The translations under genes and the position numbers were made by a program. DNA of 64,000 bases from Marinobacter sp. SS13-12 (GTDB lineage Bacteria; Pseudomonadota; Gammaproteobacteria; Pseudomonadales; Oleiphilaceae): positions 434,001-498,000 of the forward strand of contig NZ_JASSUA010000001.1 of NCBI RefSeq assembly GCF_030227115.1, in the 5' to 3' direction. Shown here piece by piece: positions 1 through 64,000 of the stretch (within the stretch, counting starts at the first letter, position 1; the number at the start of each line of letters is the position of its first letter). The notes beneath the pieces are model-generated. The model saw only the letters and a list, made by a program, of their open reading frames with translations. It was not told the origin of the DNA and did not search any database.

Positions 1-13
1 AAACAGATTTCAT
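1..13 (-). CDS. Start of a gene leaving the window (partial)
   Basis: Reading the minus strand, an ATG at 13-11 follows a strong GGAGGTG ribosome binding site with a short CCCT spacer. The four visible codons read MKSV. It lies 84 bases downstream of the cytochrome c gene on the same strand, so it may be the next member of that cluster. Nothing can be said about its product from four codons. Confidence 0.5.
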
Positions 14-97
14 AGGGCACCTCCAGGGCATTAAACTGCTTTATGTTCCACACTTTATGGACACTGGAGGTACCAGGTTGTTACAGACCAACAGGCC

Positions 98-730
98 TCA
101 ACGTTGCTTGAATTTCTCCTGTTCAATGCGCATGTACTCCGTCAGGGCAGCCAGCTCTTCGGAATCCCATTCCAAGGGCTCCGCTGCCATGGGAGCAACC
201 ATGCAGATCTGCACCATCTCATCCAGGTGAACCTTGTCCATGCCGAAATCGCTCTTGCCCATGGCCACAAAATGCGGGTATTCGTTGGAGAAGGTATCAG
301 CGTAGCCGGCACCGTTAGTATGGCAGGTCGCACAGGACAGGCCATTGGAAGACAATGAGGTATTGCTGAACAGGGCCTCCCCTTTTTTGGCCAGGGATTC
401 GGCATCTCCCTCATAGGGTTCGTAACCTTCGGGGCGGCGGACCGCCTCTTTCATGGCTTCAGAAGTCCCTTCGCCCTCGGCCTCGCCTTCACCTTCACCC
501 TCGCCCTCAGCTTCACCTTCAGCTTCTCCCTTTGCTTCACCTTCCGCTTCTCCTTTTGCCTCACCTTCCGCTTCACCCTGGGCAGCTTCCGCCGAAGGAA
601 TCAGCCCCAGTCCGTTTTCCGATACGGCTGACATACCCGCCATAGCCACTACCGTCATCACGGGCACCGACACCATAAGATTTCGGGAAAGCTTACGCAG
701 GAGTTCTTTACGATGACTGTCAGTATTCAT
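98..730 (-). CDS. c-type cytochrome with an internal EGEA/EGEG repeat
   Basis: A 210-residue protein. An N-terminal basic leader contains KELLRKLSR, followed by a hydrophobic stretch (about 19-50) ending in AEAAQ, which looks like an export signal. About 38 residues of GEAEGEAK/EGEG low-complexity sequence follow (about 52-88). The C-terminal part (about 95-210) is a small class I cytochrome c domain with one heme site, CATCH, and several downstream Met residues as possible axial ligands. A GGAGAG site seven bases before ATG at 730 supports the start. The leader and repeat nearly duplicate those of the small protein at 1483-1785, so I infer both are substrates of the same modifying enzyme (1850-4276). 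The heme domain is certain; the electron-transfer partner is unknown. Confidence 0.85.
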   Translation of the reverse strand: MNTDSHRKELLRKLSRNLMVSVPVMTVVAMAGMSAVSENGLGLIPSAEAAQGEAEGEAKGEAEGEAKGEAEGEAEGEGEGEGEAEGEGTSEAMKEAVRRPEGYEPYEGDAESLAKKGEALFSNTSLSSNGLSCATCHTNGAGYADTFSNEYPHFVAMGKSDFGMDKVHLDEMVQICMVAPMAAEPLEWDSEELAALTEYMRIEQEKFKQR

Positions 731-785
731 ATGAGCACTCTCCGATCGTCATTGATTCCTGTTTTTTTTGGCGTGAACTTCGGGT

Positions 786-1349
786 TCACGCGATTCTCGC
801 CATCTGCATTTGCAACTGCTGCTGATGACGCAGGGTTGAAGGGTGAACGCCAAACCCGTCACTGACTTCAACCCCACCCTGCTCCGCCAGCATCGCAATG
901 ATCGCCATGTGGTGAATGGTGTGGCTGGCCAGGAACACCAGTTCCCGGTCAATGCTGGTGGAAACCGTGCGCCGCTGCTCGTCACTGAGATGCTCCATCG
1001 TCAGTAGCGTGTTCTGTGGCACTTCAGCAAGGCGCCCCAGCGAATTGATGATCGCAAGAAGCTTGTTGCAGGCAGCGTGATTATCCAGCTCGAGCCTTTC
1101 CTCACGCTCCCTTTTTTCATAATCAAGGGGCCCTGCGGATTGTCTGTGAGCGGCAGTCAGAAGAGCCATGTAATGATCAATGATGTGGCGCACGTGTTTG
1201 CCGATTACATGCTGATTTTTCGCTCCGAACGTTTGCCGATACAGCTGTCCAGGCACCACAAAAAGCAGCTCTGCAAGCTGATTGATGGCGTGGGCATTTT
1301 CGGCAACGAGCTCTTCGCAATTAAAAGACCCGGAACTTGAATTTGGCAT
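786..1349 (-). CDS. DinB-fold protein, function unknown
   Basis: A 187-residue soluble protein with the four-helix pattern of the DinB/YfiT-like superfamily. Conserved His residues sit in GKHVRHIIDHY (about 50-60) and HTIHHMAII (about 143-151), spaced as expected for the metal-binding triad of that fold. Relatives include thiol-dependent S-transferases and the helical domain of EgtB-type enzymes, but this gene cannot be assigned a reaction. It lies between the repeat-tailed small protein and the repeat-containing cytochrome on the same strand, so it may act in the same process. The ribosome binding site is weak (GTGAAGAAC before ATG at 1349). Confidence 0.7.
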   Translation of the reverse strand: MPNSSSGSFNCEELVAENAHAINQLAELLFVVPGQLYRQTFGAKNQHVIGKHVRHIIDHYMALLTAAHRQSAGPLDYEKREREERLELDNHAACNKLLAIINSLGRLAEVPQNTLLTMEHLSDEQRRTVSTSIDRELVFLASHTIHHMAIIAMLAEQGGVEVSDGFGVHPSTLRHQQQLQMQMARIA

Positions 1350-1382
1350 TGTTCTTCACCCGTATCGTCTGGGTTGATTCGT

Positions 1383-1482
1383 TCACTGAAAGCGGCAGAT
1401 TGGCCCCGGCACCAGGGTCACGGAGGAATCCGGTTCACCCCTGGCCGGGCCACTGCCTTGTTCAGGTGCCGCAGATTCCGGC
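1383..1482 (-). other. Open shifted frame after the repeat-protein stop
   Basis: After the TGA at 1485-1483, the neighbouring minus-strand frame reads without stops to a TGA at 1385-1383. It encodes a Glu/Pro/Ser/Ala-rich stretch (for example EPESAAPEQGSG). Removing one G from the GAAGGCTGA context would join the repeat directly to this stretch. It could be a frameshifted former C-terminus, a sequencing error or chance. Confidence 0.35.
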
Positions 1483-1785
1483 TCAGCCTTCAGCTTTACC
1501 CTCTGCTTCACCTACACCTTCTCCTTCGCCTTCACCTTCTCCTTCGCCCTCGGCTTCGCCTTCAGCTTCTCCCTTGGCTTCACCCTCAGCTTCGCCTTTG
1601 GCCTCGCCCTCGGCTTCTGCTTCACCTGCGGCAAGCATCATGTACTCGCTCTCGGCATTCACTTCAGCAGCGGTAGCCGTGCCGAAAGCCGAAGCACCAA
1701 CCACAACAGCCAGCATTGGCCCGGTATAGGTGATACCCCTGGCAAGCTTGCGCAATAACTGTCTTTTCTGAGTATCTCTGGACAT
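1483..1785 (-). CDS. Leader-plus-repeat small protein, candidate modified precursor
   Basis: A 100-residue protein starting at ATG 1785, chosen because AGGAGATTAA precedes it at good spacing; an upstream in-frame ATG lacks this. The N-terminus has the basic motif KRQLLRKLARG, then a hydrophobic stretch ending in ATAAEV, like an export signal. The last third (about 57-100) is almost only Glu, Gly, Ala and a few Lys in GEAEGEAK and EGEG units, ending at TGA 1485-1483. The composition resembles the acidic C-terminal tail of tubulin, the substrate of the enzyme family encoded just upstream (1850-4276). I infer a precursor or scaffold whose Glu side chains or terminus are modified. The +1-shifted frame stays open past the stop, to 1383 (see findings). 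Confidence 0.7.
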   Translation of the reverse strand: MSRDTQKRQLLRKLARGITYTGPMLAVVVGASAFGTATAAEVNAESEYMMLAAGEAEAEGEAKGEAEGEAKGEAEGEAEGEGEGEGEGEGVGEAEGKAEG

Positions 1786-1849
1786 GGTATTTAATCTCCT
1801 TTCCATTTCTCTGGTTAACACCGGGCACAGGTATGCCCGGAACTTCGGG

Positions 1850-4276
1850 CTATTGCCCGAATGCTTGATCTACCTCTGACCTGTCCGCACCCGACAGCTG
1901 GTGCACCACAGCATCAAGATTATCTGTGGCCACCAGGTATCGGTCTGCTGTCTCGAGCCATTCGGCCAACCGCGAGAAACCGGCCGTATCCAGCGGACGG
2001 CCCTGAGGGCCACAACAGCCGGGGATGAGATAACGCAGGGCCTCACTCACCGATACCGCCTGCAGACCGTTCTCGTGTTGATCCGATGTCGGAACAGGTA
2101 TCAGAACCGTAGTAATGCGGTATTCCTGTGCAGCCACTCCCAGCGATGCTGGTTGCAGCGCAATTTCGTGACCCTCCGTCGGGGAATGCAGGGAAAAACG
2201 GCCCGGCACCTCAGGATCACCGGCTTTGGCTGAAGGCACCTGCGCTGGCAGACCAAGTGCAGACATGGCCGTGCCAGGCTCCGCAGGAATCCTCAGGGCC
2301 CGACCAAAGTTCGCATCAAGATGTTTGGCCAGGGCCAATGCCGGCCCGTCGCCAAGCCCGGGGTCACCGTTGGCAACCAGCACGGCACTGGATGGATCCT
2401 CCGGCCGGGTAACAAGGCCGGCGTCAATGATGATGTCGCCCTCGTCTGCCGCGTGCCCGGTGAGGCAAACCATAATCGCTGGCGCCACCCGGGACAGGGC
2501 GAGCCGTGACTGCATAACCTTGCCGTCGAGGATCAGGGTGTAGCCCGGGGTGTCTCGCACGACCTCAAGTCTTGAGCGGGAACCCGGGCTGCTTTTCGAT
2601 TCAAGCGGAACCAATAACGAGCCGATCCGGCCCACCACCGCGGGGCTGTCGGTAAAAAGCTCCACGTGGAATCCACCGCATTCGAGAACGGACGAATAGG
2701 GCTCAGACACCTGTGGAAGCGGAATATTCCCTGTAGAGGTGAGATCAGAAGCGGAGGTATCCCCAGCATTCGCGTGGACCAGAAAACCGTTGTTGGCCCA
2801 GTCCGCCAGCGAATTCCAGACATCCCGCCGAATGGCCCAGGCATCGGGCTCTGCGACAGAGTTCTGCCTGGCTGACTGGGTCAGGGCATCGGCGATATCG
2901 TCTGGCGGGATACCATCGGTGGCCATCAGCCAGATCAGCGATGCAGTTTCGTTCAGGACACTGAGATGCCCCAGCCGGGTATCGTAGACATACACCCTGT
3001 CCTCACTGATCATATCCTCGGCACGTCGCCGTTGCAGGGTTGGCTGGGTTAAACCGTTGCCAGAGAGGGCCTTGGCGACAACCCAGTCCTCCAGTCGTGG
3101 CAGTGTATAGAACGGCAGATAAGCCGCTGGGTTTTCCGAAGGCAACAGACGCTTGAAGTTACCTGCCCGGGCCTGCTCGTTTTCCGTTTCCAGGATCAGC
3201 CGTTGCTCCACAGACGCACCGGGAACGGTTTCACGCTTGCCATTCAGCCCCACCAGGCTTACCAGGTCCGACACCAACGATCCCTTGACGCCTTCTTCAA
3301 TATCACCGCCGCTCTCAGGTCCGGCGCATACTTCCAGAGAAGGGCTGAGGTTGCATTCCAGCACCCAGGGTTTGAGCTTGCTGTCTACCAGGCAGTCAAT
3401 GCCCAGCAGCTCATAACAGCCACGGGTATCGGCTCCCACCACTCTTGAACGTTCGCGCATGGATTCCACAGCCGACAGGCAGGTCAGGGCGACCATGTCC
3501 TCGACGCGGGCAAACAGGGCCTCGTCATCATGCCCCTGCTCTCTCAACCAGGCGCGGTAACGGTCCAGATCCACAAACTCCACCGGCACATCCGCGTCGA
3601 GGTTCAGCGCGTTAACATCGGGATTGGTGAGGTAACTGTAGGGATTGTCTGCGTTTTCCTCATCGTAAGGCGCAGAGGCCAGCTTGGCGAAGCCCTGGCG
3701 GTAGAGGTACACCCGCAGAGGCGCAATCGAGGTGACCGCAACATAGAGCCGCAAGACGTACTTGCGCCCGTGCATGGTATGAGGATTCTCGATGTACTCC
3801 TGCACCATCCACGACGAATCCATGGGCACATCAGCCGGGTCTTTCACCAGCTGGATGCCCTTGCCTCGTGCCGCGTTCTTGGGCTTCAGGATCCAGCGTT
3901 TGGAGGGTTCATCAAGGGCCTCCTGCTGGAAAGCATGATAGTCCCCGGGCATGGAGTAGACCCGCGGGAAAAACTGCAGGCGCTCGGCCAGCCCGTCGTG
4001 TCCGTTATCCTGCAGGCTCACCCGATCACGAAGCGTCAACAGGCTCTGATAGAGCCGGCTTTTGACGGTCAGGGCGTTATTACCGGGAATGTGATTGATC
4101 TTGCGCTCAGGCCCAACGTACCTGAAAAATTCCGGATCGGGCATGCCCGTGTACCAGCACGCATCCCAGTCGTCCGGGCTGTCGCCTTTCTGCCAGCGGT
4201 CTTTGTCCAGTGATGATTCGAAAAAGCGGTCCTGCTCGTAGGTGCGGTTGCCGCCCATCCAGTAGTGTCGAGTCAT
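1850..4276 (-). CDS. Tubulin-tyrosine-ligase-like ATP-grasp enzyme fused to PqqD/RRE and HPr-kinase-like domains
   Basis: An 808-residue protein; ATG 4276 is preceded by AAGGGAG. Residues about 85-345 are a TTL-family ATP-grasp ligase. It has WILKPKNAARGKGI (about 128-141), GRKYVLRLYV (about 170-179), ELLGIDCLVD (about 289-298) and WVLECNLSPSL (about 304-314), which match the ATP- and Mg-binding signatures of eukaryotic TTL/TTLL enzymes. Residues about 427-500 match PqqD-type recognition domains (VYVYDTRLGHLSVLNETAS). Residues about 525-800 resemble the HPr-kinase-like proteins that often accompany PqqD. Its would-be P-loop (GDPGLGDGPA, about 637-646) lacks the Lys and Ser/Thr. Family knowledge: TTL enzymes add an amino acid to a protein terminus or Glu side chain. 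Inference: the PqqD part binds the LLRKL leader and the ATP-grasp part modifies the EGEA/EGEG tails encoded downstream. Confidence 0.85.
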   Translation of the reverse strand: MTRHYWMGGNRTYEQDRFFESSLDKDRWQKGDSPDDWDACWYTGMPDPEFFRYVGPERKINHIPGNNALTVKSRLYQSLLTLRDRVSLQDNGHDGLAERLQFFPRVYSMPGDYHAFQQEALDEPSKRWILKPKNAARGKGIQLVKDPADVPMDSSWMVQEYIENPHTMHGRKYVLRLYVAVTSIAPLRVYLYRQGFAKLASAPYDEENADNPYSYLTNPDVNALNLDADVPVEFVDLDRYRAWLREQGHDDEALFARVEDMVALTCLSAVESMRERSRVVGADTRGCYELLGIDCLVDSKLKPWVLECNLSPSLEVCAGPESGGDIEEGVKGSLVSDLVSLVGLNGKRETVPGASVEQRLILETENEQARAGNFKRLLPSENPAAYLPFYTLPRLEDWVVAKALSGNGLTQPTLQRRRAEDMISEDRVYVYDTRLGHLSVLNETASLIWLMATDGIPPDDIADALTQSARQNSVAEPDAWAIRRDVWNSLADWANNGFLVHANAGDTSASDLTSTGNIPLPQVSEPYSSVLECGGFHVELFTDSPAVVGRIGSLLVPLESKSSPGSRSRLEVVRDTPGYTLILDGKVMQSRLALSRVAPAIMVCLTGHAADEGDIIIDAGLVTRPEDPSSAVLVANGDPGLGDGPALALAKHLDANFGRALRIPAEPGTAMSALGLPAQVPSAKAGDPEVPGRFSLHSPTEGHEIALQPASLGVAAQEYRITTVLIPVPTSDQHENGLQAVSVSEALRYLIPGCCGPQGRPLDTAGFSRLAEWLETADRYLVATDNLDAVVHQLSGADRSEVDQAFGQ

Positions 4277-4531
4277 GTCGAACTGTTCTCCCTTGCGCCC
4301 TGATCTTGTCTTTGTTTTCTGTTGCACACCCGCATGGACACACCACATCAGCGGGTGTTACAGATTTCCGACAATTTCTTTCCGTTTGACTGTTTCCTTT
4401 CATTGGTAGTTAAGACACGCGGGATCCGCCACTGTTACAGATTCAATATTTGCTTGACCTATGAGTAGCACACAGGTTCTAACATCCGCCCACTATTGAT
4501 CATTCACAGAAATTCACGAGAGCAGTCTGAC
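4277..4531. other. Divergent intergenic region with two TGTTACAG copies
   Basis: This separates the minus-strand TTL-like gene from the plus-strand copper operon. It holds the cus promoter (4454-4485) and two copies of TGTTACAG (4356-4363 and 4433-4440), each followed by ATT. I could not place a convincing promoter for the TTL-like gene. Confidence 0.5.
4454..4485 (+). promoter_or_regulatory. MerR-family-type promoter/operator of the cus operon
   Basis: TTGACC (4454-4459) and TAACAT (4480-4485) are separated by 20 bases, the over-long spacing typical of promoters activated by MerR-family metal sensors. ACCT and AGGT form the ends of a dyad inside the spacer. A very similar 32-base element lies at 18370-18401. 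The regulator, perhaps CueR-like, is not in the window. Confidence 0.7.
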
Positions 4532-4927
4532 TTGCCAAACATTGCCTTCCGCCAAGCTGTTAAATATCTGCTGCTGATCGTCATGGTCATGCAGCCGGTG
4601 CTGGCATTCGGGCAAGTCACGTTGAATCCGGCGGGGACGCCGCTGCGGGCGGAACAGGCAACCTTGATGGCTTGTTGCAAAGGCGGCTTGCACACTCCTT
4701 CCAGCCGTTCGGATCAGACCATGGCCTGCGGTGACCTGACCTCTGCCGATTGTGCGCTCGCAGCCAGCCTTGGCAACTGCGGTTCTGCGGTGTCTGCACT
4801 GGCACCTGAAAACGCAGAAGTGACTGCCCGAGCCGTTGCCAGCCTGGAACACCTTCAGCCTCAGGAAGGCTATCTCAGCATCATCCTCGATACCCTCACA
4901 CCTCCCCCCAACTCCTCCAAAGCCTGA
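4532..4927 (+). CDS. Small exported Cys-containing protein at the head of the cus operon
   Basis: About 131 residues. A TTG at 4532 is preferred over the TTG at 4496 because 4496 sits almost on the expected transcription start of the 4454-4485 promoter. The N-terminus has a hydrophobic signal (YLLLIVMVMQPVLAFGQ). The mature part contains MACCKGG, MACGD, DCALAA and GNCGS, six Cys suited to thiol or metal binding. Small Cys-containing exported proteins of this kind head copper-resistance operons (CopL-like). It is followed after 86 bases by cusB. The role is inferred from position; no enzymatic motif is seen. Confidence 0.6.
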   Translation: MPNIAFRQAVKYLLLIVMVMQPVLAFGQVTLNPAGTPLRAEQATLMACCKGGLHTPSSRSDQTMACGDLTSADCALAASLGNCGSAVSALAPENAEVTARAVASLEHLQPQEGYLSIILDTLTPPPNSSKA

Positions 4928-5013
4928 CCCGGGTCTTTTCGATTCGTACGCACGTTTATCTAGGCCTGCGGGCCACGAGCGAGCGTTAACAAGCTTTGAA
5001 TGAGGAAACATCA

Positions 5014-6507
5014 ATGCGCATTGCCCTGATGGCGATCGTGATCGCCATGGCCTTTGGTCTTGGCTGGCTGGCCAGTCAGCAAATCATGCCAATGTTCGGA
5101 TCAGCCGGGTCCGGTAATCAGGCTGCTGAATCAGCAGAGAAAGAACCCCTGTACTGGGTTGCCCCCATGGATTCCGACTACCGCCGCGACAAGCCCGGCA
5201 AGTCCCCCATGGGAATGGATCTGGTGCCGGTTTATGAAGAAGAGGACACCGGCAGGGGCGATGGCGGAGTGCAGATAAGCTCTGCCGTCAGGAATAATCT
5301 GGGGGTCAGAACCCGGGCTGTTTCCCGTGGGCCGGTCACCATTCCGGTCCGCACGGTCGGCTATGTCACCGACGACGAGGACGAGCTGATCCACGTGCAC
5401 AGCCGCATTGCCGGCTGGGTAGAGGTTCTGCACCTACGTTCGCTGGGAGAGGAAGTCAGCCGGGGCGAGCCGCTGTACGAGATCTATTCGCCGGAGCTGG
5501 TGAATGCCCAGCAGGAATTCCTGATGTCAGAACGACTGAGCCGGGGTTCCCAGGCTACGGCAACTGGCGGAAAACTGCGGTCTCTCGGCATGACTGACTC
5601 ACAGATCGCCAACCTGAAAAAAACCGGCAAGGTCCGCGAACGCATCACCGTGTTTGCCCCCGGGTCCGGCTATGTGGCCGCCCTGCCAGTCCGTGCCGGC
5701 ATGTACGTGCGCCCGGATACCGAAATCATGGCCATTGGCAGCCGCAATTCCGTCTGGGTGATCGCCGAGTTCTTCGAGCGGCAAGCCGGCCTGGTCGTGG
5801 CAGGCCAGTCAGTGGCATTCACCACGCCCTCCATGCCTGGCACCAACTGGCAGGGCAGCATTGACTATGTCTACCCGGAGCTGGATGCCAGAACCCGAAC
5901 CCTGCGGGCACGGGTACGTGTTCCAAACGCCGACGGCCGGCTGCGCCCCAACATGTTCGTGAACTTCACCATGGACGCACCCATCGGCGATGACCTGCTC
6001 ACCATTCCGCGCCCGGCACTAATCCAGCTCAGCGACAGCCAGCATGTGCTATTGGCCGAAGAGGGTGGCTACTTCCGCCCGGTGCCCGTAAAAACCGGCC
6101 AGGAAGCCGGCGACCGGGTCGTGATTGCCGAGGGCCTGGAAGAAGGCCAGCAGGTAGTAGTGTCCGCCCAGTTCCTGATCGACTCCGAAACCAGCCTTGA
6201 AGCCGCCATGTTAAGACTTGAAGCGAATGAGCAAAGCAGCAGTGACACCCAGTCAGACAGTTCACCGTCGGAATTGATTGAAGGCGTCGGCCGAATCACC
6301 GAACTGGATAACGAGGGCGCCTCAATCACCCTCGATCACACCCCCATACCGGAACTGAACTGGCCCGCCATGACCATGGCGTTTGTTCTTGCCGATTCCG
6401 TGGATACCGGTGCCCTGGCCCCGGACCAGACAGTCCGCTTTGAATTCCGCGAGACCCCGGAAGGCTACCTCGTTGAACGTATTGAACCGGCGCAAGACGC
6501 GCAATAA
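5014..6507 (+). CDS. cusB: Copper/silver RND efflux periplasmic adaptor with fused CusF-like domain
   Basis: A 497-residue membrane fusion protein; ATG 5014 follows GAGGA. After an N-terminal anchor (about 2-25) comes the heavy-metal-binding element related to YxCPMHP...GxCPxCGM. Here the Cys are replaced, leaving WVAPMDSDYRRDKPGKSPMGMDLVPV, which is broken here as WVAPMDSDYRR then DKPGKSPMGMDLVPV. Barrel-sandwich, hairpin and beta-barrel regions span about 85-400. Residues about 425-497 form a CusF-like domain with LNWPAMTMAF. It bridges the inner-membrane pump CusA and outer-membrane channel CusC and hands over Cu(I)/Ag(I). It is the second gene of a tight operon. Fusion of a CusF domain to CusB is found in some proteobacteria. 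Confidence 0.9.
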   Translation: MRIALMAIVIAMAFGLGWLASQQIMPMFGSAGSGNQAAESAEKEPLYWVAPMDSDYRRDKPGKSPMGMDLVPVYEEEDTGRGDGGVQISSAVRNNLGVRTRAVSRGPVTIPVRTVGYVTDDEDELIHVHSRIAGWVEVLHLRSLGEEVSRGEPLYEIYSPELVNAQQEFLMSERLSRGSQATATGGKLRSLGMTDSQIANLKKTGKVRERITVFAPGSGYVAALPVRAGMYVRPDTEIMAIGSRNSVWVIAEFFERQAGLVVAGQSVAFTTPSMPGTNWQGSIDYVYPELDARTRTLRARVRVPNADGRLRPNMFVNFTMDAPIGDDLLTIPRPALIQLSDSQHVLLAEEGGYFRPVPVKTGQEAGDRVVIAEGLEEGQQVVVSAQFLIDSETSLEAAMLRLEANEQSSSDTQSDSSPSELIEGVGRITELDNEGASITLDHTPIPELNWPAMTMAFVLADSVDTGALAPDQTVRFEFRETPEGYLVERIEPAQDAQ

Positions 6508-6522
6508 CTACTGGAGAAAACC

Positions 6523-6816
6523 ATGAAGCTGAAAACATTGATAAGCGCCCTTGTTCTGGCAGTCACCCTTGCATCTGCATCGGCCATGGCCGAGCCCATC
6601 CAGAGCAAAGGCGTTGTGACCGCCGTCAATCCGGACAAACAGAAGATAACCCTGAATCATGAGCCCATCCCCGAACTGGGCTGGCCACAGATGACCATGG
6701 GATTTTCCGTAGCACCAGAGGTTGATCTGGAAGGCCTGGCCAAAGGCGACGAGGTCACCTTCTCTCTTAAGCCGGAAGGCAAGAGCCAGACGATCACCGA
6801 CATCAGCAAGCAATAG
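6523..6816 (+). CDS. cusF: Periplasmic copper/silver-binding chaperone
   Basis: 97 residues with a Sec signal ending in SAMAEP (about 23). The mature part is a CusF-type OB fold with ELGWPQMTMGF (about 52-62), where the Trp and two Met residues are known in CusF to form the Cu(I)/Ag(I) site. It delivers metal to the CusB/CusA complex. It starts 15 bases after cusB and duplicates the CusF-like domain fused to the end of CusB, so the operon carries two such domains. CTGGAG before ATG 6523 supports the start. Confidence 0.9.
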   Translation: MKLKTLISALVLAVTLASASAMAEPIQSKGVVTAVNPDKQKITLNHEPIPELGWPQMTMGFSVAPEVDLEGLAKGDEVTFSLKPEGKSQTITDISKQ

Positions 6817-6823
6817 CGATCAT

Positions 6824-6849
6824 CCGGGGCGCGATCACAAGCGCCCCGG
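6824..6849 (+). other. Strong GC hairpin between cusF and cusA
   Basis: CCGGGGCGC (6824-6832) and GCGCCCCGG (6841-6849) form a perfect nine-pair stem with an eight-base loop. No T-run follows, so it is not a typical intrinsic terminator. It may stabilise the cusF end of the message or attenuate cusA. Confidence 0.6.
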
Positions 6850-6873
6850 CCACCACCTGACCGGATTCAGCTC

Positions 6874-9800
6874 ATGATTAACGCCATTATCCAGTGGTCG
6901 CTTCATAACCGATTCTTTGTGCTGCTTGCCACCCTGATCCTGACCGGGTGGGGGCTCTATGCCGTCAAGGAAACGCCCATTGACGCCATACCGGACCTGT
7001 CGGACGTGCAGGTGATCGTCAAAACCACCTATCCGGGCCAGGCGCCTCAGGTGGTGGAAGACCAGGTGACCTACCCGCTCACCACCGCCATGCTGTCGGT
7101 GCCGGGGGCCAAGACCGTTCGGGGTTTTTCCTTCTTCGGTGATTCCTTCGTTTACGTCATTTTCGATGACGACACCGACCTGTACTGGGCCCGTTCCCGG
7201 GTACTGGAATACCTGAGCCAGGTGTCCGGGGACCTGCCCGACGCCGCCAGACCGGAACTGGGGCCCGACGCCACTGGCGTTGGCTGGGTGTATTCCTACG
7301 CCCTGGTGGACCGCACTGGTCAGCACGACCTGTCAGAACTGCGGGCCATTCAGGACTGGTTCCTGAAGTTTGAACTGCAGACCGTACCCGGCGTATCCGA
7401 GGTGGCCAGCGTGGGCGGCATGGTCAAACAGTACCAGGTGGTGGTGGACCCGGACCGGCTGCGGGCCCACGACATTACCCTGCAGCGCATCCACGCGGCC
7501 ATCAACAACGCCAACCAGGAAACCGGCGCCTCGGTGGTGGAGATGGCCGAGGCGGAATACATGGTGCGGGTCACCGGCTACCTGCAAAACGAAGAGGATC
7601 TGCGGCAGGTTCCCCTGGGTGTTAACGACAATGGCAAGCCCCTGTTACTGAAGGATGTGGCGGATGTGCAGCTTGGCCCCCAGATTCGTCGGGGGATCGC
7701 AGAACTGAACGGGGAAGGCGAGGTGGCCGGTGGCATCGTGGTGATGCGCTTCGGGGAGAATGCCCTGGAAACCATTGAAGGCGTCAAACAACGCCTGGAG
7801 GACATCAAGGCCAGCCTGCCAGACGGAGTGGAAGTGGTCCCCACCTACGACCGCTCCACCCTGATCAACAACGCGGTGGACAACCTGTACGGCAAGCTGT
7901 TGCAGGAATTCCTGGTGGTCATCGTGATCTGCGCGGTGTTCCTGTTCCACCTGCGTTCCTCACTGGTGGTCATTGTCAGCCTGCCGGTGGGCATTCTCGC
8001 GGCCTTCGTGGTGATGCATGCCCAGGGCATCAACGCCAACATCATGTCCCTCGGGGGTATCGCCATTGCCATCGGCGCCATGGTGGACGGCGCCATCGTG
8101 ATGGTGGAGAACGTCCATAAACACATGGAGCGAACCCCGCTGACACCGGAAAACCGGTGGGCCGTGATGTCACGGGCCGCTGGCGAGGTCGGGCCGGCGC
8201 TGTTTTTCTCGCTGATGATCATCACCGTGAGCTTTCTGCCGGTGTTCACTCTTGAAGCCCAGGAAGGCAAACTCTTCGCCCCCCTGGCCTTCACCAAGAC
8301 CTACGCCATGGCAGCGGCGGCAGGGCTGGCCATCACCCTGGTGCCGGTGCTGATGGGATATTTCATCCGTGGCAAGGTCTTGCCCGAGCATCGCAACCCC
8401 ATCAACCGGCTGCTGATCGCCCTGTACCGGCCGGTGATCGGCTGGGCCCTGCGGCGGCCGGCGCTGATGCTGGCGGGTGGCCTGGTGGTGCTGGTGATTG
8501 GCTTCTGGCCCGCCAACAAACTGGGCAGTGAATTCATGCCGCCCCTGGATGAGGGCGATCTGATGTACATGCCCACTACTTATCCCGGCATTTCCATCGG
8601 CAAGGCACGGCAGATTCTGCAGCAGACCGACAAGCTGATCGCGACTATTCCGGAAGTGGAGACCGTGTTCGGCAAGATCGGCCGCGCTGAAACCGCCACT
8701 GATCCAGCCCCGCTGACCATGATCGAGACCTTTATCCAGTTCAAACCCCGGGATCAGTGGCGGCCAGGCGTGACGCCAGAATCCCTGCGCCGGGAACTGG
8801 ACGAAACCGTCAGGCTGCCCGGCCTGACCAACGCCTGGGTAATGCCCATCAAGACCCGCATCGACATGCTTTCCACTGGCATCAAGACCCCGGTCGGCAT
8901 CAAGGTGGCCGGGCCAGATCTGGACGTGATTCAAGGGATCGGGGAGGAACTGGAACGGGTACTGGCCGATCTGCCCGGTACCGCCTCGGTCTTTTCCGAG
9001 AGGGTGGCGGGCGGGCGCTACATCAAGGTGGACATACAACGGGAGGCTGCCGCCCGGTTCGGCCTGAACATTGAAGACATCCAGGCCGTGGTCCGCACCG
9101 CCATTGGTGGCATGAACGTGGGCAGCACCGTGGAAGGCCTGGAACGCTATCCCATCAACCTGCGTTATCCCCAGGGCTACCGGGATTCGGTGGAGCAGAT
9201 GCGCCTGCTGCCCATGGTGACACCCAACGGTCAACGCATCGCCCTTGCGGACGTAGCCGATATCCGGATCGACAAAGGCCCCCCGATGATCAAGTCGGAA
9301 AACGCCCGCATCAACGGCTGGACCCTGGTGGATATAGAGGGCCGGGACCTGGGCAGCTGGGTCGAAGAAGCCCAGGAACGGGTGCGAAACACAGTGGAGC
9401 TGCCCGCAGGCTACTCACTCACCTGGTCCGGCCAGTACGAATACATGCAGCGCGCCAAGGAACGCCTGACCATGGTGGTGCCCCTGACCCTGGCCGTTAT
9501 CATCATCCTGCTGTACCTGAACTTTCGTAACCTGACCGAGGTGGGCATCATCCTGGGCACCTTGCCATTCGGGATGATCGGCGGTATCTGGCTGATGTAT
9601 CTGCTGGGTTACAACCTTTCTGTAGCCGTGGCCGTCGGCTTTATTGCCCTGGCCGGAGTAGCCGTTGAAATTGGCGTACTGATGCTGGTGTACCTGAACC
9701 AGTCCCTGCACAACGCTCTGGAGACCGTGGATCATCAGCCAGGGGAGTTGTCGGCAGATGCCCTGCGCCAGGCCATCAGCGACGGAGCCGCCCAGCGGGT

Positions 9801-10020
9801 GCGCCCGATCATGATGACCTTTGCCGCCATCGTTGCCGGCCTGATTCCTATCATGCTCAGCAGTGGCACCGGTTCGGAAGTGATGCAACGCATCGCCGGC
9901 CCGATGATCGGCGGCATGATCACCACCCTGATGCTGACGCTGCTGCTGATTCCGGTGATTTTCTATCTCTGGCAGCGTGCGCGTCTGAAAACTCTCGCCA
10001 GAAAAGGAACTACCCAATGA
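6874..10020 (+). CDS. cusA: Heavy-metal RND efflux pump (inner-membrane transporter)
   Basis: 1048 residues, the normal length for CusA/CzcA-type HME-RND pumps. The N-terminus IDAIPDLSDVQVIV is the family signature. A first membrane helix, two large periplasmic loops and two clusters of membrane helices follow in the usual order (about 340-550 and 860-1030). Proton-relay acidic residues lie in the region of the IAIGAMVDGAIVMVENVHK motif. A Met-containing segment, NAWVMPIKTRIDMLSTGIKT (about 648-667), and MYMPTTYPGIS (about 567-577) match the Met residues used by CusA for Cu(I)/Ag(I), which favours monovalent over divalent metal. It uses the proton gradient to pump metal to CusC. The next gene overlaps its stop by four bases. 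Confidence 0.92.
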   Translation: MINAIIQWSLHNRFFVLLATLILTGWGLYAVKETPIDAIPDLSDVQVIVKTTYPGQAPQVVEDQVTYPLTTAMLSVPGAKTVRGFSFFGDSFVYVIFDDDTDLYWARSRVLEYLSQVSGDLPDAARPELGPDATGVGWVYSYALVDRTGQHDLSELRAIQDWFLKFELQTVPGVSEVASVGGMVKQYQVVVDPDRLRAHDITLQRIHAAINNANQETGASVVEMAEAEYMVRVTGYLQNEEDLRQVPLGVNDNGKPLLLKDVADVQLGPQIRRGIAELNGEGEVAGGIVVMRFGENALETIEGVKQRLEDIKASLPDGVEVVPTYDRSTLINNAVDNLYGKLLQEFLVVIVICAVFLFHLRSSLVVIVSLPVGILAAFVVMHAQGINANIMSLGGIAIAIGAMVDGAIVMVENVHKHMERTPLTPENRWAVMSRAAGEVGPALFFSLMIITVSFLPVFTLEAQEGKLFAPLAFTKTYAMAAAAGLAITLVPVLMGYFIRGKVLPEHRNPINRLLIALYRPVIGWALRRPALMLAGGLVVLVIGFWPANKLGSEFMPPLDEGDLMYMPTTYPGISIGKARQILQQTDKLIATIPEVETVFGKIGRAETATDPAPLTMIETFIQFKPRDQWRPGVTPESLRRELDETVRLPGLTNAWVMPIKTRIDMLSTGIKTPVGIKVAGPDLDVIQGIGEELERVLADLPGTASVFSERVAGGRYIKVDIQREAAARFGLNIEDIQAVVRTAIGGMNVGSTVEGLERYPINLRYPQGYRDSVEQMRLLPMVTPNGQRIALADVADIRIDKGPPMIKSENARINGWTLVDIEGRDLGSWVEEAQERVRNTVELPAGYSLTWSGQYEYMQRAKERLTMVVPLTLAVIIILLYLNFRNLTEVGIILGTLPFGMIGGIWLMYLLGYNLSVAVAVGFIALAGVAVEIGVLMLVYLNQSLHNALETVDHQPGELSADALRQAISDGAAQRVRPIMMTFAAIVAGLIPIMLSSGTGSEVMQRIAGPMIGGMITTLMLTLLLIPVIFYLWQRARLKTLARKGTTQ

Positions 10021-11249
10021 TCCGACATACCGGAATTCAGACCGTTCTGGCGGTCTTTATCACACTATCTGCACCGGCAATGGCCGAATCGCCTGAAACA
10101 GTGGAGCAATGGGTTGATGAGGCACTGGCCAACAACGCTACCTTGGGCGCCTTACAATCAACCATCGAAGCGGCAGAAGCCGAAGTGGAAGGCTCGGGCA
10201 CCTGGGCAGACCCTGTTGTCAAGTATGGCCTGGCTCCCGAAACCCTGGAGGGCCCGAACATGGTCGGGCACCGGTTTGAGGTCAGCCAGAAATTGCCCTG
10301 GCCGGACCAGCTGTCGGCCTCCCGCGAAGCCTCGGAAGCTGGCGTAGTTGCGGCCAGACACGACAGCCTCTGGCAAACCCGAAAACTGACCGCCTCCGTC
10401 AAGGAAGCCTATGCCCGCTGGTGGTATTCGAACCAGGCCATTGAGCTGCATCACGAAACCCGCGCCCTGGTGGAACAATTAACCGAAATCGCCAGACAGA
10501 GACTGGATTATGGCGAGGGCTCGCAGAGCGACTTACTCCGTATAGCAACGGAGCTGGACACCCTGGACACGCAATTGGTCGGACTAAAGGGCGAACAGGC
10601 CCGGATTTCCTCCAGCTTCATCCCATTGCTGGGCCGACGCCCCCAACCGTCCGGACTGGCGCTAACCGTACCCCCTCGCACACCCATGGCCACAGACAGC
10701 CTGGCGGAAATCGATCACCCACTGGTTCAGGCCGCCGAGGCCCGAACGGCCGAAGCGCGCGCCCGACTGGACGCTGCAGAAGTCAGCCGCAGACCTGTAT
10801 TTACCGCCAGTGCTGGCTACAACGGCCTCTGGGCGGACGAAAGCAAACGCTGGATCGTTGGCGTTGGCGTACAGGTTCCTTTGAGTGGGCAGCGACAGAA
10901 AAGTGCCGTTCGCAAGGCCGCGGCGGAAGTATCGAGGCACCAGTGGCAAACCACCCAGGCCCACCGTGACCTGCTCGCTTCCATTGGCGATATGACGGCA
11001 GCTGTGCAAGCCGGCCACGGACGCCTGGAAATTCTTGATGAGCGGCATATTCCCAACCAGCGTGCGCACTGGGAAGCCAGCCTGAACGAACTGGCCAGCG
11101 GCGCCGACCGGCTGGAAGACGCCATCACCAGCGCACGACAGCTCACCGGAGTACAACTCACACGGACTGCGGTCATCCGCGACCTGTTCAGCGCCAGGGC
11201 CCGTTACGAGGCCTTGTCACCCATGCCAACCAACGCACTATCAAACTGA
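10017..11249 (+). CDS. cusC: TolC-family outer-membrane efflux channel
   Basis: 410 residues with a signal peptide ending in PAMAES (about 21-26). The rest has the long amphipathic coiled-coil helices and repeated architecture of outer-membrane efflux proteins. It forms the exit duct for the CusA/CusB pump. Its ATG overlaps the cusA stop (ATGA), pointing to translational coupling. There is no lipobox Cys after the signal, unlike E. coli CusC, so the cusC name reflects context more than close similarity. Confidence 0.82.
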   Translation: MIRHTGIQTVLAVFITLSAPAMAESPETVEQWVDEALANNATLGALQSTIEAAEAEVEGSGTWADPVVKYGLAPETLEGPNMVGHRFEVSQKLPWPDQLSASREASEAGVVAARHDSLWQTRKLTASVKEAYARWWYSNQAIELHHETRALVEQLTEIARQRLDYGEGSQSDLLRIATELDTLDTQLVGLKGEQARISSSFIPLLGRRPQPSGLALTVPPRTPMATDSLAEIDHPLVQAAEARTAEARARLDAAEVSRRPVFTASAGYNGLWADESKRWIVGVGVQVPLSGQRQKSAVRKAAAEVSRHQWQTTQAHRDLLASIGDMTAAVQAGHGRLEILDERHIPNQRAHWEASLNELASGADRLEDAITSARQLTGVQLTRTAVIRDLFSARARYEALSPMPTNALSN

Positions 11250-11262
11250 AAGAGGCTCCACC

Positions 11263-11469
11263 ATGAAACTATTACTCGCAATTCTGTCCATACTTGCCCT
11301 GTTCCCCGCAACCGCACTGGCGGCCCCGGAGACAGGTTTTTGGGAATTCTGCAATTCTATGATGTCAGGCATGGGCTGGATGATGCTGCCCATGATGATC
11401 ATGCCTCTGCTCCTGATCATTCTATTGGTGCTGGGAGTTCTGGCACTGATCAAATATCTGAAAAATTAA
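11263..11469 (+). CDS. Small Met-rich membrane protein at the end of the cus operon
   Basis: 68 residues. A signal-like N-terminus (LLLAILSILALFPATALA) is followed by a short loop with one Cys and a Met-rich stretch (NSMMSGMGWMMLPMMIMP). A hydrophobic helix and a basic end (IKYLKN) follow. It begins 13 bases after cusC, so it is almost certainly in the same operon. Met clusters in a membrane-edge segment suit Cu(I)/Ag(I) coordination, but that role is an inference. It is not a recognised family to me. Confidence 0.7.
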   Translation: MKLLLAILSILALFPATALAAPETGFWEFCNSMMSGMGWMMLPMMIMPLLLIILLVLGVLALIKYLKN

Positions 11470-11481
11470 CCGAGGAGGGCG

Positions 11482-13500
11482 TCAGCGACGCCCGCGCAAC
11501 TTGCTCAATACACCCTGAACCCAGTCCCTGGCTTCTTCGAGTGTGTGGTTGTCTTCAACAAGACCTCGAAGCGCCTGGACCTGCTGCTCGAACAGACCCG
11601 GCCGGCTCAGCTCCTCGGCCTTCTCATCCGGGCCCAGCGGCAGGATATGTTCGAAATAGGTGCCGCCGAGGATGCGACGCAGGAAGCCTTCGCCCAGAAA
11701 TGCCTCGTCGTTATTCAGGGTACGGGTCGCCCGCAGCAGCCGGCGGATATCGTACTGGCCCGGATAGATGTCCGGCACCTGTTTATTGATACCCAACAGG
11801 CTGTAGACGCCGACCCGGGCTGTGCGCACCGAACTTTCCAGTGTAAACACCACATCGTTGTGGGTCTCCACAAACTGGCCCATGCAGGCCAGGTTGCTGT
11901 AGCCTTCCGGCACGACCCAGGGCCGGTCACCTTTGGCGCGTGGCATGAATTGCGCGGTGATGTAGGGCATCAGCGCAATCCGGGTTCTAGTGGCGGCCAT
12001 CACCTCGTCGAGCTGATCGATCAGGCCCAGGTGATAGCACATCTCGGCCAGCACCTCTTTGCCGGTACATTCGGGCATCGGCTTTTTCACGTAATCGCCG
12101 GGCTTGTCCATCAACAGAGCGTAGGTCCACAGCACAATCACGTCATCAGGCTGGTCCGGAAAATGTGGCTGGCGGTTGCAGGTGAAGCTCATCAGCCAGG
12201 CTGAATCGGTAAAAGTGATGATTCCGCCTGTTGCCGTGAATCCGGAATAGGGGTCGTTGACCGACAGCTCCATTAGCTTGTCCATCAAAGGGGAGGGCCT
12301 GCAGGTGAGGGTGACGGACTCCCAGGTTGAGCCGGGGATGTCGCCGCAAAACTTCTCCGGCCGGCCAAACACGTCCGATTGCTGCGCCAGGTTTGTCCAC
12401 AACTGCCAGCCGGAACCCGGGCCTGCCTTAGCGTAATCTTTCAGTTCTGGCGCCGTGTCGTCATCGCCGTAAGCGGTGTCTTCGGTCATTGAGCCGGTGG
12501 TGATGAACACCAGGTCGCGCCCGCCGACGTTAAAGGTCTTATCTCCTTCGCTGCCATGGCACTGGATCGCCGTGACCGTTCTGGCGTCACCAGAAGTTTC
12601 CATCTCCAGGTTCTCGACAATGGTGTCGTACTGGATGTTAACACCCTGGTTCTTGAGCCAGTTCATCAGCGGGCGCACGAAAGCATCGTATTGATTGTAT
12701 TTCGGAAAGACGAGCGAGGTCATGTCGTTGAGCCCGTCCATCAGGTGCAGGAAACGGTGCATGTAGAGTTTCATTTCAAGCACGGAATGCCAGTTCTGGA
12801 AGGCAAACATCGTCCGCCAGAAGGTGTAGAAATTGCTGTTAAGAAACCCTTCGCTGAACCACTCCTCCACCGTGATGTCGTCCAGGTCCTCCTTGCGCGC
12901 CAGCAGAAGCCTGACCACTTCCAACTGCTGCCGTTTGGTCAGTTCCATGGTCGAAAAGTCCCTGATCTGGCCCTGTTTCTCCAGCAACCTTGCCTTTGAC
13001 CAGTTCTTGTCGGCATCGTTTACGATGCGGTATTCATCCAGCACGGTGAAAGGTTCCGGCAACTCCAGAGCCGGTATCTCCGAGAACACATCCCAGAAAT
13101 TCTGGTAGGTCATTTCCATTTCCCGACCGCCACGCACGATGTAACCGTCTTCGGCGTTACCGGCGCCATCAAGGGAGCCGCCCTCAATGTCCTGCTCTTC
13201 CAGGAAGGTAATATTGCCAGCCGGCATATGGCCGTCACGGATCAGAAAGAAAGCGGCGGACAGGCCGGCGATACCACTGCCCACAATCCAGGCGCGCCGG
13301 TCTACGATACCGTCGGTGGGAAGCGGGCGATTGTTGACATAGGCACCGTGCAGGTCCGCCGGAGGCAGCGGCGTATCAATACCGTTGTGCAGATGCCGGG
13401 AGGAAGCGTCGGGGGTGACATCAACGCCCTGGGCCTCCAGTGCGTCGATATGGGCTTTGAGTTTCGAGGGCGCTGTTCCGGGGATATCCGAGCGGGCCAT
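11482..13500 (-). CDS. ohyA: Oleate hydratase (MCRA family)
   Basis: 672 residues from ATG 13500, which is preceded by AAAGGAGATCC. An FAD-binding Rossmann motif GSGIAGLSAAFFLIRDG starts near residue 73. The flavin-dependent core follows, including EGGSLDGAGN and RGGREMEMTYQNFWD, both characteristic of fatty acid hydratases. It adds water across the cis-9 double bond of oleate to give 10-hydroxystearate, a membrane-lipid detoxification or carbon-storage reaction. It ends close to and converges with the cus operon, so it is transcribed separately. Confidence 0.92.
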   Translation of the reverse strand: MARSDIPGTAPSKLKAHIDALEAQGVDVTPDASSRHLHNGIDTPLPPADLHGAYVNNRPLPTDGIVDRRAWIVGSGIAGLSAAFFLIRDGHMPAGNITFLEEQDIEGGSLDGAGNAEDGYIVRGGREMEMTYQNFWDVFSEIPALELPEPFTVLDEYRIVNDADKNWSKARLLEKQGQIRDFSTMELTKRQQLEVVRLLLARKEDLDDITVEEWFSEGFLNSNFYTFWRTMFAFQNWHSVLEMKLYMHRFLHLMDGLNDMTSLVFPKYNQYDAFVRPLMNWLKNQGVNIQYDTIVENLEMETSGDARTVTAIQCHGSEGDKTFNVGGRDLVFITTGSMTEDTAYGDDDTAPELKDYAKAGPGSGWQLWTNLAQQSDVFGRPEKFCGDIPGSTWESVTLTCRPSPLMDKLMELSVNDPYSGFTATGGIITFTDSAWLMSFTCNRQPHFPDQPDDVIVLWTYALLMDKPGDYVKKPMPECTGKEVLAEMCYHLGLIDQLDEVMAATRTRIALMPYITAQFMPRAKGDRPWVVPEGYSNLACMGQFVETHNDVVFTLESSVRTARVGVYSLLGINKQVPDIYPGQYDIRRLLRATRTLNNDEAFLGEGFLRRILGGTYFEHILPLGPDEKAEELSRPGLFEQQVQALRGLVEDNHTLEEARDWVQGVLSKLRGRR

Positions 13501-13787
13501 TAAAGGATCTCCTTTCCTGTGAGGTAAGTATCTTTGCATTGTGAACCCATAAACCGGGAGGGTGGGTGACACACATCAATCTGACCGGCGAGGAAACATC
13601 TTCACCAGTACTCCGCCTGCTGACCCACTCTTCTTACCATCATTCTATGACTGTTCGAGTATGATAGAGTCACCCTGAGGGGACGGCAGTGACACCCCGA
13701 CGGGGTTCGTTCAACGCCCTGGCCCGGGGACAGGGAGATCATTGCCTACTGCCGCCGGACTACCGGTCATTAACCCGAGGCATTCCT
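13501..13787. other. Divergent intergenic region ohyA / sterol-desaturase-like gene
   Basis: This 287-base region separates two divergent genes. A TATGAT hexamer at 13660-13665 could be a -10 box for the plus-strand gene, with no clear -35. An in-frame ATG at 13689-like position would extend the downstream protein but encodes a non-typical N-terminus, so I leave it out. Confidence 0.35.
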
Positions 13788-14621
13788 GTGACCGACACTC
13801 TGCTTGCTAACGAACCCCTCATCCGGGTCAGCTTTTTCCTCCCGGTGCTGGCCATGATGGCCCTATGGGAAGTGTTTGCGGCACGCAGGCCACAGCAGAT
13901 CGGGCGACTGACACGCTGGCCCAACAATCTTCTCATCGTTGTTCTGGACACACTGGCCGTACGCCTGGTATTCCCTGCGGCGGCCGTCGGCACTGCCTTT
14001 ATGGCATCGGAAAACGGTTGGGGTTTGCTGAATCTGGTATCGCTGCCAGGTTGGTTTGCGGTGATTGTATCGGTACTGGTGCTGGACGCCGCCATCTACT
14101 TCCAGCACCGACTGTTCCATGCCGTGCCCTGGCTCTGGCGCCTTCACCGGATGCACCACGCAGATCTGGAATTTGACGTGACCACCGGCCTGCGCTTCCA
14201 TCCCATCGAGATCGTTCTGTCCATGGCCATCAAACTGACCGTGGTGCTGGCATTGGGTGCCCCGGCGCTGGCGGTGGTGATTTTCGAGGTATTGCTGAAT
14301 GCCACCTCCATGTTCAACCATGGCAACGTCCGGATGCCCCTCTGGCTCGATCGGTATATGCGGCTGTTCGTGGTGACACCCGACATGCACCGGGTCCACC
14401 ACTCGGTCATCGTGCGGGAGACCGACAGCAACTTCGGCTTCAACCTGCCCTGGTGGGACCGGCTGTTCGGCACCTACCGAGCCCAGCCGGAAAAGGGCCA
14501 TCTGGGCATGACCATTGGAATCGAGGACTTTCGCACGGTGCAGGATCTGCGCCTGGACCGGATGCTGATCCAGCCTTTCCGGCCTGCTCACGAAAAGGCC
14601 AAGCTGAGCGTCAGAGAGTGA
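13788..14621 (+). CDS. Sterol desaturase/fatty acid hydroxylase superfamily protein
   Basis: About 277 residues from GTG 13788, after a CCGAGG site. Hydrophobic helices surround the histidine boxes HRLFHAVPWLWRLHRMHH (about 108-125), HPIEI and HRVHH (about 206-210). These are the di-iron ligands of this integral membrane oxygenase superfamily. A later DRLFGTY motif is also usual. The substrate (sterol, hopanoid, fatty acid or carotenoid-like) cannot be told from sequence. Its end overlaps the end of the convergent transporter gene by 11 bases. Confidence 0.82.
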   Translation: MTDTLLANEPLIRVSFFLPVLAMMALWEVFAARRPQQIGRLTRWPNNLLIVVLDTLAVRLVFPAAAVGTAFMASENGWGLLNLVSLPGWFAVIVSVLVLDAAIYFQHRLFHAVPWLWRLHRMHHADLEFDVTTGLRFHPIEIVLSMAIKLTVVLALGAPALAVVIFEVLLNATSMFNHGNVRMPLWLDRYMRLFVVTPDMHRVHHSVIVRETDSNFGFNLPWWDRLFGTYRAQPEKGHLGMTIGIEDFRTVQDLRLDRMLIQPFRPAHEKAKLSVRE

Positions 14622-15528
14622 AGTGAGGGTTCGGCCGGTCCATGGTTAGCCAGGCACCCAGCCAGATCCCCGCCAGCATACCCGCAAGGGCAGAGAGGCT
14701 GGCAGGGGATAACGCGGGCAGGGCCAGCAACAACTGGAAATCATTCCCCCCCAGCGCGAGCGCCGAGCCGATGCCCATCATGAGACCACTGCCAAGGTGT
14801 TTGCCGATTTCACCGCCGCCAGGCAGCACCCAGCGGAAGCGTCCGAAACGCCAGGCACCGACTGTCATGCCCAGCAACATGGCGACCAGAATCAGTGCCC
14901 GGGAAAGCGAAGGAGATGATGAGGCGCCAGTCATCAGATTCAGCCCCGCGTCCCGCACAAAATCACTGGGTGACCAGGCCGGTTCATACAGGAAGAGGAC
15001 GCCGGCAAAAATCCCCACCAGCATGATCCCACTCCACATGCGCCAGCGGTAGCGAAATTTCCAGTAAACCAGTATCGACGCCAGCACCAGGGCGCCCACG
15101 GCAAACCAGGGCAGAAGCCCGAGTTGGTAGGTTGTTCTGCGCAGGTCCGGCTCCACGTCCGCAATGATCAGCAGCACCCATCCGGCCAGCCAGCCCAGCA
15201 TGGTCAGCACCATGCGCAGGTCGCCGCTGGAAAGACGCGTTGCCGTGGAAATCGAACAGGCGCCATTGATCGCCGCCCCAACCCCGAACACGAAACCACC
15301 CAGGGGAATTGACCAGTGAAAGGGGTAGACCGCCAGGAAGGAATACTCGTGATATTCGAGCAGAGGTGTGAACAGGTAGATCCAGAACCCGGCGATAAGA
15401 ATGGCCGTCAGGCGCAGACGCCGGCCCCTGATCCAGTCACTGACGCCACGGACCATACAGAGGCCGGTTACCTGGGCGGTGTAACCAATCACCGCTGCAA
15501 TGGTCAATGCGATTACAACTGAAAACAT
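14611..15528 (-). CDS. YeeE/YedE family transporter
   Basis: 305 residues, about nine hydrophobic helices. It has two YeeE/YedE-type elements: an N-terminal TGLCMVRGVSD and a central GAAINGACSISTATR, each with the conserved Cys used in this family for sulfur-compound passage (thiosulfate in TsuA). It lies at the downstream end of a co-directional minus-strand set with the metal-linked genes at 15634-18343, after a 105-base gap, so operon membership is uncertain. A second YeeE-like protein is at 38722-39936. Confidence 0.78.
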   Translation of the reverse strand: MFSVVIALTIAAVIGYTAQVTGLCMVRGVSDWIRGRRLRLTAILIAGFWIYLFTPLLEYHEYSFLAVYPFHWSIPLGGFVFGVGAAINGACSISTATRLSSGDLRMVLTMLGWLAGWVLLIIADVEPDLRRTTYQLGLLPWFAVGALVLASILVYWKFRYRWRMWSGIMLVGIFAGVLFLYEPAWSPSDFVRDAGLNLMTGASSSPSLSRALILVAMLLGMTVGAWRFGRFRWVLPGGGEIGKHLGSGLMMGIGSALALGGNDFQLLLALPALSPASLSALAGMLAGIWLGAWLTMDRPNPHFTL

Positions 15529-15633
15529 GAGCGCCCTGCCTCCGTATCCTGATGCTCAGGACACACAAACAGGGCAATTGTTACCGGAGAGAACAGCACA
15601 ACACTGGGGCCGCACAGCAGCGGTCTTGATTGC

Positions 15634-16065
15634 TTAATGCTCCAGCGTTTTCTTGAGCTGCCCCAGCAGTCCGGCATAGATGCCGTGACAGAATTCAGCG
15701 GCGGACTCGTCATTGCCTTTCCAGTGTGAATACCATTCCACAAAGGTGCCGCCGTCGCCTTCCGTTACCGGACGAACCTGGACATGCCCTTCATAGTTGC
15801 TAACTTCATTGGAAGAAACCGGTGAAGGGCCTTCGTCGATGCTGTAAGTAAGCTCCCGGTTGTTGTCGTCGAGTGCATGCAGGGTCTCGTGAAACGCCTC
15901 GTTCAGTACTCTTTTGGCGCCCGGCTGGTCGCCTGCCTTGTCCCCGACAACATCAACCCTGGTTACCACATCCGGCGCCCAGCTCAGATCATGAAAGTCG
16001 CGAAGCTTTGCCCAGACTGTTTCAGCCGGCGCATTGACCACAACTGATTGATAGGTTTTGCCCAT
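15634..16065 (-). CDS. SRPBCC (START-like) family protein
   Basis: 143 residues matching the polyketide-cyclase/MxaD-like SRPBCC fold: N-terminal KTYQSVVVNAPAETVWAKLRDF (shown in part: VNAPAETVWAKLRDF), a central beta-sheet ending in TFVEWYSHW and a C-terminal helix. The fold binds a hydrophobic ligand in a deep cavity. GAGACTCACC before ATG 16065 supports the start. It follows the NHL-repeat gene after 63 bases, on the same strand as the HMA and outer-membrane genes, and is probably co-transcribed with them. Ligand unknown. Confidence 0.75.
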   Translation of the reverse strand: MGKTYQSVVVNAPAETVWAKLRDFHDLSWAPDVVTRVDVVGDKAGDQPGAKRVLNEAFHETLHALDDNNRELTYSIDEGPSPVSSNEVSNYEGHVQVRPVTEGDGGTFVEWYSHWKGNDESAAEFCHGIYAGLLGQLKKTLEH

Positions 16066-16128
16066 GGTGAGTCTCCTCGATCTTCTGCGTAAGTGACTTG
16101 TCTTTCTTTCGATCCCCTCTTTGCCACC

Positions 16129-17103
16129 TTACTTCACGGGTTCCCACTTCTCGACCCGATTATCGGCAAAGTTCACGCTCCACACGGTTCCGTCATTCCC
16201 GATGGCGACAGCTATGGCCGTGTGGCCGGGGTTTTCCGGCTCGCTGCCGAATGCGGTGAGGTAGCCCCCGTCCGCCGCGAACTTCTGTATACGATCGTTA
16301 TAGAAATCGACCACAAAGACACTGCCTTCGGGACCAACGGCAATGGATGTTGCGGTGGTGAGCCAGCCCTTGAACGGCCCGTAGAGGCCCAGCGCAAACG
16401 GCCCTCCCCACTTGTACAGGAAATCGCCCCCGGTATCGAAAGCCTGGACACGATTTCCATAACCATCTGCCACATAGAGAGTCCCATCATCGGCAAACGT
16501 TACATCAGTAGGGTAGGTAAATTCCCCAATGCCCTTTCCGTTCTCCCCGGTGGTTCCCCACTGTTTGACGAAGGTACCGTCCGCCCGCAAGTGCTGCACA
16601 CGGTGATTGTAAAAGTCAGCCACGAAAAGGTCGCCATTTTCCGCGACGGCAACACCGCCCGGTGCATCGAACTGCCCCGGTTCCTCACCGGGGCTGCCGA
16701 TTACTGCAAGAGACTCGCCCGCGAGGCTGAATACCTGGATGCGGTCGTTCATGTATTCGGGAACGTAGAGCTTTTGGCCGTGGATCGTCAGGTTCATCGG
16801 TCGCCCGAGTTCGCCGATGCCATCGCCGGTGGTGCCGAATTCCCTTTTGAACCGCCCTTCATGGTCAAAAACCTGGATTCGCCCGTTGCGCGCGTCGGAC
16901 ACGAAGACTTCGGTGTCCGTTACGGCAATGCCGGTAGGATCGTCCAACTGTCCCGGGCCGCTGCCCTTTTCACCCCAGCTATGAACGGGAGCATACGGCG
17001 GCTCCTGATTCCAGTTGATGGCCCCGCCCACCCAGGCAAGCAATGCCAGCATGGCCACAAGAGCAAGAACGACGTAACCCGGCCATTTCCCGATTGCTTT
17101 CAT
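16129..17103 (-). CDS. NHL-repeat beta-propeller protein with N-terminal membrane anchor
   Basis: 324 residues: a single hydrophobic anchor (about 7-30, GYVVLALVAMLALLAWVGGA) and then about five to six NHL repeats. Recurring motifs are GxxGxGQLDDPTGIAV, VSDARNGRIQVFD, VADFYNHRVQHL and VADGYGNRVQAFD. These form a six-bladed propeller facing the periplasm, usually a binding scaffold. It starts 15 bases after the outer-membrane protein gene, so the two are coupled. With the HMA and outer-membrane proteins it may form an envelope complex. No catalytic residues are seen. Confidence 0.82.
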   Translation of the reverse strand: MKAIGKWPGYVVLALVAMLALLAWVGGAINWNQEPPYAPVHSWGEKGSGPGQLDDPTGIAVTDTEVFVSDARNGRIQVFDHEGRFKREFGTTGDGIGELGRPMNLTIHGQKLYVPEYMNDRIQVFSLAGESLAVIGSPGEEPGQFDAPGGVAVAENGDLFVADFYNHRVQHLRADGTFVKQWGTTGENGKGIGEFTYPTDVTFADDGTLYVADGYGNRVQAFDTGGDFLYKWGGPFALGLYGPFKGWLTTATSIAVGPEGSVFVVDFYNDRIQKFAADGGYLTAFGSEPENPGHTAIAVAIGNDGTVWSVNFADNRVEKWEPVK

Positions 17104-17118
17104 AATCTGCCCCGGAAA

Positions 17119-18039
17119 CTAGAAATTACGACGAAAGCCGACGCGCACAATGTAATCATCTTCTATGGCGTCACCGTTCGAGTCTTCGGCCACAGGCAAC
17201 TGTACCGTGCCTTCGACGATCCAGCCTCGGCTGACGTATTGCAGTCCCGGCGCGAGCAACCACTGGGTGCCCCCGGAATCGGCGTCGGTGCCACTCTGCA
17301 GTTCGTCGCGTTCCCGATGGATGACATTGGATTCCAGCAGGGCGTAGACGAAGCCCGGCGTGCCAGGCACGCCCTTCAGGCTTCGCGGCCAGATCCGGTA
17401 TTGCAGTGAAGCGTCGAAGCGCGTCTCGTCGCCTCGTGCGAAACCGTCATGGCGCCCGTTTTCGCGGTAGAGCAACTGCCCATCCACCTGGTACTGGAGG
17501 GTCTGATAGCTGGTGACCACACCGCCGAAACCGTCCCAGGCGCCGTCTCCGGCCTGCAGAGGTCTTGGCAGTTCGCCGAAACGATCGCTGTCGTTATCAT
17601 CGCCGGTAGGGGCGGTGAGGCCGAACACCGGTGCCACGCGGAAGGTGCTGCCCGTATAATCCTTCTTGTAGAGCGTGTAGCGGCCGAACAGTGAAACGTC
17701 ACCAAAGCCGCTGGTGTCACGCTCAACCCTGCCCAGGGGCGTGGTGACGTCCAGCTCTTTATTGAAGAAGTAGGGGATTATGCCAAACACGGCGAACCTG
17801 GAAGTGACGCCATAACCCAGCACGCTGCCCAGCGCCTGCACCGAGACGTCGCGTTCCATAGGCCCATTGTCCGAGCGTTCACGCAACACAAGCTGCTCAC
17901 GCCAGAGGTATTGTCCTTCGGCCACCGGCAGGGCGGTGTTGAACGTGTTGGGGGCCGCCTGCACCCAAGACACAACAGTCAGCAGTAGGGCACCAATCAG
18001 CAGTGACACACCAGCTGAGGGGCGGTTACTGTGCATCAT
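17119..18039 (-). CDS. Outer-membrane beta-barrel protein, MetA-type transporter-like
   Basis: 306 residues from ATG 18039, preceded by CAGGGGGC. A signal peptide (SLLIGALLLTVVSWVQAA) leads to an amphipathic beta-strand protein ending in a Phe (VRVGFRRNF), the usual outer-membrane insertion signature. It resembles the family named after the MetA pathway of phenol degradation, often annotated simply as transporter. Its start overlaps the end of the HMA-protein gene by 14 bases. Placed with a metal-binding periplasmic protein behind metal-type operators, it may export or exclude a metal complex. Confidence 0.72.
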   Translation of the reverse strand: MMHSNRPSAGVSLLIGALLLTVVSWVQAAPNTFNTALPVAEGQYLWREQLVLRERSDNGPMERDVSVQALGSVLGYGVTSRFAVFGIIPYFFNKELDVTTPLGRVERDTSGFGDVSLFGRYTLYKKDYTGSTFRVAPVFGLTAPTGDDNDSDRFGELPRPLQAGDGAWDGFGGVVTSYQTLQYQVDGQLLYRENGRHDGFARGDETRFDASLQYRIWPRSLKGVPGTPGFVYALLESNVIHRERDELQSGTDADSGGTQWLLAPGLQYVSRGWIVEGTVQLPVAEDSNGDAIEDDYIVRVGFRRNF

Positions 18040-18343
18040 TGCCCCCTGTTTCGACTTCGGCTTCCGAGAATGAGCGCAACGTGAAGCCAGCCTCATCAAC
18101 CGCCTGACTTGCCCTGGCCTCGGTGAGTGTTTTACCTTCCTGCATGGTTACATGGACCACGCTTTCGCCCACATCGACCTGCACATCAGTGACACCGTCG
18201 ATCCTGTTCAGACGTTTTTCAATGCCATAGGCGCAGAATGGACAGGCCAGGCCGTCCACACCCAATACATAGCCATTGTCGTCGGCCAGCGCGGCGATGC
18301 TGAACACCAACGTCGCTACCAGCAGGGAAAGTTTCTTGATCAT
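18026..18343 (-). CDS. Periplasmic HMA-domain metal-binding protein
   Basis: 105 residues: a signal peptide ending in IAALADD, then a ferredoxin-like HMA domain. Its metal site is GLACPFCAYGIEKRLN, a CxxC as in MerP and copper chaperones. The C-terminal half keeps the expected beta-alpha-beta order, so this protein is complete, unlike the short MerP at 19402. GAGGATATTGCC precedes ATG 18343. It is the first gene of a minus-strand operon running to 15634. Two MerR-type promoters lie upstream (18370-18401 and 18447-18477), so it is likely induced by mercury and perhaps copper. Confidence 0.85.
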   Translation of the reverse strand: MIKKLSLLVATLVFSIAALADDNGYVLGVDGLACPFCAYGIEKRLNRIDGVTDVQVDVGESVVHVTMQEGKTLTEARASQAVDEAGFTLRSFSEAEVETGGNDAQ

Positions 18344-18369
18344 GGCAATATCCTCGTCAGTGTATAGCC

Positions 18370-18401
18370 AGTCTAGAACCCTGTACCTGGTCCCAGGTCA
18401 A
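18370..18401 (-). promoter_or_regulatory. MerR-family-type operator, same type as the cus promoter
   Basis: On the minus strand TTGACC (18401-18396), a 20-base spacer and TAGACT (18375-18370). It shares TTGACCT and the right-hand AGG/GTTCTA block with the cus promoter at 4454-4485, at the same register. It lies 27 bases upstream of the HMA-protein start. Confidence 0.65.
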
Positions 18402-18446
18402 GCTGCATCCACCCTGCCAGATGGTGCAACTGGGACCGGCCTACTG

Positions 18447-18477
18447 ATCTTACTTCCGTACCTGACTACGGGATCAA
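18447..18477 (-). promoter_or_regulatory. Second mer-type operator, facing the HMA operon
   Basis: On the minus strand TTGATC (18477-18472), a 19-base spacer and TAAGAT (18452-18447). The spacer holds the mer-type dyad CCGTA...TACGG followed by AAGTAAG. The 19-base spacing and dyad match MerR-controlled promoters. It points towards the HMA/outer-membrane/NHL operon and lies just past the 3' end of merR. Confidence 0.75.
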
Positions 18478-18493
18478 CTCCCATGAGCGCAGA

Positions 18494-18964
18494 TCACTCG
18501 ACGGATTGATCGCCAGGGATTGCCATTGGGTCACCCCCATGAGCTCCTGTCCTTTTGATCCCCCCATGTAAAGACTCAATGAGGGGGCAGTTGATATTGC
18601 CCTGTTGAGCGTGGCATCGGTTGACCATTTCACCCAGTACCACCTCGATTTTCTTCAGCCTGTCGATCTTCTCTCGCACGTCCCTCAGCTTGTGCTCGGC
18701 AAGTGCACTGGCTTCCTGGCAGTGGGTGCCATCTTCAAGCCGGAGCAGGTCGCCGATCTCGTCGAGACTGAAGCCCAACTGCTGCGCCGTTTTCACGAAC
18801 GTCAACCGGTCGATATCGGCATCGCCATAACGCCGGATACCACCCGGAGGACGTTGGGGCTCCGGTAATAACCCTCGCCGCTGGTAATAGCGGATCGTCT
18901 CGATATGAACCTTGGCTGCCCTGGCCAGACCACCGATGGTCAGTGAATTTGCGTTATACGACAT
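18494..18964 (-). CDS. merR: Mercury-responsive regulator
   Basis: 156 residues. An N-terminal MerR helix-turn-helix ([20 protein letters not shown], about 10-29) is followed by a long dimer helix. The three Hg(II)-binding Cys are all present: HCQEAS (about 83), NRCHAQQ (about 118) and NCPLIES (about 127). The protein is about a dozen residues longer than usual at the C-terminus ([17 protein letters not shown]). It is divergent from merT and both share the operator at 18970-19000. With Hg(II) bound it untwists the over-long spacer and activates transcription. Confidence 0.95.
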
Positions 18965-18969
18965 GTGGC

Positions 18970-19000
18970 TTGACTCCGTAGCTGACTACGGAAGTAACCT
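18970..19000 (+). promoter_or_regulatory. merT promoter and MerR operator
   Basis: TTGACT (18970-18975), a 19-base spacer and TAACCT (18995-19000). The spacer contains the perfect dyad CCGTAG-CTGA-CTACGG followed by AAGTAA, the classical mer operator arrangement between divergent merR and merT. Confidence 0.92.
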
Positions 19001-19037
19001 TATCCGATCGAACAAAGTCATGAAAGGTGTAGGCGTT

Positions 19038-19388
19038 ATGTCGAATTCCAGATCAGGGCGCGGTCCCCTGGCTGCTGGCGGGGTCGCGGCGCTTCTCGCC
19101 TCGGCCTGCTGCCTTGGGCCGCTGGTACTGATCACGCTGGGGGTTTCCGGTGCCTGGATTAGTAATCTCACGGCTCTTGAACCTTATCGTCCGCTTTTCA
19201 TCGGCGTTGCACTAGTGGCCATGTTCTTCGCCTGGCGCCGGATCTATCGGCCAGAGGAACAGTGCCGGCCAGGAGAAATATGTGCGGTACCTCAGGTGCG
19301 AACGACCTACAAGGTAATGTTCTGGGGGATATCAGTACTGGTGCTGATCGCTCTGGTGTTCCCTTATGTTCTTCCCCTTTTCTACTGA
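19038..19388 (+). CDS. merT: Mercuric ion inner-membrane transporter
   Basis: 116 residues from ATG 19038, exactly the usual MerT length; the upstream ATG at 19020 has no ribosome binding site. Three membrane helices are visible. SACCLGPLVLI carries the paired Cys of helix one that takes Hg(II) from MerP. The later loop holds EQCRPGEICAVPQVR, with the second Cys pair. It passes Hg(II) into the cytoplasm for reduction by MerA. First gene of merTPFA. Confidence 0.95.
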   Translation: MSNSRSGRGPLAAGGVAALLASACCLGPLVLITLGVSGAWISNLTALEPYRPLFIGVALVAMFFAWRRIYRPEEQCRPGEICAVPQVRTTYKVMFWGISVLVLIALVFPYVLPLFY

Positions 19389-19401
19389 TAGGAGATCTTC
19401 C

Positions 19402-19590
19402 ATGAGAATGCGCTTTGTCCTCACATTGGTCATGACCCTGTTCAGCATGCCTGCGCTGGCCGCGATGCAAACCGTGACACTCTCGGTACCAGGTATGAAT
19501 TGCGCTGCTTGCCCGATCACCGTCAAGTTGGCTTTAAATAAGGTAGACGGAGTTTCGCAAGTCGACGTGAGCTACCCGGACCGGGAGTGA
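19402..19590 (+). CDS. merP: Shortened periplasmic mercury-binding protein
   Basis: Only 62 residues, against about 91 in typical MerP. The signal peptide (to PALAAM) and the metal motif GMNCAACPITVKLALNKVDG are intact. The protein ends at VSYPDRE just after the second beta-strand, so the last beta-alpha-beta segment is missing. The stop codon runs straight into the start of merF, as if about 30 codons were deleted. GGAGATCTTCC precedes the start. Whether the remnant still folds and binds Hg(II) is doubtful. The complete HMA protein at 18026 could stand in for it. Confidence 0.88.
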   Translation: MRMRFVLTLVMTLFSMPALAAMQTVTLSVPGMNCAACPITVKLALNKVDGVSQVDVSYPDRE

Positions 19591-19592
19591 CC

Positions 19593-21249
<1,657 letters not shown>

Positions 21250-21289
21250 ATACTCCCGCTTTCCTAAAAGCAGAGAGGCATCAATCAAC

Positions 21290-22360
21290 ATGAGCAAGAC
21301 CCTGCAAGACCGTGCCATGGGCGCCATTATGGGCGCTTTCGTAGGCGAAGCCCTGGGTGTCGGCCCCCACTGGTATTACGATCTGAACGACCTGCGGCGC
21401 ACCTACGGCGACTGGATTGACGACTACAAAACACCAGCACCCGGGCGTTTCCACCATGGGCTGAAGGCCGGCCAGAACAGCCAGGCCGGTTTTATTCTGG
21501 AACTTATGCTGCGTTCGCTGGTTGAGTGCGACGGCTATGACGAAGCCGATTTTTGCCAGCGCCTGGATAACGACCTGTTCCCGCTGCTGGATGGCACGCC
21601 CCGAAGCGGGCCTGGACACTACACCAACGAGTGCATCCGCCACGCCTGGAAACGACGGGTCGTTGAGAAACGCCCCTGGCACGATATTGGCGGCGCCGCC
21701 GATACTACCGAAGCCATGGAACGCACCCTCGCCATTGCCGTGCGTTACGCTGCCGAGCCCGCCCGAATGTCCCAGGCCATCGCCGATAACACGGCGCTGA
21801 CCCAGAGCAGCGAAACCATGCTTTCCATGGGCGTTGGCTACGGCTGCATTCTGGCCCGGCTGATTCAGGGCGACGCCCTGGGCGCACAGATTTCGCAGCA
21901 ACCCCTGAAGTGGCTGGCGGAGAGCGCCATGGCTTTCGAGCCGGTCACCACCCGCCAGCCAGCGCCAGATCACCCGGAAATGCCCCTCAGGGCCAGGCGC
22001 CACATTGTTCGTGACGCACTGCATGCCGCCTCAGACATTGCGACAACCGCAACGGACCCGGCCATTCGCATTGAGCCTGCCTGGAAGGTCTCACATCTGT
22101 ACGGCATGCCCTGCGCCTTCTACCATCAGTTACCGGCCGCATATTACCTGGCGGCGCGGTTCAGCGATGATTTCGAAAGCGCCGTACTCCACGCCATCAA
22201 TGGCGGCGGCCAGAATCAGTCACGAGCCATGCTGGCCGGGGCACTGGTAGGCGCGCAAGTGGGCCTTGCCGGTATTCCTAAGCGATTCCTGGACGGCCTG
22301 GATCGCTCAGAGGAAATCCGGAAGCTGACCCATTCCCTGGCTTCGCAGATGTCGGACTAA
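21290..22360 (+). CDS. ADP-ribosylglycohydrolase-like protein 1
   Basis: 356 residues of the all-helical ADP-ribosylglycohydrolase (ARH/DraG) fold: N-terminal RAMGAIMGAFVGEALGVGPHW, where the usual GDALG is GEALG. The C-terminal metal motif normally read as GGDTDT is GGGQNQSRAMLAG here. Thus several Mg-coordinating Asp residues are replaced, and ADP-ribose hydrolysis should not be assumed. It begins 40 bases after merA but belongs by type with the similar proteins at 31410 and 34886. Substrate unknown. Confidence 0.75.
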   Translation: MSKTLQDRAMGAIMGAFVGEALGVGPHWYYDLNDLRRTYGDWIDDYKTPAPGRFHHGLKAGQNSQAGFILELMLRSLVECDGYDEADFCQRLDNDLFPLLDGTPRSGPGHYTNECIRHAWKRRVVEKRPWHDIGGAADTTEAMERTLAIAVRYAAEPARMSQAIADNTALTQSSETMLSMGVGYGCILARLIQGDALGAQISQQPLKWLAESAMAFEPVTTRQPAPDHPEMPLRARRHIVRDALHAASDIATTATDPAIRIEPAWKVSHLYGMPCAFYHQLPAAYYLAARFSDDFESAVLHAINGGGQNQSRAMLAGALVGAQVGLAGIPKRFLDGLDRSEEIRKLTHSLASQMSD

Positions 22361-22447
22361 CCGCATCACCTCGAAGGAAAACGACACTGGCGCGCGGCAG
22401 TGGCATTATGCACGACTGACATTCGTGAAAGTCGAACGTCATAGGGT

Positions 22448-23059
22448 TCAAGTTTCACGGCAGTAGATGCCATCAATGAGCGACAGCAGAATTGCCTTGC
22501 TTCGTGGAAGGTTCGTTACAGTGTCTTCAGCAGCCACCAGGTTTCCATCCAGCCGCATACTGATGTAGCCGTGAATCATTGACCATATTGCAATTGCATT
22601 GGTTTCAATGTCCACACGGCGGTTTACCTGCCCTTGCCGCAGTAGTGAAAGCAGGGTTGAATACACACGCTCCATTTCCTGGGCTAATGCTGGATCGTCA
22701 TGATCGACCAACTGGCGTTGCCAGATTAGTTGATAGCGATTTGGTGAGTGAAGAGCAAATTGGAAGCAGGTTTCAGCGAATGCCTGTATGGACTGTTCGG
22801 GTTCATCAACCGTATCAGCTACCGCCTCTGCTATTGAATCAGCCAGGTCGGCAAAGATCATTGCGGCTATGGCAGTCAGCATAGATCGCCTGGAGGGGAA
22901 ATGATTGGCTGGCGCTGAATGGGCGACGCCTGCATTGCGTGCTACCGCACGAATTGTGACACCTCCAATCCCCTCGCTATCTAACAGAATTACTCCTTCA
23001 CGAAGCAGTTCCATTCGTAGATCACCATGCTTTTGCCCCACAGTACGTTTCTGTTGCAT
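22448..23059 (-). CDS. TetR-family transcriptional regulator
   Basis: About 203 residues from ATG 23059; an upstream ATG at 23080 falls inside the presumed operator. The helix-turn-helix is GGVTIRAVARNAGVAHSAPANHF (core: TIRAVARNAGVAHSAP), followed by a helical ligand domain. It is divergent from the membrane-protein gene at 23167, and two direct repeats at 23064-23107 lie between them. It likely represses that gene and itself. Ligand unknown. Confidence 0.85.
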   Translation of the reverse strand: MQQKRTVGQKHGDLRMELLREGVILLDSEGIGGVTIRAVARNAGVAHSAPANHFPSRRSMLTAIAAMIFADLADSIAEAVADTVDEPEQSIQAFAETCFQFALHSPNRYQLIWQRQLVDHDDPALAQEMERVYSTLLSLLRQGQVNRRVDIETNAIAIWSMIHGYISMRLDGNLVAAEDTVTNLPRSKAILLSLIDGIYCRET

Positions 23060-23063
23060 TTTC

Positions 23064-23107
23064 AAATTGACACCGTCCATATATCAGCATAAATTGACAC
23101 TGTCCAT
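23064..23107. promoter_or_regulatory. Twin 17-base direct repeats, likely TetR operators
   Basis: AAATTGACACCGTCCAT at 23064-23080 and AAATTGACACTGTCCAT at 23091-23107 differ at one base and repeat with a 27-base period. The second contains the dyad GACA-C-TGTC. The position between divergent genes fits autoregulation by the TetR protein at 22448-23059. Confidence 0.65.
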
Positions 23108-23166
23108 TTTAGCAGCGGCGTGCATTTGTAGCGAGGCTGAACAACAGTTCGTAGGAGGGTACAGTC

Positions 23167-23592
23167 ATGACTGCTCGCGTAATGATCACCATATGCATTT
23201 TGCTATACGCCGCTGGCGTCCCCTACCTCGAAGTGAATGAGACCCATGTATTCAACACGGAGTGGCCCGCTCACGCCCGGCTGCACAACGTCTGGCAGCT
23301 CATTACTAATTCTCTGATCGGTGTCAGCTGTCTTTGGATGGTGTGGGCAAGGAACGAAATTCGCCTGCCGGTTTTAATGAGTACTCTGGTTATGGGTGGG
23401 TTCATGCTCGCGTACTTACTACGTGATGTTTACCAAGGGTCGATGAAACATACCGATGGTAGCGAAGTAATGGTGCTTGGGCTTGTCAATATAGGCGTGG
23501 CGGCGTACGGGCTTGGATTGCTGCTATTGGCCGCAGCTTTTTTGCTGGATGCCCAGTCCCGATATAGAGGTGGATCCAGAGCTTCGGTCTAG
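23167..23592 (+). CDS. Integral membrane protein of unknown family
   Basis: 141 residues with four predicted membrane helices (about 4-18, 43-60, 68-86 and 103-128). A polar N-terminal loop carries LEVNETHVFNTEWPAHARLH, with His and acidic residues. It follows the presumed TetR operators and precedes the MAPEG-family gene by 34 bases, so the two may form an operon. I do not recognise the family with certainty. Confidence 0.65.
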   Translation: MTARVMITICILLYAAGVPYLEVNETHVFNTEWPAHARLHNVWQLITNSLIGVSCLWMVWARNEIRLPVLMSTLVMGGFMLAYLLRDVYQGSMKHTDGSEVMVLGLVNIGVAAYGLGLLLLAAAFLLDAQSRYRGGSRASV

Positions 23593-23626
23593 ACGCTCAA
23601 TTAAAGTGTTAATAGCGAGGAATCTA

Positions 23627-24061
23627 ATGAACTCAAGCGATGTTTTTTGGCCTGTTCTGGCCCAGATTTTTCTGACTCTGACTTTGTTCATTATGCTTGG
23701 GGTCAGGAAGGCTAAAGCAGTAAAGACCGGTAAGGTAAATCGTCAGCAGGCGGCATTGGATAATCGGGTATGGCCCGAGGATGTGGTCAGGGTCTCTAAC
23801 AACATTGCGAATCAGTTTGAAGCTCCGGTGTTGTTCTACGTTCTCTGCCTGGTTATCTACAGCATCAATGCGGCAGGCACAGTTGCCATCGTCCTGGCAT
23901 GGTTGTTCGCTCTGAGTCGCTACGCTCATGCCTACGTGCATGTAGGCTCCAATTATGTGCCCCTGAGATTGCGGCTGTTTCTGTTTGGATGCGTGGTATT
24001 GTTGGCCATGTTCATTTTGGTGGCCTGGAATCTGGCTACGGGCGTCGTTGACCCGCACTGA
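23627..24061 (+). CDS. MAPEG-family membrane protein
   Basis: 144 residues from ATG 23627 after GCGAGG. Four membrane helices with the MAPEG pattern: RVSNNIANQFEAPVLFYVLC (about 53-72), where Asn/Gln/Glu/Pro mark the glutathione-binding helix, and RYAHAYVHVGSNYVPLRLR (about 100-118). MAPEG members are membrane glutathione transferases or peroxidases. A soluble glutathione S-transferase gene lies next to it in convergent orientation. Confidence 0.8.
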   Translation: MNSSDVFWPVLAQIFLTLTLFIMLGVRKAKAVKTGKVNRQQAALDNRVWPEDVVRVSNNIANQFEAPVLFYVLCLVIYSINAAGTVAIVLAWLFALSRYAHAYVHVGSNYVPLRLRLFLFGCVVLLAMFILVAWNLATGVVDPH

Positions 24062-24111
24062 GGATGGCCGCTCTGGTGAAAGCTCGATTTGCTTATCCAC
24101 TCTTATGCCCG

Positions 24112-24789
24112 CTACCTGGCCCAATGGCTGATTTTCTTGGACATATAACTACCCCTCCCCCTGACAAAAGCCAACAGACGATCGGAGTAGTCAAAGGTGA
24201 CCGCCTTGCGAACTGACTCGCGAGCCCGTAAGTGGCCCCGCCACATATGAACCTTATCCATATTCTCCAGAATGCCCAGGTCCATCACAGACTCAAAGAC
24301 ATCGAAATACCTGAAAATCGGACCGTAGACGGCATCAATAATGTGCAAGTTCTCCCCGGAAAAATAAGGACCACTGCCCAGCCGCTTTTCTAATTGCCCG
24401 AATCGTACCCGTAACATCTTCCGCGAGGTATCAAACTCCTCCTGGGTTGGTGCGTTATACAGCTGGGCAATGCCACTCAACAGGCCAGACCCGAATTCTA
24501 TCCAAGCGCGGTGATCGGCACGCTCCAGTGGGTCCTCCGGATGCAACGAGCCAGGTGTCACCTCATTGAGATATTCGCAGATCACAGCTGACTCAAAAAG
24601 GGATTGTTGTTTCCCCACCACAAGCACCGGCACCTTGCCCAGCGGGGAAATCTCCTGAAACCACTTTGGTTTGTTGGCCAGGTCGATGTCCGTGCGCCGG
24701 TAAGGAATTCGTTTTTCACTCAGGACGATGACTGAGCGTTGAACGTATGGGCATAGTACATGAGTGATTAACTCGAACTCGTGAGTCAT
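24112..24789 (-). CDS. Glutathione S-transferase family protein
   Basis: 225 residues. The N-terminal thioredoxin-like domain has HVLCPYVQRSVIVLSEKRIPY, and GKVPVLVV and LFESAVICEYL supply the cis-Pro and Glu/Ser glutathione contacts. The C-terminal domain is all-helical. The Cys in LCPYVQR places it near omega/beta-type or stringent-starvation-like GSTs. It is divergent from the LysR gene at 24907, which may control it. Substrate unknown. Confidence 0.85.
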   Translation of the reverse strand: MTHEFELITHVLCPYVQRSVIVLSEKRIPYRRTDIDLANKPKWFQEISPLGKVPVLVVGKQQSLFESAVICEYLNEVTPGSLHPEDPLERADHRAWIEFGSGLLSGIAQLYNAPTQEEFDTSRKMLRVRFGQLEKRLGSGPYFSGENLHIIDAVYGPIFRYFDVFESVMDLGILENMDKVHMWRGHLRARESVRKAVTFDYSDRLLAFVRGRGSYMSKKISHWAR

Positions 24790-24906
24790 AGACGGTTCTC
24801 CTTGTTGGATTCAGATCAGGTTCAGTATCGCGCTTGCACTGAGCGAGTAACATTCGCAAAATCGGAAAGGCAGAATTGCAATTATGCAAATTCATGGGGT
24901 TATCAA

Positions 24907-25824
24907 ATGGACTGGAATTCACTCAAAGTCTTTCTCGCCATCGAACAAACTGGCTCCCTGGCTGGCGCAGCCCGAATACTGGGCGTGAACCATTCGACTG
25001 TGTTTCGGCGGTTGAACGCCTTCGAGAAAGATGTGGGTGGCCGCCTGTTTGAACGCCTGCCTAGCGGTTACGCGCTAACGCCCCTGGGCGAGGAGTTGAA
25101 GGAGATCGCCAATCGCGTTGACGGAGCCATGAACGATATGGAGCGTCGAATCGCGGGTCGTGATGTGCAGCCAAAGGGGAAAGTCCGGATTACCGCGCCC
25201 AATAATCTTGCTTATCGATACCTGCCCGACTATCTGGCCGAGTTGAACCAGGATTATCCGGAGATCACGGTCGAATTGCTGGTCAGCAACCTGGAAGTCA
25301 ACATGAACAGCCGCCAAGCAGATATCGCCGTCAGGGTAACGGATGTGCCGCCAGAACATCTGGTTGGCCGACAAGTGTGCTCCATTGGCTGGAGCGTTTA
25401 CGGCAGCCCCACCTACCGGGAAAAACATGGCTTCCCGACCGGCCTGGACGACTTGCAGCAGCATCGATTTATCGGCGCCAGCGGCAGCATGCAGGGACTA
25501 CCGGCATTTACCTGGCTGGAGCGCTCACTCGCGCAATGCATCGCTGCCCGCAGCGACGACCTGGTGGCCATGTCCTGGTTAGCCCAGAATGGTCATGGCC
25601 TGGCCATTCTACCAAACGACCAGCAGCGACCGGAGCTGGAAGCCCTGTTTGCTTTCCCTCCGGGAAAGACGTCAAACCTGTGGCTGCTAACCCACCCCGA
25701 TCTCCGCGAAGTGGAACGCATCAAGCTGGTTATGCAATACCTCACAAACGCCTTCTCCGAGGACCAACGTCTGGGCGGCTTGGCTATCCGGTTATCGCGC
25801 GACAATTACGCACCGACAGTCTGA
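24907..25824 (+). CDS. LysR-family transcriptional regulator
   Basis: 305 residues from ATG 24907. The N-terminal winged helix (MDWNSLKVFLAIEQTGSLAG, then GVNHSTVFRRLNAFE) is clear. A substrate-binding domain (from about 90, KGKVRITAPNNLAYRYLPDY) is of the CrgA/AaeR-like subgroup. The 117-base gap to the divergent GST gene suggests it regulates that gene. Conserved effector-binding residues cannot be identified by eye. Confidence 0.88.
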   Translation: MDWNSLKVFLAIEQTGSLAGAARILGVNHSTVFRRLNAFEKDVGGRLFERLPSGYALTPLGEELKEIANRVDGAMNDMERRIAGRDVQPKGKVRITAPNNLAYRYLPDYLAELNQDYPEITVELLVSNLEVNMNSRQADIAVRVTDVPPEHLVGRQVCSIGWSVYGSPTYREKHGFPTGLDDLQQHRFIGASGSMQGLPAFTWLERSLAQCIAARSDDLVAMSWLAQNGHGLAILPNDQQRPELEALFAFPPGKTSNLWLLTHPDLREVERIKLVMQYLTNAFSEDQRLGGLAIRLSRDNYAPTV

Positions 25825-25866
25825 GCACCGCCTATAAGAACCGGCAGTCCCAGGGAGACGCCGGAA

Positions 25867-26582
25867 AAAAAGCCCCGGGGCCGGGCGGCTAAACCACCGC
25901 AGCTCGGCCCTCGGGATACCGATCAGGTGAATCTGACCGATGAAGAATCGCGCATCATGCTCGTCTCCGGAGGCGGCTTTGAGCAGTGTTACAACGCTCA
26001 GGCGGGGGTGGATACCGAGACGATGCCGGTTATCAGCACGCACATGACCCAGGCGACAAACAACAGATCACGCCAGCCATCACCCGGATAGGAGCGTTGC
26101 CCCAGGCTCTCGGCACCGTTACTGATCTGCTCGCCGATACAGGGTACTTCAGCAAAGCCAATGTCCAGGCGTGCAGGGAGAAGAACATCCAGCCGTCACT
26201 GGCGGTGGCGCGCGATCAACATCACTTATCCGTATTTGATCGGTTCGCACCCGATGATCCGGCACCTGTGACGGACGACCCGGTGACACAGATGAAACAC
26301 CAGTTAACAACCCAATCCGGACGGGCACTGTATGCACTGCGAAAACAAACGTTGGAGCCGGTGTTCGGAATTATCAAACAGGTGATGGGCTTGGGACAGT
26401 TCTCGATGAGGGGACTGGAGAACGTTGCGGGCGAGTGGACGTTAGCCACGCTGGCGTGGAATGTGAAGCGGATGAACGTGTTGAAAATGGCGGAGTTAGG
26501 GCCTTTTTTACCCGCCCAAAGGCCTATCTGGTGCACCTCAAAGTGCCATAGAGGCCAACCTGGACTCCCTTATGTCCACTAA
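25867..26582 (+). pseudogene. Frameshifted transposase remnant (IS1182-like)
   Basis: Two reading frames together give the C-terminal half of a DDE transposase. The first, from about 25867, reads GPRDTDQVNLTDEESRIM and GGGFEQCYNAQAGVDTETM. The second, in a different frame from about 26053 to 26582, reads DKQQITPAI, LLADTGYFSKANVQAC and ALRKQTLEPVFGIIKQVMG. The YNAQAGVD, DTGYFS and EPVFGIIK blocks are typical of IS1182-type transposases. The N-terminal half and both ends are missing and the frame shifts near 26053, so it is dead. Confidence 0.85.
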
Positions 26583-26680
26583 CGGTCAAACTCGGGAAGC
26601 CGAGCAAGTAAAACAACTTTAAATAAGACCTGTCAGGTGCAAGTCCGACAGGCTGCTAGATACTTTCTCTTTGGACATGC

Positions 26681-27376
26681 TCACCTGAGCCGCTGAACGG
26701 CCAGATCCACAGCATCGACCAGGTCGGTAACCTGTTCATCAGGGCTACCCATCAGGGGGTGATAAAGCGACTCATGGCGTTGAATCCAGATGCCATGAAA
26801 CCCGGCCTGAATCGCGCCGTGGATATCCCAGGCATGTGCCGCGACCAGCAGCGCATTCTCCGGGGCGCAGGAGTGTTTAAGCGCAGCCTGGCGGTAAAGT
26901 TCGGTTTGCGGTTTCCAGGTGTTGAAATCGTCCACCGATATGATGTCGTCAACCAGGTTTTCGATGCCATTATCCTGGACCAGTTTTTCGGTGTTGGCAC
27001 GGGAGCCATTGGTGAGCATGACGGCCTTACAATCGGAATCTCTCAGCTTTTCCAGCGCGGGTTTGACATCCTCGTGCGCGGGCAGGCGGGTGAAAACCCC
27101 AAGAATATCGTTCAGCGTGGTTTCATCGGTCTCGTGACCGAGGCTGTGTAGCAACACCTTCAGGGTGCCTTTGGCGATGTCCGGAAAGGGGTGGAAAACA
27201 CCGCTGGCCGAAAGCGCAAAGGCATCCCTCAGCAATTGGGCGAAGAATAGCCGGTCCGTACCGGCAGGCAGATTGAGCTCTGCCATTTTATCTTTCAGCG
27301 GAGTCAGGGAAAAAACGGTTTCCACAACATCGAAGAAAATAACGCGGGGTTCGCTTTTCAGGGTCTGTTTGGACAT
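26681..27376 (-). CDS. HAD-superfamily hydrolase, haloacid-dehalogenase type II-like
   Basis: 231 residues. Motif I FFDVVETVFS gives the nucleophilic Asp (about 15). Motif II is VMLTNGS (about 118-124), a Lys is in FNTWKPQTELYRQA (about 152-165), and motif III is VAAHAWDIHGAIQAGF (about 177-192). The order and WDIHGA block fit the L-2-haloacid dehalogenase group, in which Asp displaces a halide, but HAD phosphatases of this shape also exist. It is transcribed away from the transposase remnant and precedes no obvious operon partner. Confidence 0.82.
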   Translation of the reverse strand: MSKQTLKSEPRVIFFDVVETVFSLTPLKDKMAELNLPAGTDRLFFAQLLRDAFALSASGVFHPFPDIAKGTLKVLLHSLGHETDETTLNDILGVFTRLPAHEDVKPALEKLRDSDCKAVMLTNGSRANTEKLVQDNGIENLVDDIISVDDFNTWKPQTELYRQAALKHSCAPENALLVAAHAWDIHGAIQAGFHGIWIQRHESLYHPLMGSPDEQVTDLVDAVDLAVQRLR

Positions 27377-27459
27377 TTCGACACACCTTTATCCGTCTTG
27401 ACTGTGAAACATCTGCAAGGGCCTCTCGCAACTCGGTGCTCTGAACTGAGGCCGCAGTG

Positions 27460-28218
27460 TTACAGATATCGGCTCGACCAGGCTACCAGCATATCCGCAA
27501 CATACTCTGCGTCCACCGCCCTTGAAAGCAAATGATCGGCATCGTCCAGGGAAATAAAGCTTTTGGGGTGCTTTGCAGCCTGGTAGATAGTGGCCGCTTC
27601 GCTGATGTCCACAACCTGATCAATCGGCGAGTGAAAGATGATCAACGCCTTACGTAAATTGCCAATGTGGGCCGGTGTATTCCATTGCACCAGGTCATCC
27701 AGCATCTGTGATTTAACATTGAACGTCCGGCCGGCCAGGGTGACCTCGGCTTCACCCAGCTCACGGATCTCGTTGGCCTTGCCGTCGAACAGATGCTGGA
27801 CGTGATCGGCGGTGGCCGGTGCGCCGATAGTGGCCACCGCCTCAATGGAAGGCATGCGCTGCGCTGCCGCCAGTACCGCGGCACCCCCAAGGCTGTGTCC
27901 GATAATAATGCGAGGTGCCTGATACTGTTCCGCAAGAAAGTCGGATGCCGCCAGCAGATCCTCTATGTTTGAGGAAAAACTGGTATTACCGAAATCGCCG
28001 TCACTGTTGCCGAGTCCGGTAAAGTCGAAACGCAATACGCCGATGCCATGCTTTGCGAGGGCACGTCCTATCCTGGACGCAGCGGCGATGTCCTTGCCAC
28101 AGGTGAAGCAGTGTGCAAACAGGGCCATTGCGCGGGGCTTGTCCTGGCCCGGCAACTCCAGCAGTCCGGCAAGGTTATGACCCTGTGCGTTTGCAAACTC
28201 TACTTTGGATCGTGTCAT
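27460..28218 (-). CDS. Alpha/beta hydrolase
   Basis: 252 residues from ATG 28218 after GGGAAAGGAT. The nucleophile elbow is IIIGHSLGGAAVLAAA (Ser near 108). An HCFTCGKD segment near the oxyanion region and LDDADHLLS (His near 234) complete the expected triad. Proteins of this type are often fused or linked to OsmC. The acceptor is unknown. The stop overlaps a TGTTACAG octamer (27458-27465). Confidence 0.82.
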   Translation of the reverse strand: MTRSKVEFANAQGHNLAGLLELPGQDKPRAMALFAHCFTCGKDIAAASRIGRALAKHGIGVLRFDFTGLGNSDGDFGNTSFSSNIEDLLAASDFLAEQYQAPRIIIGHSLGGAAVLAAAQRMPSIEAVATIGAPATADHVQHLFDGKANEIRELGEAEVTLAGRTFNVKSQMLDDLVQWNTPAHIGNLRKALIIFHSPIDQVVDISEAATIYQAAKHPKSFISLDDADHLLSRAVDAEYVADMLVAWSSRYL

Positions 28219-28379
28219 GGTACTTATCCTTTCCCGGTAACTTGGTCTACGTTCAAGAGACCAACCAGCGGCATCAATTGTTACACTGAGGGCCCCGAAT
28301 TGGAGCGTGCTACGGTAAGAAATAACGCCGTTTCCTGCGCAAATACTCCTGAACTGGCAGAACTTGTGGATTAGCAACG

Positions 28380-29318
28380 ATGACGCAAGGCATTGTCACA
28401 CCCCAGACCCAGGCACTTGCAGAGGGCAAGCTGAGCCGTGACGAACTGAAAGCCCTGATGCAACGCTCAGACGGGCCCGCCCTGTGGCACCTGGCGCTGT
28501 GGGTGCTGGTACTGGCCGGAACCTCAACGCTGATTACCCTTGCATGGAACAGCTGGCTGATCTGGCCCGCCATGTTCCTGCAGGGAATCGTGCTGGTGCA
28601 TCATTTCTCGCTACAACATGAATGCGTGCATTACACCGTGTTCCGCACCCGCAAACTGAACAATATCGTCGGACAGATCTGCGGGCTGATTATCCTGCTG
28701 CCGCACCGCTTCTTCCGCTATGAGCATTGCGATCACCACACCTATACCCAGCTGGACGGCAAAGACCCGGAGCTGATCCCGATGCCGAAAACCTATGGTG
28801 AATACCTGCTCTATCTGTCCGCGATCCCTTACTGGAAGACCAAGTTCACCGAGGTTTCGCGCCACGCCACGGGGCGGCTTTCTGACGCGGAGAAACACTT
28901 CATTCCCAAGGAGGAACATGCCGCCGTGTTTCGGGACGCACGGCTAATGCTCGGAATCTATGCGCTAATCTTCGCGGGCATGGCCGTCACCGGCTGGTGG
29001 GGGTTGATCTGGTACTGGGTCATTCCGCTGTTCCTTGGCGAGCCGGTGATGCGCTTCATCCGGATGACGGAACACGTGGGTCGCCCGACCGTGGCGAAAA
29101 TGAGTGAGAACACCCGCACCAACCTGGTCTCGGCCCCGTGGAGGTTCCTTTGCTGGAACATGAACTACCACGCCGAACATCACTATGTGCCCCTGGTTCC
29201 CTACCACACTCTGCCGCGCCTCCACAAAAAGCTGCGCGACCATGTTCATGTCGAGCCGGGCGGCTATCTGGGCGCGCACAGAGACATCCTGCGTCAGATC
29301 CAGGAGGCGCGGGCGTGA
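28380..29318 (+). CDS. Membrane di-iron fatty acid desaturase/hydroxylase-like protein
   Basis: 312 residues with four membrane helices. The three histidine boxes of membrane di-iron desaturases are present: LQHECVH (about 77-83), HCDHHTY (about 119-125) and NYHAEHHYVPLVPYH (about 261-275). These hold a di-iron centre that activates O2. The last codons overlap the start of the Rieske gene, so the two are translationally coupled. This favours a two-component oxygenase in which the Rieske protein feeds electrons. The substrate may not be a lipid, since the surrounding genes handle amino acids. Confidence 0.83.
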   Translation: MTQGIVTPQTQALAEGKLSRDELKALMQRSDGPALWHLALWVLVLAGTSTLITLAWNSWLIWPAMFLQGIVLVHHFSLQHECVHYTVFRTRKLNNIVGQICGLIILLPHRFFRYEHCDHHTYTQLDGKDPELIPMPKTYGEYLLYLSAIPYWKTKFTEVSRHATGRLSDAEKHFIPKEEHAAVFRDARLMLGIYALIFAGMAVTGWWGLIWYWVIPLFLGEPVMRFIRMTEHVGRPTVAKMSENTRTNLVSAPWRFLCWNMNYHAEHHYVPLVPYHTLPRLHKKLRDHVHVEPGGYLGAHRDILRQIQEARA

Positions 29319-29629
29319 GCGACAAGCCCTGGCGCGACGTGATCGCGGTAGACGAACTGGAGAAGGACTGGGTTACACGGGTCCAGGTCGGACGGCGCAC
29401 CATCGCCGTCTATGATACGCCTACCGGGATCTATGCTTCGCTCGCGCTTTGCACTCATGGTGGCGCTGATTTGTGCGACGGCTATTTCGACGATCATGTC
29501 ATCGAGTGCCCGCTGCACCAGGGGGCCTTTGACGTTCGCGACGGAAGGCCCATCGCCGCGCCCGCGACGAGGGCAATGCGGACGCTTGAAGTACGGGTGC
29601 GGGACGGCAAGGTTCAGATGCGGATCTGA
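29315..29629 (+). CDS. Rieske [2Fe-2S] ferredoxin
   Basis: 104 residues from GTG 29315, after GGAGG; the GTGA overlaps the desaturase stop. The cluster ligands are CTHGGADLC (Cys-x-His) and CPLHQGAFD (Cys-x-x-His), with the spacing of soluble Rieske ferredoxins from aromatic or alkyl oxygenase systems. It is the likely electron donor to the di-iron enzyme immediately upstream. No matching reductase is seen in the window. Confidence 0.9.
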   Translation: MSDKPWRDVIAVDELEKDWVTRVQVGRRTIAVYDTPTGIYASLALCTHGGADLCDGYFDDHVIECPLHQGAFDVRDGRPIAAPATRAMRTLEVRVRDGKVQMRI

Positions 29630-29771
29630 GGCAGATCAGAGGGAGGTGCGTTACAGATAACTCGACCCTACCACCACACTCTCCTGAGCTTTCTGTAACA
29701 ACCCTTCTGCAGGTGTGTCCCTTAATCCAGTCAAATAACGAACCAACAGTGCTGGAAAACAGGGTCGCCAA
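29630..29771. other. Intergenic region with an inverted GTTACAG pair
   Basis: GTTACAG at 29650-29656 and its complement CTGTAAC at 29693-29699 form an inverted pair 36 bases apart, between the Rieske gene and the glutamate-synthase-like gene. They belong to the TGTTACAG set described in the findings. A weak start site precedes ATG 29772. Confidence 0.4.
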
Positions 29772-31358
29772 ATGGTCTTCCGTCAAGCCTTCATATTCTC
29801 GAGTCTGGTGCTGAGCGCCGTATTGATTGTTGCCGGGTTCCGTTGGCCGGATATTAACTGGGCCTGGGTGGTCGTCGGGCCGTTACTTGTTCTGGGTGTC
29901 CATGACCTTACCCAGAACAAGCACACTCTGCTCAAAATCTATCCGCTTGTTGGCCATTTTCGTTACCTGTTCGAGTCGGTTCGGCGGGAGCTGCAGCAGT
30001 ATTTTGTGGAATCCGATCTGGATGGCGCTCCGGTCAATCGGGAATTCCGCAGCCTGATCTATCAACGCGCCAAAAAAGATAATGATACCCGCGCCTTTGG
30101 CACCATCTTCGACGTCTACCGTGACGGTTACGAATGGTTGAATCACTCTCTGGCGCCCAAGGAATGCCTGCCCGCCAACCTGAGAGTCAGTTTTGGCGAA
30201 TCTGAGTGTGCCAGGCCCTATTACGCCTCCCCACTGAATATCTCCGCCATGAGTTACGGCGCTCTCAGTCGCAATGCCGTCATGGCACTCAACCGGGGCG
30301 CAAAACTTGGACATTTCGCCCATAACACCGGTGAGGGCGGGATCAGCGATTGGCACCTTGAATTTGGTGGTGACCTGATCTGGCAGATCGGAACCGGTTA
30401 TTTCGGCTGCCGCACACCCGAGGGTGATTTTGACACCAGGCTCTTCGCCGAGCAGGCTGGCCGTGATGTGGTCAGGATGATCGAGATTAAGCTGTCCCAG
30501 GGCGCCAAGCCCGGGCATGGCGGCGTGCTGCCGGCTGCCAAAGTGACCGAGGAAATTGCCCGTATCCGCATGGTGCCCATTGGTGAAGACGTGTTGTCGC
30601 CGCCTGGCCATTCCGCCTTCACCAACCCCGTGGAACTGCTGCAGTTCATTACGCTGCTGCGCAAACATTCGGGCGGCAAGCCGGTAGGTTTCAAATTCTG
30701 CCCCGGTAACCGGCGGGAGTTCCTGGGCATCTGCAAGGCCATGCTGGAAACCGGCCTGCGGCCGGACTTCATTACCGTGGACGGCGGTGAAGGCGGTACC
30801 GGGGCAGCACCGGTGGAACTGACCAACTCGGTGGGCATGCCGCTGCGGGACGGCCTGCATTTTGTCCACAACGCGCTACGAGGTATCGGTGTTCGCGACA
30901 GAATTCGCATTATCGCGTCCGGCAAGGCCTTCTCAGCGTTTCACGTGCTGAGGATGATGGTTCTGGGTGCCGACACCGTGAACTCCGCCCGGGGCATGAT
31001 GCTGGCACTGGGCTGCATTCAGTCCCGCAGCTGCAACACTGACAAATGCCCCACCGGTATCACTACCCAGAATCCCGCACGGTACAAACAGCTGGATGTT
31101 ACCGACAAGGGCGTACGGGTTGCGAACTTCCACCACTCCACCATGGAAACCCTGGCGGAACTGCTCAGTATTCTGGGTAAGGATCAGCTCAAAGATCTGG
31201 ACCCTACGGACATTAACCGGAGGGTCAATCAGGGCAACGTTATGAACTATTCCCAGCTTTATCCACGAATTGATGAAGGGTGTCTTCTGCACACTGACTG
31301 TGCGCCCGAAGAGTGGGCCAGTGACTGGCACCAGGCGACTGCGTACAGTTGGCGCTAG
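29772..31358 (+). CDS. FMN-binding glutamate synthase-domain protein, membrane anchored
   Basis: 528 residues. Two N-terminal helices (about 7-22 and 27-42) anchor it. The rest is the FMN-binding barrel of glutamate synthase: NISAMSYGALSRNAVMAL, GEGGISDWHLEFGGDLIWQIG, GAKPGHGGVLPA and TVDGGEGGTGAAP. CIQSRSCNTDKCPTG gives the three Cys for a 3Fe-4S cluster. The glutaminase domain is missing, as in stand-alone GltB2/YerD-type and N-methylglutamate-synthase-type proteins, so the amino donor and acceptor are open. Neighbours are two ARH-like proteins and an amino acid transporter. Confidence 0.88.
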   Translation: MVFRQAFIFSSLVLSAVLIVAGFRWPDINWAWVVVGPLLVLGVHDLTQNKHTLLKIYPLVGHFRYLFESVRRELQQYFVESDLDGAPVNREFRSLIYQRAKKDNDTRAFGTIFDVYRDGYEWLNHSLAPKECLPANLRVSFGESECARPYYASPLNISAMSYGALSRNAVMALNRGAKLGHFAHNTGEGGISDWHLEFGGDLIWQIGTGYFGCRTPEGDFDTRLFAEQAGRDVVRMIEIKLSQGAKPGHGGVLPAAKVTEEIARIRMVPIGEDVLSPPGHSAFTNPVELLQFITLLRKHSGGKPVGFKFCPGNRREFLGICKAMLETGLRPDFITVDGGEGGTGAAPVELTNSVGMPLRDGLHFVHNALRGIGVRDRIRIIASGKAFSAFHVLRMMVLGADTVNSARGMMLALGCIQSRSCNTDKCPTGITTQNPARYKQLDVTDKGVRVANFHHSTMETLAELLSILGKDQLKDLDPTDINRRVNQGNVMNYSQLYPRIDEGCLLHTDCAPEEWASDWHQATAYSWR

Positions 31359-31409
31359 ACGTGCCTTTCCCTGATCTCGAATTCTGAACACGACCGATAA
31401 GGATTTCCA

Positions 31410-32585
31410 ATGACCAGCAACGTATCCATCGAAAGAAAACCCGCAATAATCGCCGCTCTTGCCGGCGGCTGGGTGGCGGATGCGGCCAGCCTCGGCTTGC
31501 ACTGGCTTTACGACAGCCAGCGAATCCACGAGGTGGGCGGCCAGTCACCAGAATTCCTGCCGCCGAAGGCCAGCTATTTCACCGGTGGCTTCGGGTACTT
31601 TGCCCACGAAGGCAAGCAGTCCGGCGATATCAGCCACTACGGCGCGGCCACCGGGGTGCTGACCGACAGTCTTCTGGCCAGTGAGGGCGAACTGGATATT
31701 CGCGATTACCAGCGACGTTTCCGGAGTTTCTTCGGGCCGGGTGGCCACTGGATAGGCTTTCTGGACAACCCGACGCGAGTGACCCTGAATAACCTGAACA
31801 GCATTGAACAGAACGCCATTGACCAGGCCCTCGCAACCACCAAGGCCGATCTTACCGATCAGCAGAAGCGGATACTGGTGCAGAAAGTGTTGCCCTACAC
31901 CCGCCGCCTGACGGGCAATGAACTGGCAGCTCCGGTTCGCCGTGCCATCGACCTGACCTATCATGAAACCGAGATTCAGGAAGCGGGCGTCCACATTGCT
32001 GAAACCATCGACCAGCACCTGCTGCCGGAAAGCGGCGCCGACGATATGCAGCTGCCCGCCGTGTCCAAACTGGCGCCACTGGTAGCCTGTTATTGCAGCA
32101 GCGACGAGCTCATGGAGGTCGTCGAAGCAGCCGTACGGGTGACCAATCACAATGATGAAGCCGTGGCCTGGGCAAAGTGCGCCGCGACCCTTCTGGACCA
32201 GCTTTTCCAGGGCAAACCCATGGCGGCAGCGCTGGAAGCTGCCAAAACCGAGGCGCCGGACCGGGAAAGCCTGAGTAACGCCCAATCCGGTTCATCTCTG
32301 GATGCGGTCAAAGCCGGCGACACCTTCGGCCGCACCTGTTATCTGCACGAAGCCATGCCGGTGATCTTTCATATCCTGAGTCATGCCACGAGCTATACCG
32401 AGGCGGTTCGCGCCAATATCCATTGCGGAGGCGATTCCTGTGGCCGGGCCTGGATCATCGGGCCGGCCATGGCGGCCATACATGGCGTGGGCGGCGAGCG
32501 CAGCATACCCTTGAGCTGGTTGGCGCGCGTTACCAATGCTCCTGATATCTTCACCGATAGTGAGCGGCTGGTTAACAGCCAATGA
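31410..32585 (+). CDS. ADP-ribosylglycohydrolase-like protein 2
   Basis: 391 residues with the ARH all-helical pattern: AALAGGWVADAASLGLHWLY (about 15-34) stands where GxxxGDALG usually lies. The C-terminal metal motif is HCGGDSCGRAWIIGPAMAA, keeping GGD but not DT. It starts 51 bases after the glutamate-synthase-like gene and is followed after 69 bases by the transporter genes. It is probably part of the same accessory pathway. An ARH-type cleavage of an N-glycosidic or N-acyl-like bond is possible but unproven. Confidence 0.75.
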   Translation: MTSNVSIERKPAIIAALAGGWVADAASLGLHWLYDSQRIHEVGGQSPEFLPPKASYFTGGFGYFAHEGKQSGDISHYGAATGVLTDSLLASEGELDIRDYQRRFRSFFGPGGHWIGFLDNPTRVTLNNLNSIEQNAIDQALATTKADLTDQQKRILVQKVLPYTRRLTGNELAAPVRRAIDLTYHETEIQEAGVHIAETIDQHLLPESGADDMQLPAVSKLAPLVACYCSSDELMEVVEAAVRVTNHNDEAVAWAKCAATLLDQLFQGKPMAAALEAAKTEAPDRESLSNAQSGSSLDAVKAGDTFGRTCYLHEAMPVIFHILSHATSYTEAVRANIHCGGDSCGRAWIIGPAMAAIHGVGGERSIPLSWLARVTNAPDIFTDSERLVNSQ

Positions 32586-32654
32586 TATGCATCATTGCCC
32601 AATTTTCACCCACGACTATGCTTCAAGTAGGATCCACGCTGGGAGGAAGTTATT

Positions 32655-33410
32655 ATGAAAACGCTATTGATCAACACGTTATTGACGATTGCCCTGCTCG
32701 CAAGCGCGCCTTTGCTTGCACAGGACGATCCATTAAGGGTCGGAATGTCCGGCCAGTACTTCCCGTTTACCTTTGTAGAACAGGATGAGCTCAAGGGCTT
32801 CGACGTCGATGTCATGAACGCCATTGGTAAGGAGATGGGGCGCGACATCAAGTACGAAACCGCCAACTTCTCCGGCCTGTTTGGCATGCTGGAATCCGGG
32901 CGCATCGACACCGTGGCCAACCAGATCACCATCACCGAAGACCGCAAGCAGGCGTATATTTTCAGCGAACCCTACGTCTATGACGGTGCCCAGGTGGTGA
33001 CGAAAAAAGGCAACACTGAAGTCGAGGGTGTGGAAGACCTGAAAGGAAAAACCGTTGCGGTGAACCTGGGTTCCAATTTCGAGGCCCTGCTGCGGGAACT
33101 GCCCTACGCGGACCAGATCGATATCAAGACCTATGAGAGTAATCTGGAACGGGACACCGCCCTGGGCCGCGTCGATGCCTTCGTGATGGACCGGGTCAGC
33201 GCCAGCCAGATCATCAAGGAGAAGCCGCTGCCACTGGAGCTGGCCGGCCCCACCTTCTCGCAGATCACCAATGCCTATCCGTTCCGCGACACTGAGGCCG
33301 GACGGGCCCTGCGGGACGAGGTCAACAAGGCCCTGGCGGCCCTGCGAGACAATGGCACCCTGGCGTCCATTTCCGAGAAATGGTTCGGCACGGACATCAC
33401 CCGGCCCTGA
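32655..33410 (+). CDS. Amino acid ABC transporter substrate-binding protein
   Basis: 251 residues with a signal peptide ending in LLAQDD (about 23). The bilobal family-3 solute-binding fold shows RVGMSGQYFPFTFVEQDELKGFDVDVMNAIG (core: YFPFTF, KGFDVDVM), FSGLFGMLESGRIDTVANQIT and DAFVMDRVSA. The pattern is closest to cystine/polar amino acid receptors such as FliY/TcyJ. GGGAGG precedes ATG 32655. It works with the permease and ATPase that follow. Confidence 0.9.
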   Translation: MKTLLINTLLTIALLASAPLLAQDDPLRVGMSGQYFPFTFVEQDELKGFDVDVMNAIGKEMGRDIKYETANFSGLFGMLESGRIDTVANQITITEDRKQAYIFSEPYVYDGAQVVTKKGNTEVEGVEDLKGKTVAVNLGSNFEALLRELPYADQIDIKTYESNLERDTALGRVDAFVMDRVSASQIIKEKPLPLELAGPTFSQITNAYPFRDTEAGRALRDEVNKALAALRDNGTLASISEKWFGTDITRP

Positions 33411-33436
33411 GGGGCGAAACCGAGGCCTGACTCCCC

Positions 33437-34111
33437 ATGGACGTGCTGAACGTCGAATACATGCTTGGGCTGGTACCTGTTCTGCTCACGTACCTGCCCC
33501 TCACACTGCAGCTGGCGGGCATCGGGATGGTGCTGGCGCTTATCCTCGCCTGCCTGTTTGCCGTCATCCGGGTGCTTCGTATCCCGGTGCTCAATCAACT
33601 GACCATCGTGTTCATCTCCTTCTTCAGGGGCACACCGCTATTGGTGCAACTGTTCCTGTTCTATTACGGACTGCCCCAGCTAGTCAGTGCGTTGACAGTC
33701 ATAGACGGAGTCACAGCGACCATCATGGGCCTGACCATGCACTTTGCCGCCTACATGGCTGAATCAATCCGTGCCGCCATCGTTGGTGTTGACCGCAGCC
33801 AGACAGAGGCGGCGCTGTCGATCGGCATGACCAACGGCCAGATGATGCGGAGGATCGTCCTGCCCCAGGCAACCCGGGTAGCATTGCCGACTTTGATGAA
33901 CTACTTCATCGACATGATCAAGGCAACCTCTCTCGCATTCACCCTGGGTGTCACTGAACTGATGGGCGCTACCCAGAAAGAGGCGGCCGGCAGTTTCCTG
34001 TACTTCGAGGCGTTCATTGTGGCTGCCATCATGTACTGGATAGTGGTTGAACTGCTTTCCAAGCTTCAGAACTACCTGGAAATCCGCTTGAACAAGGCCT
34101 ATAGCCGATGA
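33437..34111 (+). CDS. Amino acid ABC transporter permease
   Basis: 224 residues, about five membrane helices, HisM/YecS-type polar amino acid permease. Family landmarks are [20 protein letters not shown] (about 55-74) and the EAA loop [22 protein letters not shown] (core: [12 protein letters not shown], about 128-139). The ATPase gene overlaps its stop by four bases. Likely substrate is cystine or another small polar amino acid. Confidence 0.9.
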
Positions 34112-34854
34112 TCAAACTGGACTCGTTGAGCAAACATTTCGGCAAGACGGTGGTCCTCGACGGCATCGACCTTACCATCGAGAAGGGCGAAATCGTGGTG
34201 ATCATCGGGCCTTCGGGAACCGGCAAATCCACCCTGCTGCGCTGCGTCAATTTCCTGGAACAACCCACCGCCGGCACCATGACCGTGGGGGACCTCACCG
34301 TGGATGTGAAAAAAGCCAGCCGTGCCGAGATCCTCTCCATGCGGCGGCGAACTGCCTTCGTGTTCCAGAACTATGCGCTGTTTGCCAACAAGACGGCACT
34401 GCAGAATATTGCCGAACGCCTGCTGGTGGTGGATAAATGGCCCAAAGAAAAGGCGTACCGACGGGCGCGGGAGATCCTCGATCAGATCGGCCTGGGTGAG
34501 AAAGCAGATGCCTATCCTGCATCTATGTCCGGCGGCCAGCAGCAGCGGGTTGGTATCGGCCGTGCCATGGCCGCCGGTGCCGAGGTCATCCTGTTTGATG
34601 AGCCCACGTCGTCGCTGGACCCTGAGTGGGTAGAAGAAGTATTGGGGCTGATGAAGCAGCTGGCGTCAGAGCGCCAGACCATGATGGTGGTCACCCATGA
34701 AATGTCTTTTGCCCGGGACGTAGCCGACCGGGTGATCTTTATCGACGGTGGCCGCATCGTGGAGCAGGGACCACCCAGCGAGATCTTCTATAACCCGAAG
34801 GATCCCCGAACCAAGGATTTTCTGAAGAAGATCCTCGCCACCAACCCTGTGTGA
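34108..34854 (+). CDS. Amino acid ABC transporter ATPase
   Basis: 248 residues. Walker [14 protein letters not shown] (about 34-46), the ABC signature [14 protein letters not shown] (about 140-153), Walker [16 protein letters not shown] (about 158-172) and the H-loop [14 protein letters not shown] (about 195-208) are all intact. It is the GlnQ/TcyN-type subunit for the permease upstream. It is coupled to the permease by an ATGA overlap and followed after 31 bases by the third ARH-like gene. Confidence 0.94.
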
Positions 34855-34885
34855 AGGCGCACACATCGACAAGGGAGATATTCAC

Positions 34886-36118
34886 ATGAGCCACTCCGTT
34901 GTCCAGCGTATTGAAAATGCCCTCTGGGGTGCTTTTATCGGCGACGCACTGGCAATGCCGGTGCACTGGTTCTATTCCCCCGACAAAATCCGTAAACAGT
35001 TCCCAGGGGGCATAGACCGGTACTACCCGGCCCCTCATCCCCATCCGGATGCTTTCATGCTGGGTATGACCTATCAACCGGACGTAGAGAAGTCGAGAGC
35101 CAACGGGCGGGATTACGACATCCTCCACCAGCATGCCCGCTTTTACCGCACCACCTATAGCGACTTCTCTTTCTCACTTGAAAACCGGGAGGGAGAGCAT
35201 GGTAATGCAACTGCCGCTCTGGACGAGCGCATGCATTATCACCACGGCCTTGAGGCGGGGGAATCCACCCTGGGTGCGGCCCTGATACGGGTGCTGATGC
35301 GTTCCGTCATCGACCGGCACGGTTACAGCCAGGATGGATTTCTGGAGGGGTTTATCCGCTACATGACCGAACCGCGAGATAACCAGGACCCTTACACCGA
35401 AATCTACCTGCGGCGCTGGTTCGAGCATTACAGCCAGGGGATAGCCCCCGAAAACTGCGCCGAACACCAGCGTCGGATGTGGTCCATCGGCAGTGTTGGC
35501 GGGCTGGTAAGGCCGCTAGTACTGGCATTGTTAAACGCGAACAACCCCTATCTGGCTACCGGCATGGCGCTTGGCCACCAGCTGCTCACCCACCGATCGG
35601 AAATGGTCAGTAGCGGCCTCAGCCTGCTGGTGCCTGTCTTGCTACGACTGGTGAACGGAGAATCCCCCGAAGCCATCTTCAGTGAGCTGCTACGGCAGCT
35701 TCCGGCACCAGCTGTCTCCGGCCAGGCACTGTTCCAGGCATATCGTGACCACGATGGCCCGGGCAACATTCCCGCGGATGAAACCTGGCGCCTCCACATG
35801 AGCTTTCTGAACGAAAGCGCCGCGGCAAAAAACCCGGACTACTTCGCCACCGCGTGCTATATCGAACAGGCGCTACCGCTGATGGCGGCGCTCGGCAATC
35901 AACAGCATTGTGACTTCATCGGAACACTCACAGCCAATGCCGAGGCCGGCGGCGACAACGTGCATCGGGGTATGGTGCTGGGACTGTTACTGGCAGCGGG
36001 CAGCGATGGCGTGCCGGAAGAATGGAAAACCGGGCTGAAAGATCACCACGAACTGGCGGAGGAAATCCACCAGTTCGCTGCCATCGCCGCCAGGGGCGAT
36101 GGCCACCTGGCGCTTTAG
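34886..36118 (+). CDS. ADP-ribosylglycohydrolase-like protein 3
   Basis: 410 residues; GGGAGATATTC precedes ATG 34886. The N-terminal ARH block IENALWGAFIGDALAMPVHWFY keeps GDAL. The C-terminal block is EAGGDNVHRGMVLGLLLAA, where the usual second Asp of GGDTDT is replaced. A His-rich insert (RMHYHHGLEAGE, about 116-127) is present. It follows the amino acid ABC transporter directly and is likely co-transcribed. This supports a role in processing an imported nitrogen compound rather than in reversing protein ADP-ribosylation. Confidence 0.77.
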   Translation: MSHSVVQRIENALWGAFIGDALAMPVHWFYSPDKIRKQFPGGIDRYYPAPHPHPDAFMLGMTYQPDVEKSRANGRDYDILHQHARFYRTTYSDFSFSLENREGEHGNATAALDERMHYHHGLEAGESTLGAALIRVLMRSVIDRHGYSQDGFLEGFIRYMTEPRDNQDPYTEIYLRRWFEHYSQGIAPENCAEHQRRMWSIGSVGGLVRPLVLALLNANNPYLATGMALGHQLLTHRSEMVSSGLSLLVPVLLRLVNGESPEAIFSELLRQLPAPAVSGQALFQAYRDHDGPGNIPADETWRLHMSFLNESAAAKNPDYFATACYIEQALPLMAALGNQQHCDFIGTLTANAEAGGDNVHRGMVLGLLLAAGSDGVPEEWKTGLKDHHELAEEIHQFAAIAARGDGHLAL

Positions 36119-36275
36119 ACGGCTGCACCTTTTCCGTGAGCTGAAAATCACCTGTAACACTGGCCAGAAGTATGTGTCATTACTATAAGGCCTGCTTCAG
36201 GCAGACAAGATCATGGGCCGTAAAACGCATATTACGACTGCTCACCCCAAGGTAACAACGGGAGGAAAGACAACC

Positions 36276-37265
36276 ATGTTTTTCACGAGCAAATCCAACA
36301 GCAAACCCAATTTTATCATGCAGCCACTGGCTGCGATGGTGGCATCGGCGCTTCTTGCAGGTTGCGCCTACTCCGGGAGCTCCGGAGAAAATACATCGAA
36401 GCCGCTTGCCGAAACGCGGGTTACGCAGGAAGAGGGCAAAGTGACCTACTGGGTTTTACCGGGGCCCCGAAAACTGGACCGCGAAACCTTCGGCACGCCC
36501 GATAATCCGAAGATGCTGCTTGAGCCAAAGGTTAAGGCAGCAACGCAGGCCAAGGGGCCGGCAACCGTTCCGGAACTTTTAAAGCAGGTTCCGATTATGG
36601 TGGCTGCTCCGGAGAAGGCCCGAAAGGTAACGCCCGACGGTGATTACATATTCGCCCAGCCAACGCCGTTTTCCAATGATGCGCGGATTATTCAGGGCAG
36701 TTTCGAAGCCACTTTCACCGACATGGTGAAAACCGACCCGCCAGGGAAGCCCGGCCAAACGCCGGACACGGCAGAGTTTGCGGCGGAATTTTTGGATCCC
36801 CAGGGTAACGAATACCGAGTGGTACTGGACCATGTGGTCAAGCCACCCTTTCCCGGCTATCAAACCGAGGGAGGCGTGATGCTGGACTCGGTTCACCACG
36901 GTACCACCGGTACCGGTAGCCCGCTAATGCCAGAAGTCGATACCGTCGCTGCCCTCTGGGGTGTAGGGGAACTACACATCAACGGCGAGCTGGTGGACGA
37001 TCATCGCGTAATGCACCTGATGACCTCCGAAGTCGTGCGTAACAAGGACTACGAACTGGTTCACACCAGGGATCTGCCCTTGGCGCCAGGGGAGCGTCAT
37101 ATCAGCGGGCAGGAGCACCACACTCACCTGATGATGCCGCCTATCAAGGGCACCAAGAAGGGGCCGGTATTTTCGCCTGTTCCCACGGCCCTCGAGCTGC
37201 CCAACGATAAGAATCAGCCGTTTCTGCACATCATGTTCGAACAGGATGAGGTAGAGAGGCTCTGA
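36276..37265 (+). CDS. Lipoprotein of unknown function
   Basis: 329 residues from ATG 36276 after GGGAGGAAAG. A signal peptide ends in the lipobox LLAGC (Cys near 32), so it is lipid-anchored. The mature part is rich in beta-strands. It contains several His-bearing segments: DSVHHGTTGTGSP (about 206-218) and ISGQEHHTHLMMPP (about 281-294). These could bind metal. A cupredoxin gene follows, and together they suggest an envelope redox or copper function. I do not recognise the family. Confidence 0.7.
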   Translation: MFFTSKSNSKPNFIMQPLAAMVASALLAGCAYSGSSGENTSKPLAETRVTQEEGKVTYWVLPGPRKLDRETFGTPDNPKMLLEPKVKAATQAKGPATVPELLKQVPIMVAAPEKARKVTPDGDYIFAQPTPFSNDARIIQGSFEATFTDMVKTDPPGKPGQTPDTAEFAAEFLDPQGNEYRVVLDHVVKPPFPGYQTEGGVMLDSVHHGTTGTGSPLMPEVDTVAALWGVGELHINGELVDDHRVMHLMTSEVVRNKDYELVHTRDLPLAPGERHISGQEHHTHLMMPPIKGTKKGPVFSPVPTALELPNDKNQPFLHIMFEQDEVERL

Positions 37266-37288
37266 TTCCACGCCCATCAGTTCTCAGA

Positions 37289-37322
37289 TGACGGTCCGGG
37301 CTCTTGCCCGGCTCCGTCTTTA
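37289..37322 (+). terminator. Imperfect hairpin after the lipoprotein gene
   Basis: GACGG-TCCGGGC and GCCCGG-CTCCGTC pair around a TCTT loop (37290-37318) with a bulge, followed by TTTAAAA. A weak intrinsic terminator or attenuator before the cupredoxin gene. Confidence 0.45.
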
Positions 37323-37349
37323 AAACCCCAATTTATCGAGGTGAGTCCC

Positions 37350-37727
37350 ATGAAACTCTCTGGCATGTTTTCGTATTCAGCACTATTGGTGGCTTGTGCA
37401 CTGGCAGCGAGCCCAGGCGTGGTTTCTGCTCATCAGCATAAAGATGGCGATACCAGGACCGTAGAGGTGGTGGCGAAAGAATTCACCTTTGAGCCATCGA
37501 GAATTGAGGTAGCTCCCGGCTCCAGGGTGGAAATAAAGCTGATCAACGAGGGCAACCTCAGCCACAACCTGCACATTGCCGGCGAGGGAATGAAAACAGA
37601 AACGATTCAGACCGGACACACGGATAATCTGACTGTAACCGCCCCTGAAAATGGGAAGCTGAAGTTTTTCTGCAATGTTCCCGGGCACAAGCAGGCCGGC
37701 ATGACCGGCGAGATTGTCGCCCACTAA
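37350..37727 (+). CDS. Exported cupredoxin (plastocyanin-like)
   Basis: 125 residues with a signal peptide ending in VVSAHQ (about 28). The copper ligands of a type 1 cupredoxin are visible: His in LSHNLHI (about 77-83), then CNVPGHKQAGM (about 108-118) with Cys, His and Met in the usual spacing. It probably carries electrons in the periplasm. An H-rich start of the mature chain (HQHKDGD) may add a metal site. It follows the unknown lipoprotein after 84 bases. Confidence 0.88.
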   Translation: MKLSGMFSYSALLVACALAASPGVVSAHQHKDGDTRTVEVVAKEFTFEPSRIEVAPGSRVEIKLINEGNLSHNLHIAGEGMKTETIQTGHTDNLTVTAPENGKLKFFCNVPGHKQAGMTGEIVAH

Positions 37728-37760
37728 CGGAAATCGCAAAATCTTGGCGCTGTGGCGCAG

Positions 37761-38459
37761 CTACCAGTTTTCCCCGAACGGACGGATATCCAGCTCAAAC
37801 GTCCAGGCGGACGGGTCCTGCTGACTGACATTCCAGACGGCGTCGGCGACGGCAGAAGGCTTGACGAAGAAATCGTCTGGCTTGTCCGCCAGCCACTCGC
37901 GGGTGCGGGGCAGATCCACCACGCCATCAATCACCACATTCGCCACATGAATTTTCTCCGGCCCCAACTGGCGGGCCAGTGACTGGGCCAGGCTTCGCTG
38001 GGCGGCCTTGGCCGATGCAAAGGGCGCGGTGTTAGCCCGGCCCCGTGTCGCTGCCGAAGCACTGGTGACAATAATGCTGGCGGTGTCATGCTGGCGCAGC
38101 TGCGGTAATACGGCTTTGGTGGCCGCCACAAGGCCCTGAACATTGAGGCGCCAGTTGGCCTCGAATTCTTCCAGGCTGGCCTCTTCCACGCTCTTGAACA
38201 CACCGCCACCGGCGTTATACATCATCACCGAAACCGGTCCGAGTTCGCTCTCGATGTCAGCCAGCACCGACGTTATCTGCTCGGGTTCCATCATGTCACA
38301 GGCAAAGGCACGAGCACCGTTGATCGATTGCTCCAAATTCTTGAGATAGTCTTCGCTGCGGGCGAGCATCGCTACCTGAAAACCTTCGTCGCTGAATCGC
38401 CGCACAAAGGCCTCACCATTGCCCGGGCCAACACCCATCACAACACATACCTTGTTCAT
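37761..38459 (-). CDS. Short-chain dehydrogenase/reductase
   Basis: 232 residues. The cofactor motif is GVGPGNGEAFVRRF (about 9-22), a variant GxxPGxG form. NAGGG stands for the NNAG block (about 81-85) and the Ser of TSASAATRG (about 131-139) is in the active-site region. The usual YxxxK is not clear: the matching segment reads FASAKAAQ (about 145-152), with Phe for Tyr. Catalysis may therefore differ. CAGGAGAGAC precedes ATG 38459. It converges with the cupredoxin gene. Confidence 0.8.
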   Translation of the reverse strand: MNKVCVVMGVGPGNGEAFVRRFSDEGFQVAMLARSEDYLKNLEQSINGARAFACDMMEPEQITSVLADIESELGPVSVMMYNAGGGVFKSVEEASLEEFEANWRLNVQGLVAATKAVLPQLRQHDTASIIVTSASAATRGRANTAPFASAKAAQRSLAQSLARQLGPEKIHVANVVIDGVVDLPRTREWLADKPDDFFVKPSAVADAVWNVSQQDPSAWTFELDIRPFGENW

Positions 38460-38512
38460 CAGCTGTCTCTCCTGCCGGTTATACCGGCTTGTTTGTCAGT
38501 ATCAGAAACCGG

Positions 38513-38722
38513 TCAATCCCGTGTTGAGGGACACGGCGCCCCGCAGGGCGCACAGGCCGTTTCATCCCGCTGGCTCAGTGCCGTTTCCACATTCCCCTGG
38601 CCGGAGTTGAATGCAAAAGTCGGACTACGCAAATGATCCGCCATAATCAACGCCAGAATAATTCCCAGCATCACCAGAATGCGGGTGCGGCTGTAGGGTC
38701 GCTCCACCGTTTCCTCCCGCAT
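38513..38722 (-). CDS. Small Cys-tailed membrane protein coupled to the YeeE-like gene
   Basis: 69 residues. Its ATG (38722-38720) overlaps the stop of the transporter gene as TGATG, a classic coupling. One membrane helix (ILVMLGIILALIMADHL, about 14-30) is followed by a short periplasmic tail ending in ACAPCGAPCPS, with three closely spaced Cys. It could relay sulfur between the transporter and the exported rhodanese of the same operon. No family is recognised. Confidence 0.65.
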   Translation of the reverse strand: MREETVERPYSRTRILVMLGIILALIMADHLRSPTFAFNSGQGNVETALSQRDETACAPCGAPCPSTRD

Positions 38723-39936
38723 CAGTTGGGCAACCGGAACCAGGGCCGCAGACGAATACCGATCAATGAGCCGACGAAGGCGCTGGCAAACCACACCCAG
38801 GCGTGCAGGCTGGCGGAGGCAATGCCGGAAAACAGCGCCCCGATGTTGCAGCCGAAGCCCAGCCGGGCGCCATAACCCAGCAGCAGGCCTCCCACCACGG
38901 CAGCCAGAAACTGGCGACCTTCCGGGCGATTACGGCTGGCCTCATTAAAGCGGTTGGCAAGGCCAGCCGCCAGCATGGCGCCAAGCAGCAAGCCGAAATT
39001 CATGACCGATGGAATATTGGTCAGCACCGAATCCTTCAGCGCCATGGCCGGATAGTCCCAGGTCCAGAACTCAAACTGGGACATGTTCACGCCCACCACC
39101 TCGAGGGCTTTGGCGCCCCAGACGTTGAACGCGAAGGTAATGCTCCAGGGCGCGCCGCCGATGGCCAGGGTGAGCGCGTTACCGGCAGCCAGAATCAGAA
39201 TCGCCCAGGTAAACGGCCAGCGGCCACTGATCAGGGTTCGGAATACCCCATGCCCCTGGCTTTTCCACAGCAGTTCATCCCGCTCGACCGAACCATGGGC
39301 CTTACGCTCAATGCGGTTGACCCACCAGGCGATCAGCCCGAGACCGACAAACTGAACGAGAATGGCACCGCTGATACCGAAACTGCTGACCAGCGGCACC
39401 GGGTCAAACCCGGGCTGGTCCAGCCACCAGGGCAGGTGGATGGAACCGAGAACCGCCCCGGCAATAAAGAACACCAGCGTCACCACCATGCGGATGTTGC
39501 CGGCCCCTACGGTGAACAGCGTGCCGGAGCCGCAACCCCCACCCAGCTGCATACCGATACCAAAGAGGAAGGAGCCCACCACGAGGGACGAGCCCACTGG
39601 CGCAACCGCACCTACCAGACCAGCCTGCCCACTGTGGAGCATGGGCACCATGATCAGCGAGGTTACCCCGAACAGCAGCAACTGGGCTCGCATGCCGGCG
39701 CCGCGTTTCTTCACCACCAGATTCCGCCAGCCGGCGGTGAATCCGAAGGCGCCGTGATACAGCGCCATACCCAGCACGGTACCGACCACAAACAGCGCCA
39801 CCATGAACGGGGCGGTTTCCAGCCAGATCAGTCCACCCAGCAGGGCAAGGCCCACCAGCGCGGTTGATACGATAAAACGGTCCACCTGCCAGCGGGGCTG
39901 CTGAAGCCCGGGCTGGAGAACTGCGGAATCAGCCAT
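38722..39936 (-). CDS. YeeE/YedE (TsuA-type) sulfur-compound transporter
   Basis: 404 residues, about ten membrane helices. Two internal repeats each hold a conserved Cys block: GGGCGSGTLFTVGAG (about 133-147) and GFGCNIGALFSG (about 360-371). In the TsuA family these Cys residues guide thiosulfate through the pore. It lies 17 bases after the exported rhodanese gene and is coupled to a small Cys-rich protein, making a three-gene sulfur operon. It is full length for the two-repeat type. Confidence 0.87.
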   Translation of the reverse strand: MADSAVLQPGLQQPRWQVDRFIVSTALVGLALLGGLIWLETAPFMVALFVVGTVLGMALYHGAFGFTAGWRNLVVKKRGAGMRAQLLLFGVTSLIMVPMLHSGQAGLVGAVAPVGSSLVVGSFLFGIGMQLGGGCGSGTLFTVGAGNIRMVVTLVFFIAGAVLGSIHLPWWLDQPGFDPVPLVSSFGISGAILVQFVGLGLIAWWVNRIERKAHGSVERDELLWKSQGHGVFRTLISGRWPFTWAILILAAGNALTLAIGGAPWSITFAFNVWGAKALEVVGVNMSQFEFWTWDYPAMALKDSVLTNIPSVMNFGLLLGAMLAAGLANRFNEASRNRPEGRQFLAAVVGGLLLGYGARLGFGCNIGALFSGIASASLHAWVWFASAFVGSLIGIRLRPWFRLPN

Positions 39937-39953
39937 TACGCGTCCACTCGATG

Positions 39954-40910
39954 TCAGTTAAACAGGTCCAGAAGTTTGCTCAGACCTTTCTTGGCCACCT
40001 GTAGCGGGCGATCACTGTCCTGGGACCACTCGGCCATGGAACCATCGTACAGCGCCACTTCTTCAAAACCCGCCAGCTCACTCAGCACAAACCAGTCCGT
40101 GGCAGCCCAATGGCCGGTATTGCAAAACGCAATGGTACGGGTACCGGGATCCAGTTCTGCCGCATTTACCTGTGCAGTAATGCTTTCTTCATTGAGGTAC
40201 CAGGCCTGATTCCGCTCGCCGAGAAAACCCACGTGGGGCAGGCTGCGTGAATCGGGAATCGTGCCTGGCGCCCTGGCAGCAGGAGACTGGTTTTCACCCC
40301 GGAAATAATCCGACGGACGTGCATCCACCAACTGGGCCTGAGTACCCCGGGCCTCTTCGACTTCCTCCAGTGAAGCAATCAGATTCTGCTGGAGAGTACC
40401 TTCAAACCCGGTAGCTGCGGGCCGGGCAGCTTCACCACTGGCAATCTCGAGCCCTTCGGCTTTCCAGCCAGCGAAACCGCCATTAAGAACGGTCACATCA
40501 TCATGGCCCAACACCCGGAAGGTCCAGTACACCCGGGCGGCACTGCCAAAATCTGTCGCGCCAGTGCCCGCTGGCACAACCACCACGGTATCGTCGTTAC
40601 CGATTCCGAGACCACCAATCAAACGTTCCAGACTGGCAACCGGGGGCAATAACCCGGCCACACCGTCCCGGCTTTCCCGCCAGCCATCGCCGGTGTAGCT
40701 ACTGTAGATGGCACCGGGAATGTGAGCATCCTGAAAGCGGCTGCGGTCACCGCCATTATCGATGCTGGAACGGACATCCAGAATCACCAGGTTGTCCCGG
40801 TCAAGATTCGTATTAAGCCAATCAGCATCCACCAGAGGCGGTGTTTCGCCACCTTTGGCCATTGCCAGTGAACTGGCAAAGACCAGAACAATCACTAATA
40901 AACGGCTCAT
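39954..40910 (-). CDS. Exported rhodanese (thiosulfate sulfurtransferase)
   Basis: 318 residues with a signal peptide (VIVLVFASSLAMAKGG). Two rhodanese domains: the first (VILDVRSSI, HIPGAIYSSY, VTVLNGGFAGW) is inactive-type. The second has the catalytic loop FCNTGHWAATDW (Cys near 263) and LYDGSMAEW. It moves sulfane sulfur from thiosulfate or 3-mercaptopyruvate to a thiol acceptor in the periplasm. First gene of the operon with the YeeE-like transporter. Confidence 0.9.
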   Translation of the reverse strand: MSRLLVIVLVFASSLAMAKGGETPPLVDADWLNTNLDRDNLVILDVRSSIDNGGDRSRFQDAHIPGAIYSSYTGDGWRESRDGVAGLLPPVASLERLIGGLGIGNDDTVVVVPAGTGATDFGSAARVYWTFRVLGHDDVTVLNGGFAGWKAEGLEIASGEAARPAATGFEGTLQQNLIASLEEVEEARGTQAQLVDARPSDYFRGENQSPAARAPGTIPDSRSLPHVGFLGERNQAWYLNEESITAQVNAAELDPGTRTIAFCNTGHWAATDWFVLSELAGFEEVALYDGSMAEWSQDSDRPLQVAKKGLSKLLDLFN

Positions 40911-41140
40911 GGCCCATCTCCTCAGCGGGTTATTTTTGAATGATCATTATGAATCCAATAGAACGTCATGCATAGGTGCTTTTCTATGGCGTTTTTTTAT
41001 ATGCAAATCTCTGATTTTTCCTCTCCACACAGCAGCAAGCCTGTAACGCGGGGGGCTTAGCCGGTGTCTATACCTCGTAAGCGCGGCATGGCCGGTGACC
41101 GGAACGCCCGCATCTCCCCATGAACACGAGGTATCACGCC
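40911..41140. other. Divergent intergenic region, rhodanese / small exported protein
   Basis: It contains the palindrome AATGATCATT near 40940, close to the rhodanese start and a candidate operator. A T-rich run lies near 40987-40994. TACCTCGT (about 41070) and ACGAGGTA (about 41126) form an inverted pair around the presumed leader of the small gene at 41141. Confidence 0.35.
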
Positions 41141-41299
41141 ATGAGAAAACTGACACTGATTCTTGCTGCTATTGCACTTTCATTCTCCGCCGGTACCACA
41201 CTGGCCATGAATGGCCAGGCCGACCGGGTGAACGAAGCCCGAAGCTACCCGGACAAAACCGTAGATGAAGTTGCGGTTATCAAAGTCTCGGAAAAATAA
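41141..41299 (+). CDS. Small exported protein, 52 residues
   Basis: ATG 41141 to TAA 41299 encodes a signal peptide (KLTLILAAIALSFSAGTTLA) and a short mature chain of about 30 charged residues ending in IKVSEK. ACGAGG precedes the start and a clear terminator follows at 41313-41343, so this is a complete one-gene unit. Function unknown. Confidence 0.6.
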   Translation: MRKLTLILAAIALSFSAGTTLAMNGQADRVNEARSYPDKTVDEVAVIKVSEK

Positions 41300-41312
41300 T
41301 CAACGATCGCCG

Positions 41313-41343
41313 AAGCCGCTATCCCCCTGGTATAGCGGCTTTT
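41313..41343 (+). terminator. Intrinsic terminator of the small exported protein gene
   Basis: AGCCGCTAT (41314-41322) and ATAGCGGCT (41332-41340) form a perfect nine-pair stem, followed by TTTT. Confidence 0.85.
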
Positions 41344-41367
41344 ATGCGCCATGATCACCGGCCGGGA

Positions 41368-42216
41368 CTAACGGAACTCCGGGAAATTGGCTGGCGTGTT
41401 CAGGGCCCAGTCGTAATCGATGAACTCGATGTCCGATGTGTCTGCAACACGACCTGCCACCGACGAATCCGCCCACTCTTCGATATACGCTTTCCGTGAC
41501 CCCGCCGCCTCTACAAAGTCTTTTTCATACCACTTGAACAGTTCGGTGACATGGAGAGTACCCTCTTCAATCCTGAGGTGGCGGTCGGTTGCAAATGCCC
41601 GCCTGGTGTTCTCCGCCAGCAGAGCTTCCAGGTTGTCGGCCGTGTAGATCACCTCCCGCAACGGCGGGCAACCCACGGAGGCACAGTTGACCGCAAAGTG
41701 CACCCGTGCGTCTTTCCAGCCTTTATCCGCGTAGTCATTACCGAGCAGGATTTCTTTCTCTATCTGGTTAAGGCTGTAGTCCTGCCCGTCAATTCTGAAC
41801 TTGTCCCGATCAAACACACTGTCCACGAACGGATTCACACGTCCACCATAATCCCAGACCGAGCCGACAAGCTTGCCGTCGGGTCGTTCCGTCAGAATCT
41901 GGTCGAGCATGAAAAAATTATAGGCGTTGATCCAGAAGGCAACCGATTCGTCCCGGCCTTCAAGGCTGGCCAGGTCGAACCCGGCGAGGGCCCCACGCTG
42001 TTCCGACAGCATTCGTACCGTCTCGTCATGATCAACCGCAGCCTGGTAATCGAAAGCCGTCACCAGGCCATCACCTGGCAGTTCTTTTTCAGCCAAAAAC
42101 TGTTCCAGCATCTGCTGATAGGGCCTGTAGATTTCGCGATTCACTTCAGCCTGGGCAACACCTGCAAAGAGCACCAACAGCATGCTGAAGGTTGCTGATA
42201 GTTGGACAAAGCGCAT
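41368..42216 (-). CDS. Exported DUF547-family protein
   Basis: 282 residues from ATG 42216, after AGGAGTTGCC. A signal peptide (SMLLVLFAGVAQAEV) leads to a DUF547 domain with the conserved blocks SVAFWINAYNFFMLDQIL (about 92-109), HFAVNCASVGCPPLR (about 173-187) and KWYEKDF (about 227-233). The Cys and His in the second block are invariant in this family. Its reaction is unknown. The next gene upstream, a TVP38-type protein on the same strand, may be co-transcribed. Confidence 0.85.
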   Translation of the reverse strand: MRFVQLSATFSMLLVLFAGVAQAEVNREIYRPYQQMLEQFLAEKELPGDGLVTAFDYQAAVDHDETVRMLSEQRGALAGFDLASLEGRDESVAFWINAYNFFMLDQILTERPDGKLVGSVWDYGGRVNPFVDSVFDRDKFRIDGQDYSLNQIEKEILLGNDYADKGWKDARVHFAVNCASVGCPPLREVIYTADNLEALLAENTRRAFATDRHLRIEEGTLHVTELFKWYEKDFVEAAGSRKAYIEEWADSSVAGRVADTSDIEFIDYDWALNTPANFPEFR

Positions 42217-42286
42217 GGCAACTCCTGATTCCACGATTACTGGATGATGCCGGCACTGACCCATGAATACCGAATCTGTTACATCG

Positions 42287-42982
42287 CTAACGCTTTGGGC
42301 CGAGGTGCAACCAGCGGGAAAGGGTAGAATTCGGCCTGCGGGTGAGATACCAGGGCAGCAGAGTCATCACCAGCAGAATGACCGCGGCAGACGCCACTGT
42401 CACCACGGGATTCAGCTCGAATGTGGTACCAAGGCCGGCGAACACAAACGTCATGGGAAGCATCCCCAGCAGGGAAGCCACCGCAAACCGCCACCCGTGA
42501 ATAGCCGTAACACCGGCGGCGTAGCTGATCAGCGCGAAGGAGAACAGCGGGATCAGACGGGTCACGAAGACCATCCAGAACAACAGCCGCTGGGAGCCGT
42601 CGGAAGCAAAGACCGGATTTGTTGACAGCTTTTTCTTCAGCGCTTCACGGCCCAGTATCCGGGCGATGGAAAACGCGATCATGGCGCCTGCCAGAGCCCC
42701 GGTCGCTGCCAGCAAGGTGCCCGCAAGCACGCCATAGGCGAGACCCGAAGCGGCGCTGACCGGCAGGGTTGGTATCGGCCCCACCACTACCGCCAGCACC
42801 ATCATCAGAAACAGAAACACCGGTCCCCAGGCACCCTGCCCGTTCAGCCACGCTGACAGCGCGTCCGGTGACAGGCTGGCCGGCATTCCCAGTTGTCTCA
42901 GGACCAGCCACAGCATTGCCATAACCAGGACAACCGCGACTGCCATGCCCAGCCTGAAGGGCCAACTGGAGGACACTCTCAT
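42287..42982 (-). CDS. TVP38/TMEM64-family membrane protein
   Basis: 231 residues, about six hydrophobic helices. The VTT-domain signature lies around VVVGPIPTLPVSAASGLAYG (about 66-85) and FVTRLIPLFSFALISYAAGVT (core: RLIPLFSFALISYAAG, about 146-161). Members of this DedA-related superfamily include lipid scramblases and exporters. No partner is evident apart from the DUF547 gene 70 bases downstream. Confidence 0.85.
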   Translation of the reverse strand: MRVSSSWPFRLGMAVAVVLVMAMLWLVLRQLGMPASLSPDALSAWLNGQGAWGPVFLFLMMVLAVVVGPIPTLPVSAASGLAYGVLAGTLLAATGALAGAMIAFSIARILGREALKKKLSTNPVFASDGSQRLLFWMVFVTRLIPLFSFALISYAAGVTAIHGWRFAVASLLGMLPMTFVFAGLGTTFELNPVVTVASAAVILLVMTLLPWYLTRRPNSTLSRWLHLGPKR

Positions 42983-43012
42983 TGAGCTTCCGCCACTAAG
43001 GAGCTGCCGACA

Positions 43013-43636
43013 TCACCGCAGGTCCGGGTTAAGGGTATAGGTACCGGTTACCCGCGCACTTGCCAATACATGGCCCGCCATGGCTTCACGTACGGCGGCG
43101 CCGTCGAACTCACCCTCAAGTCCCAGGCTTTCCACATCCAGGGCATGCACTTCGTAGTGGTAGTGGTGAATGATTTCATCGTTCCAGGGAGGGCATGGAC
43201 CGTCATAACCACCGTAGGTGCCCGCCATGTCCGGATTGCCGGCCAGGAACTGGGTGAAATTGTTCACACCGCGACGCCCCAACGGGCCTGAGCCGGGCTC
43301 CTTACCCTTGGGAATAACGCCATCGCTGTCCTCGCCCTCGGGAATGCAGGAAACCGACGCCGGCACATCCACCAGCAACCAATGGAAGAAATCGACCCGG
43401 GGAATGTCCTTCGATACCGTCTTGCCTTCCTGATTGACGTCATCCGCAACACTGGGGACGTCCGGATCAAACATCATCACCACAAAGCTTTTGGCGCCTT
43501 CCGGCACATCTTCCCAGGTCACTTCCGGATTACGGTTGGGGCCGAAACTCATGTGGTCCTGTTCACTGTAAACGCCGAATGCAAACTTCTCCGGCACCGG
43601 CTGTCCTTCCTCAATACCTCGAACCTTGATTTTCAC
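43013..43636 (-). CDS. YbhB/YbcL-type PEBP (Raf-kinase-inhibitor-like) protein
   Basis: 207 residues. Conserved PEBP blocks: NRNPEVTWEDVPEGAKSFVVMMFDPDVP (core: PEVTWEDVPEGAKSF, about 37-51), DFFHWLLVDVP (about 83-93), GVNNFTQF (about 122-129) and YDGPCPP with HHYHYEVHALD (about 144-165). These make the anion-binding pocket. The bacterial role is not settled. It is divergent from the ankyrin gene. Confidence 0.9.
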   Translation of the reverse strand: MKIKVRGIEEGQPVPEKFAFGVYSEQDHMSFGPNRNPEVTWEDVPEGAKSFVVMMFDPDVPSVADDVNQEGKTVSKDIPRVDFFHWLLVDVPASVSCIPEGEDSDGVIPKGKEPGSGPLGRRGVNNFTQFLAGNPDMAGTYGGYDGPCPPWNDEIIHHYHYEVHALDVESLGLEGEFDGAAVREAMAGHVLASARVTGTYTLNPDLR

Positions 43637-43741
43637 TGTTCTGTTCTCCTGTACCTTTGATGGTTTTTCTTGCCTGATATAACGGTTTTAACAGTGGTAT
43701 CGTGGGTCTGTCCAGATCCTTACCAAAACCAGAGGAATATC

Positions 43742-44170
43742 ATGAGCGACGATCAGTCAGGCAGCCCCCAGAGCCCCGACAATCAACAGGACGAAGACGC
43801 CATTGCCTTTGCCCAAGGGCTTTTTGAACTGGCCCGGAATGGCGGCGCGGGCCCACTCAGCGTTATGCTCAACGCTGGCGTACCGGTGGACATACGCACC
43901 AACACCGGCGACAGCCTGCTGATGCTGGCCTGCGCCAACGGTCACGCCGACACCGCCGGTTTGCTGCTGGACGCAGGCGCAAACCCCGACCTGCGTAATG
44001 ATCAGCTGCAAACGCCGCTTATAGCCGCCGTCCTGGCCGGTCATGCAGCTTTGGTCGACCGCCTGCTTGAGGCGGGGGCGGATACATCGTTAACGGATGC
44101 GGATGGGCATTCCGCTCTGGATCTGGCCAGATCCATGGGGGCAGAAGACGCCATCAGAGCGCTATCGTAG
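43742..44170 (+). CDS. Ankyrin-repeat protein
   Basis: 142 residues from ATG 43742 after AGAGGAAT. After an acidic, polar N-terminus come about three ankyrin repeats: TGDSLLMLACANGHADTAGLL, LQTPLIAAVLAGHAALVDRLL and DGHSALDLARSMG (shown in part, each under 20 residues by block). It is a small cytoplasmic protein-binding scaffold. No signal peptide is present. Its end is 10 bases from the convergent rlmA gene. Confidence 0.85.
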   Translation: MSDDQSGSPQSPDNQQDEDAIAFAQGLFELARNGGAGPLSVMLNAGVPVDIRTNTGDSLLMLACANGHADTAGLLLDAGANPDLRNDQLQTPLIAAVLAGHAALVDRLLEAGADTSLTDADGHSALDLARSMGAEDAIRALS

Positions 44171-44180
44171 CCTTGTTCAC

Positions 44181-45020
44181 TTATCGGAAAAATCGTCGCA
44201 AGGTCACCTCAACGGTGACCGTCAGGGCTTCAAGTGCCTCGGCACGTGCACGGCCCTCTGCCGAGGCCCGGTACAGATGCGGCGTCATTGCCAGTAAGTC
44301 GGCAATGGCATCCTGGCTGTCCAGGGTCAGTGGGTAGCAGACAGTTTCCATGCCCAGTGGCGAGAAGCCCTCGGGTGCCTGCTCCGCAGTCGACTTCTCG
44401 GGCTTCAGTGAGGGATAGATAATCTCCCGCAGTTCCCGCAGATGATTTGGGCCTGCATCTGCCTGGATCAATACGCCACCGGGTTTCAGCACGCGGGCGA
44501 ACTCGGAATAGACAGGAAAACCGAACAGACAGAGAACCCGGTCCAGAGTCCCGGGTAACACCGGGAGATTGGCGTTGCTGCCCACTACCCAGCGGGGGCG
44601 TTTGTCCTGTTTCGCAGCCGCCAGGGTTGCCCACTTGGAGATATCCAGCCCCATCAGCGAGAGAGGAAGGTCCGTGGTTGCCAGTGCCAGTTCCCGCAGG
44701 TAATAGCCTTCGCCACAACCCGCGTCCATGCAGGTCAGCGGGTTGGTATCGCCAACGGTATCTTTCAACACGGCGGTCGTCACGGCCTCGGCGATGGGCC
44801 GGTAATAACCGGTATTGAGGAAGCGCTGGCGGGCGGCCACCATGGCCTTGCTGTCGCCGGGGTCCAGCGAACGCTTCCTCTGTACCGGCAACAGATGAAT
44901 ATAGCCCTGGCGGGCAACGTCAAAACTGTGGCCCGCCGGGCAATGCCAGCAGGCTCCGGCCTGGGTCAGGGGATCACCATCGAGTGGGCAGGCAAGTGCA
45001 TTGAACGCGTCTATGCTCAT
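44181..45020 (-). CDS. rlmA: 23S rRNA (guanine-N1)-methyltransferase
   Basis: 279 residues. The N-terminal zinc finger has CPLDGD, WHCPAGH and HSFD (Cys near 11 and 27, His near 31). QGYIHLLPVQRKRSLDPGDSKAM (core: GYIHLLPVQRK) is the RlmA/RrmA signature. The SAM-binding motif MDAGCGEGYYLREL (about 97-110) follows. It methylates the N1 of G745 in E. coli numbering of 23S rRNA. Confidence 0.9.
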   Translation of the reverse strand: MSIDAFNALACPLDGDPLTQAGACWHCPAGHSFDVARQGYIHLLPVQRKRSLDPGDSKAMVAARQRFLNTGYYRPIAEAVTTAVLKDTVGDTNPLTCMDAGCGEGYYLRELALATTDLPLSLMGLDISKWATLAAAKQDKRPRWVVGSNANLPVLPGTLDRVLCLFGFPVYSEFARVLKPGGVLIQADAGPNHLRELREIIYPSLKPEKSTAEQAPEGFSPLGMETVCYPLTLDSQDAIADLLAMTPHLYRASAEGRARAEALEALTVTVEVTLRRFFR

Positions 45021-45112
45021 GGGCAGGCGGGCTCCGGCATTGTCATCCGGCTTGAGAACCCGTGGGCAAATGCCCAGAATAGCGGCGCAGCGATCAGACG
45101 AGGACAGCCACC

Positions 45113-45850
45113 TTGAAGGGCGAAATTATCCATTACACACGGGACGCACTCGGTGGCATTCTGGTGATCGACTATCGCAAACATAGGGTGATGACCTTTG
45201 ATTCGGTATTCGAACAGAGCAAGATAGATCGCCACAGGCCCCACCTTCCCGTTCACGAATACAGCCGTGCAATGCTGTTGCCCGTGGCATTTTCGCAACC
45301 AGCCCATGTGACCGTTCTGGGTCTGGGCGGCGGGGTGATGGCCAATGCGCTGCTGCATCTGCTGCCCGACTGCCAGGTCCGTGCCGTGGAGTTGCGGCCC
45401 AGCGTACTGCAAGTGGCCCGGGAGTATTTCAGCCTGCCGCACTCCGCCAACCTGACTGTCACCCTAGGTGATGCACGGGACGCCATCGGTCAGGCGCCGG
45501 ACAGCAGCACCGACCTGATCCTGGCAGACCTGTACAACTCGGACCGCATGAGCCCCACGCAAGCCCAGCGGGAGTTTATCAGACAATGCAGCCGGGTTCT
45601 CAGCGGCAGCGGCTGGCTCTCCATCAACTATCACCGCACACCGGACCTCAACAGCCCACTGTTCCGCCAGCTCCGCGGGGAATTTGCAGTGCTGTTGCTG
45701 TTCAAGAGCAAAACCAACAATACCGTCCTGTTTGCCAGCAAGCAGCCTTTCGAAGCATTGCATACCAAAGACCCGGCGCTGGTGAGCCTGGAAAAACGTC
45801 TGCCCATTGACTGGCGCCGGCTGATGGCTCGGGTAATCCGGCTCACCTGA
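45113..45850 (+). CDS. Spermidine-synthase-like methyltransferase-fold protein
   Basis: 245 residues from a TTG at 45113 preceded by GAGGAC; no in-frame ATG gives a complete N-terminus. The Rossmann domain contains VTVLGLGGGVMANALLHLL (about 63-81), then an acidic strand end VRAVELRP (about 87-94) and LTVTLGDARDAI (about 113-124), like SpeE proteins. Several residues of the putrescine site are not evident, so the substrate is uncertain. Confidence 0.78.
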   Translation: MKGEIIHYTRDALGGILVIDYRKHRVMTFDSVFEQSKIDRHRPHLPVHEYSRAMLLPVAFSQPAHVTVLGLGGGVMANALLHLLPDCQVRAVELRPSVLQVAREYFSLPHSANLTVTLGDARDAIGQAPDSSTDLILADLYNSDRMSPTQAQREFIRQCSRVLSGSGWLSINYHRTPDLNSPLFRQLRGEFAVLLLFKSKTNNTVLFASKQPFEALHTKDPALVSLEKRLPIDWRRLMARVIRLT

Positions 45851-45988
45851 GCCGGCCGGACCATCCACCTCACTCCCCCATTTCTCCTCACAAAGTAGCA
45901 CGCCCACGGCTCTCAGGTAGCATTGTGCGGGGTTGGCAAACCTCTAGCATTGGCATAACCAACAAAAAGAAATCTCTGGAGAATTGCC

Positions 45989-48091
45989 ATGCTGGGGCGG
46001 CTGTTGCTGCTTTTGGTTACTGTCAGTTTTTTGCAAGCGGCTCATGGCGCGCTGGACGATGAAAAGCGGGCAATGATCCAGGCGCTGTTTCCCAAAGCCA
46101 CGGAAATCCGTGACACGTTGCCGGATTATCCCGTTTACCCCGTGTACCAGCTGCAGGAACTGCTGGGGTACGCCTACGAGTCCCTGGATCTGAGTCGGCT
46201 TCAGGGCTTCGCCGGGAAGCCCATCAGCATGCTGATCGGGCTGGACACCCGCGGCCGCTTTACCGGTGTCCGTATCCTCAACCACCACGAGCCAGTGTTC
46301 CTCCATGGGTTGGGTGAAGAGCCCCTGTTCGAGTTCATCAGCCAGTACAAGGACCGCTCGCTGACGGAGCAGATTATTGTCAGTACCTCCGGCAATCGCA
46401 CCGGCAAGGATTCCGACGGTAATGTGGTGCGCTTCGACGGGGTGAGCAAAGCCACCGTCTCGGTGCTGATCATCAACGACACCATTCTCTCCTCTGCCCT
46501 CAAGGTAGCCCGGGAAAAACTGGAAGGCTTCTCCCAGGAGGCACCGACCAGGGCCAGGCCAGACTTCTACGAGCCTCTGTCCTGGCCGGAACTGCTCGAC
46601 CGTGGCTACATCGGCCACTTCCGTCTTGGCCCTGATGGTTTCCAACAAAAAACCGGACACACGCTTTCCGATTACCCGGAAATGCCGGAACCGGAGCCTG
46701 GAGAGCCCTTCACGGAACTGTTCTTTGGCTACATCAACGCCCCCATGGTGGGCCGCAACCTGCTGGGTGATGACGGATTTGCCAGGCTAAAGGAACGCAT
46801 CGGGCCGGATTCCCAGATCCTGGCGGTCCTGTCACGCGGCCTTTATCCTCACCTGTCCGACGACTTCACGCCGGGCAGCTCACCAGGAAGGCTTGGCTTA
46901 CAGCAGAACAACCTGGCGGTTGAGATTCGAGACATCAATGTGTTTGACCAGAACATCCACCTCCGTGCTGATGGCATGCCGGATGTGGCAATGGCCTCCC
47001 TGTTTCGGGTGGGTGGTAACGCAGGTTTCAATCCCGGCGCCGACGCTACTCTGAAAATGAGCGTTACCCTGCGCAAGAACCATCTGGTGGCCGATAGTAC
47101 TGAGCTCGACATTCCGGTGACCTTTGCCAGCGAGCTGTTCGAAACCGTCGAGGTTGCGCCGCGACCGGAGGACAATCGCCCACCCGTGTGGATCGGGCTC
47201 TGGAAAGAACGCTGGCTGACAATTTCGATACTGGTGGCGAGCCTCACCATACTTACCGTGTTTTTTGCCCGCCAGCGCACTCTGAGCCGGCACCCCAGGC
47301 TGGTGCACCGTTTCCGCTGGGGCTTCCTGCTCTTCACCCTTTTCTTTATCGGCTTTTATGCCCAGGGTCAGCTTTCGGTGGTGAATATCTACACCCTGTT
47401 CCTGTCCATCTGGGACGGCTTTTCCCTGAATGTTTTCCTGATGGATCCGGTGTTGTTCATTCTCTGGACCTACACCTTCATCAGTCTGTTTATCTGGGGC
47501 CGGGGGCTTTTCTGTGGCTGGCTGTGCCCGTTTGGTGCGCTGCAGGAGATGTCTGCCTGGCTGGGCGAAAAGCTGAAATTCCGGCAGGTGAAAGTACCGG
47601 AGAACTGGCATCGTCGGTTAATTCTGCTGAAGTACCCGATTCTGCTGGTACTGATTGGCACCGCCTTCTATTCGCTGGAGCTGGCGGAAAAGCTGGTGGA
47701 AGTGGAGCCGTTCAAAACCGGCATCACGCTGTATTTCGTGCGCTACTGGCCCTTCGTGGTGTACGCACTCGGCCTGCTGGTGATCGGCATGTTCATTCAC
47801 AAGTTCTACTGTCGTTACCTGTGCCCGCTGGGGGCTGGCCTGGCAGTCCTCGGCAGGCTGCGCCTGTTCAGCTGGCTGGACCGGGTCGAGCTTTGTGGCA
47901 AGCCCTGCCAGCACTGCAAGAACAGTTGCGGCATCAATGCCATCCACAAGGACGGACGCATTGACTATGACGAATGCATCCAGTGTCTCGAGTGCGTGGT
48001 GATTCTGAAAGACGAGGACCAGTGCGTGGACAAAGTGCTACAGAAAAAACGACAGCGGCAGGCCCATATACTGGCTACGGATGCGGGCTGA
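45989..48091 (+). CDS. NosR/NirI-like flavo- and iron-sulfur membrane protein
   Basis: 700 residues. A signal segment leads to a periplasmic FMN-binding domain (about 25-190); GVSKATVS (about 150-157) fits its covalent flavinylation site. Several membrane helices follow. The polyferredoxin part has CGWLCPFGALQEM and CRYLCPLGAGLAV as paired CxxxCP motifs. Two clusters near the C-terminus are CGKPCQHCKNSC and CIQCLECV. NosR passes electrons for nitrous oxide reduction. No nosZ or nosD is in the window, so this may serve another periplasmic acceptor. Confidence 0.87.
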   Translation: MLGRLLLLLVTVSFLQAAHGALDDEKRAMIQALFPKATEIRDTLPDYPVYPVYQLQELLGYAYESLDLSRLQGFAGKPISMLIGLDTRGRFTGVRILNHHEPVFLHGLGEEPLFEFISQYKDRSLTEQIIVSTSGNRTGKDSDGNVVRFDGVSKATVSVLIINDTILSSALKVAREKLEGFSQEAPTRARPDFYEPLSWPELLDRGYIGHFRLGPDGFQQKTGHTLSDYPEMPEPEPGEPFTELFFGYINAPMVGRNLLGDDGFARLKERIGPDSQILAVLSRGLYPHLSDDFTPGSSPGRLGLQQNNLAVEIRDINVFDQNIHLRADGMPDVAMASLFRVGGNAGFNPGADATLKMSVTLRKNHLVADSTELDIPVTFASELFETVEVAPRPEDNRPPVWIGLWKERWLTISILVASLTILTVFFARQRTLSRHPRLVHRFRWGFLLFTLFFIGFYAQGQLSVVNIYTLFLSIWDGFSLNVFLMDPVLFILWTYTFISLFIWGRGLFCGWLCPFGALQEMSAWLGEKLKFRQVKVPENWHRRLILLKYPILLVLIGTAFYSLELAEKLVEVEPFKTGITLYFVRYWPFVVYALGLLVIGMFIHKFYCRYLCPLGAGLAVLGRLRLFSWLDRVELCGKPCQHCKNSCGINAIHKDGRIDYDECIQCLECVVILKDEDQCVDKVLQKKRQRQAHILATDAG

Positions 48092-48125
48092 GCCGCACCC
48101 GTGAGGCCGGGAATGAACAGTCCCG

Positions 48126-48680
48126 TTACTTTTTCTTTTCCCAGGCAAACTTCTTGAACGGCTCATCAACCGGGGTTTCGGCAATGTGGTTGATGTAGTT
48201 GCTCATGGTCTTCTGGGACAACACCAGAATAACCTCCAGTACCTGGCGGTGTTTGTAGCCGGCACTGTAGAAGGCATCCAGGTCTTCCTTGCTGACATTG
48301 CCATTTTTGTTCATCACCGCAAGGGTGAAGGTTCTCAGGGCTTCAAGCTTGTCGCTGGGCAGGGGTTTTTCATCCCGCAACGGGTTGATGATGTCGTCTG
48401 ACACTTCCATCATCTTGGCAATACCAGTATGCGCGGGCACACAGTAGTGACAGGCATTCTCGACATTGATGGTCTGCCAGACCACGGTCTTTTCGTCGTT
48501 GTCGAAACTGCTGTCCAGTACCAGCTGATGCAGTTTCTGATATGCTTCCAGAACGCCTGGGGCTTCTGCCATCACTGCGTGCAGCCCGGGGATCATGCCG
48601 AACCCCTTCAGGGACTTTTCAAGCAATGGCCTGGATTTTTCCGGTGCGGACTCCACATCGTGAACAGGGAAATCTGACAT
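48126..48680 (-). CDS. AhpD-like carboxymuconolactone decarboxylase-family protein
   Basis: 184 residues. The redox motif ENACHYCVPAHTG (about 74-86) matches the E-x-x-C-x-x-C-x-x-x-H of AhpD-type alkylhydroperoxidase proteins. The helical CMD fold surrounds it. It probably reduces peroxides with a thiol partner. It is divergent from a TetR gene and two TTGAGTGA-type boxes lie between them, so it is likely TetR-controlled. Confidence 0.86.
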   Translation of the reverse strand: MSDFPVHDVESAPEKSRPLLEKSLKGFGMIPGLHAVMAEAPGVLEAYQKLHQLVLDSSFDNDEKTVVWQTINVENACHYCVPAHTGIAKMMEVSDDIINPLRDEKPLPSDKLEALRTFTLAVMNKNGNVSKEDLDAFYSAGYKHRQVLEVILVLSQKTMSNYINHIAETPVDEPFKKFAWEKKK

Positions 48681-48703
48681 AACGTTCTCCTCGGATATCG
48701 ATT

Positions 48704-48759
48704 CTTGAGTGATTGCTCACTTACACTTCCACCGTAACTGTTATTGAGTGATCACTCAA
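48704..48759. promoter_or_regulatory. Two TTGAGTGATnnCTCA boxes, likely TetR operators
   Basis: TTGAGTGATCACTCAA at 48744-48759 is a perfect 16-base palindrome. A near copy, TTGAGTGATTGCTCAC, begins at 48704, 40 bases away, about four helix turns. They sit between the divergent AhpD-like and TetR genes. Confidence 0.8.
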
Positions 48760-48804
48760 GTTATGATTGAGAATGATTTCAACCACCAGATGTTGGTAGG
48801 CACA

Positions 48805-49410
48805 ATGGCCAGAAATGCTCGCTATGATCGACAAGTCGCCCTGGAAAAAGCCATGAACCTGTTTTGGGAGCGCGGCTACAGCGGCGCTTCCATGAAGCAG
48901 ATCGAACAGGCGCTGGACATGCGCCCGGGCAGTATCTACGCCACGTTTGGAAACAAGGACGGTCTGTTTGGTGAAGCCCTGGCTGCTTACGCCCGGCAAG
49001 GAGGCGCTGAGCTCCGTGAGCACCTGGCCGGGTATTCGTCGGTGCTGGACGGGCTTCAGGGGTACCTTCGTCATATTGCCCGTCAGTCGAGCCCGGAGGA
49101 AGTATCACCTTCCCGGGCATGCATGGTTGTGAAAACCCTGCTGGAAGCGAGCAATACCAACACAGCCATCGCGGACCAGGCAAATGCGATTCTGGGTGCC
49201 ATCGAACAGTCGCTGACGGAGCTTCTTGAGCAGGCAAAAATCCAGGGCGAACTGAAGCCGGATACCGATTGTGCCCGGCTGGCACGGTTTCTCCAGGCGC
49301 AGCTTATCGGTCTGCGCTCATTTGCTCAGCGGGAGATCAGCCCTGACAGGGTCACCGAGCTTGCGGACGATATGGCCGCTACTCTGGACAACTTTCGCGC
49401 CCGCCACTGA
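48805..49410 (+). CDS. TetR-family regulator
   Basis: About 201 residues from ATG 48805; ATG 48763 and a GTG at 48748 are possible but the latter lies inside the palindromic operator. Helix-turn-helix: GASMKQIEQALDMRPGSIYA, then TFGNKDGLFGEAL, the typical TetR DNA-binding end. The C-terminal domain resembles the NemR/AcuR-like group (RACMVVKTLLEAS). It likely represses the AhpD-like gene and itself in response to an electrophile or oxidant. Confidence 0.88.
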   Translation: MARNARYDRQVALEKAMNLFWERGYSGASMKQIEQALDMRPGSIYATFGNKDGLFGEALAAYARQGGAELREHLAGYSSVLDGLQGYLRHIARQSSPEEVSPSRACMVVKTLLEASNTNTAIADQANAILGAIEQSLTELLEQAKIQGELKPDTDCARLARFLQAQLIGLRSFAQREISPDRVTELADDMAATLDNFRARH

Positions 49411-49439
49411 GTCTTTTTTCACTTCAGGAACCCCATGTT

Positions 49440-50750
49440 ATGGAAAACCTGCACCATATCGTTGTCGTAGGCGGTGGCGCGGGCGGCCTTGAACTGGTCA
49501 CCCGCCTTGGCAACAAACTCGGAAAAAAGCGCAAGGCCCGTATTACCCTGGTGGACGCCGGCCTGACCCATGTCTGGAAACCCTTGCTCCATGAGGTGGC
49601 CTCTGGCTCCCTGGACGCCAGCGCCAACGAAATCAATTACCGGGCCCATGCCCGCAAGCACCACTACGAATTCCAGCTGGGCCGGATGAACGGGCTTGAT
49701 CGTGATGCAAAAGCAGTCGTCATTGCGGCCTTCCACGACGAAGAAGGCAAGGAGGTGGTTCCGGAACGCCACATTGGCTATGACACACTGGTGATTGCGG
49801 TGGGGAGTAACGCCAATGATTTTGGAACCCCTGGTGCCCAGGAGCACTGCCTGTTTCTGGACAGCCTGAACCAGGCCCGACGCTTTCACAACCTGATGCT
49901 CAACGCCTTTCTGCGCAAGAACCATGAAGCCTATTCCGGCAACGGCCATGAGCTGCCGATTACCATCATCGGTGCCGGCGCCACCGGTGTCGAGCTGGCT
50001 GCAGAGTTACGCCTGGCTTCCCGGGAACTGCCGGTTTACGGCATGAACCACCTGCGACCAGAGGACGTCTCCATCACTGTTATTGAAGCTGCGGAGCGAA
50101 TTCTGCCGGCACTTCCGGCGCGGTTGTCAGCCGCAGCAACTCGCGAGCTTGAGCACCAGAACGTCAGGGTGATGACAGGCCAGCCTGTCAGCGAAATCCG
50201 CGACGTCGCGCTGGTCATGAAAGACGGCACCGAGCTTGCCTCCGAGATGACCATATGGGCGGCGGGCATCAAGGCCCCGGCTTTCCTGTCAGCGCTTGAG
50301 GGGATCGAGACCAATCGCGGCAACCAGATAAAGGTCAAACAAACCCTCGAATCCACCACCGATCCGGATATTTTCGCCTTTGGTGACTGTGCCGAATGCC
50401 CCCAGCCGGATTCGGATCGCCCGGTGCCACCCCGCGCACAGGCGGCTCACCAACAGGCGGATGTGCTGTTCCAGACGCTGCGCAATCGCCTGGAAGGAGA
50501 GCAAGCCGTGCCCTTCGTCTATAATGACCACGGCTCGCTGATCAACTTCAGCCGCTACACCACCGTGGGCAACCTGATGGGTAACCTGTCCGGCCGCAGC
50601 ATGTATATCGAAGGCAAGGTGGCGCGCCTGTTCTATGTTTCCCTGTACCGTATGCATCAGGTGGCCCTGCACGGTTTTCTGCGCACCGGAATGATATGGC
50701 TACTGGACAGAATCTCGCGCGCCATGCACCCGCGCCTGAAACTGCACTGA
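49440..50750 (+). CDS. ndh: Type II NADH:quinone dehydrogenase
   Basis: 436 residues. FAD site IVVVGGGAGGLELVTRLG (about 7-24) and NADH site ITIIGAGATGVELAAELR (about 166-183), the two dinucleotide folds of Ndh. WAAGIKAP (about 275) and FAFGDCAECPQP (about 313-324) are family motifs. It oxidises NADH and reduces quinone without pumping protons. The C-terminal MIWLLDRISRAMHP is the amphipathic membrane anchor. Confidence 0.93.
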   Translation: MENLHHIVVVGGGAGGLELVTRLGNKLGKKRKARITLVDAGLTHVWKPLLHEVASGSLDASANEINYRAHARKHHYEFQLGRMNGLDRDAKAVVIAAFHDEEGKEVVPERHIGYDTLVIAVGSNANDFGTPGAQEHCLFLDSLNQARRFHNLMLNAFLRKNHEAYSGNGHELPITIIGAGATGVELAAELRLASRELPVYGMNHLRPEDVSITVIEAAERILPALPARLSAAATRELEHQNVRVMTGQPVSEIRDVALVMKDGTELASEMTIWAAGIKAPAFLSALEGIETNRGNQIKVKQTLESTTDPDIFAFGDCAECPQPDSDRPVPPRAQAAHQQADVLFQTLRNRLEGEQAVPFVYNDHGSLINFSRYTTVGNLMGNLSGRSMYIEGKVARLFYVSLYRMHQVALHGFLRTGMIWLLDRISRAMHPRLKLH

Positions 50751-50801
50751 CGAAAACGTTAACCTGTTACTATCGAACTGTATTCCCAACCCGGAGCCGG
50801 A

Positions 50802-52517
50802 ATGGACCCGATTCTCACCCTGATCGGTGCATTGATGCTGGTGATCAGCATCATGCTCAGCCCGCTGTCCAGCAGGCTGGGCATGCCGGTACTGCTGATT
50901 TTTCTCGTTGTCGGCATGATGATGGGGGAGGACGGCCCGGGCGGCCTTCTGTTTGATGATTTCGAACTGGCATTCCTGATCGCCAACCTCGCCCTGGGTG
51001 TCATTCTGCTGGATGGCGGCATGCGTACCCGGGCGGAAACCTTCCGGGTGGGATTACGCCCGGCACTGATCCTGGCGAGCTTTGGCGTATTCCTGACCGC
51101 CGCCGGAGCGGGTCTGGTGGCCTGGTGGGTATTTGACCTGCACTGGCTCACGGCGCTGCTGATCGGTGCCATTATATCTTCCACAGACGCGGCAGCGGTT
51201 TTTTCCCTGCTACAGGGCCGCGGTCTTCACCTGAATGAACGGGTCAGCGCCACCCTGGAAATCGAGTCTGGCAGCAACGACCCGATGGCCATTTTTCTCA
51301 CCCTGATGCTGGTCACCATGATCGAAGCCGGCGGCGCCTCCGAAGGCTGGATGGCCCTGGTGATGCTGGTAAAACAGTTCGGCATCGGCAGTGCCGTCGG
51401 TGTGGCCGGTGGCTTCATTGTGGTGGAAATGGCCAACCGCATCAGGCTCACGCCGTCACTGTACCCACTGCTGGTAGTAGCCGCTGGCATCATGGTGTTT
51501 TCCGGCACCAACGCCCTGGGCGGCAGTGGCTTCCTTGCAATCTACCTGACCGGCGTAATCATTGGTAACCGACCGGTACGCATGATGCCAATGATACTCC
51601 AGGTTCACGACGGCCTCGCCTGGCTGGCTCAGCTGTGTCTGTTCCTGATGCTCGGTTTGCTGGTAACGCCGTCTGAGCTTCTACCGCTGGCGGGTGGCGG
51701 GCTCATTCTCGCGTTTTCACTGATCTTCCTGATACGGCCAATCACAATAATGGCCACACTCTGGCCCTTCGGCTTTAACCGTCGGGAGCTCGGCTTTATC
51801 AGCTGGGTAGGTTTAAGGGGTGCCGTACCCATTGTACTGGCGCTGTTCCCGATCATCGCAGACATCCCCCAGGCCCAGCTGATTTTCCATGTGGCGTTTT
51901 TCATCGTGCTGGTATCACTGGTGGTTCAGGGCACCACCATGGCGCCACTGGCCAGAAAACTGCGGCTTGAGGTTCCGACGGGCGAAGCCCCGTATCGCCG
52001 CCTGCCCCTGGATGTGCCGGCTGCCGGTGACCACGAACTGATGCTTTTCCCGCTGAAAGGAGACGTCTGGGATACGCCCAAGCCCCTGGGCCAGTTACGC
52101 CTTCCGGACAATACCGCGATTGCCGGCGTTTTCCGCAAACGCACCTGCCATCAACCCACTCCGGACATGGAAGTGTCCACCGGTGACGTACTGGCCATGT
52201 TTGCCACCCCGGCCGTGTTACCGGAGCTGGGTAAAGCCCTCAGCGGTCGGCATACGCCGCGTTATCTTGCAGAGCGGGCATTCTTTGGCGATTTCGTGCT
52301 CAACGGCGATGCCCTGCTGGGTGATGTAGAGCAGGTCTATGGTATCGAGTTCGACGAACTGCCACCGGAGCTGTCGCTTGCCGAGTGCTTTGCCCGCCGC
52401 ACCAAGGGGCACCCGGTCGTGGGTGACAAGGTAAAACTGGGGCCGGTTACGCTGGTGGCCAGGGCGACAGAGGCGGACAGGGTGACGAAGGTTGGCCTGA
52501 AAATGGATAATGAATAA
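50802..52517 (+). CDS. cvrA: Potassium/proton antiporter (CvrA/NhaP2 family)
   Basis: 571 residues. About twelve membrane helices from the CPA1 family (SSTDAAAVFSLLQGRG with the transport Asp near 130; ESGSNDPMAIFLTLML near 150-166) fill residues 1-385. A cytoplasmic TrkA-C-like domain (about 400-490) and a further C-terminal CorC/HlyC-like domain (about 500-571) regulate the pore. This layout is that of K(+)/H(+) antiporters named CvrA, YcgO or NhaP2. Starts 51 bases after ndh. Confidence 0.9.
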   Translation: MDPILTLIGALMLVISIMLSPLSSRLGMPVLLIFLVVGMMMGEDGPGGLLFDDFELAFLIANLALGVILLDGGMRTRAETFRVGLRPALILASFGVFLTAAGAGLVAWWVFDLHWLTALLIGAIISSTDAAAVFSLLQGRGLHLNERVSATLEIESGSNDPMAIFLTLMLVTMIEAGGASEGWMALVMLVKQFGIGSAVGVAGGFIVVEMANRIRLTPSLYPLLVVAAGIMVFSGTNALGGSGFLAIYLTGVIIGNRPVRMMPMILQVHDGLAWLAQLCLFLMLGLLVTPSELLPLAGGGLILAFSLIFLIRPITIMATLWPFGFNRRELGFISWVGLRGAVPIVLALFPIIADIPQAQLIFHVAFFIVLVSLVVQGTTMAPLARKLRLEVPTGEAPYRRLPLDVPAAGDHELMLFPLKGDVWDTPKPLGQLRLPDNTAIAGVFRKRTCHQPTPDMEVSTGDVLAMFATPAVLPELGKALSGRHTPRYLAERAFFGDFVLNGDALLGDVEQVYGIEFDELPPELSLAECFARRTKGHPVVGDKVKLGPVTLVARATEADRVTKVGLKMDNE

Positions 52518-52572
52518 AATTCTTTAACAAAATCACGTCAAAACATTGGTTCGATTAACAAAATTCCTGTGC

Positions 52573-52586
52573 TATAACGTGTTATA
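52573..52586. promoter_or_regulatory. TATAAC-GT-GTTATA dyad upstream of L,D-transpeptidase
   Basis: TATAAC (52573-52578) and GTTATA (52581-52586) are complementary arms around GT, 16 bases before ATG 52603. It may act as -10 region, operator or both. Confidence 0.45.
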
Positions 52587-52602
52587 AAGTGTACAAACAT
52601 TA

Positions 52603-53190
52603 ATGATTGATTTGAGCATGCCTTTGAAGACGTTATTGCTGACCATCGCCACGCTGATCAGGAAGCTGACAGCCGTAAACATGACGGCCCTGGCCTGCCT
52701 GCTCGCCCTTGCCGGCAATCCGGCGACAGCGTCAGAATTGCCGATGGGAGCCATGGCGGAAGCACCGGAAGTCAGTGAGGTGCTGGTTCGTAAAGAGGAG
52801 CGCCGTCTCTACCTGCTTTCCGGCGAGCAGGTCGTGCGCAGCTATCGCATCGGCCTTGGTGATAATCCATCCGGTCACAAGCTCTTCGAAGGTGACAAAC
52901 GCACACCTGAAGGCGAATATGTGCTGGACTGGCGCAATCCCAACAGCGACTTCTACAAGTCCATCCACATTTCCTATCCGAACAAGCAGGATCGCGAAAT
53001 GGCTTCATCCTGGGGACTCGACCCCGGAGGCAGCATCATGATTCATGGCCTGCCCAACGAAGCCGGCGATATGGCATTTGCGTTCCTGGGCCTGGACTGG
53101 ACCGATGGCTGCATCGCCGTCAGTAATGAAGAGATGGACGAAATCTGGCAGCTGGTCGCCGACGGAACCCCCATCAGAATCGTTCCCTGA
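52603..53190 (+). CDS. L,D-transpeptidase (YkuD family), exported
   Basis: 195 residues. An N-terminal hydrophobic segment (NMTALACLLALAGNPATAS) is an export signal. The YkuD domain shows GSIMIHGLPN (about 143-152) and DWTDGCIAVSNEEMD (about 165-179), with the catalytic His and Cys. It forms 3-3 crosslinks in peptidoglycan or links Lpp-type lipoprotein to it. An Lpp-like lipoprotein gene (53420) follows, which fits the second role. An alternative ATG lies at 52618. Confidence 0.9.
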   Translation: MIDLSMPLKTLLLTIATLIRKLTAVNMTALACLLALAGNPATASELPMGAMAEAPEVSEVLVRKEERRLYLLSGEQVVRSYRIGLGDNPSGHKLFEGDKRTPEGEYVLDWRNPNSDFYKSIHISYPNKQDREMASSWGLDPGGSIMIHGLPNEAGDMAFAFLGLDWTDGCIAVSNEEMDEIWQLVADGTPIRIVP

Positions 53191-53419
53191 TGCCTTTGAT
53201 CCACCACCCTGTCTGTACCGTAGACTCTTACTGCAAAATTAAGTTGTTGTCATAACCTAGGAACTTTTACGTATCCTTAGTTAACATTTCTGTCTATAGT
53301 GTTTTACACTGTTTGACGACGCCGTTAGCAATTATTGCTATCGGCCCCGATTTGACAGAATGTCTGCACCAATGACTTCTGGAACGCAGGAAATAAAACG
53401 ACCAATAAGGGGATTTAGA

Positions 53420-53701
53420 ATGCGTAAACTTACGATCGCAGGGTTTGCACTGGCCACCGCACTGACCGCAGGTTGTGCGACTTCTGACCAGGGCGCTATC
53501 GATGAAGCAAATGCAAACGCTTCTTCTGCCGAGCAAACTGCTGAAAATGCACTGAACACCGCTAACAGCGCTTCCAGTGCAGCACGCTCCGCTCAGCGCA
53601 CAGCTGATGAAGCTCTGGCCGCTGCCAAAGCTGCACAGAAAGCTGCTGACGAAGCCAACGAGCGCGCCAAGCGCATGCTCGAGCGTGCCAGCCAGAAGTA
53701 A
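53420..53701 (+). CDS. Lpp/OprI-like outer-membrane lipoprotein
   Basis: 93 residues from ATG 53420 after AAGGGG. Lipobox LTAGC (Cys near 19) and then an Ala-rich heptad coiled coil (ANASSAEQTAENALNTANSA and onward) ending in RASQK with a terminal Lys. That Lys can be joined to peptidoglycan by an L,D-transpeptidase such as the one encoded upstream. A strong terminator follows at 53719. The length and pattern match OprI of pseudomonads and Lpp-type proteins. Confidence 0.9.
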   Translation: MRKLTIAGFALATALTAGCATSDQGAIDEANANASSAEQTAENALNTANSASSAARSAQRTADEALAAAKAAQKAADEANERAKRMLERASQK

Positions 53702-53718
53702 GGCTGTTGCGTAATGAG

Positions 53719-53745
53719 AAGGCCGGGAAATCCCGGCCTTTTTTA
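53719..53745. terminator. Intrinsic terminator after the Lpp-like gene
   Basis: AAGGCCGGGA (53719-53728) and TCCCGGCCTT (53731-53740) form a ten-pair stem with an AA loop, followed by TTTTTT (53739-53744). It serves the lipoprotein gene and sits close to the end of the convergent slipin gene. Confidence 0.9.
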
Positions 53746-53764
53746 TGCCTGAAAGCCCGACCTG

Positions 53765-54556
53765 TCAGGCATCGTCGTTGTCGTTCTCTGGAGCCTTGGG
53801 GGAGGGCTTGCCCATAAAGGTCGACATCATTTCCATCGGCAGCGGGAAGACAATCGTCGAGCTGTTGGTATTGCTCATATCTGCCAGAGTCTGCATGTAG
53901 CGCAACTGCATGGCACCGGAATTAACGGACATGACTTCTGCGGCCTCAACCAGTTTCTTCGACGCCTGCAATTCGCCTTCGGCGTGAATGACCTTGGCGC
54001 GACGCTCACGTTCCGCTTCAGCCTGTCGTGCTATGGCACGAATCATCGACTCATTCAGATCAACATGTTTGATTTCAACATTGGCAACCTTGATGCCCCA
54101 TTCTTCGGTCTGGGAATCAATAATCTCCTGGATGTCGGAATTGAGCTTGTCACGTTCTGACAACATCTCATCCAGATCGTGTTTGCCCAGCACTGAGCGC
54201 AGTGTGGTCTGGGCCAGCTGGCTGGTTGCCGAGCCGAAATCCTCCACCCGTATGATCGCACGCTCCGGATCAACCACGCGGAAGTACAGCACCGCGTTCA
54301 CCCGTACCGTGACGTTGTCCTTGGAGATCACATCCTGGCTGGGCACGTCCAGCGTGATAACCCTGAGATCCACCCGGGTCATTTGCTGGATGCCGGGAAT
54401 GATGATGATCAGGCCCGGACCTTTTACCCCCTGGAAACGGCCCAGAAAAAACACCACGCCACGCTCATATTCCGGCAGGATCTTGATTGCCGATCCGAGA
54501 ATCAGCAGCAGCACTACCGCAGGTGCGATATAGGGAACCAGATCGGTAATATTCAT
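53765..54556 (-). CDS. SPFH/slipin family membrane protein
   Basis: 263 residues. One N-terminal membrane helix ([19 protein letters not shown]) and the SPFH domain: [37 protein letters not shown] and the helix [22 protein letters not shown] (blocks of family type). Slipin proteins scaffold membrane microdomains and are paired with NfeD proteases. The next gene upstream on the strand is exactly such an NfeD, with a four-base overlap. Confidence 0.93.
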
Positions 54557-56037
54557 AACGTCTCCTTGGTTGGATCGGGTTCAACATGGACCGTCAACCC
54601 CTCGATTCTTGCTACGTGCAGCCGGTCTCCCGCTTTGACAGGCGTCTGGCTCACAGCGTTCCAGCGTTCGCCAGTCAGGCGGACATGGCCCCGGTACCGC
54701 CCGTCCTGCTCCCGGAACTCATCCAGCGCGGTTGCGTGCTCATGGACGATCTGCTCACTGCCGCTGACCGGATGTTTGCGGCGCAAGCCAATAAAGCGGA
54801 TAACGGTCCAGAGCGTGAATCCGGCGGCAACCAGTGCCGTACCCCCGATAGTGGGCAGGGAAATGTCCTGGTGGCTGCCGTCCATCAGAATGATGGACCC
54901 CGTCACGAAAGCAACGATACCTCCCACCCCCAATATGCCAAAGCTGGGCATGAAGGCCTCACCCACAATAAAGGCCAGCCCCAACAGGATCAGCGCCAGG
55001 CCGGCATAGTTGACGGAGAGCACCTGGAAGGCAAACAGCGCGAGAACAAGACAGATGGCGCCAATCACACCCGGGAAGCCAGCACCCGGATTGGACAGCT
55101 CAAAGATGATGCCGTAGAACCCGATGATCATCAGGAAGTAGGCAACGTTGGGATCGGTAATCACCGACAGCAACCGGGTACGCCAGTCCGGATCGGCCCG
55201 GGTCAGCTCTATACCGGCAGTGGCCAGGGTCCGTTCCCCGTCGGCCATTTTCACCGTAAGACCGTCCAGCTGTTCCAGCAGACTGGCCATGTTATCGGCA
55301 ACCACATCCACCACATTCTTTTCCAGGGCTTCTGTGGCGCCAAGGTTGACCGCCTCTCTCACCGCCTCTTCTGCCCAGTCGGCGTTGCGGCCGTGGCGTT
55401 CGGCCAACCCGCGAATATAACTGACGGCATCTTCAAGTACCTTGCGTTCCATCGCTGAGCCGCCCCGCCGTTTCCCGGGCTCAGACCCACTGCCGGAGGA
55501 CGAGTCTTCACTCTCCTGTGTCTGGTCACTGCCTGATCCGGCATCCTCCTGTTGCTGCGGAGGTTCTTCGGAGCCGGGCAGGCCACCCATCTGAACCGGG
55601 GTAGCAGAACCCAGGTGAGTGGCTGATGCCATAGCCGCCACATGGCTGCCATATAGGATGTAGGTGCCAGCACTGGCTGCACGCGCCCCGGCAGGGGATA
55701 CCCAGGTCACCACAGGAACCTGAGAGGCCAGGATTTCCTTGATCATTTCCCGCATGGAGCTCATCAGGCCACCCGGAGTGTCCATCCGGATAATCAACAG
55801 CTCAGCCCCGTCAGATTCGGCACGGCGAATACCACGCACCACGTAATCCATGGTGGCAGGGCCAATGGCTCCTTCGACAGTGAGTACAAGTCCGGTGGGA
55901 GAGTCGTCATCCTGTTGTGCGAGGACGGTGTGGGTCAGCGAGCCCAGTGCAAGTGCAAGGCCGAGCAAGAAGGCAGCCAGCCACCATTGCAGGCGGCCGG
56001 GGGGTGTTGATCTGGTGGCTCGGTTCGCGTTCATCAC
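54553..56037 (-). CDS. NfeD-family membrane serine protease
   Basis: 494 residues. After a signal segment, a ClpP-like protease domain has [20 protein letters not shown] (about 79-98), [15 protein letters not shown] with the catalytic Ser (about 112-126) and [20 protein letters not shown] with Lys-type partner region. About four membrane helices and a C-terminal OB-fold NfeD domain (about 410-490) follow. A low-complexity Gly/Ser/Glu/Gln insert separates parts (about 150-185). It cleaves the C-terminus of its slipin partner. Confidence 0.92.
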
Positions 56038-56061
56038 TCCTCCCCGAATCCCGTTGACGGA

Positions 56062-56814
56062 TCAGAACATACGGGCCAGTACCGCGACCGGCAACCTCCT
56101 CATCAGAAAGCCGATGGGGCGCCATGGCCATGAGGGAACAAAACATTCCGCTTTTCCGGACTCAATGGCACGTACCATGGCCTTGCACCCGGTCGCTGCG
56201 TCCACAATAAACGGCGCGTTTCTTACTTTCTCATTTATCTCAGTACGAATATAGCCGGGATAAAGAGTTGACACACGTATTGGCGAGCGCGCCCTGACCA
56301 GCTCCACCCGCAGTCCCTCAGCCAATGAGGCCAGGCCGGCTTTGGTGGCCGCGTAGGTGGTGATGTTTTTCGGCATGCCCCGCAGTGCTGATACTGAAGA
56401 TACGGCCACCAGGTGCCCATGGTTCTGCGCACGGAAGATTTCCATGGCCGCTTCCAGTTGTGCCAGGGCCGCAACAAAGTTGGTTTCTGCGGTCTGTTTG
56501 TTGGCGTTAAAGTTGCCCGTTCCCAGCGGTTGACCCTTGCCGATGCCCGCGTTGACGATAACGCGGTCCAGGGAACCGAATTCCGCCGCAAATCCACGGA
56601 ACACCTCAAACACCTGATCGTGATCGTTCACATCCAGCGCCCGTACGCTGACCACCAGCTCCGGATACTTTTGCAGCAATTCATCCCGCAATTCGTGCAA
56701 CCGCTCGGTACGACGGGCACACAACGCCAGGTTGTTGCCCCGGGCGGCAAATTCCCTGGCCATGCCTTCACCCAGGCCGGAACTGGCACCGGTTATCAGT
56801 ATGCTGCCGGTCAT
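56062..56814 (-). CDS. Short-chain dehydrogenase/reductase
   Basis: 250 residues from ATG 56814 after AAAGGAGACC. Canonical SDR features: TGASSGLGEGMAREF (about 7-21), NAGIG (about 86-90), Ser in AVSSVSALRG (about 134-143), and YAATKAGLASLAEGLR with the YxxxK pair (about 149-164). PxxIRTEIN follows. The substrate group is undefined; the pattern resembles bacterial YdfG/YciK-like enzymes. It is followed downstream by an NfeD gene, with no clear link. Confidence 0.88.
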   Translation of the reverse strand: MTGSILITGASSGLGEGMAREFAARGNNLALCARRTERLHELRDELLQKYPELVVSVRALDVNDHDQVFEVFRGFAAEFGSLDRVIVNAGIGKGQPLGTGNFNANKQTAETNFVAALAQLEAAMEIFRAQNHGHLVAVSSVSALRGMPKNITTYAATKAGLASLAEGLRVELVRARSPIRVSTLYPGYIRTEINEKVRNAPFIVDAATGCKAMVRAIESGKAECFVPSWPWRPIGFLMRRLPVAVLARMF

Positions 56815-56843
56815 CGGGTCTCCTTTGCATTTGCAGGTCATGT

Positions 56844-57911
56844 TCAGAACCAGAGGCGTTGTTCCTTGCCATCCTCTCCATCAGGGGTATTCTGCAGCGT
56901 CTCACTGGTTTCATTGGCAACCCGGGTAACCCGCTCGCCAATCATCCGCGGAAGGCCGTCAGCCTGGTCCACCGCCAGCTCAATGGCCATACGCTGGACT
57001 TCCACGCCGGGCCTTTTGCGACGGAATTCTTCAAGCTTTGTTGAGACTTCACGCCACACCTTAGTCCGGTCCTGCTCACTGTATTCCTCGTGCGGACGAT
57101 GCACTTCCATCCAGACCTCGTTGCCTTTCAGGCCAATCTTCACCGGCTCCCTGATCACCCGCACCGGCGTGCCCTTGCTGACCTGGTAAACGAACCGGGA
57201 TATGTCCTCGTTATACATGCGGAAGCACCCATGGCTGACCTGCATACCGACCCCGAACAGCTTGTTGGTGCCGTGAATCAGGTAGCCTTTCTCGCTCAGC
57301 ATCAGGGCGTGGCTTCCAAGGGGGTTGTCCGGGCCGGGAGGAATCATTCGTGGAAGGTAGTCTCCCTCCGCCTCATACTCGGCCCGGATGCTCGCAGGCG
57401 GGTACCAGGCCGGCGACTCCAGCGGCATGGTCACCTCAGCGTCCGTCAGCGGCGAGGGATTGTCTTCCGTCCCCACGCCCACCGGGTAAACCTGAACGCC
57501 TTTCTCGGTGAAATAGTACAACCGGTACTCAGCCAGGTTAATGACAATGCCCTCGCGCTTCACATCGGGCAACACGTAGTGACGGGGTACGGTGATACGG
57601 GTACCTTCACCCGGAAGCCAGGGATCCACCCCCGGATTCGCTTTCACCAGTTCCAGATAGCCGAGGCTGTCGCGATTACCGATCGCTGCGAAGGTATCTT
57701 CATAGCGGGTCGAGATAACCGACAACTCGCCGGCCAGGTCGCCCTCAATATCAAAGGTCGGCACGCGGGGCTTGTCGGAAGCTTCATCCCCGGGCTGTTC
57801 TGCACTGAGTTCCTTGCCGCTGGCCTGTCGCTCGGCTTCTGCCTGCAGAGGGGCGGCCAGCACCAACGCCAGCCAGAAAACAAAAAAGCCAGTGAACTGT
57901 TTACAATACAT
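56844..57911 (-). CDS. L,D-transpeptidase (ErfK/YbiS type), exported
   Basis: 355 residues from ATG 57911. A signal peptide (FFVFWLALVLAAPLQAEA) leads to a LysM-like segment (about 60-105) and a YkuD domain: ALMLSEKGYLIHGTNKLFGVG with the His near 210, and VSHGCFRMYNEDI with the catalytic Cys near 229. It crosslinks peptidoglycan or anchors Lpp-type lipoproteins, as in E. coli YbiS/ErfK. The long C-terminal tail after residue 260 is not in the core fold. Confidence 0.92.
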   Translation of the reverse strand: MYCKQFTGFFVFWLALVLAAPLQAEAERQASGKELSAEQPGDEASDKPRVPTFDIEGDLAGELSVISTRYEDTFAAIGNRDSLGYLELVKANPGVDPWLPGEGTRITVPRHYVLPDVKREGIVINLAEYRLYYFTEKGVQVYPVGVGTEDNPSPLTDAEVTMPLESPAWYPPASIRAEYEAEGDYLPRMIPPGPDNPLGSHALMLSEKGYLIHGTNKLFGVGMQVSHGCFRMYNEDISRFVYQVSKGTPVRVIREPVKIGLKGNEVWMEVHRPHEEYSEQDRTKVWREVSTKLEEFRRKRPGVEVQRMAIELAVDQADGLPRMIGERVTRVANETSETLQNTPDGEDGKEQRLWF

Positions 57912-57958
57912 AAGTTTCAAATCCGGTAGCCGGCACTTCAGGTTACTGACACGCCGGT

Positions 57959-58528
57959 TCAAACCGACATCAGGGCTGTCCACAGGGTAACAACTGCCAG
58001 AATCAGGAACAGAATGCTTGCCCCGATTCGGGCCGTCGATAGTGGCAGCCGGTCCATAAGCCATTTACCAGCCATGATAACCGGTATATTGGCCAAAAGC
58101 ATACCAACGGTGGTTCCCATGATTACCCAGAAAGTCTCGGTATACCGGGCTGCCAGAACCACCGTCGCTATCTGGGTTTTATCACCAATTTCCGCCAGGA
58201 AGAACATCACCGTCGTCGCCATGAACGCGCCCATGCCTAGAAAGGCGGAATCCTCACTGTCATCCTTGTCCGGTACCAGCAACCACAGGGCGATGGCGAC
58301 AAAGCTGACAGCCAGGATCCAGGGTAGCCATGCCTCCGGGATCACCTCCGCCATCCAGGCGCCTAACAGCGCCGAAAGGGCATGGTTCAGTATCGTGGCC
58401 ACGAAAATACCCAGGATAATGGGCAGGCGGCTGGCGTAGCGGGCAACCAGGAAAAGGGAGAGTAGTTGGGTCTTGTCGCCGATTTCAGCAATGGCGACCG
58501 CAACGGTTGAGGCGAGGAAAGCGTCCAT
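57959..58528 (-). CDS. mneA: TMEM165/GDT1 (UPF0016) family Mn(II)/cation exporter
   Basis: 189 residues from ATG 58528. Six hydrophobic helices in two halves, each with the family signature EIGDKTQ: VAIAEIGDKTQLLSLFL (about 11-27) and FFLAEIGDKTQIATVVL (about 108-124). Bacterial members such as Vibrio MneA export manganese. The yybP-ykoY riboswitch element upstream (about 58600-58720) supports Mn(II) as substrate. The longer open frame above the start is the riboswitch leader, not protein. Confidence 0.88.
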   Translation of the reverse strand: MDAFLASTVAVAIAEIGDKTQLLSLFLVARYASRLPIILGIFVATILNHALSALLGAWMAEVIPEAWLPWILAVSFVAIALWLLVPDKDDSEDSAFLGMGAFMATTVMFFLAEIGDKTQIATVVLAARYTETFWVIMGTTVGMLLANIPVIMAGKWLMDRLPLSTARIGASILFLILAVVTLWTALMSV

Positions 58529-58599
58529 GAACAACTCCGGGGCGGACATCCAGACATGAGACAGCCCACCGTCCGCCCTATGGAGGTGAAACTGCCTCA

Positions 58600-58720
58600 G
58601 GTCTTGCCAGTTCCACCACTGAACGGGTGAAACATGATAGCCACGGAGATTGAGCTCCAAGCGTGTTGACTACCATCCTTGCCATGACAAATGCTCTGGC
58701 ACGGAGGCTACTCCCCTGAA
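58600..58720 (-). ncRNA. yybP-ykoY-type manganese riboswitch
   Basis: On the minus strand the block TTCAGGGGAGTAGCC (58720-58706) matches the conserved core of the yybP-ykoY class. GTCAACA (58670-58664) fits a second conserved segment. It lies 70-190 bases before an Mn exporter gene of the type this riboswitch controls. Boundaries are approximate. I infer that Mn(II) binding raises exporter expression. Confidence 0.85.
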
Positions 58721-58759
58721 GAGTGCGGAGATGTTAATCAATTGGCGCAGGAATGACAA

Positions 58760-60151
58760 CTAGACCCGCATTTTCCATACCGGAATCGCCGCCACGGCCA
58801 CAAAGACTGCCACCAGCCACCAGGCTGTATGGAAAGCGTCGATAGTGGGTATGCCGCCACTGTGGTCACCAAACTCGATGGTCAGGGCCACAATGTTCAC
58901 GCCAAAGGCACCCCCGAGCTGGCGGGTAAAGTTGATGGTGCTGGAGCCGGCGCCGAGCTGTTCCGGTGCCAGCGGATTGAGCGCACCGGTGGACAGCGCC
59001 GGTAGCATGAAGCCGATACCGATACGCCCCAGTACGGTCCACAGGGCCAGCCAGCCAAAGGCCAGCTCCAGATCTGACAGCGCGAACAGCACGGCAGACG
59101 TAGCGAACAGGACAATGCCGAAAATAACCAGTTTGCGTGCACTCAAACGATCCGCCAGCCGGCCCGCCAGCGGGAAAGTCATACCCAGCACAATGCCCGC
59201 CGGCAGCATCAACAGGCCTGCCTGGGTTGCGGTAAAACCGAGAGACGTCTGCACAAACAGCGGCACCAGGTAGGTGGAACCAAACAGCGCCAGACCCATA
59301 GCCATGGCGCCCAGGTTGGCATAAACAAAGCTGGAGTTGCGTAACAGGTCAATATTGACCAGTGGATGGCGGGCCTTGCGTTCACGCACCACAAACAGAG
59401 CCAGAAGTATGGCGGCCAGAAGGCCTTCAATCAGTATCCGCCCCTCTTGTCCGCTGAGCTGCTGCAACCGATTGAGCGTATCCAGCGACAACCCGATAGT
59501 GGCGCCGAGCAGTACCAGCCCGGGCAGATCGAACCGGTAGGGCGCCGGGCGGGAGACCGGAACGGGTAAAAAGCGCCAGGCCATGAACACGCCGGCCAGG
59601 GTAACCGGCACCGGAGCAAACATGACGTAACGCCAATCCAGCTGGTCCACCAGGAATCCACCCAGAACCGGCCCCAGCGCAGGCGCCAGAATGACGCCCA
59701 TGCCATAGATTCCCATCGCCTGGCCCCGCCGATTACGGGGAAATATCCGGAACACCAGGTACATGCCCATGGGCTGCATCAACCCGGCCATGGCACCCTG
59801 CCCGATACGGGCTGCAATCAGTTGTTCCGGAGAGGTGGCAAAACCGCCCAGCAGGGAGATCAGGGTGAAGAAAAACATGGCCGTGGCCAGGGTCTTGCAC
59901 ACGCCAAAATGATCCAGCAGCCATGAAGAGGCCAGCATGGTGGTGGTCATGGCAGCAATGAATCCGGTAGCCAGCCAGTGAACCTGGCCCTGGCGGATGC
60001 CGAATTCCAGCATGATGTCGTGGAGGGCAACGTTGACAACAGTCGCGCTGAGGACGGTGGCCATGGTACCCAGCACCACGGTAGCCAGTGCGAGCCAACG
60101 CCAGCGTTCACCGTAACGGGCTTTCAGCCCTGCAACCGAGTTATCACTCAG
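58760..60151 (-). CDS. DHA2-type MFS multidrug transporter (EmrB-like)
   Basis: About 463 residues. The first helix (LALATVVLGTMATVLSATVVNVAL) begins before the first GTG (60079), so the start must lie upstream. A CTG at 60151 with GGAGGG eight bases before it gives MSDNSVAGLKARYGERW. Fourteen-helix DHA2 pattern with GPVLGGFLVDQLDWRYVMF (about 152-170). The MarR regulator gene lies 30 bases upstream on the same strand, so it probably controls this pump. Confidence 0.83.
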   Translation of the reverse strand: MSDNSVAGLKARYGERWRWLALATVVLGTMATVLSATVVNVALHDIMLEFGIRQGQVHWLATGFIAAMTTTMLASSWLLDHFGVCKTLATAMFFFTLISLLGGFATSPEQLIAARIGQGAMAGLMQPMGMYLVFRIFPRNRRGQAMGIYGMGVILAPALGPVLGGFLVDQLDWRYVMFAPVPVTLAGVFMAWRFLPVPVSRPAPYRFDLPGLVLLGATIGLSLDTLNRLQQLSGQEGRILIEGLLAAILLALFVVRERKARHPLVNIDLLRNSSFVYANLGAMAMGLALFGSTYLVPLFVQTSLGFTATQAGLLMLPAGIVLGMTFPLAGRLADRLSARKLVIFGIVLFATSAVLFALSDLELAFGWLALWTVLGRIGIGFMLPALSTGALNPLAPEQLGAGSSTINFTRQLGGAFGVNIVALTIEFGDHSGGIPTIDAFHTAWWLVAVFVAVAAIPVWKMRV

Positions 60152-60181
60152 ACCAACAACCCTCCAACCGGACGAACACGG

Positions 60182-60607
60182 TTATCGCTGGCGCTCTGCG
60201 TTCTCCATGATCTTGTGAAAGACCGCCACTGCGCCCTCGATGTCTTCGTCGCTGATGCCTTCCAGCATTTCCTCGCGCAGCTTCGCAGCCCGTTCCGTCA
60301 GCACATTCATGAATTCAGTGCCGTCCGGTGTCAGATGAAGACGGCGGGCACGGCGGTCGTTCGGGCAGGGGCGGCGCTCAATCAGGCCCTGCTGCTCAAG
60401 GCTGTCCAGCAGCCGTACCAGAGTCGGGTTTTCTATCGCCATCAGGCGAGCGAGTTCACGCTGGGTCAGGCCTTCGCCGCCTTTCTGCAGATAGACCATG
60501 GTGGTCCAGCGAGCCTGGGTAACACCCAGGTCCTTAAGGCGCTCGTCCAGCAACTTGCGCCAGCGCCGGGTTACCCTGGCAACGGCGAAGGGAAACTGAT
60601 CTCTCAT
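60182..60607 (-). CDS. MarR-family regulator
   Basis: 141 residues. Winged-helix core: LGVTQARWTTMVYLQKGGEG, LTQRELARLMAIENPTLVRLLDSLE (blocks under 20 shown in part) and RRPCPNDRRARRLHLTPDG, the wing. It resembles SlyA/HpaR-type proteins. It precedes the DHA2 MFS transporter gene in the same direction; repression relieved by a phenolic ligand is usual in this family. Confidence 0.9.
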   Translation of the reverse strand: MRDQFPFAVARVTRRWRKLLDERLKDLGVTQARWTTMVYLQKGGEGLTQRELARLMAIENPTLVRLLDSLEQQGLIERRPCPNDRRARRLHLTPDGTEFMNVLTERAAKLREEMLEGISDEDIEGAVAVFHKIMENAERQR

Positions 60608-60780
60608 GGTCTGGAACTCCGGTAAAGAATATCAACGGCTTACAGTTATAACGAATGCAAATGCTGAAAAACGCAGCGATGAAAATCGTCACCAATAGTA
60701 AGCTAACCATTGACACAAATACAGATACGCAAGGCAAAACAGAATTGGGGAAAACCGAGAGGTTGCGATAATCACCCGGT

Positions 60781-62058
60781 TTAGCGCAGTTGCTCTTCCT
60801 GCATCTCGACCACTTCCGGCGACTCCTGGAACTCCTCGTTCCGCGGGTCCATTTCGGCCAGTACCGCAGAGGTTTCAGGCATGGCCGGGATAAAGTGCTC
60901 CTGATCGGCCACCAGCACGTCGTCAGTATGACTAATGCGATAACTGGTAATGACCGCCAGTACCGCCAGGAATCCGGCATTGCCGAAGAACAGGCCTTTG
61001 GGACCCAGTACGGCCACCAGTTCCGCCATCACAACAGGGCCAATAACACTGCCGACACCGTAGCTCAGCAGCAGCGTTGCACTGGCTGAGACAATACGGT
61101 TACTTTCCATCCGATCGTTGGTAATAGCCACGGCAATCGGGTAAAGCGTGGCGGACAGGCCGGTAAACAACCCCACCATCAGGGTCAACAGCCACATTTT
61201 CTCGGCGCCGAATACACCGACAGTCACCGCCGACAGGCCCGCCATCACGGCCACCCAGAACATCACACGGCGGCGATCAAAGCGGTCACACACCAGCCCC
61301 AGGGGCCAGGCCAGAATCATGGCAGCAACAATGGCACTGGCCATGAAGGTGGACACCCGACTGACCTCCAGGCCAACCAGAGTGGCGTAAACCGGGCCCA
61401 GCGCATAGAAGGAACCGATCATCACACCACAGATCAGCGCCCCGGACACCCCGGTAAAAGACTCCCGCGCGAGAGTGAAAAAAGACAGGCGCTCATGCTG
61501 CTCAATCATCGGTGCATCCATGCGTGTCAGCGACAATGGCACCAGAGCCAGTGTCAGTAGCACGGCTGCCAGCGAGAAAGGAATGAATGACGCAGGCTCA
61601 CCTACATTGATCAGCAGTTGGCCACCGGCCGCGGAAAGATAGAAAACAATCTGGTAGACGGCGAATAAGGCACCACGATTGGCATTGGTGGCACGGCTGC
61701 TGAACCAGCTTTCGATGACCACCAGAACACCGGCCACACTGAAACCCGAAAGCGCGCGCAGCAGGGCCCAGAACAGTTCCGACACCGCCATGGGATACAG
61801 CAGCGCACACACCGCCGCCATGGCAGCAAACACCGCAAACGCCCGAATATGCCCGACACGGCCAATGATGTGGTGCACGTATAGAGTGCCCAGTACAAAA
61901 CCAATGGAATAGCACACCAGAATCCAGCCGATGATGTCCGGGGATACCGCCTCGATACTCAGACGAACACCCAAAAGGGTCATCAAAAAGGCATTGCCGC
62001 TGACCAGCAGTACTATACTGAGAATAAGGGCTGACAGTGAGGTGACCATGCGGGTCAT
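60781..62058 (-). CDS. MFS transporter (YcaD-like)
   Basis: 425 residues from ATG 62058. About twelve membrane helices. GFVLGTLYVHHIIGRVGHIRAF (core: FVLGTLYVHHIIGRVG, about 52-67) contains the MFS loop 2-3 motif, VVIESWFSSRATNANRGALFA marks the YcaD subgroup and GLSATLYPIAVAITNDRM lies in the second half. A soluble acidic C-terminal tail (about 395-425, EMDPRNEEFQESPEVVEMQ) is present. Substrate unknown. Confidence 0.85.
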   Translation of the reverse strand: MTRMVTSLSALILSIVLLVSGNAFLMTLLGVRLSIEAVSPDIIGWILVCYSIGFVLGTLYVHHIIGRVGHIRAFAVFAAMAAVCALLYPMAVSELFWALLRALSGFSVAGVLVVIESWFSSRATNANRGALFAVYQIVFYLSAAGGQLLINVGEPASFIPFSLAAVLLTLALVPLSLTRMDAPMIEQHERLSFFTLARESFTGVSGALICGVMIGSFYALGPVYATLVGLEVSRVSTFMASAIVAAMILAWPLGLVCDRFDRRRVMFWVAVMAGLSAVTVGVFGAEKMWLLTLMVGLFTGLSATLYPIAVAITNDRMESNRIVSASATLLLSYGVGSVIGPVVMAELVAVLGPKGLFFGNAGFLAVLAVITSYRISHTDDVLVADQEHFIPAMPETSAVLAEMDPRNEEFQESPEVVEMQEEQLR

Positions 62059-62362
62059 CAGACAGGCTCCGGCGTATTGGAAATGGATGTAAACAGAGGT
62101 GTGTAAAAAGTAGCAGCAACGCCGGAACTTTGCTGGAAACGAATTACAACAGGGCTCCGCCAACGACACCACTACGCATTTGCCGAATTTTTGAAACGGC
62201 TTGTAGCGCTGCAGTTACCGGATTTGACACTATTTTACATTAAGGTGACGTAACACACGCAGACGGCCCGAGGGGTTAACATGAGACAGGTATCGTTAAT
62301 GGCCATTTTAAACCACGAGTCTCTTAACTCATGCAATCCACACTAACCATGAGCGCCTGGTT
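62059..62362. other. 304-base intergenic region before the WYL gene
   Basis: A divergent region between the YcaD-like and WYL-domain genes. TTGACA at about 62224 could be a -35 element for the plus-strand gene. A short open frame (62281-62346) lies just before the WYL start. No repeat or tRNA is seen. Confidence 0.4.
62281..62346 (+). CDS. Possible 21-residue upstream ORF
   Basis: ATG 62281 follows GAGGGGTTAAC, a good site, and reads MRQVSLMAILNHESLNSCNPH before TAA (quoted as two parts: MRQVSLMAIL, NHESLNSCNPH). It ends 16 bases before the WYL regulator ATG. It may be a translated leader; without homologs this is weak. Confidence 0.25.
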   Translation: MRQVSLMAILNHESLNSCNPH

Positions 62363-63268
62363 ATGAAAAAAACGGACTGGCCCATTCGGTGGGATCTGTT
62401 GCTTCGCTACCGGCTGATTGAAATCATCGCCCTCTGGGAAGGACGGCTCACCACCAATCACATCTGCCACAGTTTTGGCATTGGGCGTCAGCAGGCTTCC
62501 AAGGATATTAACACCTACCTGCGGGAACTGGCGCCAGACAATCTGGTTTACGATCGCCACCTGAAAGGTTATGTACCTTCACCAGACTTCAGCCCCGTTG
62601 TCACTACCGGGCATGCCAGCGAATATCAGGATCTTCTGGCACGACAGGACAGCCTCAGTGATACGTTCGAATCGCTGAACATCAGCTTTCCGCACAGCAC
62701 CATCGTCCGGGGCCCGCAACGCATTGTTAAACCGGAAGTCATGAGAGCGGCTGTGACCGCCACCCGTCACGGCAGGGTCATGAAGGCAGAGTATGCTTCC
62801 CTCAGCCCGGCGGGCGTGTCTCAACGCACGCTGGAGCCCCACACCCTGGTCTGTGTTGGCCAGAGCTGGCACCTGCGCGCCTGGTGCGACTCCAATCGGG
62901 AGTTCCGTGATTTTGCGCTCAGCCGTTTCCGTGGCAAGCCGGAAACCATTCGCCAGCGCAGCCGCCATACCAGCCATCAGGATGATGACTGGAACCGCCG
63001 CATTGCCCTGGTGATGGTACCTGACAGCCGGTTGAACAAGGCACAGCAGGAAATCATTGCTGCCGATTACGGCATGAGTGACAACTGCCTGGAGCTGACC
63101 ACCCGGGCTGCGCTGGCTCCTTATATGCTGTCACGCTTCGGCCTGAGCGCCGACAGCCGGCATCCAGACCCGATGGTGCAGCAATTGGAGCTGGCCAACG
63201 AGGAACAGCTTGGCATTGCCGAGTCCGATCGTGAGAGAGCTATTAAAGCGGTGGCCGGGCTCTGCTAG
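62363..63268 (+). CDS. WYL-domain regulator, BrxR/CapW-like
   Basis: 301 residues. An N-terminal winged helix (LLLRYRLIEIIALWEGRLTT, then GIGRQQASKDINTYLREL) precedes a WYL domain (about 130-200, with ALSRFRGKPE near its end) and a WCX-type end (about 215-301). This three-part layout at about 300 residues matches BrxR/CapW regulators found with BREX, CBASS and other anti-phage systems. No defence gene lies upstream in the window. The gene downstream encodes an exported nuclease. It may be a stand-alone DNA-damage-type regulator. Confidence 0.82.
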   Translation: MKKTDWPIRWDLLLRYRLIEIIALWEGRLTTNHICHSFGIGRQQASKDINTYLRELAPDNLVYDRHLKGYVPSPDFSPVVTTGHASEYQDLLARQDSLSDTFESLNISFPHSTIVRGPQRIVKPEVMRAAVTATRHGRVMKAEYASLSPAGVSQRTLEPHTLVCVGQSWHLRAWCDSNREFRDFALSRFRGKPETIRQRSRHTSHQDDDWNRRIALVMVPDSRLNKAQQEIIAADYGMSDNCLELTTRAALAPYMLSRFGLSADSRHPDPMVQQLELANEEQLGIAESDRERAIKAVAGLC

Positions 63269-63277
63269 ACTGCGCGG

Positions 63278-64000
63278 GTGACCACACTCCGCGCTCCCAC
63301 TCAAAATCTCCTTGCCGCTGTCCTGCTGCTCTGGCTGCCCGTTGTTGCCTCAGCAGAGGGCTGCGGTGCATTTGCTACGGCGATCTCAACGGTCCAGGGC
63401 GAGGATGCCCGCTCATCGCTCGCAGGCCAGACCGTCACGGTGGAAGGCGTCATCACCATGGATGCCCGTCACAAGGGTGGATTCCGTGGTTTTTACCTGC
63501 AGCAGACCGATGACGAAACCGACGGCAGCCCGAACACCTCCGAAGCCCTGTTTGTCTATACCGGCCGCTCTGCGGGCAGCCGGGGGCAAAGGGTTCGGGT
63601 ATCCGGGCGGGTCAAGGAATTTCACGGCCTGACCGAACTCACCGACGTTGATACCCTCACGGTGTGCGGTACCGGAGCTCTGCCGGCACCTGTCCCTGTC
63701 ACGCTGCCCTGGCCAGACCACCAGCGCCCGGAACATCTCGAGAACATGCTGGTGACTATAGCGGGCGAGCTGACCGTGATTGATCACTACAATCTTGCCC
63801 GCTACGGTGAGCTGACGCTGGCTGCCAGTGACCAGACCATCCCCACAGAATTCATGGAACCCGGACCGTCTGCCGCGGCACTTTTCCAGTCCCAGCAGAG
63901 AAACCGGCTGCTACTTGATGACGCCCAAGGGGTTCGGGATCCACGGCCAGTGCCCTGGCCGACGGGGGAACTCTCCGCCGACAATACCGTTCGAGCCGGT
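63278..64000 (+). CDS. ExeM/NucH-type extracellular nuclease, N-terminal part (partial)
   Basis: The frame is open from GTG 63278 to the end of the window (241 codons). A signal peptide (LLAAVLLLWLPVVASAEG) is followed by an OB-fold module typical of the N-terminus of ExeM/NucH extracellular endonucleases: TVTVEGVITMDARHKGGFRG, GFYLQQTDDETDGSP and EALFVYTGRS. The catalytic endonuclease/exonuclease/phosphatase domain would lie beyond the edge. It starts 10 bases after the WYL gene, so they may be co-transcribed. Confidence 0.8.
   Translation, partial: MTTLRAPTQNLLAAVLLLWLPVVASAEGCGAFATAISTVQGEDARSSLAGQTVTVEGVITMDARHKGGFRGFYLQQTDDETDGSPNTSEALFVYTGRSAGSRGQRVRVSGRVKEFHGLTELTDVDTLTVCGTGALPAPVPVTLPWPDHQRPEHLENMLVTIAGELTVIDHYNLARYGELTLAASDQTIPTEFMEPGPSAAALFQSQQRNRLLLDDAQGVRDPRPVPWPTGELSADNTVRAG

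Follow-up and report, generated by a model that had tools for sequence, protein, structure and literature searches.

A gene cluster in Marinobacter sp. SS13-12, in which a fusion of a tubulin-tyrosine-ligase (TTL)-type ATP-grasp domain with a PqqD-like RiPP recognition domain (RRE) is encoded beside proteins that share a leader and a Glu-rich (x-E)n tail, points to tubulin-like tail chemistry in bacteria. We think it probable that these genes form a leader-guided system that adds an amino acid, most likely glutamate, to the side chains of tail glutamates before Sec export. The computed base consists of the domains, the fold, the conserved catalytic positions, the shared leader, the tail pattern and a near-perfect co-occurrence across two classes. 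Mechanistically, the RRE of the 808-residue enzyme would bind the amphipathic, signal-peptide-like N-terminus of a substrate, and the TTLL6-like ATP-grasp domain would use ATP to join the amino acid through an isopeptide bond to the side-chain carboxylates of the tail. Modification would come first, in the cytoplasm, and Sec export afterwards; removal of the leader, and attachment of haem to the cytochromes, would likewise follow modification. Exported cytochromes would thereby acquire branched, very acidic tails, as would a small stand-alone protein; as to the physiological role, our guess is that such tails handle charge or metals at the cell surface.

The window analysed here is a stretch of 64,000 nt (GCF_030227115.1, NZ_JASSUA010000001.1, positions 434,001-498,000 of the forward strand), and the features of the locus are collected in the table. 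A preliminary description of this DNA had proposed a TTL-type ATP-grasp/PqqD protein followed by two proteins with a common leader and repeat, and the reading frames bear it out: RGKGI, GIDCLVD and WVLECNLSPSL are all present in the enzyme, the small protein pairs the leader QLLRKLARG with an EGEA/EGEG tail that reaches the C-terminus, and the cytochrome has the leader ELLRKLSRN and a repeat like that of the small protein, followed by a CATCH haem motif. Downstream of the enzyme and on its strand, the order is small protein, DinB-like protein, cytochrome c. The DinB-like gene, which that description did not mention, thus sits between the two repeat-protein genes; it has a homologue in 26 of the 48 named loci (fetched stretches), and its product is perhaps accessory. 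An orthologue of the small protein adjoins the TTL-PqqD gene in Marinobacter loci. Apparent Cus-type efflux genes, judged by eye, adjoin the locus at 4996-10020 of the window; a link to copper was considered and dropped because the neighbouring genes vary among other TTL-PqqD loci.

Table. Features of the TTL-PqqD locus (nucleotide positions within the window)
Feature	Position	Strand	Description or basis
TTL-PqqD fusion	1850..4276 (stop included)	-	808 aa, three domains
TTLL-type ATP-grasp domain of the 808-aa protein	residues 1-390, window 3107-4276	-	
PqqD/RRE domain of the 808-aa protein	residues about 404-503, window 2768-3067	-	
PEPCK-fold domain of the 808-aa protein, without Walker A motif	residues about 525-795	-	
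Small proposed substrate, 100 aa	1483..1785	-	signal-peptide-like leader and C-terminal (x-E)n tail; translation; leader profile
DinB-like protein, 187 aa	786..1349	-	Pfam DinB E 2.4e-6; conserved HxRHxxxH and HTxHHMA motifs
SoxA/TsdA-type single-haem c cytochrome, 210 aa, proposed substrate	98..730	-	leader and internal (x-E)n tail; PF21342 E 4.3e-9
Small-protein leader stretch, input to leader profile	1660..1767	-	alignment, profile search
Cytochrome leader stretch, input to leader profile	605..712	-	alignment, profile search

The first domain of the enzyme is assigned by profile: the TTL family (PF03133) matches with E 4e-56 and 190.8 bits (cut-off 20.1), and it is matched in all 33 full-length family members. 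The domain belongs to the TTL/TTLL fold and, among the matches listed, is closest in fold to the polyglutamylase TTLL6; by sequence and fold together, TTL ranks behind three glutamylases, TTLL6, TTLL7 and TTLL11, which are the nearest solved relatives among listed matches that include no chain labelled as a glycylase. Seven residues (K131, Q159, K172, R176, D294, E307 and N309), with roles in ATP/Mg binding, align with TTLL6 and TTLL7 and are invariant in 33/33 members. These alignments exclude two genes split over two frames (L078, L079) and two decayed remnants (L057 and L058, in genomes G004 and G062).

Two further positions, compared with TTLL6 and TTLL7 only, have changed throughout the family: the Asp of FDLR is replaced by Val (V174) in all 33 members, and the Lys of LTNxxxNK is replaced at position 223 by Ala in 32 and Ile in one. 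We take these changes to mark a divergent branch rather than to define the family; since they occur in every member, the enzyme may treat its donor or acceptor differently from the TTLLs. What, then, is the donor? The same leader-guided reaction might place glycine, as TTLL3/TTLL10 do, or another amino acid or amine on the Glu side chains; the donor cannot be read from the fold alone, the two altered positions leave room for such a change, and Gly and Ala already stand beside each tail Glu. We regard this variant as unlikely, though worth keeping in mind, given that the nearest solved relatives listed are glutamylases.

Among 195 genomes scanned, the enzyme was found only in its own genus; no NCBIfam model comes close to its cut-off on the 808-aa protein, and searches of IMG/VR viral contigs and of plasmids returned no relative and no match, respectively. 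A phylum-wide scan of 398 genomes gave TTL-family matches in 48, of which 43 lie above the family cut-off and four have E<1e-10, and of these four, three have TTL-PqqD and one (G510, judged by eye) has a TTL domain in a different long protein. Most of the other matches span fewer than 100 of the 292 profile positions and may represent ATP-grasp enzymes of other kinds. A phylum search with the family alignment returned three strong carriers, and in addition four weak matches (E 4e-5 to 8e-4), each some 40 residues long, which were excluded from carrier counts.

Recognition is the proposed role of the second domain, for which the Pfam PqqD match in the window protein (E 7.6e-4, 20.2 bits) lies under the cut-off of 23.4; PqqD is detected at E<=1e-3 in 17 of the 33 full-length members, the window protein included, and not in the other 16. 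Searched against the PDB, the domain profile ranks the lasso B1 proteins TbiB1 and TfuB1 first, the fold matches as well, and the domain is closest to leader-bound RREs. A third domain, missed in the preliminary description, has the PEPCK fold; it lacks a Walker A motif in 33/33 members and so is probably not a kinase, its role probably being structural. HprK chains are absent from the 50 fold-search matches listed, which carries no weight either way.

The proposed substrates are defined by their ends. The small protein, the SoxA-type cytochromes and the P460-like cytochromes have a leader and a tail in common and nothing else. The leaders of the small protein and the cytochrome follow one consensus, [KR]xxLLxKLSRxxxYSxP, and a profile built from aligned leaders matches each of the two with E 1.3e-15 (each one's own leader being included in the profile). 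The leader is amphipathic and resembles a Sec signal peptide: by rule-of-thumb scoring of 73 proteins, the n-region is positive in 72, the hydrophobic core exceeds 1.6 in 62, and an AxA-type site, a loose pattern, is found in all 73.

The tail is (x-E)n with x = G or A. Among 1369 Glu-to-Glu steps in 74 distinct tails (contig-end tails included), 75% are of two residues, versus a mean of 23% and a maximum of 26% in 200 shuffles; the remaining steps include four residues (16%), five (2.8%) and one or three (0.4%). Could this be a GC-rich minisatellite that happens to read as EGEA beside an unrelated ATP-grasp gene? The opposite strand also holds a repetitive open frame, and tails differ between species by insertions and deletions. 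However, the window tails use a mixture of codons for Glu, Gly and Ala, and when tails of four near relatives are set against the two in the window, synonymous codon differences outnumber amino-acid changes in 8/8 comparisons, a soft point because aligning repeats favours identity. The leader, moreover, is conserved outside the repeat, and the co-occurrence spans two classes; we count chance as refuted.

The position and termini of the tails bear on the chemistry. The preliminary description had allowed Tyr, Glu or Gly as the added residue, and this choice is now narrowed: 37 of 73 tails are internal, and the 33 complete C-terminal ones all close with a residue other than Glu (G 19, A 6, S 4, and N, Q, K and Y one each; the three tails that end in E are all cut by contig ends), making C-terminal tyrosination unlikely. 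The same numbers argue against LysW-like loading on a C-terminal Glu. A graspetide-like cross-link of tail Glu to tail Lys/Ser/Thr might be suggested by the Lys content (8% of tail residues), and graspetide and LysW reactions are both ATP-grasp reactions on acidic peptides; however, Lys, Ser, Thr, Cys and Tyr are all absent from 12 of the 73 tail cores, one of which is truncated by a contig end, so that cross-linking is not general, and the fold is of TTLL type. We consider either reaction very improbable.

Far from occurring mostly without repeat proteins, the outcome that the preliminary description had held against its own proposal, TTL-PqqD genes are accompanied by leader/repeat proteins in 27/27 carriers of the genus and at 48/48 named loci, and an RRE-guided TTL-type enzyme acting on Glu-rich tails is thereby supported. 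The leader profile (E<1e-10) matches 27 of 124 genus genomes, exactly those with a TTL-PqqD gene. Leader proteins were not found in genomes lacking the fusion, with two exceptions: G025 has a decayed trace, and in G106, a genome that is 76% complete, a tailed cytochrome lies at a contig end and TTL-PqqD was not found; weak leader matches in ten more genus genomes (E 0.0014-0.1) are taken as chance, and the two inspected have no tail. At 45 of the 48 named loci, drawn from Gamma- and Alphaproteobacteria, a leader/tail protein lies within about 1 kb of TTL-PqqD. For the other three (L082, L099, L100), searching the whole genome with the leader profile and with a P460-like protein located the proposed substrates elsewhere in the genome; the leader profile gives a weak match in one of these genomes (G581, E 0.0086) and is silent in another (G582), and there homology and inspection by eye served to identify leader and tail. 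Named loci and genus genomes overlap, and shared ancestry accounts for part of the co-occurrence seen within the genus.

In relatives without TTL, an NPCA repeat takes the place of (x-E)n on this cytochrome, beside a DUF6969 gene, and both kinds of tail occur on SoxA/TsdA-type as well as P460-like cytochromes. The cytochrome body therefore works without an (x-E)n tail, and one could argue that the tail serves passively, as an acidic linker or one that binds metal, with the enzyme acting elsewhere on these proteins or on others and the linkage reflecting a shared pathway; an acidic stretch matching the query tail also lies in a long frame of an enzyme-free genome (G156). We judge this improbable: leader and tail, the sole shared features of the three kinds of protein, are both missing where the enzyme is missing, and TTL-family enzymes are generally known for acidic tails. 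More tentatively, it is possible that exported proteins of Proteobacteria draw on interchangeable tail modules, (x-E)n with TTL-PqqD and NPC-type Cys repeats with DUF6969, each repeat having its own modifying enzyme. The TTL-PqqD module would then be a bacterial counterpart of the tubulin code, on cytochromes, and DUF6969 a second, undescribed tail-modifying enzyme.

Tubulin-code chemistry is, to our knowledge, so far eukaryotic only. Should leader-guided glutamylation prove correct, chemistry of that type would exist in bacteria, where a RiPP recognition domain directs it to electron-carrying exported proteins. We would gain a genetically simple system for studying donor and acceptor choice in TTLLs, a leader-addressable glutamylation tool and a hint about the origin of TTLL enzymes. 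The reading also makes a sharp and cheap prediction, namely steps of +129 Da on a 100-residue protein.

How does this system compare with known ones? Graspetide ligases, which form omega-esters or amides, are alike in ATP-grasp activation of acidic side chains within a leader peptide system, but they are a different ATP-grasp branch and need a Lys/Ser/Thr acceptor in every core, absent here in 12/73 tails. The LysW carrier with LysX/ArgX shares ATP-grasp addition to an acidic protein but requires the C-terminal Glu that complete tails lack here, and TTL-type tyrosination likewise requires a free C-terminal Glu as acceptor. PEPCK/HprK-fold kinases resemble the enzyme in that a PEPCK fold adjoins a PqqD domain, and HprK-related gene groups with PqqD exist; here, in contrast, Walker A is missing and the fold is fused with TTL in one chain. 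RRE-dependent RiPP systems (PqqD; lasso TbiB1 and TfuB1) share the PqqD-fold domain and short precursor genes with a common N-terminal leader adjoining the enzyme, whereas our leader is Sec-signal-like and half of the proposed substrates are full cytochromes; we know of no RiPP class with a TTL-family enzyme. Finally, the polyglutamylases TTLL6 and TTLL7 differ in the two core positions noted above, and the present enzyme differs from them in being bacterial, fused to an RRE and directed, as proposed, at exported cytochromes and a small protein. The ATP-grasp fold and conserved core positions are nevertheless common to both, as is a Glu/Gly-rich acidic tail as the likely acceptor; in the alpha-tubulin tail, too, Glu and Gly alternate in part.

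The window belongs to a Marinobacter-type genome, and its closest named relatives in the contig scan described below are Marinobacter. The proposed system occupies four consecutive genes with intergenic gaps of 64, 133 and 55 bases (see the table), and every motif that the preliminary description had quoted for the proteins of the window is present in their translations. The DinB-like protein, which sits between the two repeat proteins, has HxRHxxxH and HTxHHMA motifs; within the fetched stretches, its gene is found at 26 of 48 enzyme loci, all gammaproteobacterial, and its product may be an accessory to the tail system. The nearby genes for metal efflux, assigned by eye, are not a constant neighbour of the TTL-PqqD system when other enzyme loci are compared.

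Features of the TTL-PqqD region, in window coordinates
Feature	Position	Strand
Four consecutive genes: 808-residue protein (the enzyme, TTL-PqqD), 100-residue protein, DinB-like protein, 210-residue cytochrome	4276-98	minus
DinB-like protein	786-1349	minus
CusB/CusF/CusA-like metal efflux genes	4996-10020	opposite to the four genes

An alignment of 62 sequences gives a leader common to the small protein and the cytochrome, with the consensus xRxxLLxKLSRGLxYSxPxM, in which one Leu, the Pro and one Gly are invariant; after this motif come a hydrophobic stretch and then small residues, resembling, by rule of thumb, a Sec signal peptide. The tail follows the leader and has Glu at every second position. 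A step from one Glu to the next (1369 in all) measures two residues in 75% of cases, four in 16%, five in 2.8% and one or three in 0.4%; in 1011 of 1029 E-x-E units, the middle residue is Gly (547) or Ala (464). When the tail codons of the window were compared with those of four near relatives, synonymous changes exceeded amino-acid changes in 8/8 comparisons; thus, the protein pattern seems to be maintained while the DNA drifts.

Does the enzyme travel with these proteins, as had been proposed? Within the genus it does. Enzyme matches occur in 29 of 124 genomes, of which 27 are carriers and two (G004 and G062) hold remnants only; the gene is whole in the carriers except in G091 and G095, where it lies in two frames (loci L079 and L078, respectively), the switch in G095 falling at about residue 450-455, inside the PqqD domain. 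At E<1e-10, a leader profile matches precisely the 27 carriers, at 53 places, two per genome with one in G083. These matches are expected because the sequences behind the profile came from carriers, both of this genus and of others; the informative part is the silence at this threshold of the 97 non-carriers and of the rest of the 27 genomes. Apart from a single one in G107 and another in G040, where the contig with the enzyme ends behind the small gene, the 53 places are all at the enzyme locus. Ten further genomes match at E 0.0014-0.1, which we take as chance, and G025 matches at E 6.7e-6 in a broken cytochrome whose leader and haem parts are in separate frames. In G106 (76% complete), a tailed cytochrome lies at the end of a contig, and the enzyme was not found in this genome. 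Decayed remnants of the enzyme or its cytochrome (L057 in G004, L058 in G062 and L137 in G025) suggest that enzyme and substrates were lost together.

Beyond the genus, a contig scan in which each species was represented by one genome (84,980 species, as described for the tool), queried with two short peptide patterns from the alignment and blind to relatives without them, yielded 48 loci, the Marinobacter ones overlapping the genus genomes. The remainder come from Tamilnaduibacter, Competibacteraceae, Aquisalimonas, other Ectothiorhodospiraceae, Robiginitomaculum, Parvularculaceae, Marinicaulis, an alphaproteobacterium, Pararhodobacter and a Rhodobacteraceae. At least one leader-plus-tail protein lies near the enzyme at 45 of the 48 loci, the median distance to the enzyme frame being 68 bases and the maximum about 1030, with the two largest values at the two-frame genes; for L082, L099 and L100, such a protein is elsewhere in the genome. 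Of these three genomes, G583 encodes a small protein together with a SoxA-type cytochrome, both with leader and tail, and G581 and G582 each encode a P460-like leader-plus-tail protein, recognized by homology and by eye (leader profile E 0.0086 in G581, nothing in G582). In a phylum sample, strong enzyme carriers number 3 of 398 genomes; one of these carriers, G578, encodes a small protein as well as a SoxA-type cytochrome with a tail. In the order, only 2 of 124 genomes have leader proteins at E<=0.001, both of them same-genus carriers. Another bacterial TTL-type protein, at L223 (G510), is long, with a glycosyltransferase-like beginning (by eye) and the TTL domain in its C-terminal part.

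Leader and tail are carried by three different bodies: a stand-alone small protein, SoxA/TsdA-type cytochromes c and, in Rhodobacteraceae, a cytochrome P460-like protein (PF16694 E 6.6e-5, below the cut-off). The common element is therefore leader plus tail, not the body, which provides the strongest case that the enzyme would deal with these two parts. Recurrent neighbours of the cytochromes, mostly in Marinobacter (L061, L088, L102, L106, L149, L217), include DUF3179, a VTT domain fused to a MerA-like flavoprotein, a radical SAM protein, an ECF sigma factor, a C92 peptidase and a rhodanese; L217 has, by eye, a zinc-finger anti-sigma and a DUF3179-like piece.

Marinobacter genomes without the enzyme have a different arrangement. 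Fourteen such loci were fetched, and all except L150 encode a cytochrome orthologue (haem part 56-71% identical in the 13 examined) in which another leader and a Cys-rich NPCAxK repeat replace the leader and EGEA stretch. A DUF6969 (PF22308) gene adjoins this cytochrome in 13/13 cases, only in part at L143; the fetched stretches of the enzyme loci, 23 of them Marinobacter-type and 25 more distant, have none. DUF6969 is present in 33 of the 124 genus genomes, a single one of which, G115, also has the enzyme; there, DUF6969 adjoins another NPCA protein, lipoprotein-like with a phosphatase-like domain (scanned in the G038 homologue). It is also found in 10 of 299 genomes of a phylum sample; viewed by eye over about 1.5 kb on each side, six of these ten loci, one from the same genus, encode a protein with NPC or other Cys repeats (P460-like at L251), and none was seen at L250, L252, L254 and L255. 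Partners of DUF6969 with such repeats (L139-L149, L151, L152, L163-L171, L251, L253 and L256-L259) include SoxA-type cytochromes, a P460-like cytochrome, a phosphatase-like lipoprotein and small proteins. DUF6969 and the Cys-rich repeat proteins look like a second tail-and-enzyme pair.

What, then, would the enzyme do? ATP-grasp enzymes of the TTL family couple an amino acid to a carboxylate. We infer that the tail system functions in this way: the leader would be bound by the enzyme, and the tail would be modified before export, since ATP is required. General cross-linking of the tails is disfavoured because Lys, Ser, Thr, Cys and Tyr are all missing from 12 of 73. The donor may be glutamate, judging by likeness to TTLL6, TTLL7 and TTLL11. 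To our knowledge, no such system has been described, the one point in support being that NCBIfam has no model for the enzyme. Tails are internal in 37 of 73 cases, and the 33 tails that are C-terminal and complete all end in a residue other than Glu; the acceptor should therefore be Glu side chains rather than the C-terminus. In this respect, the proposed system would resemble the TTLL glutamylases and glycylases, which also use Glu side chains as acceptors, and would be unlike TTL, whose acceptor is C-terminal.
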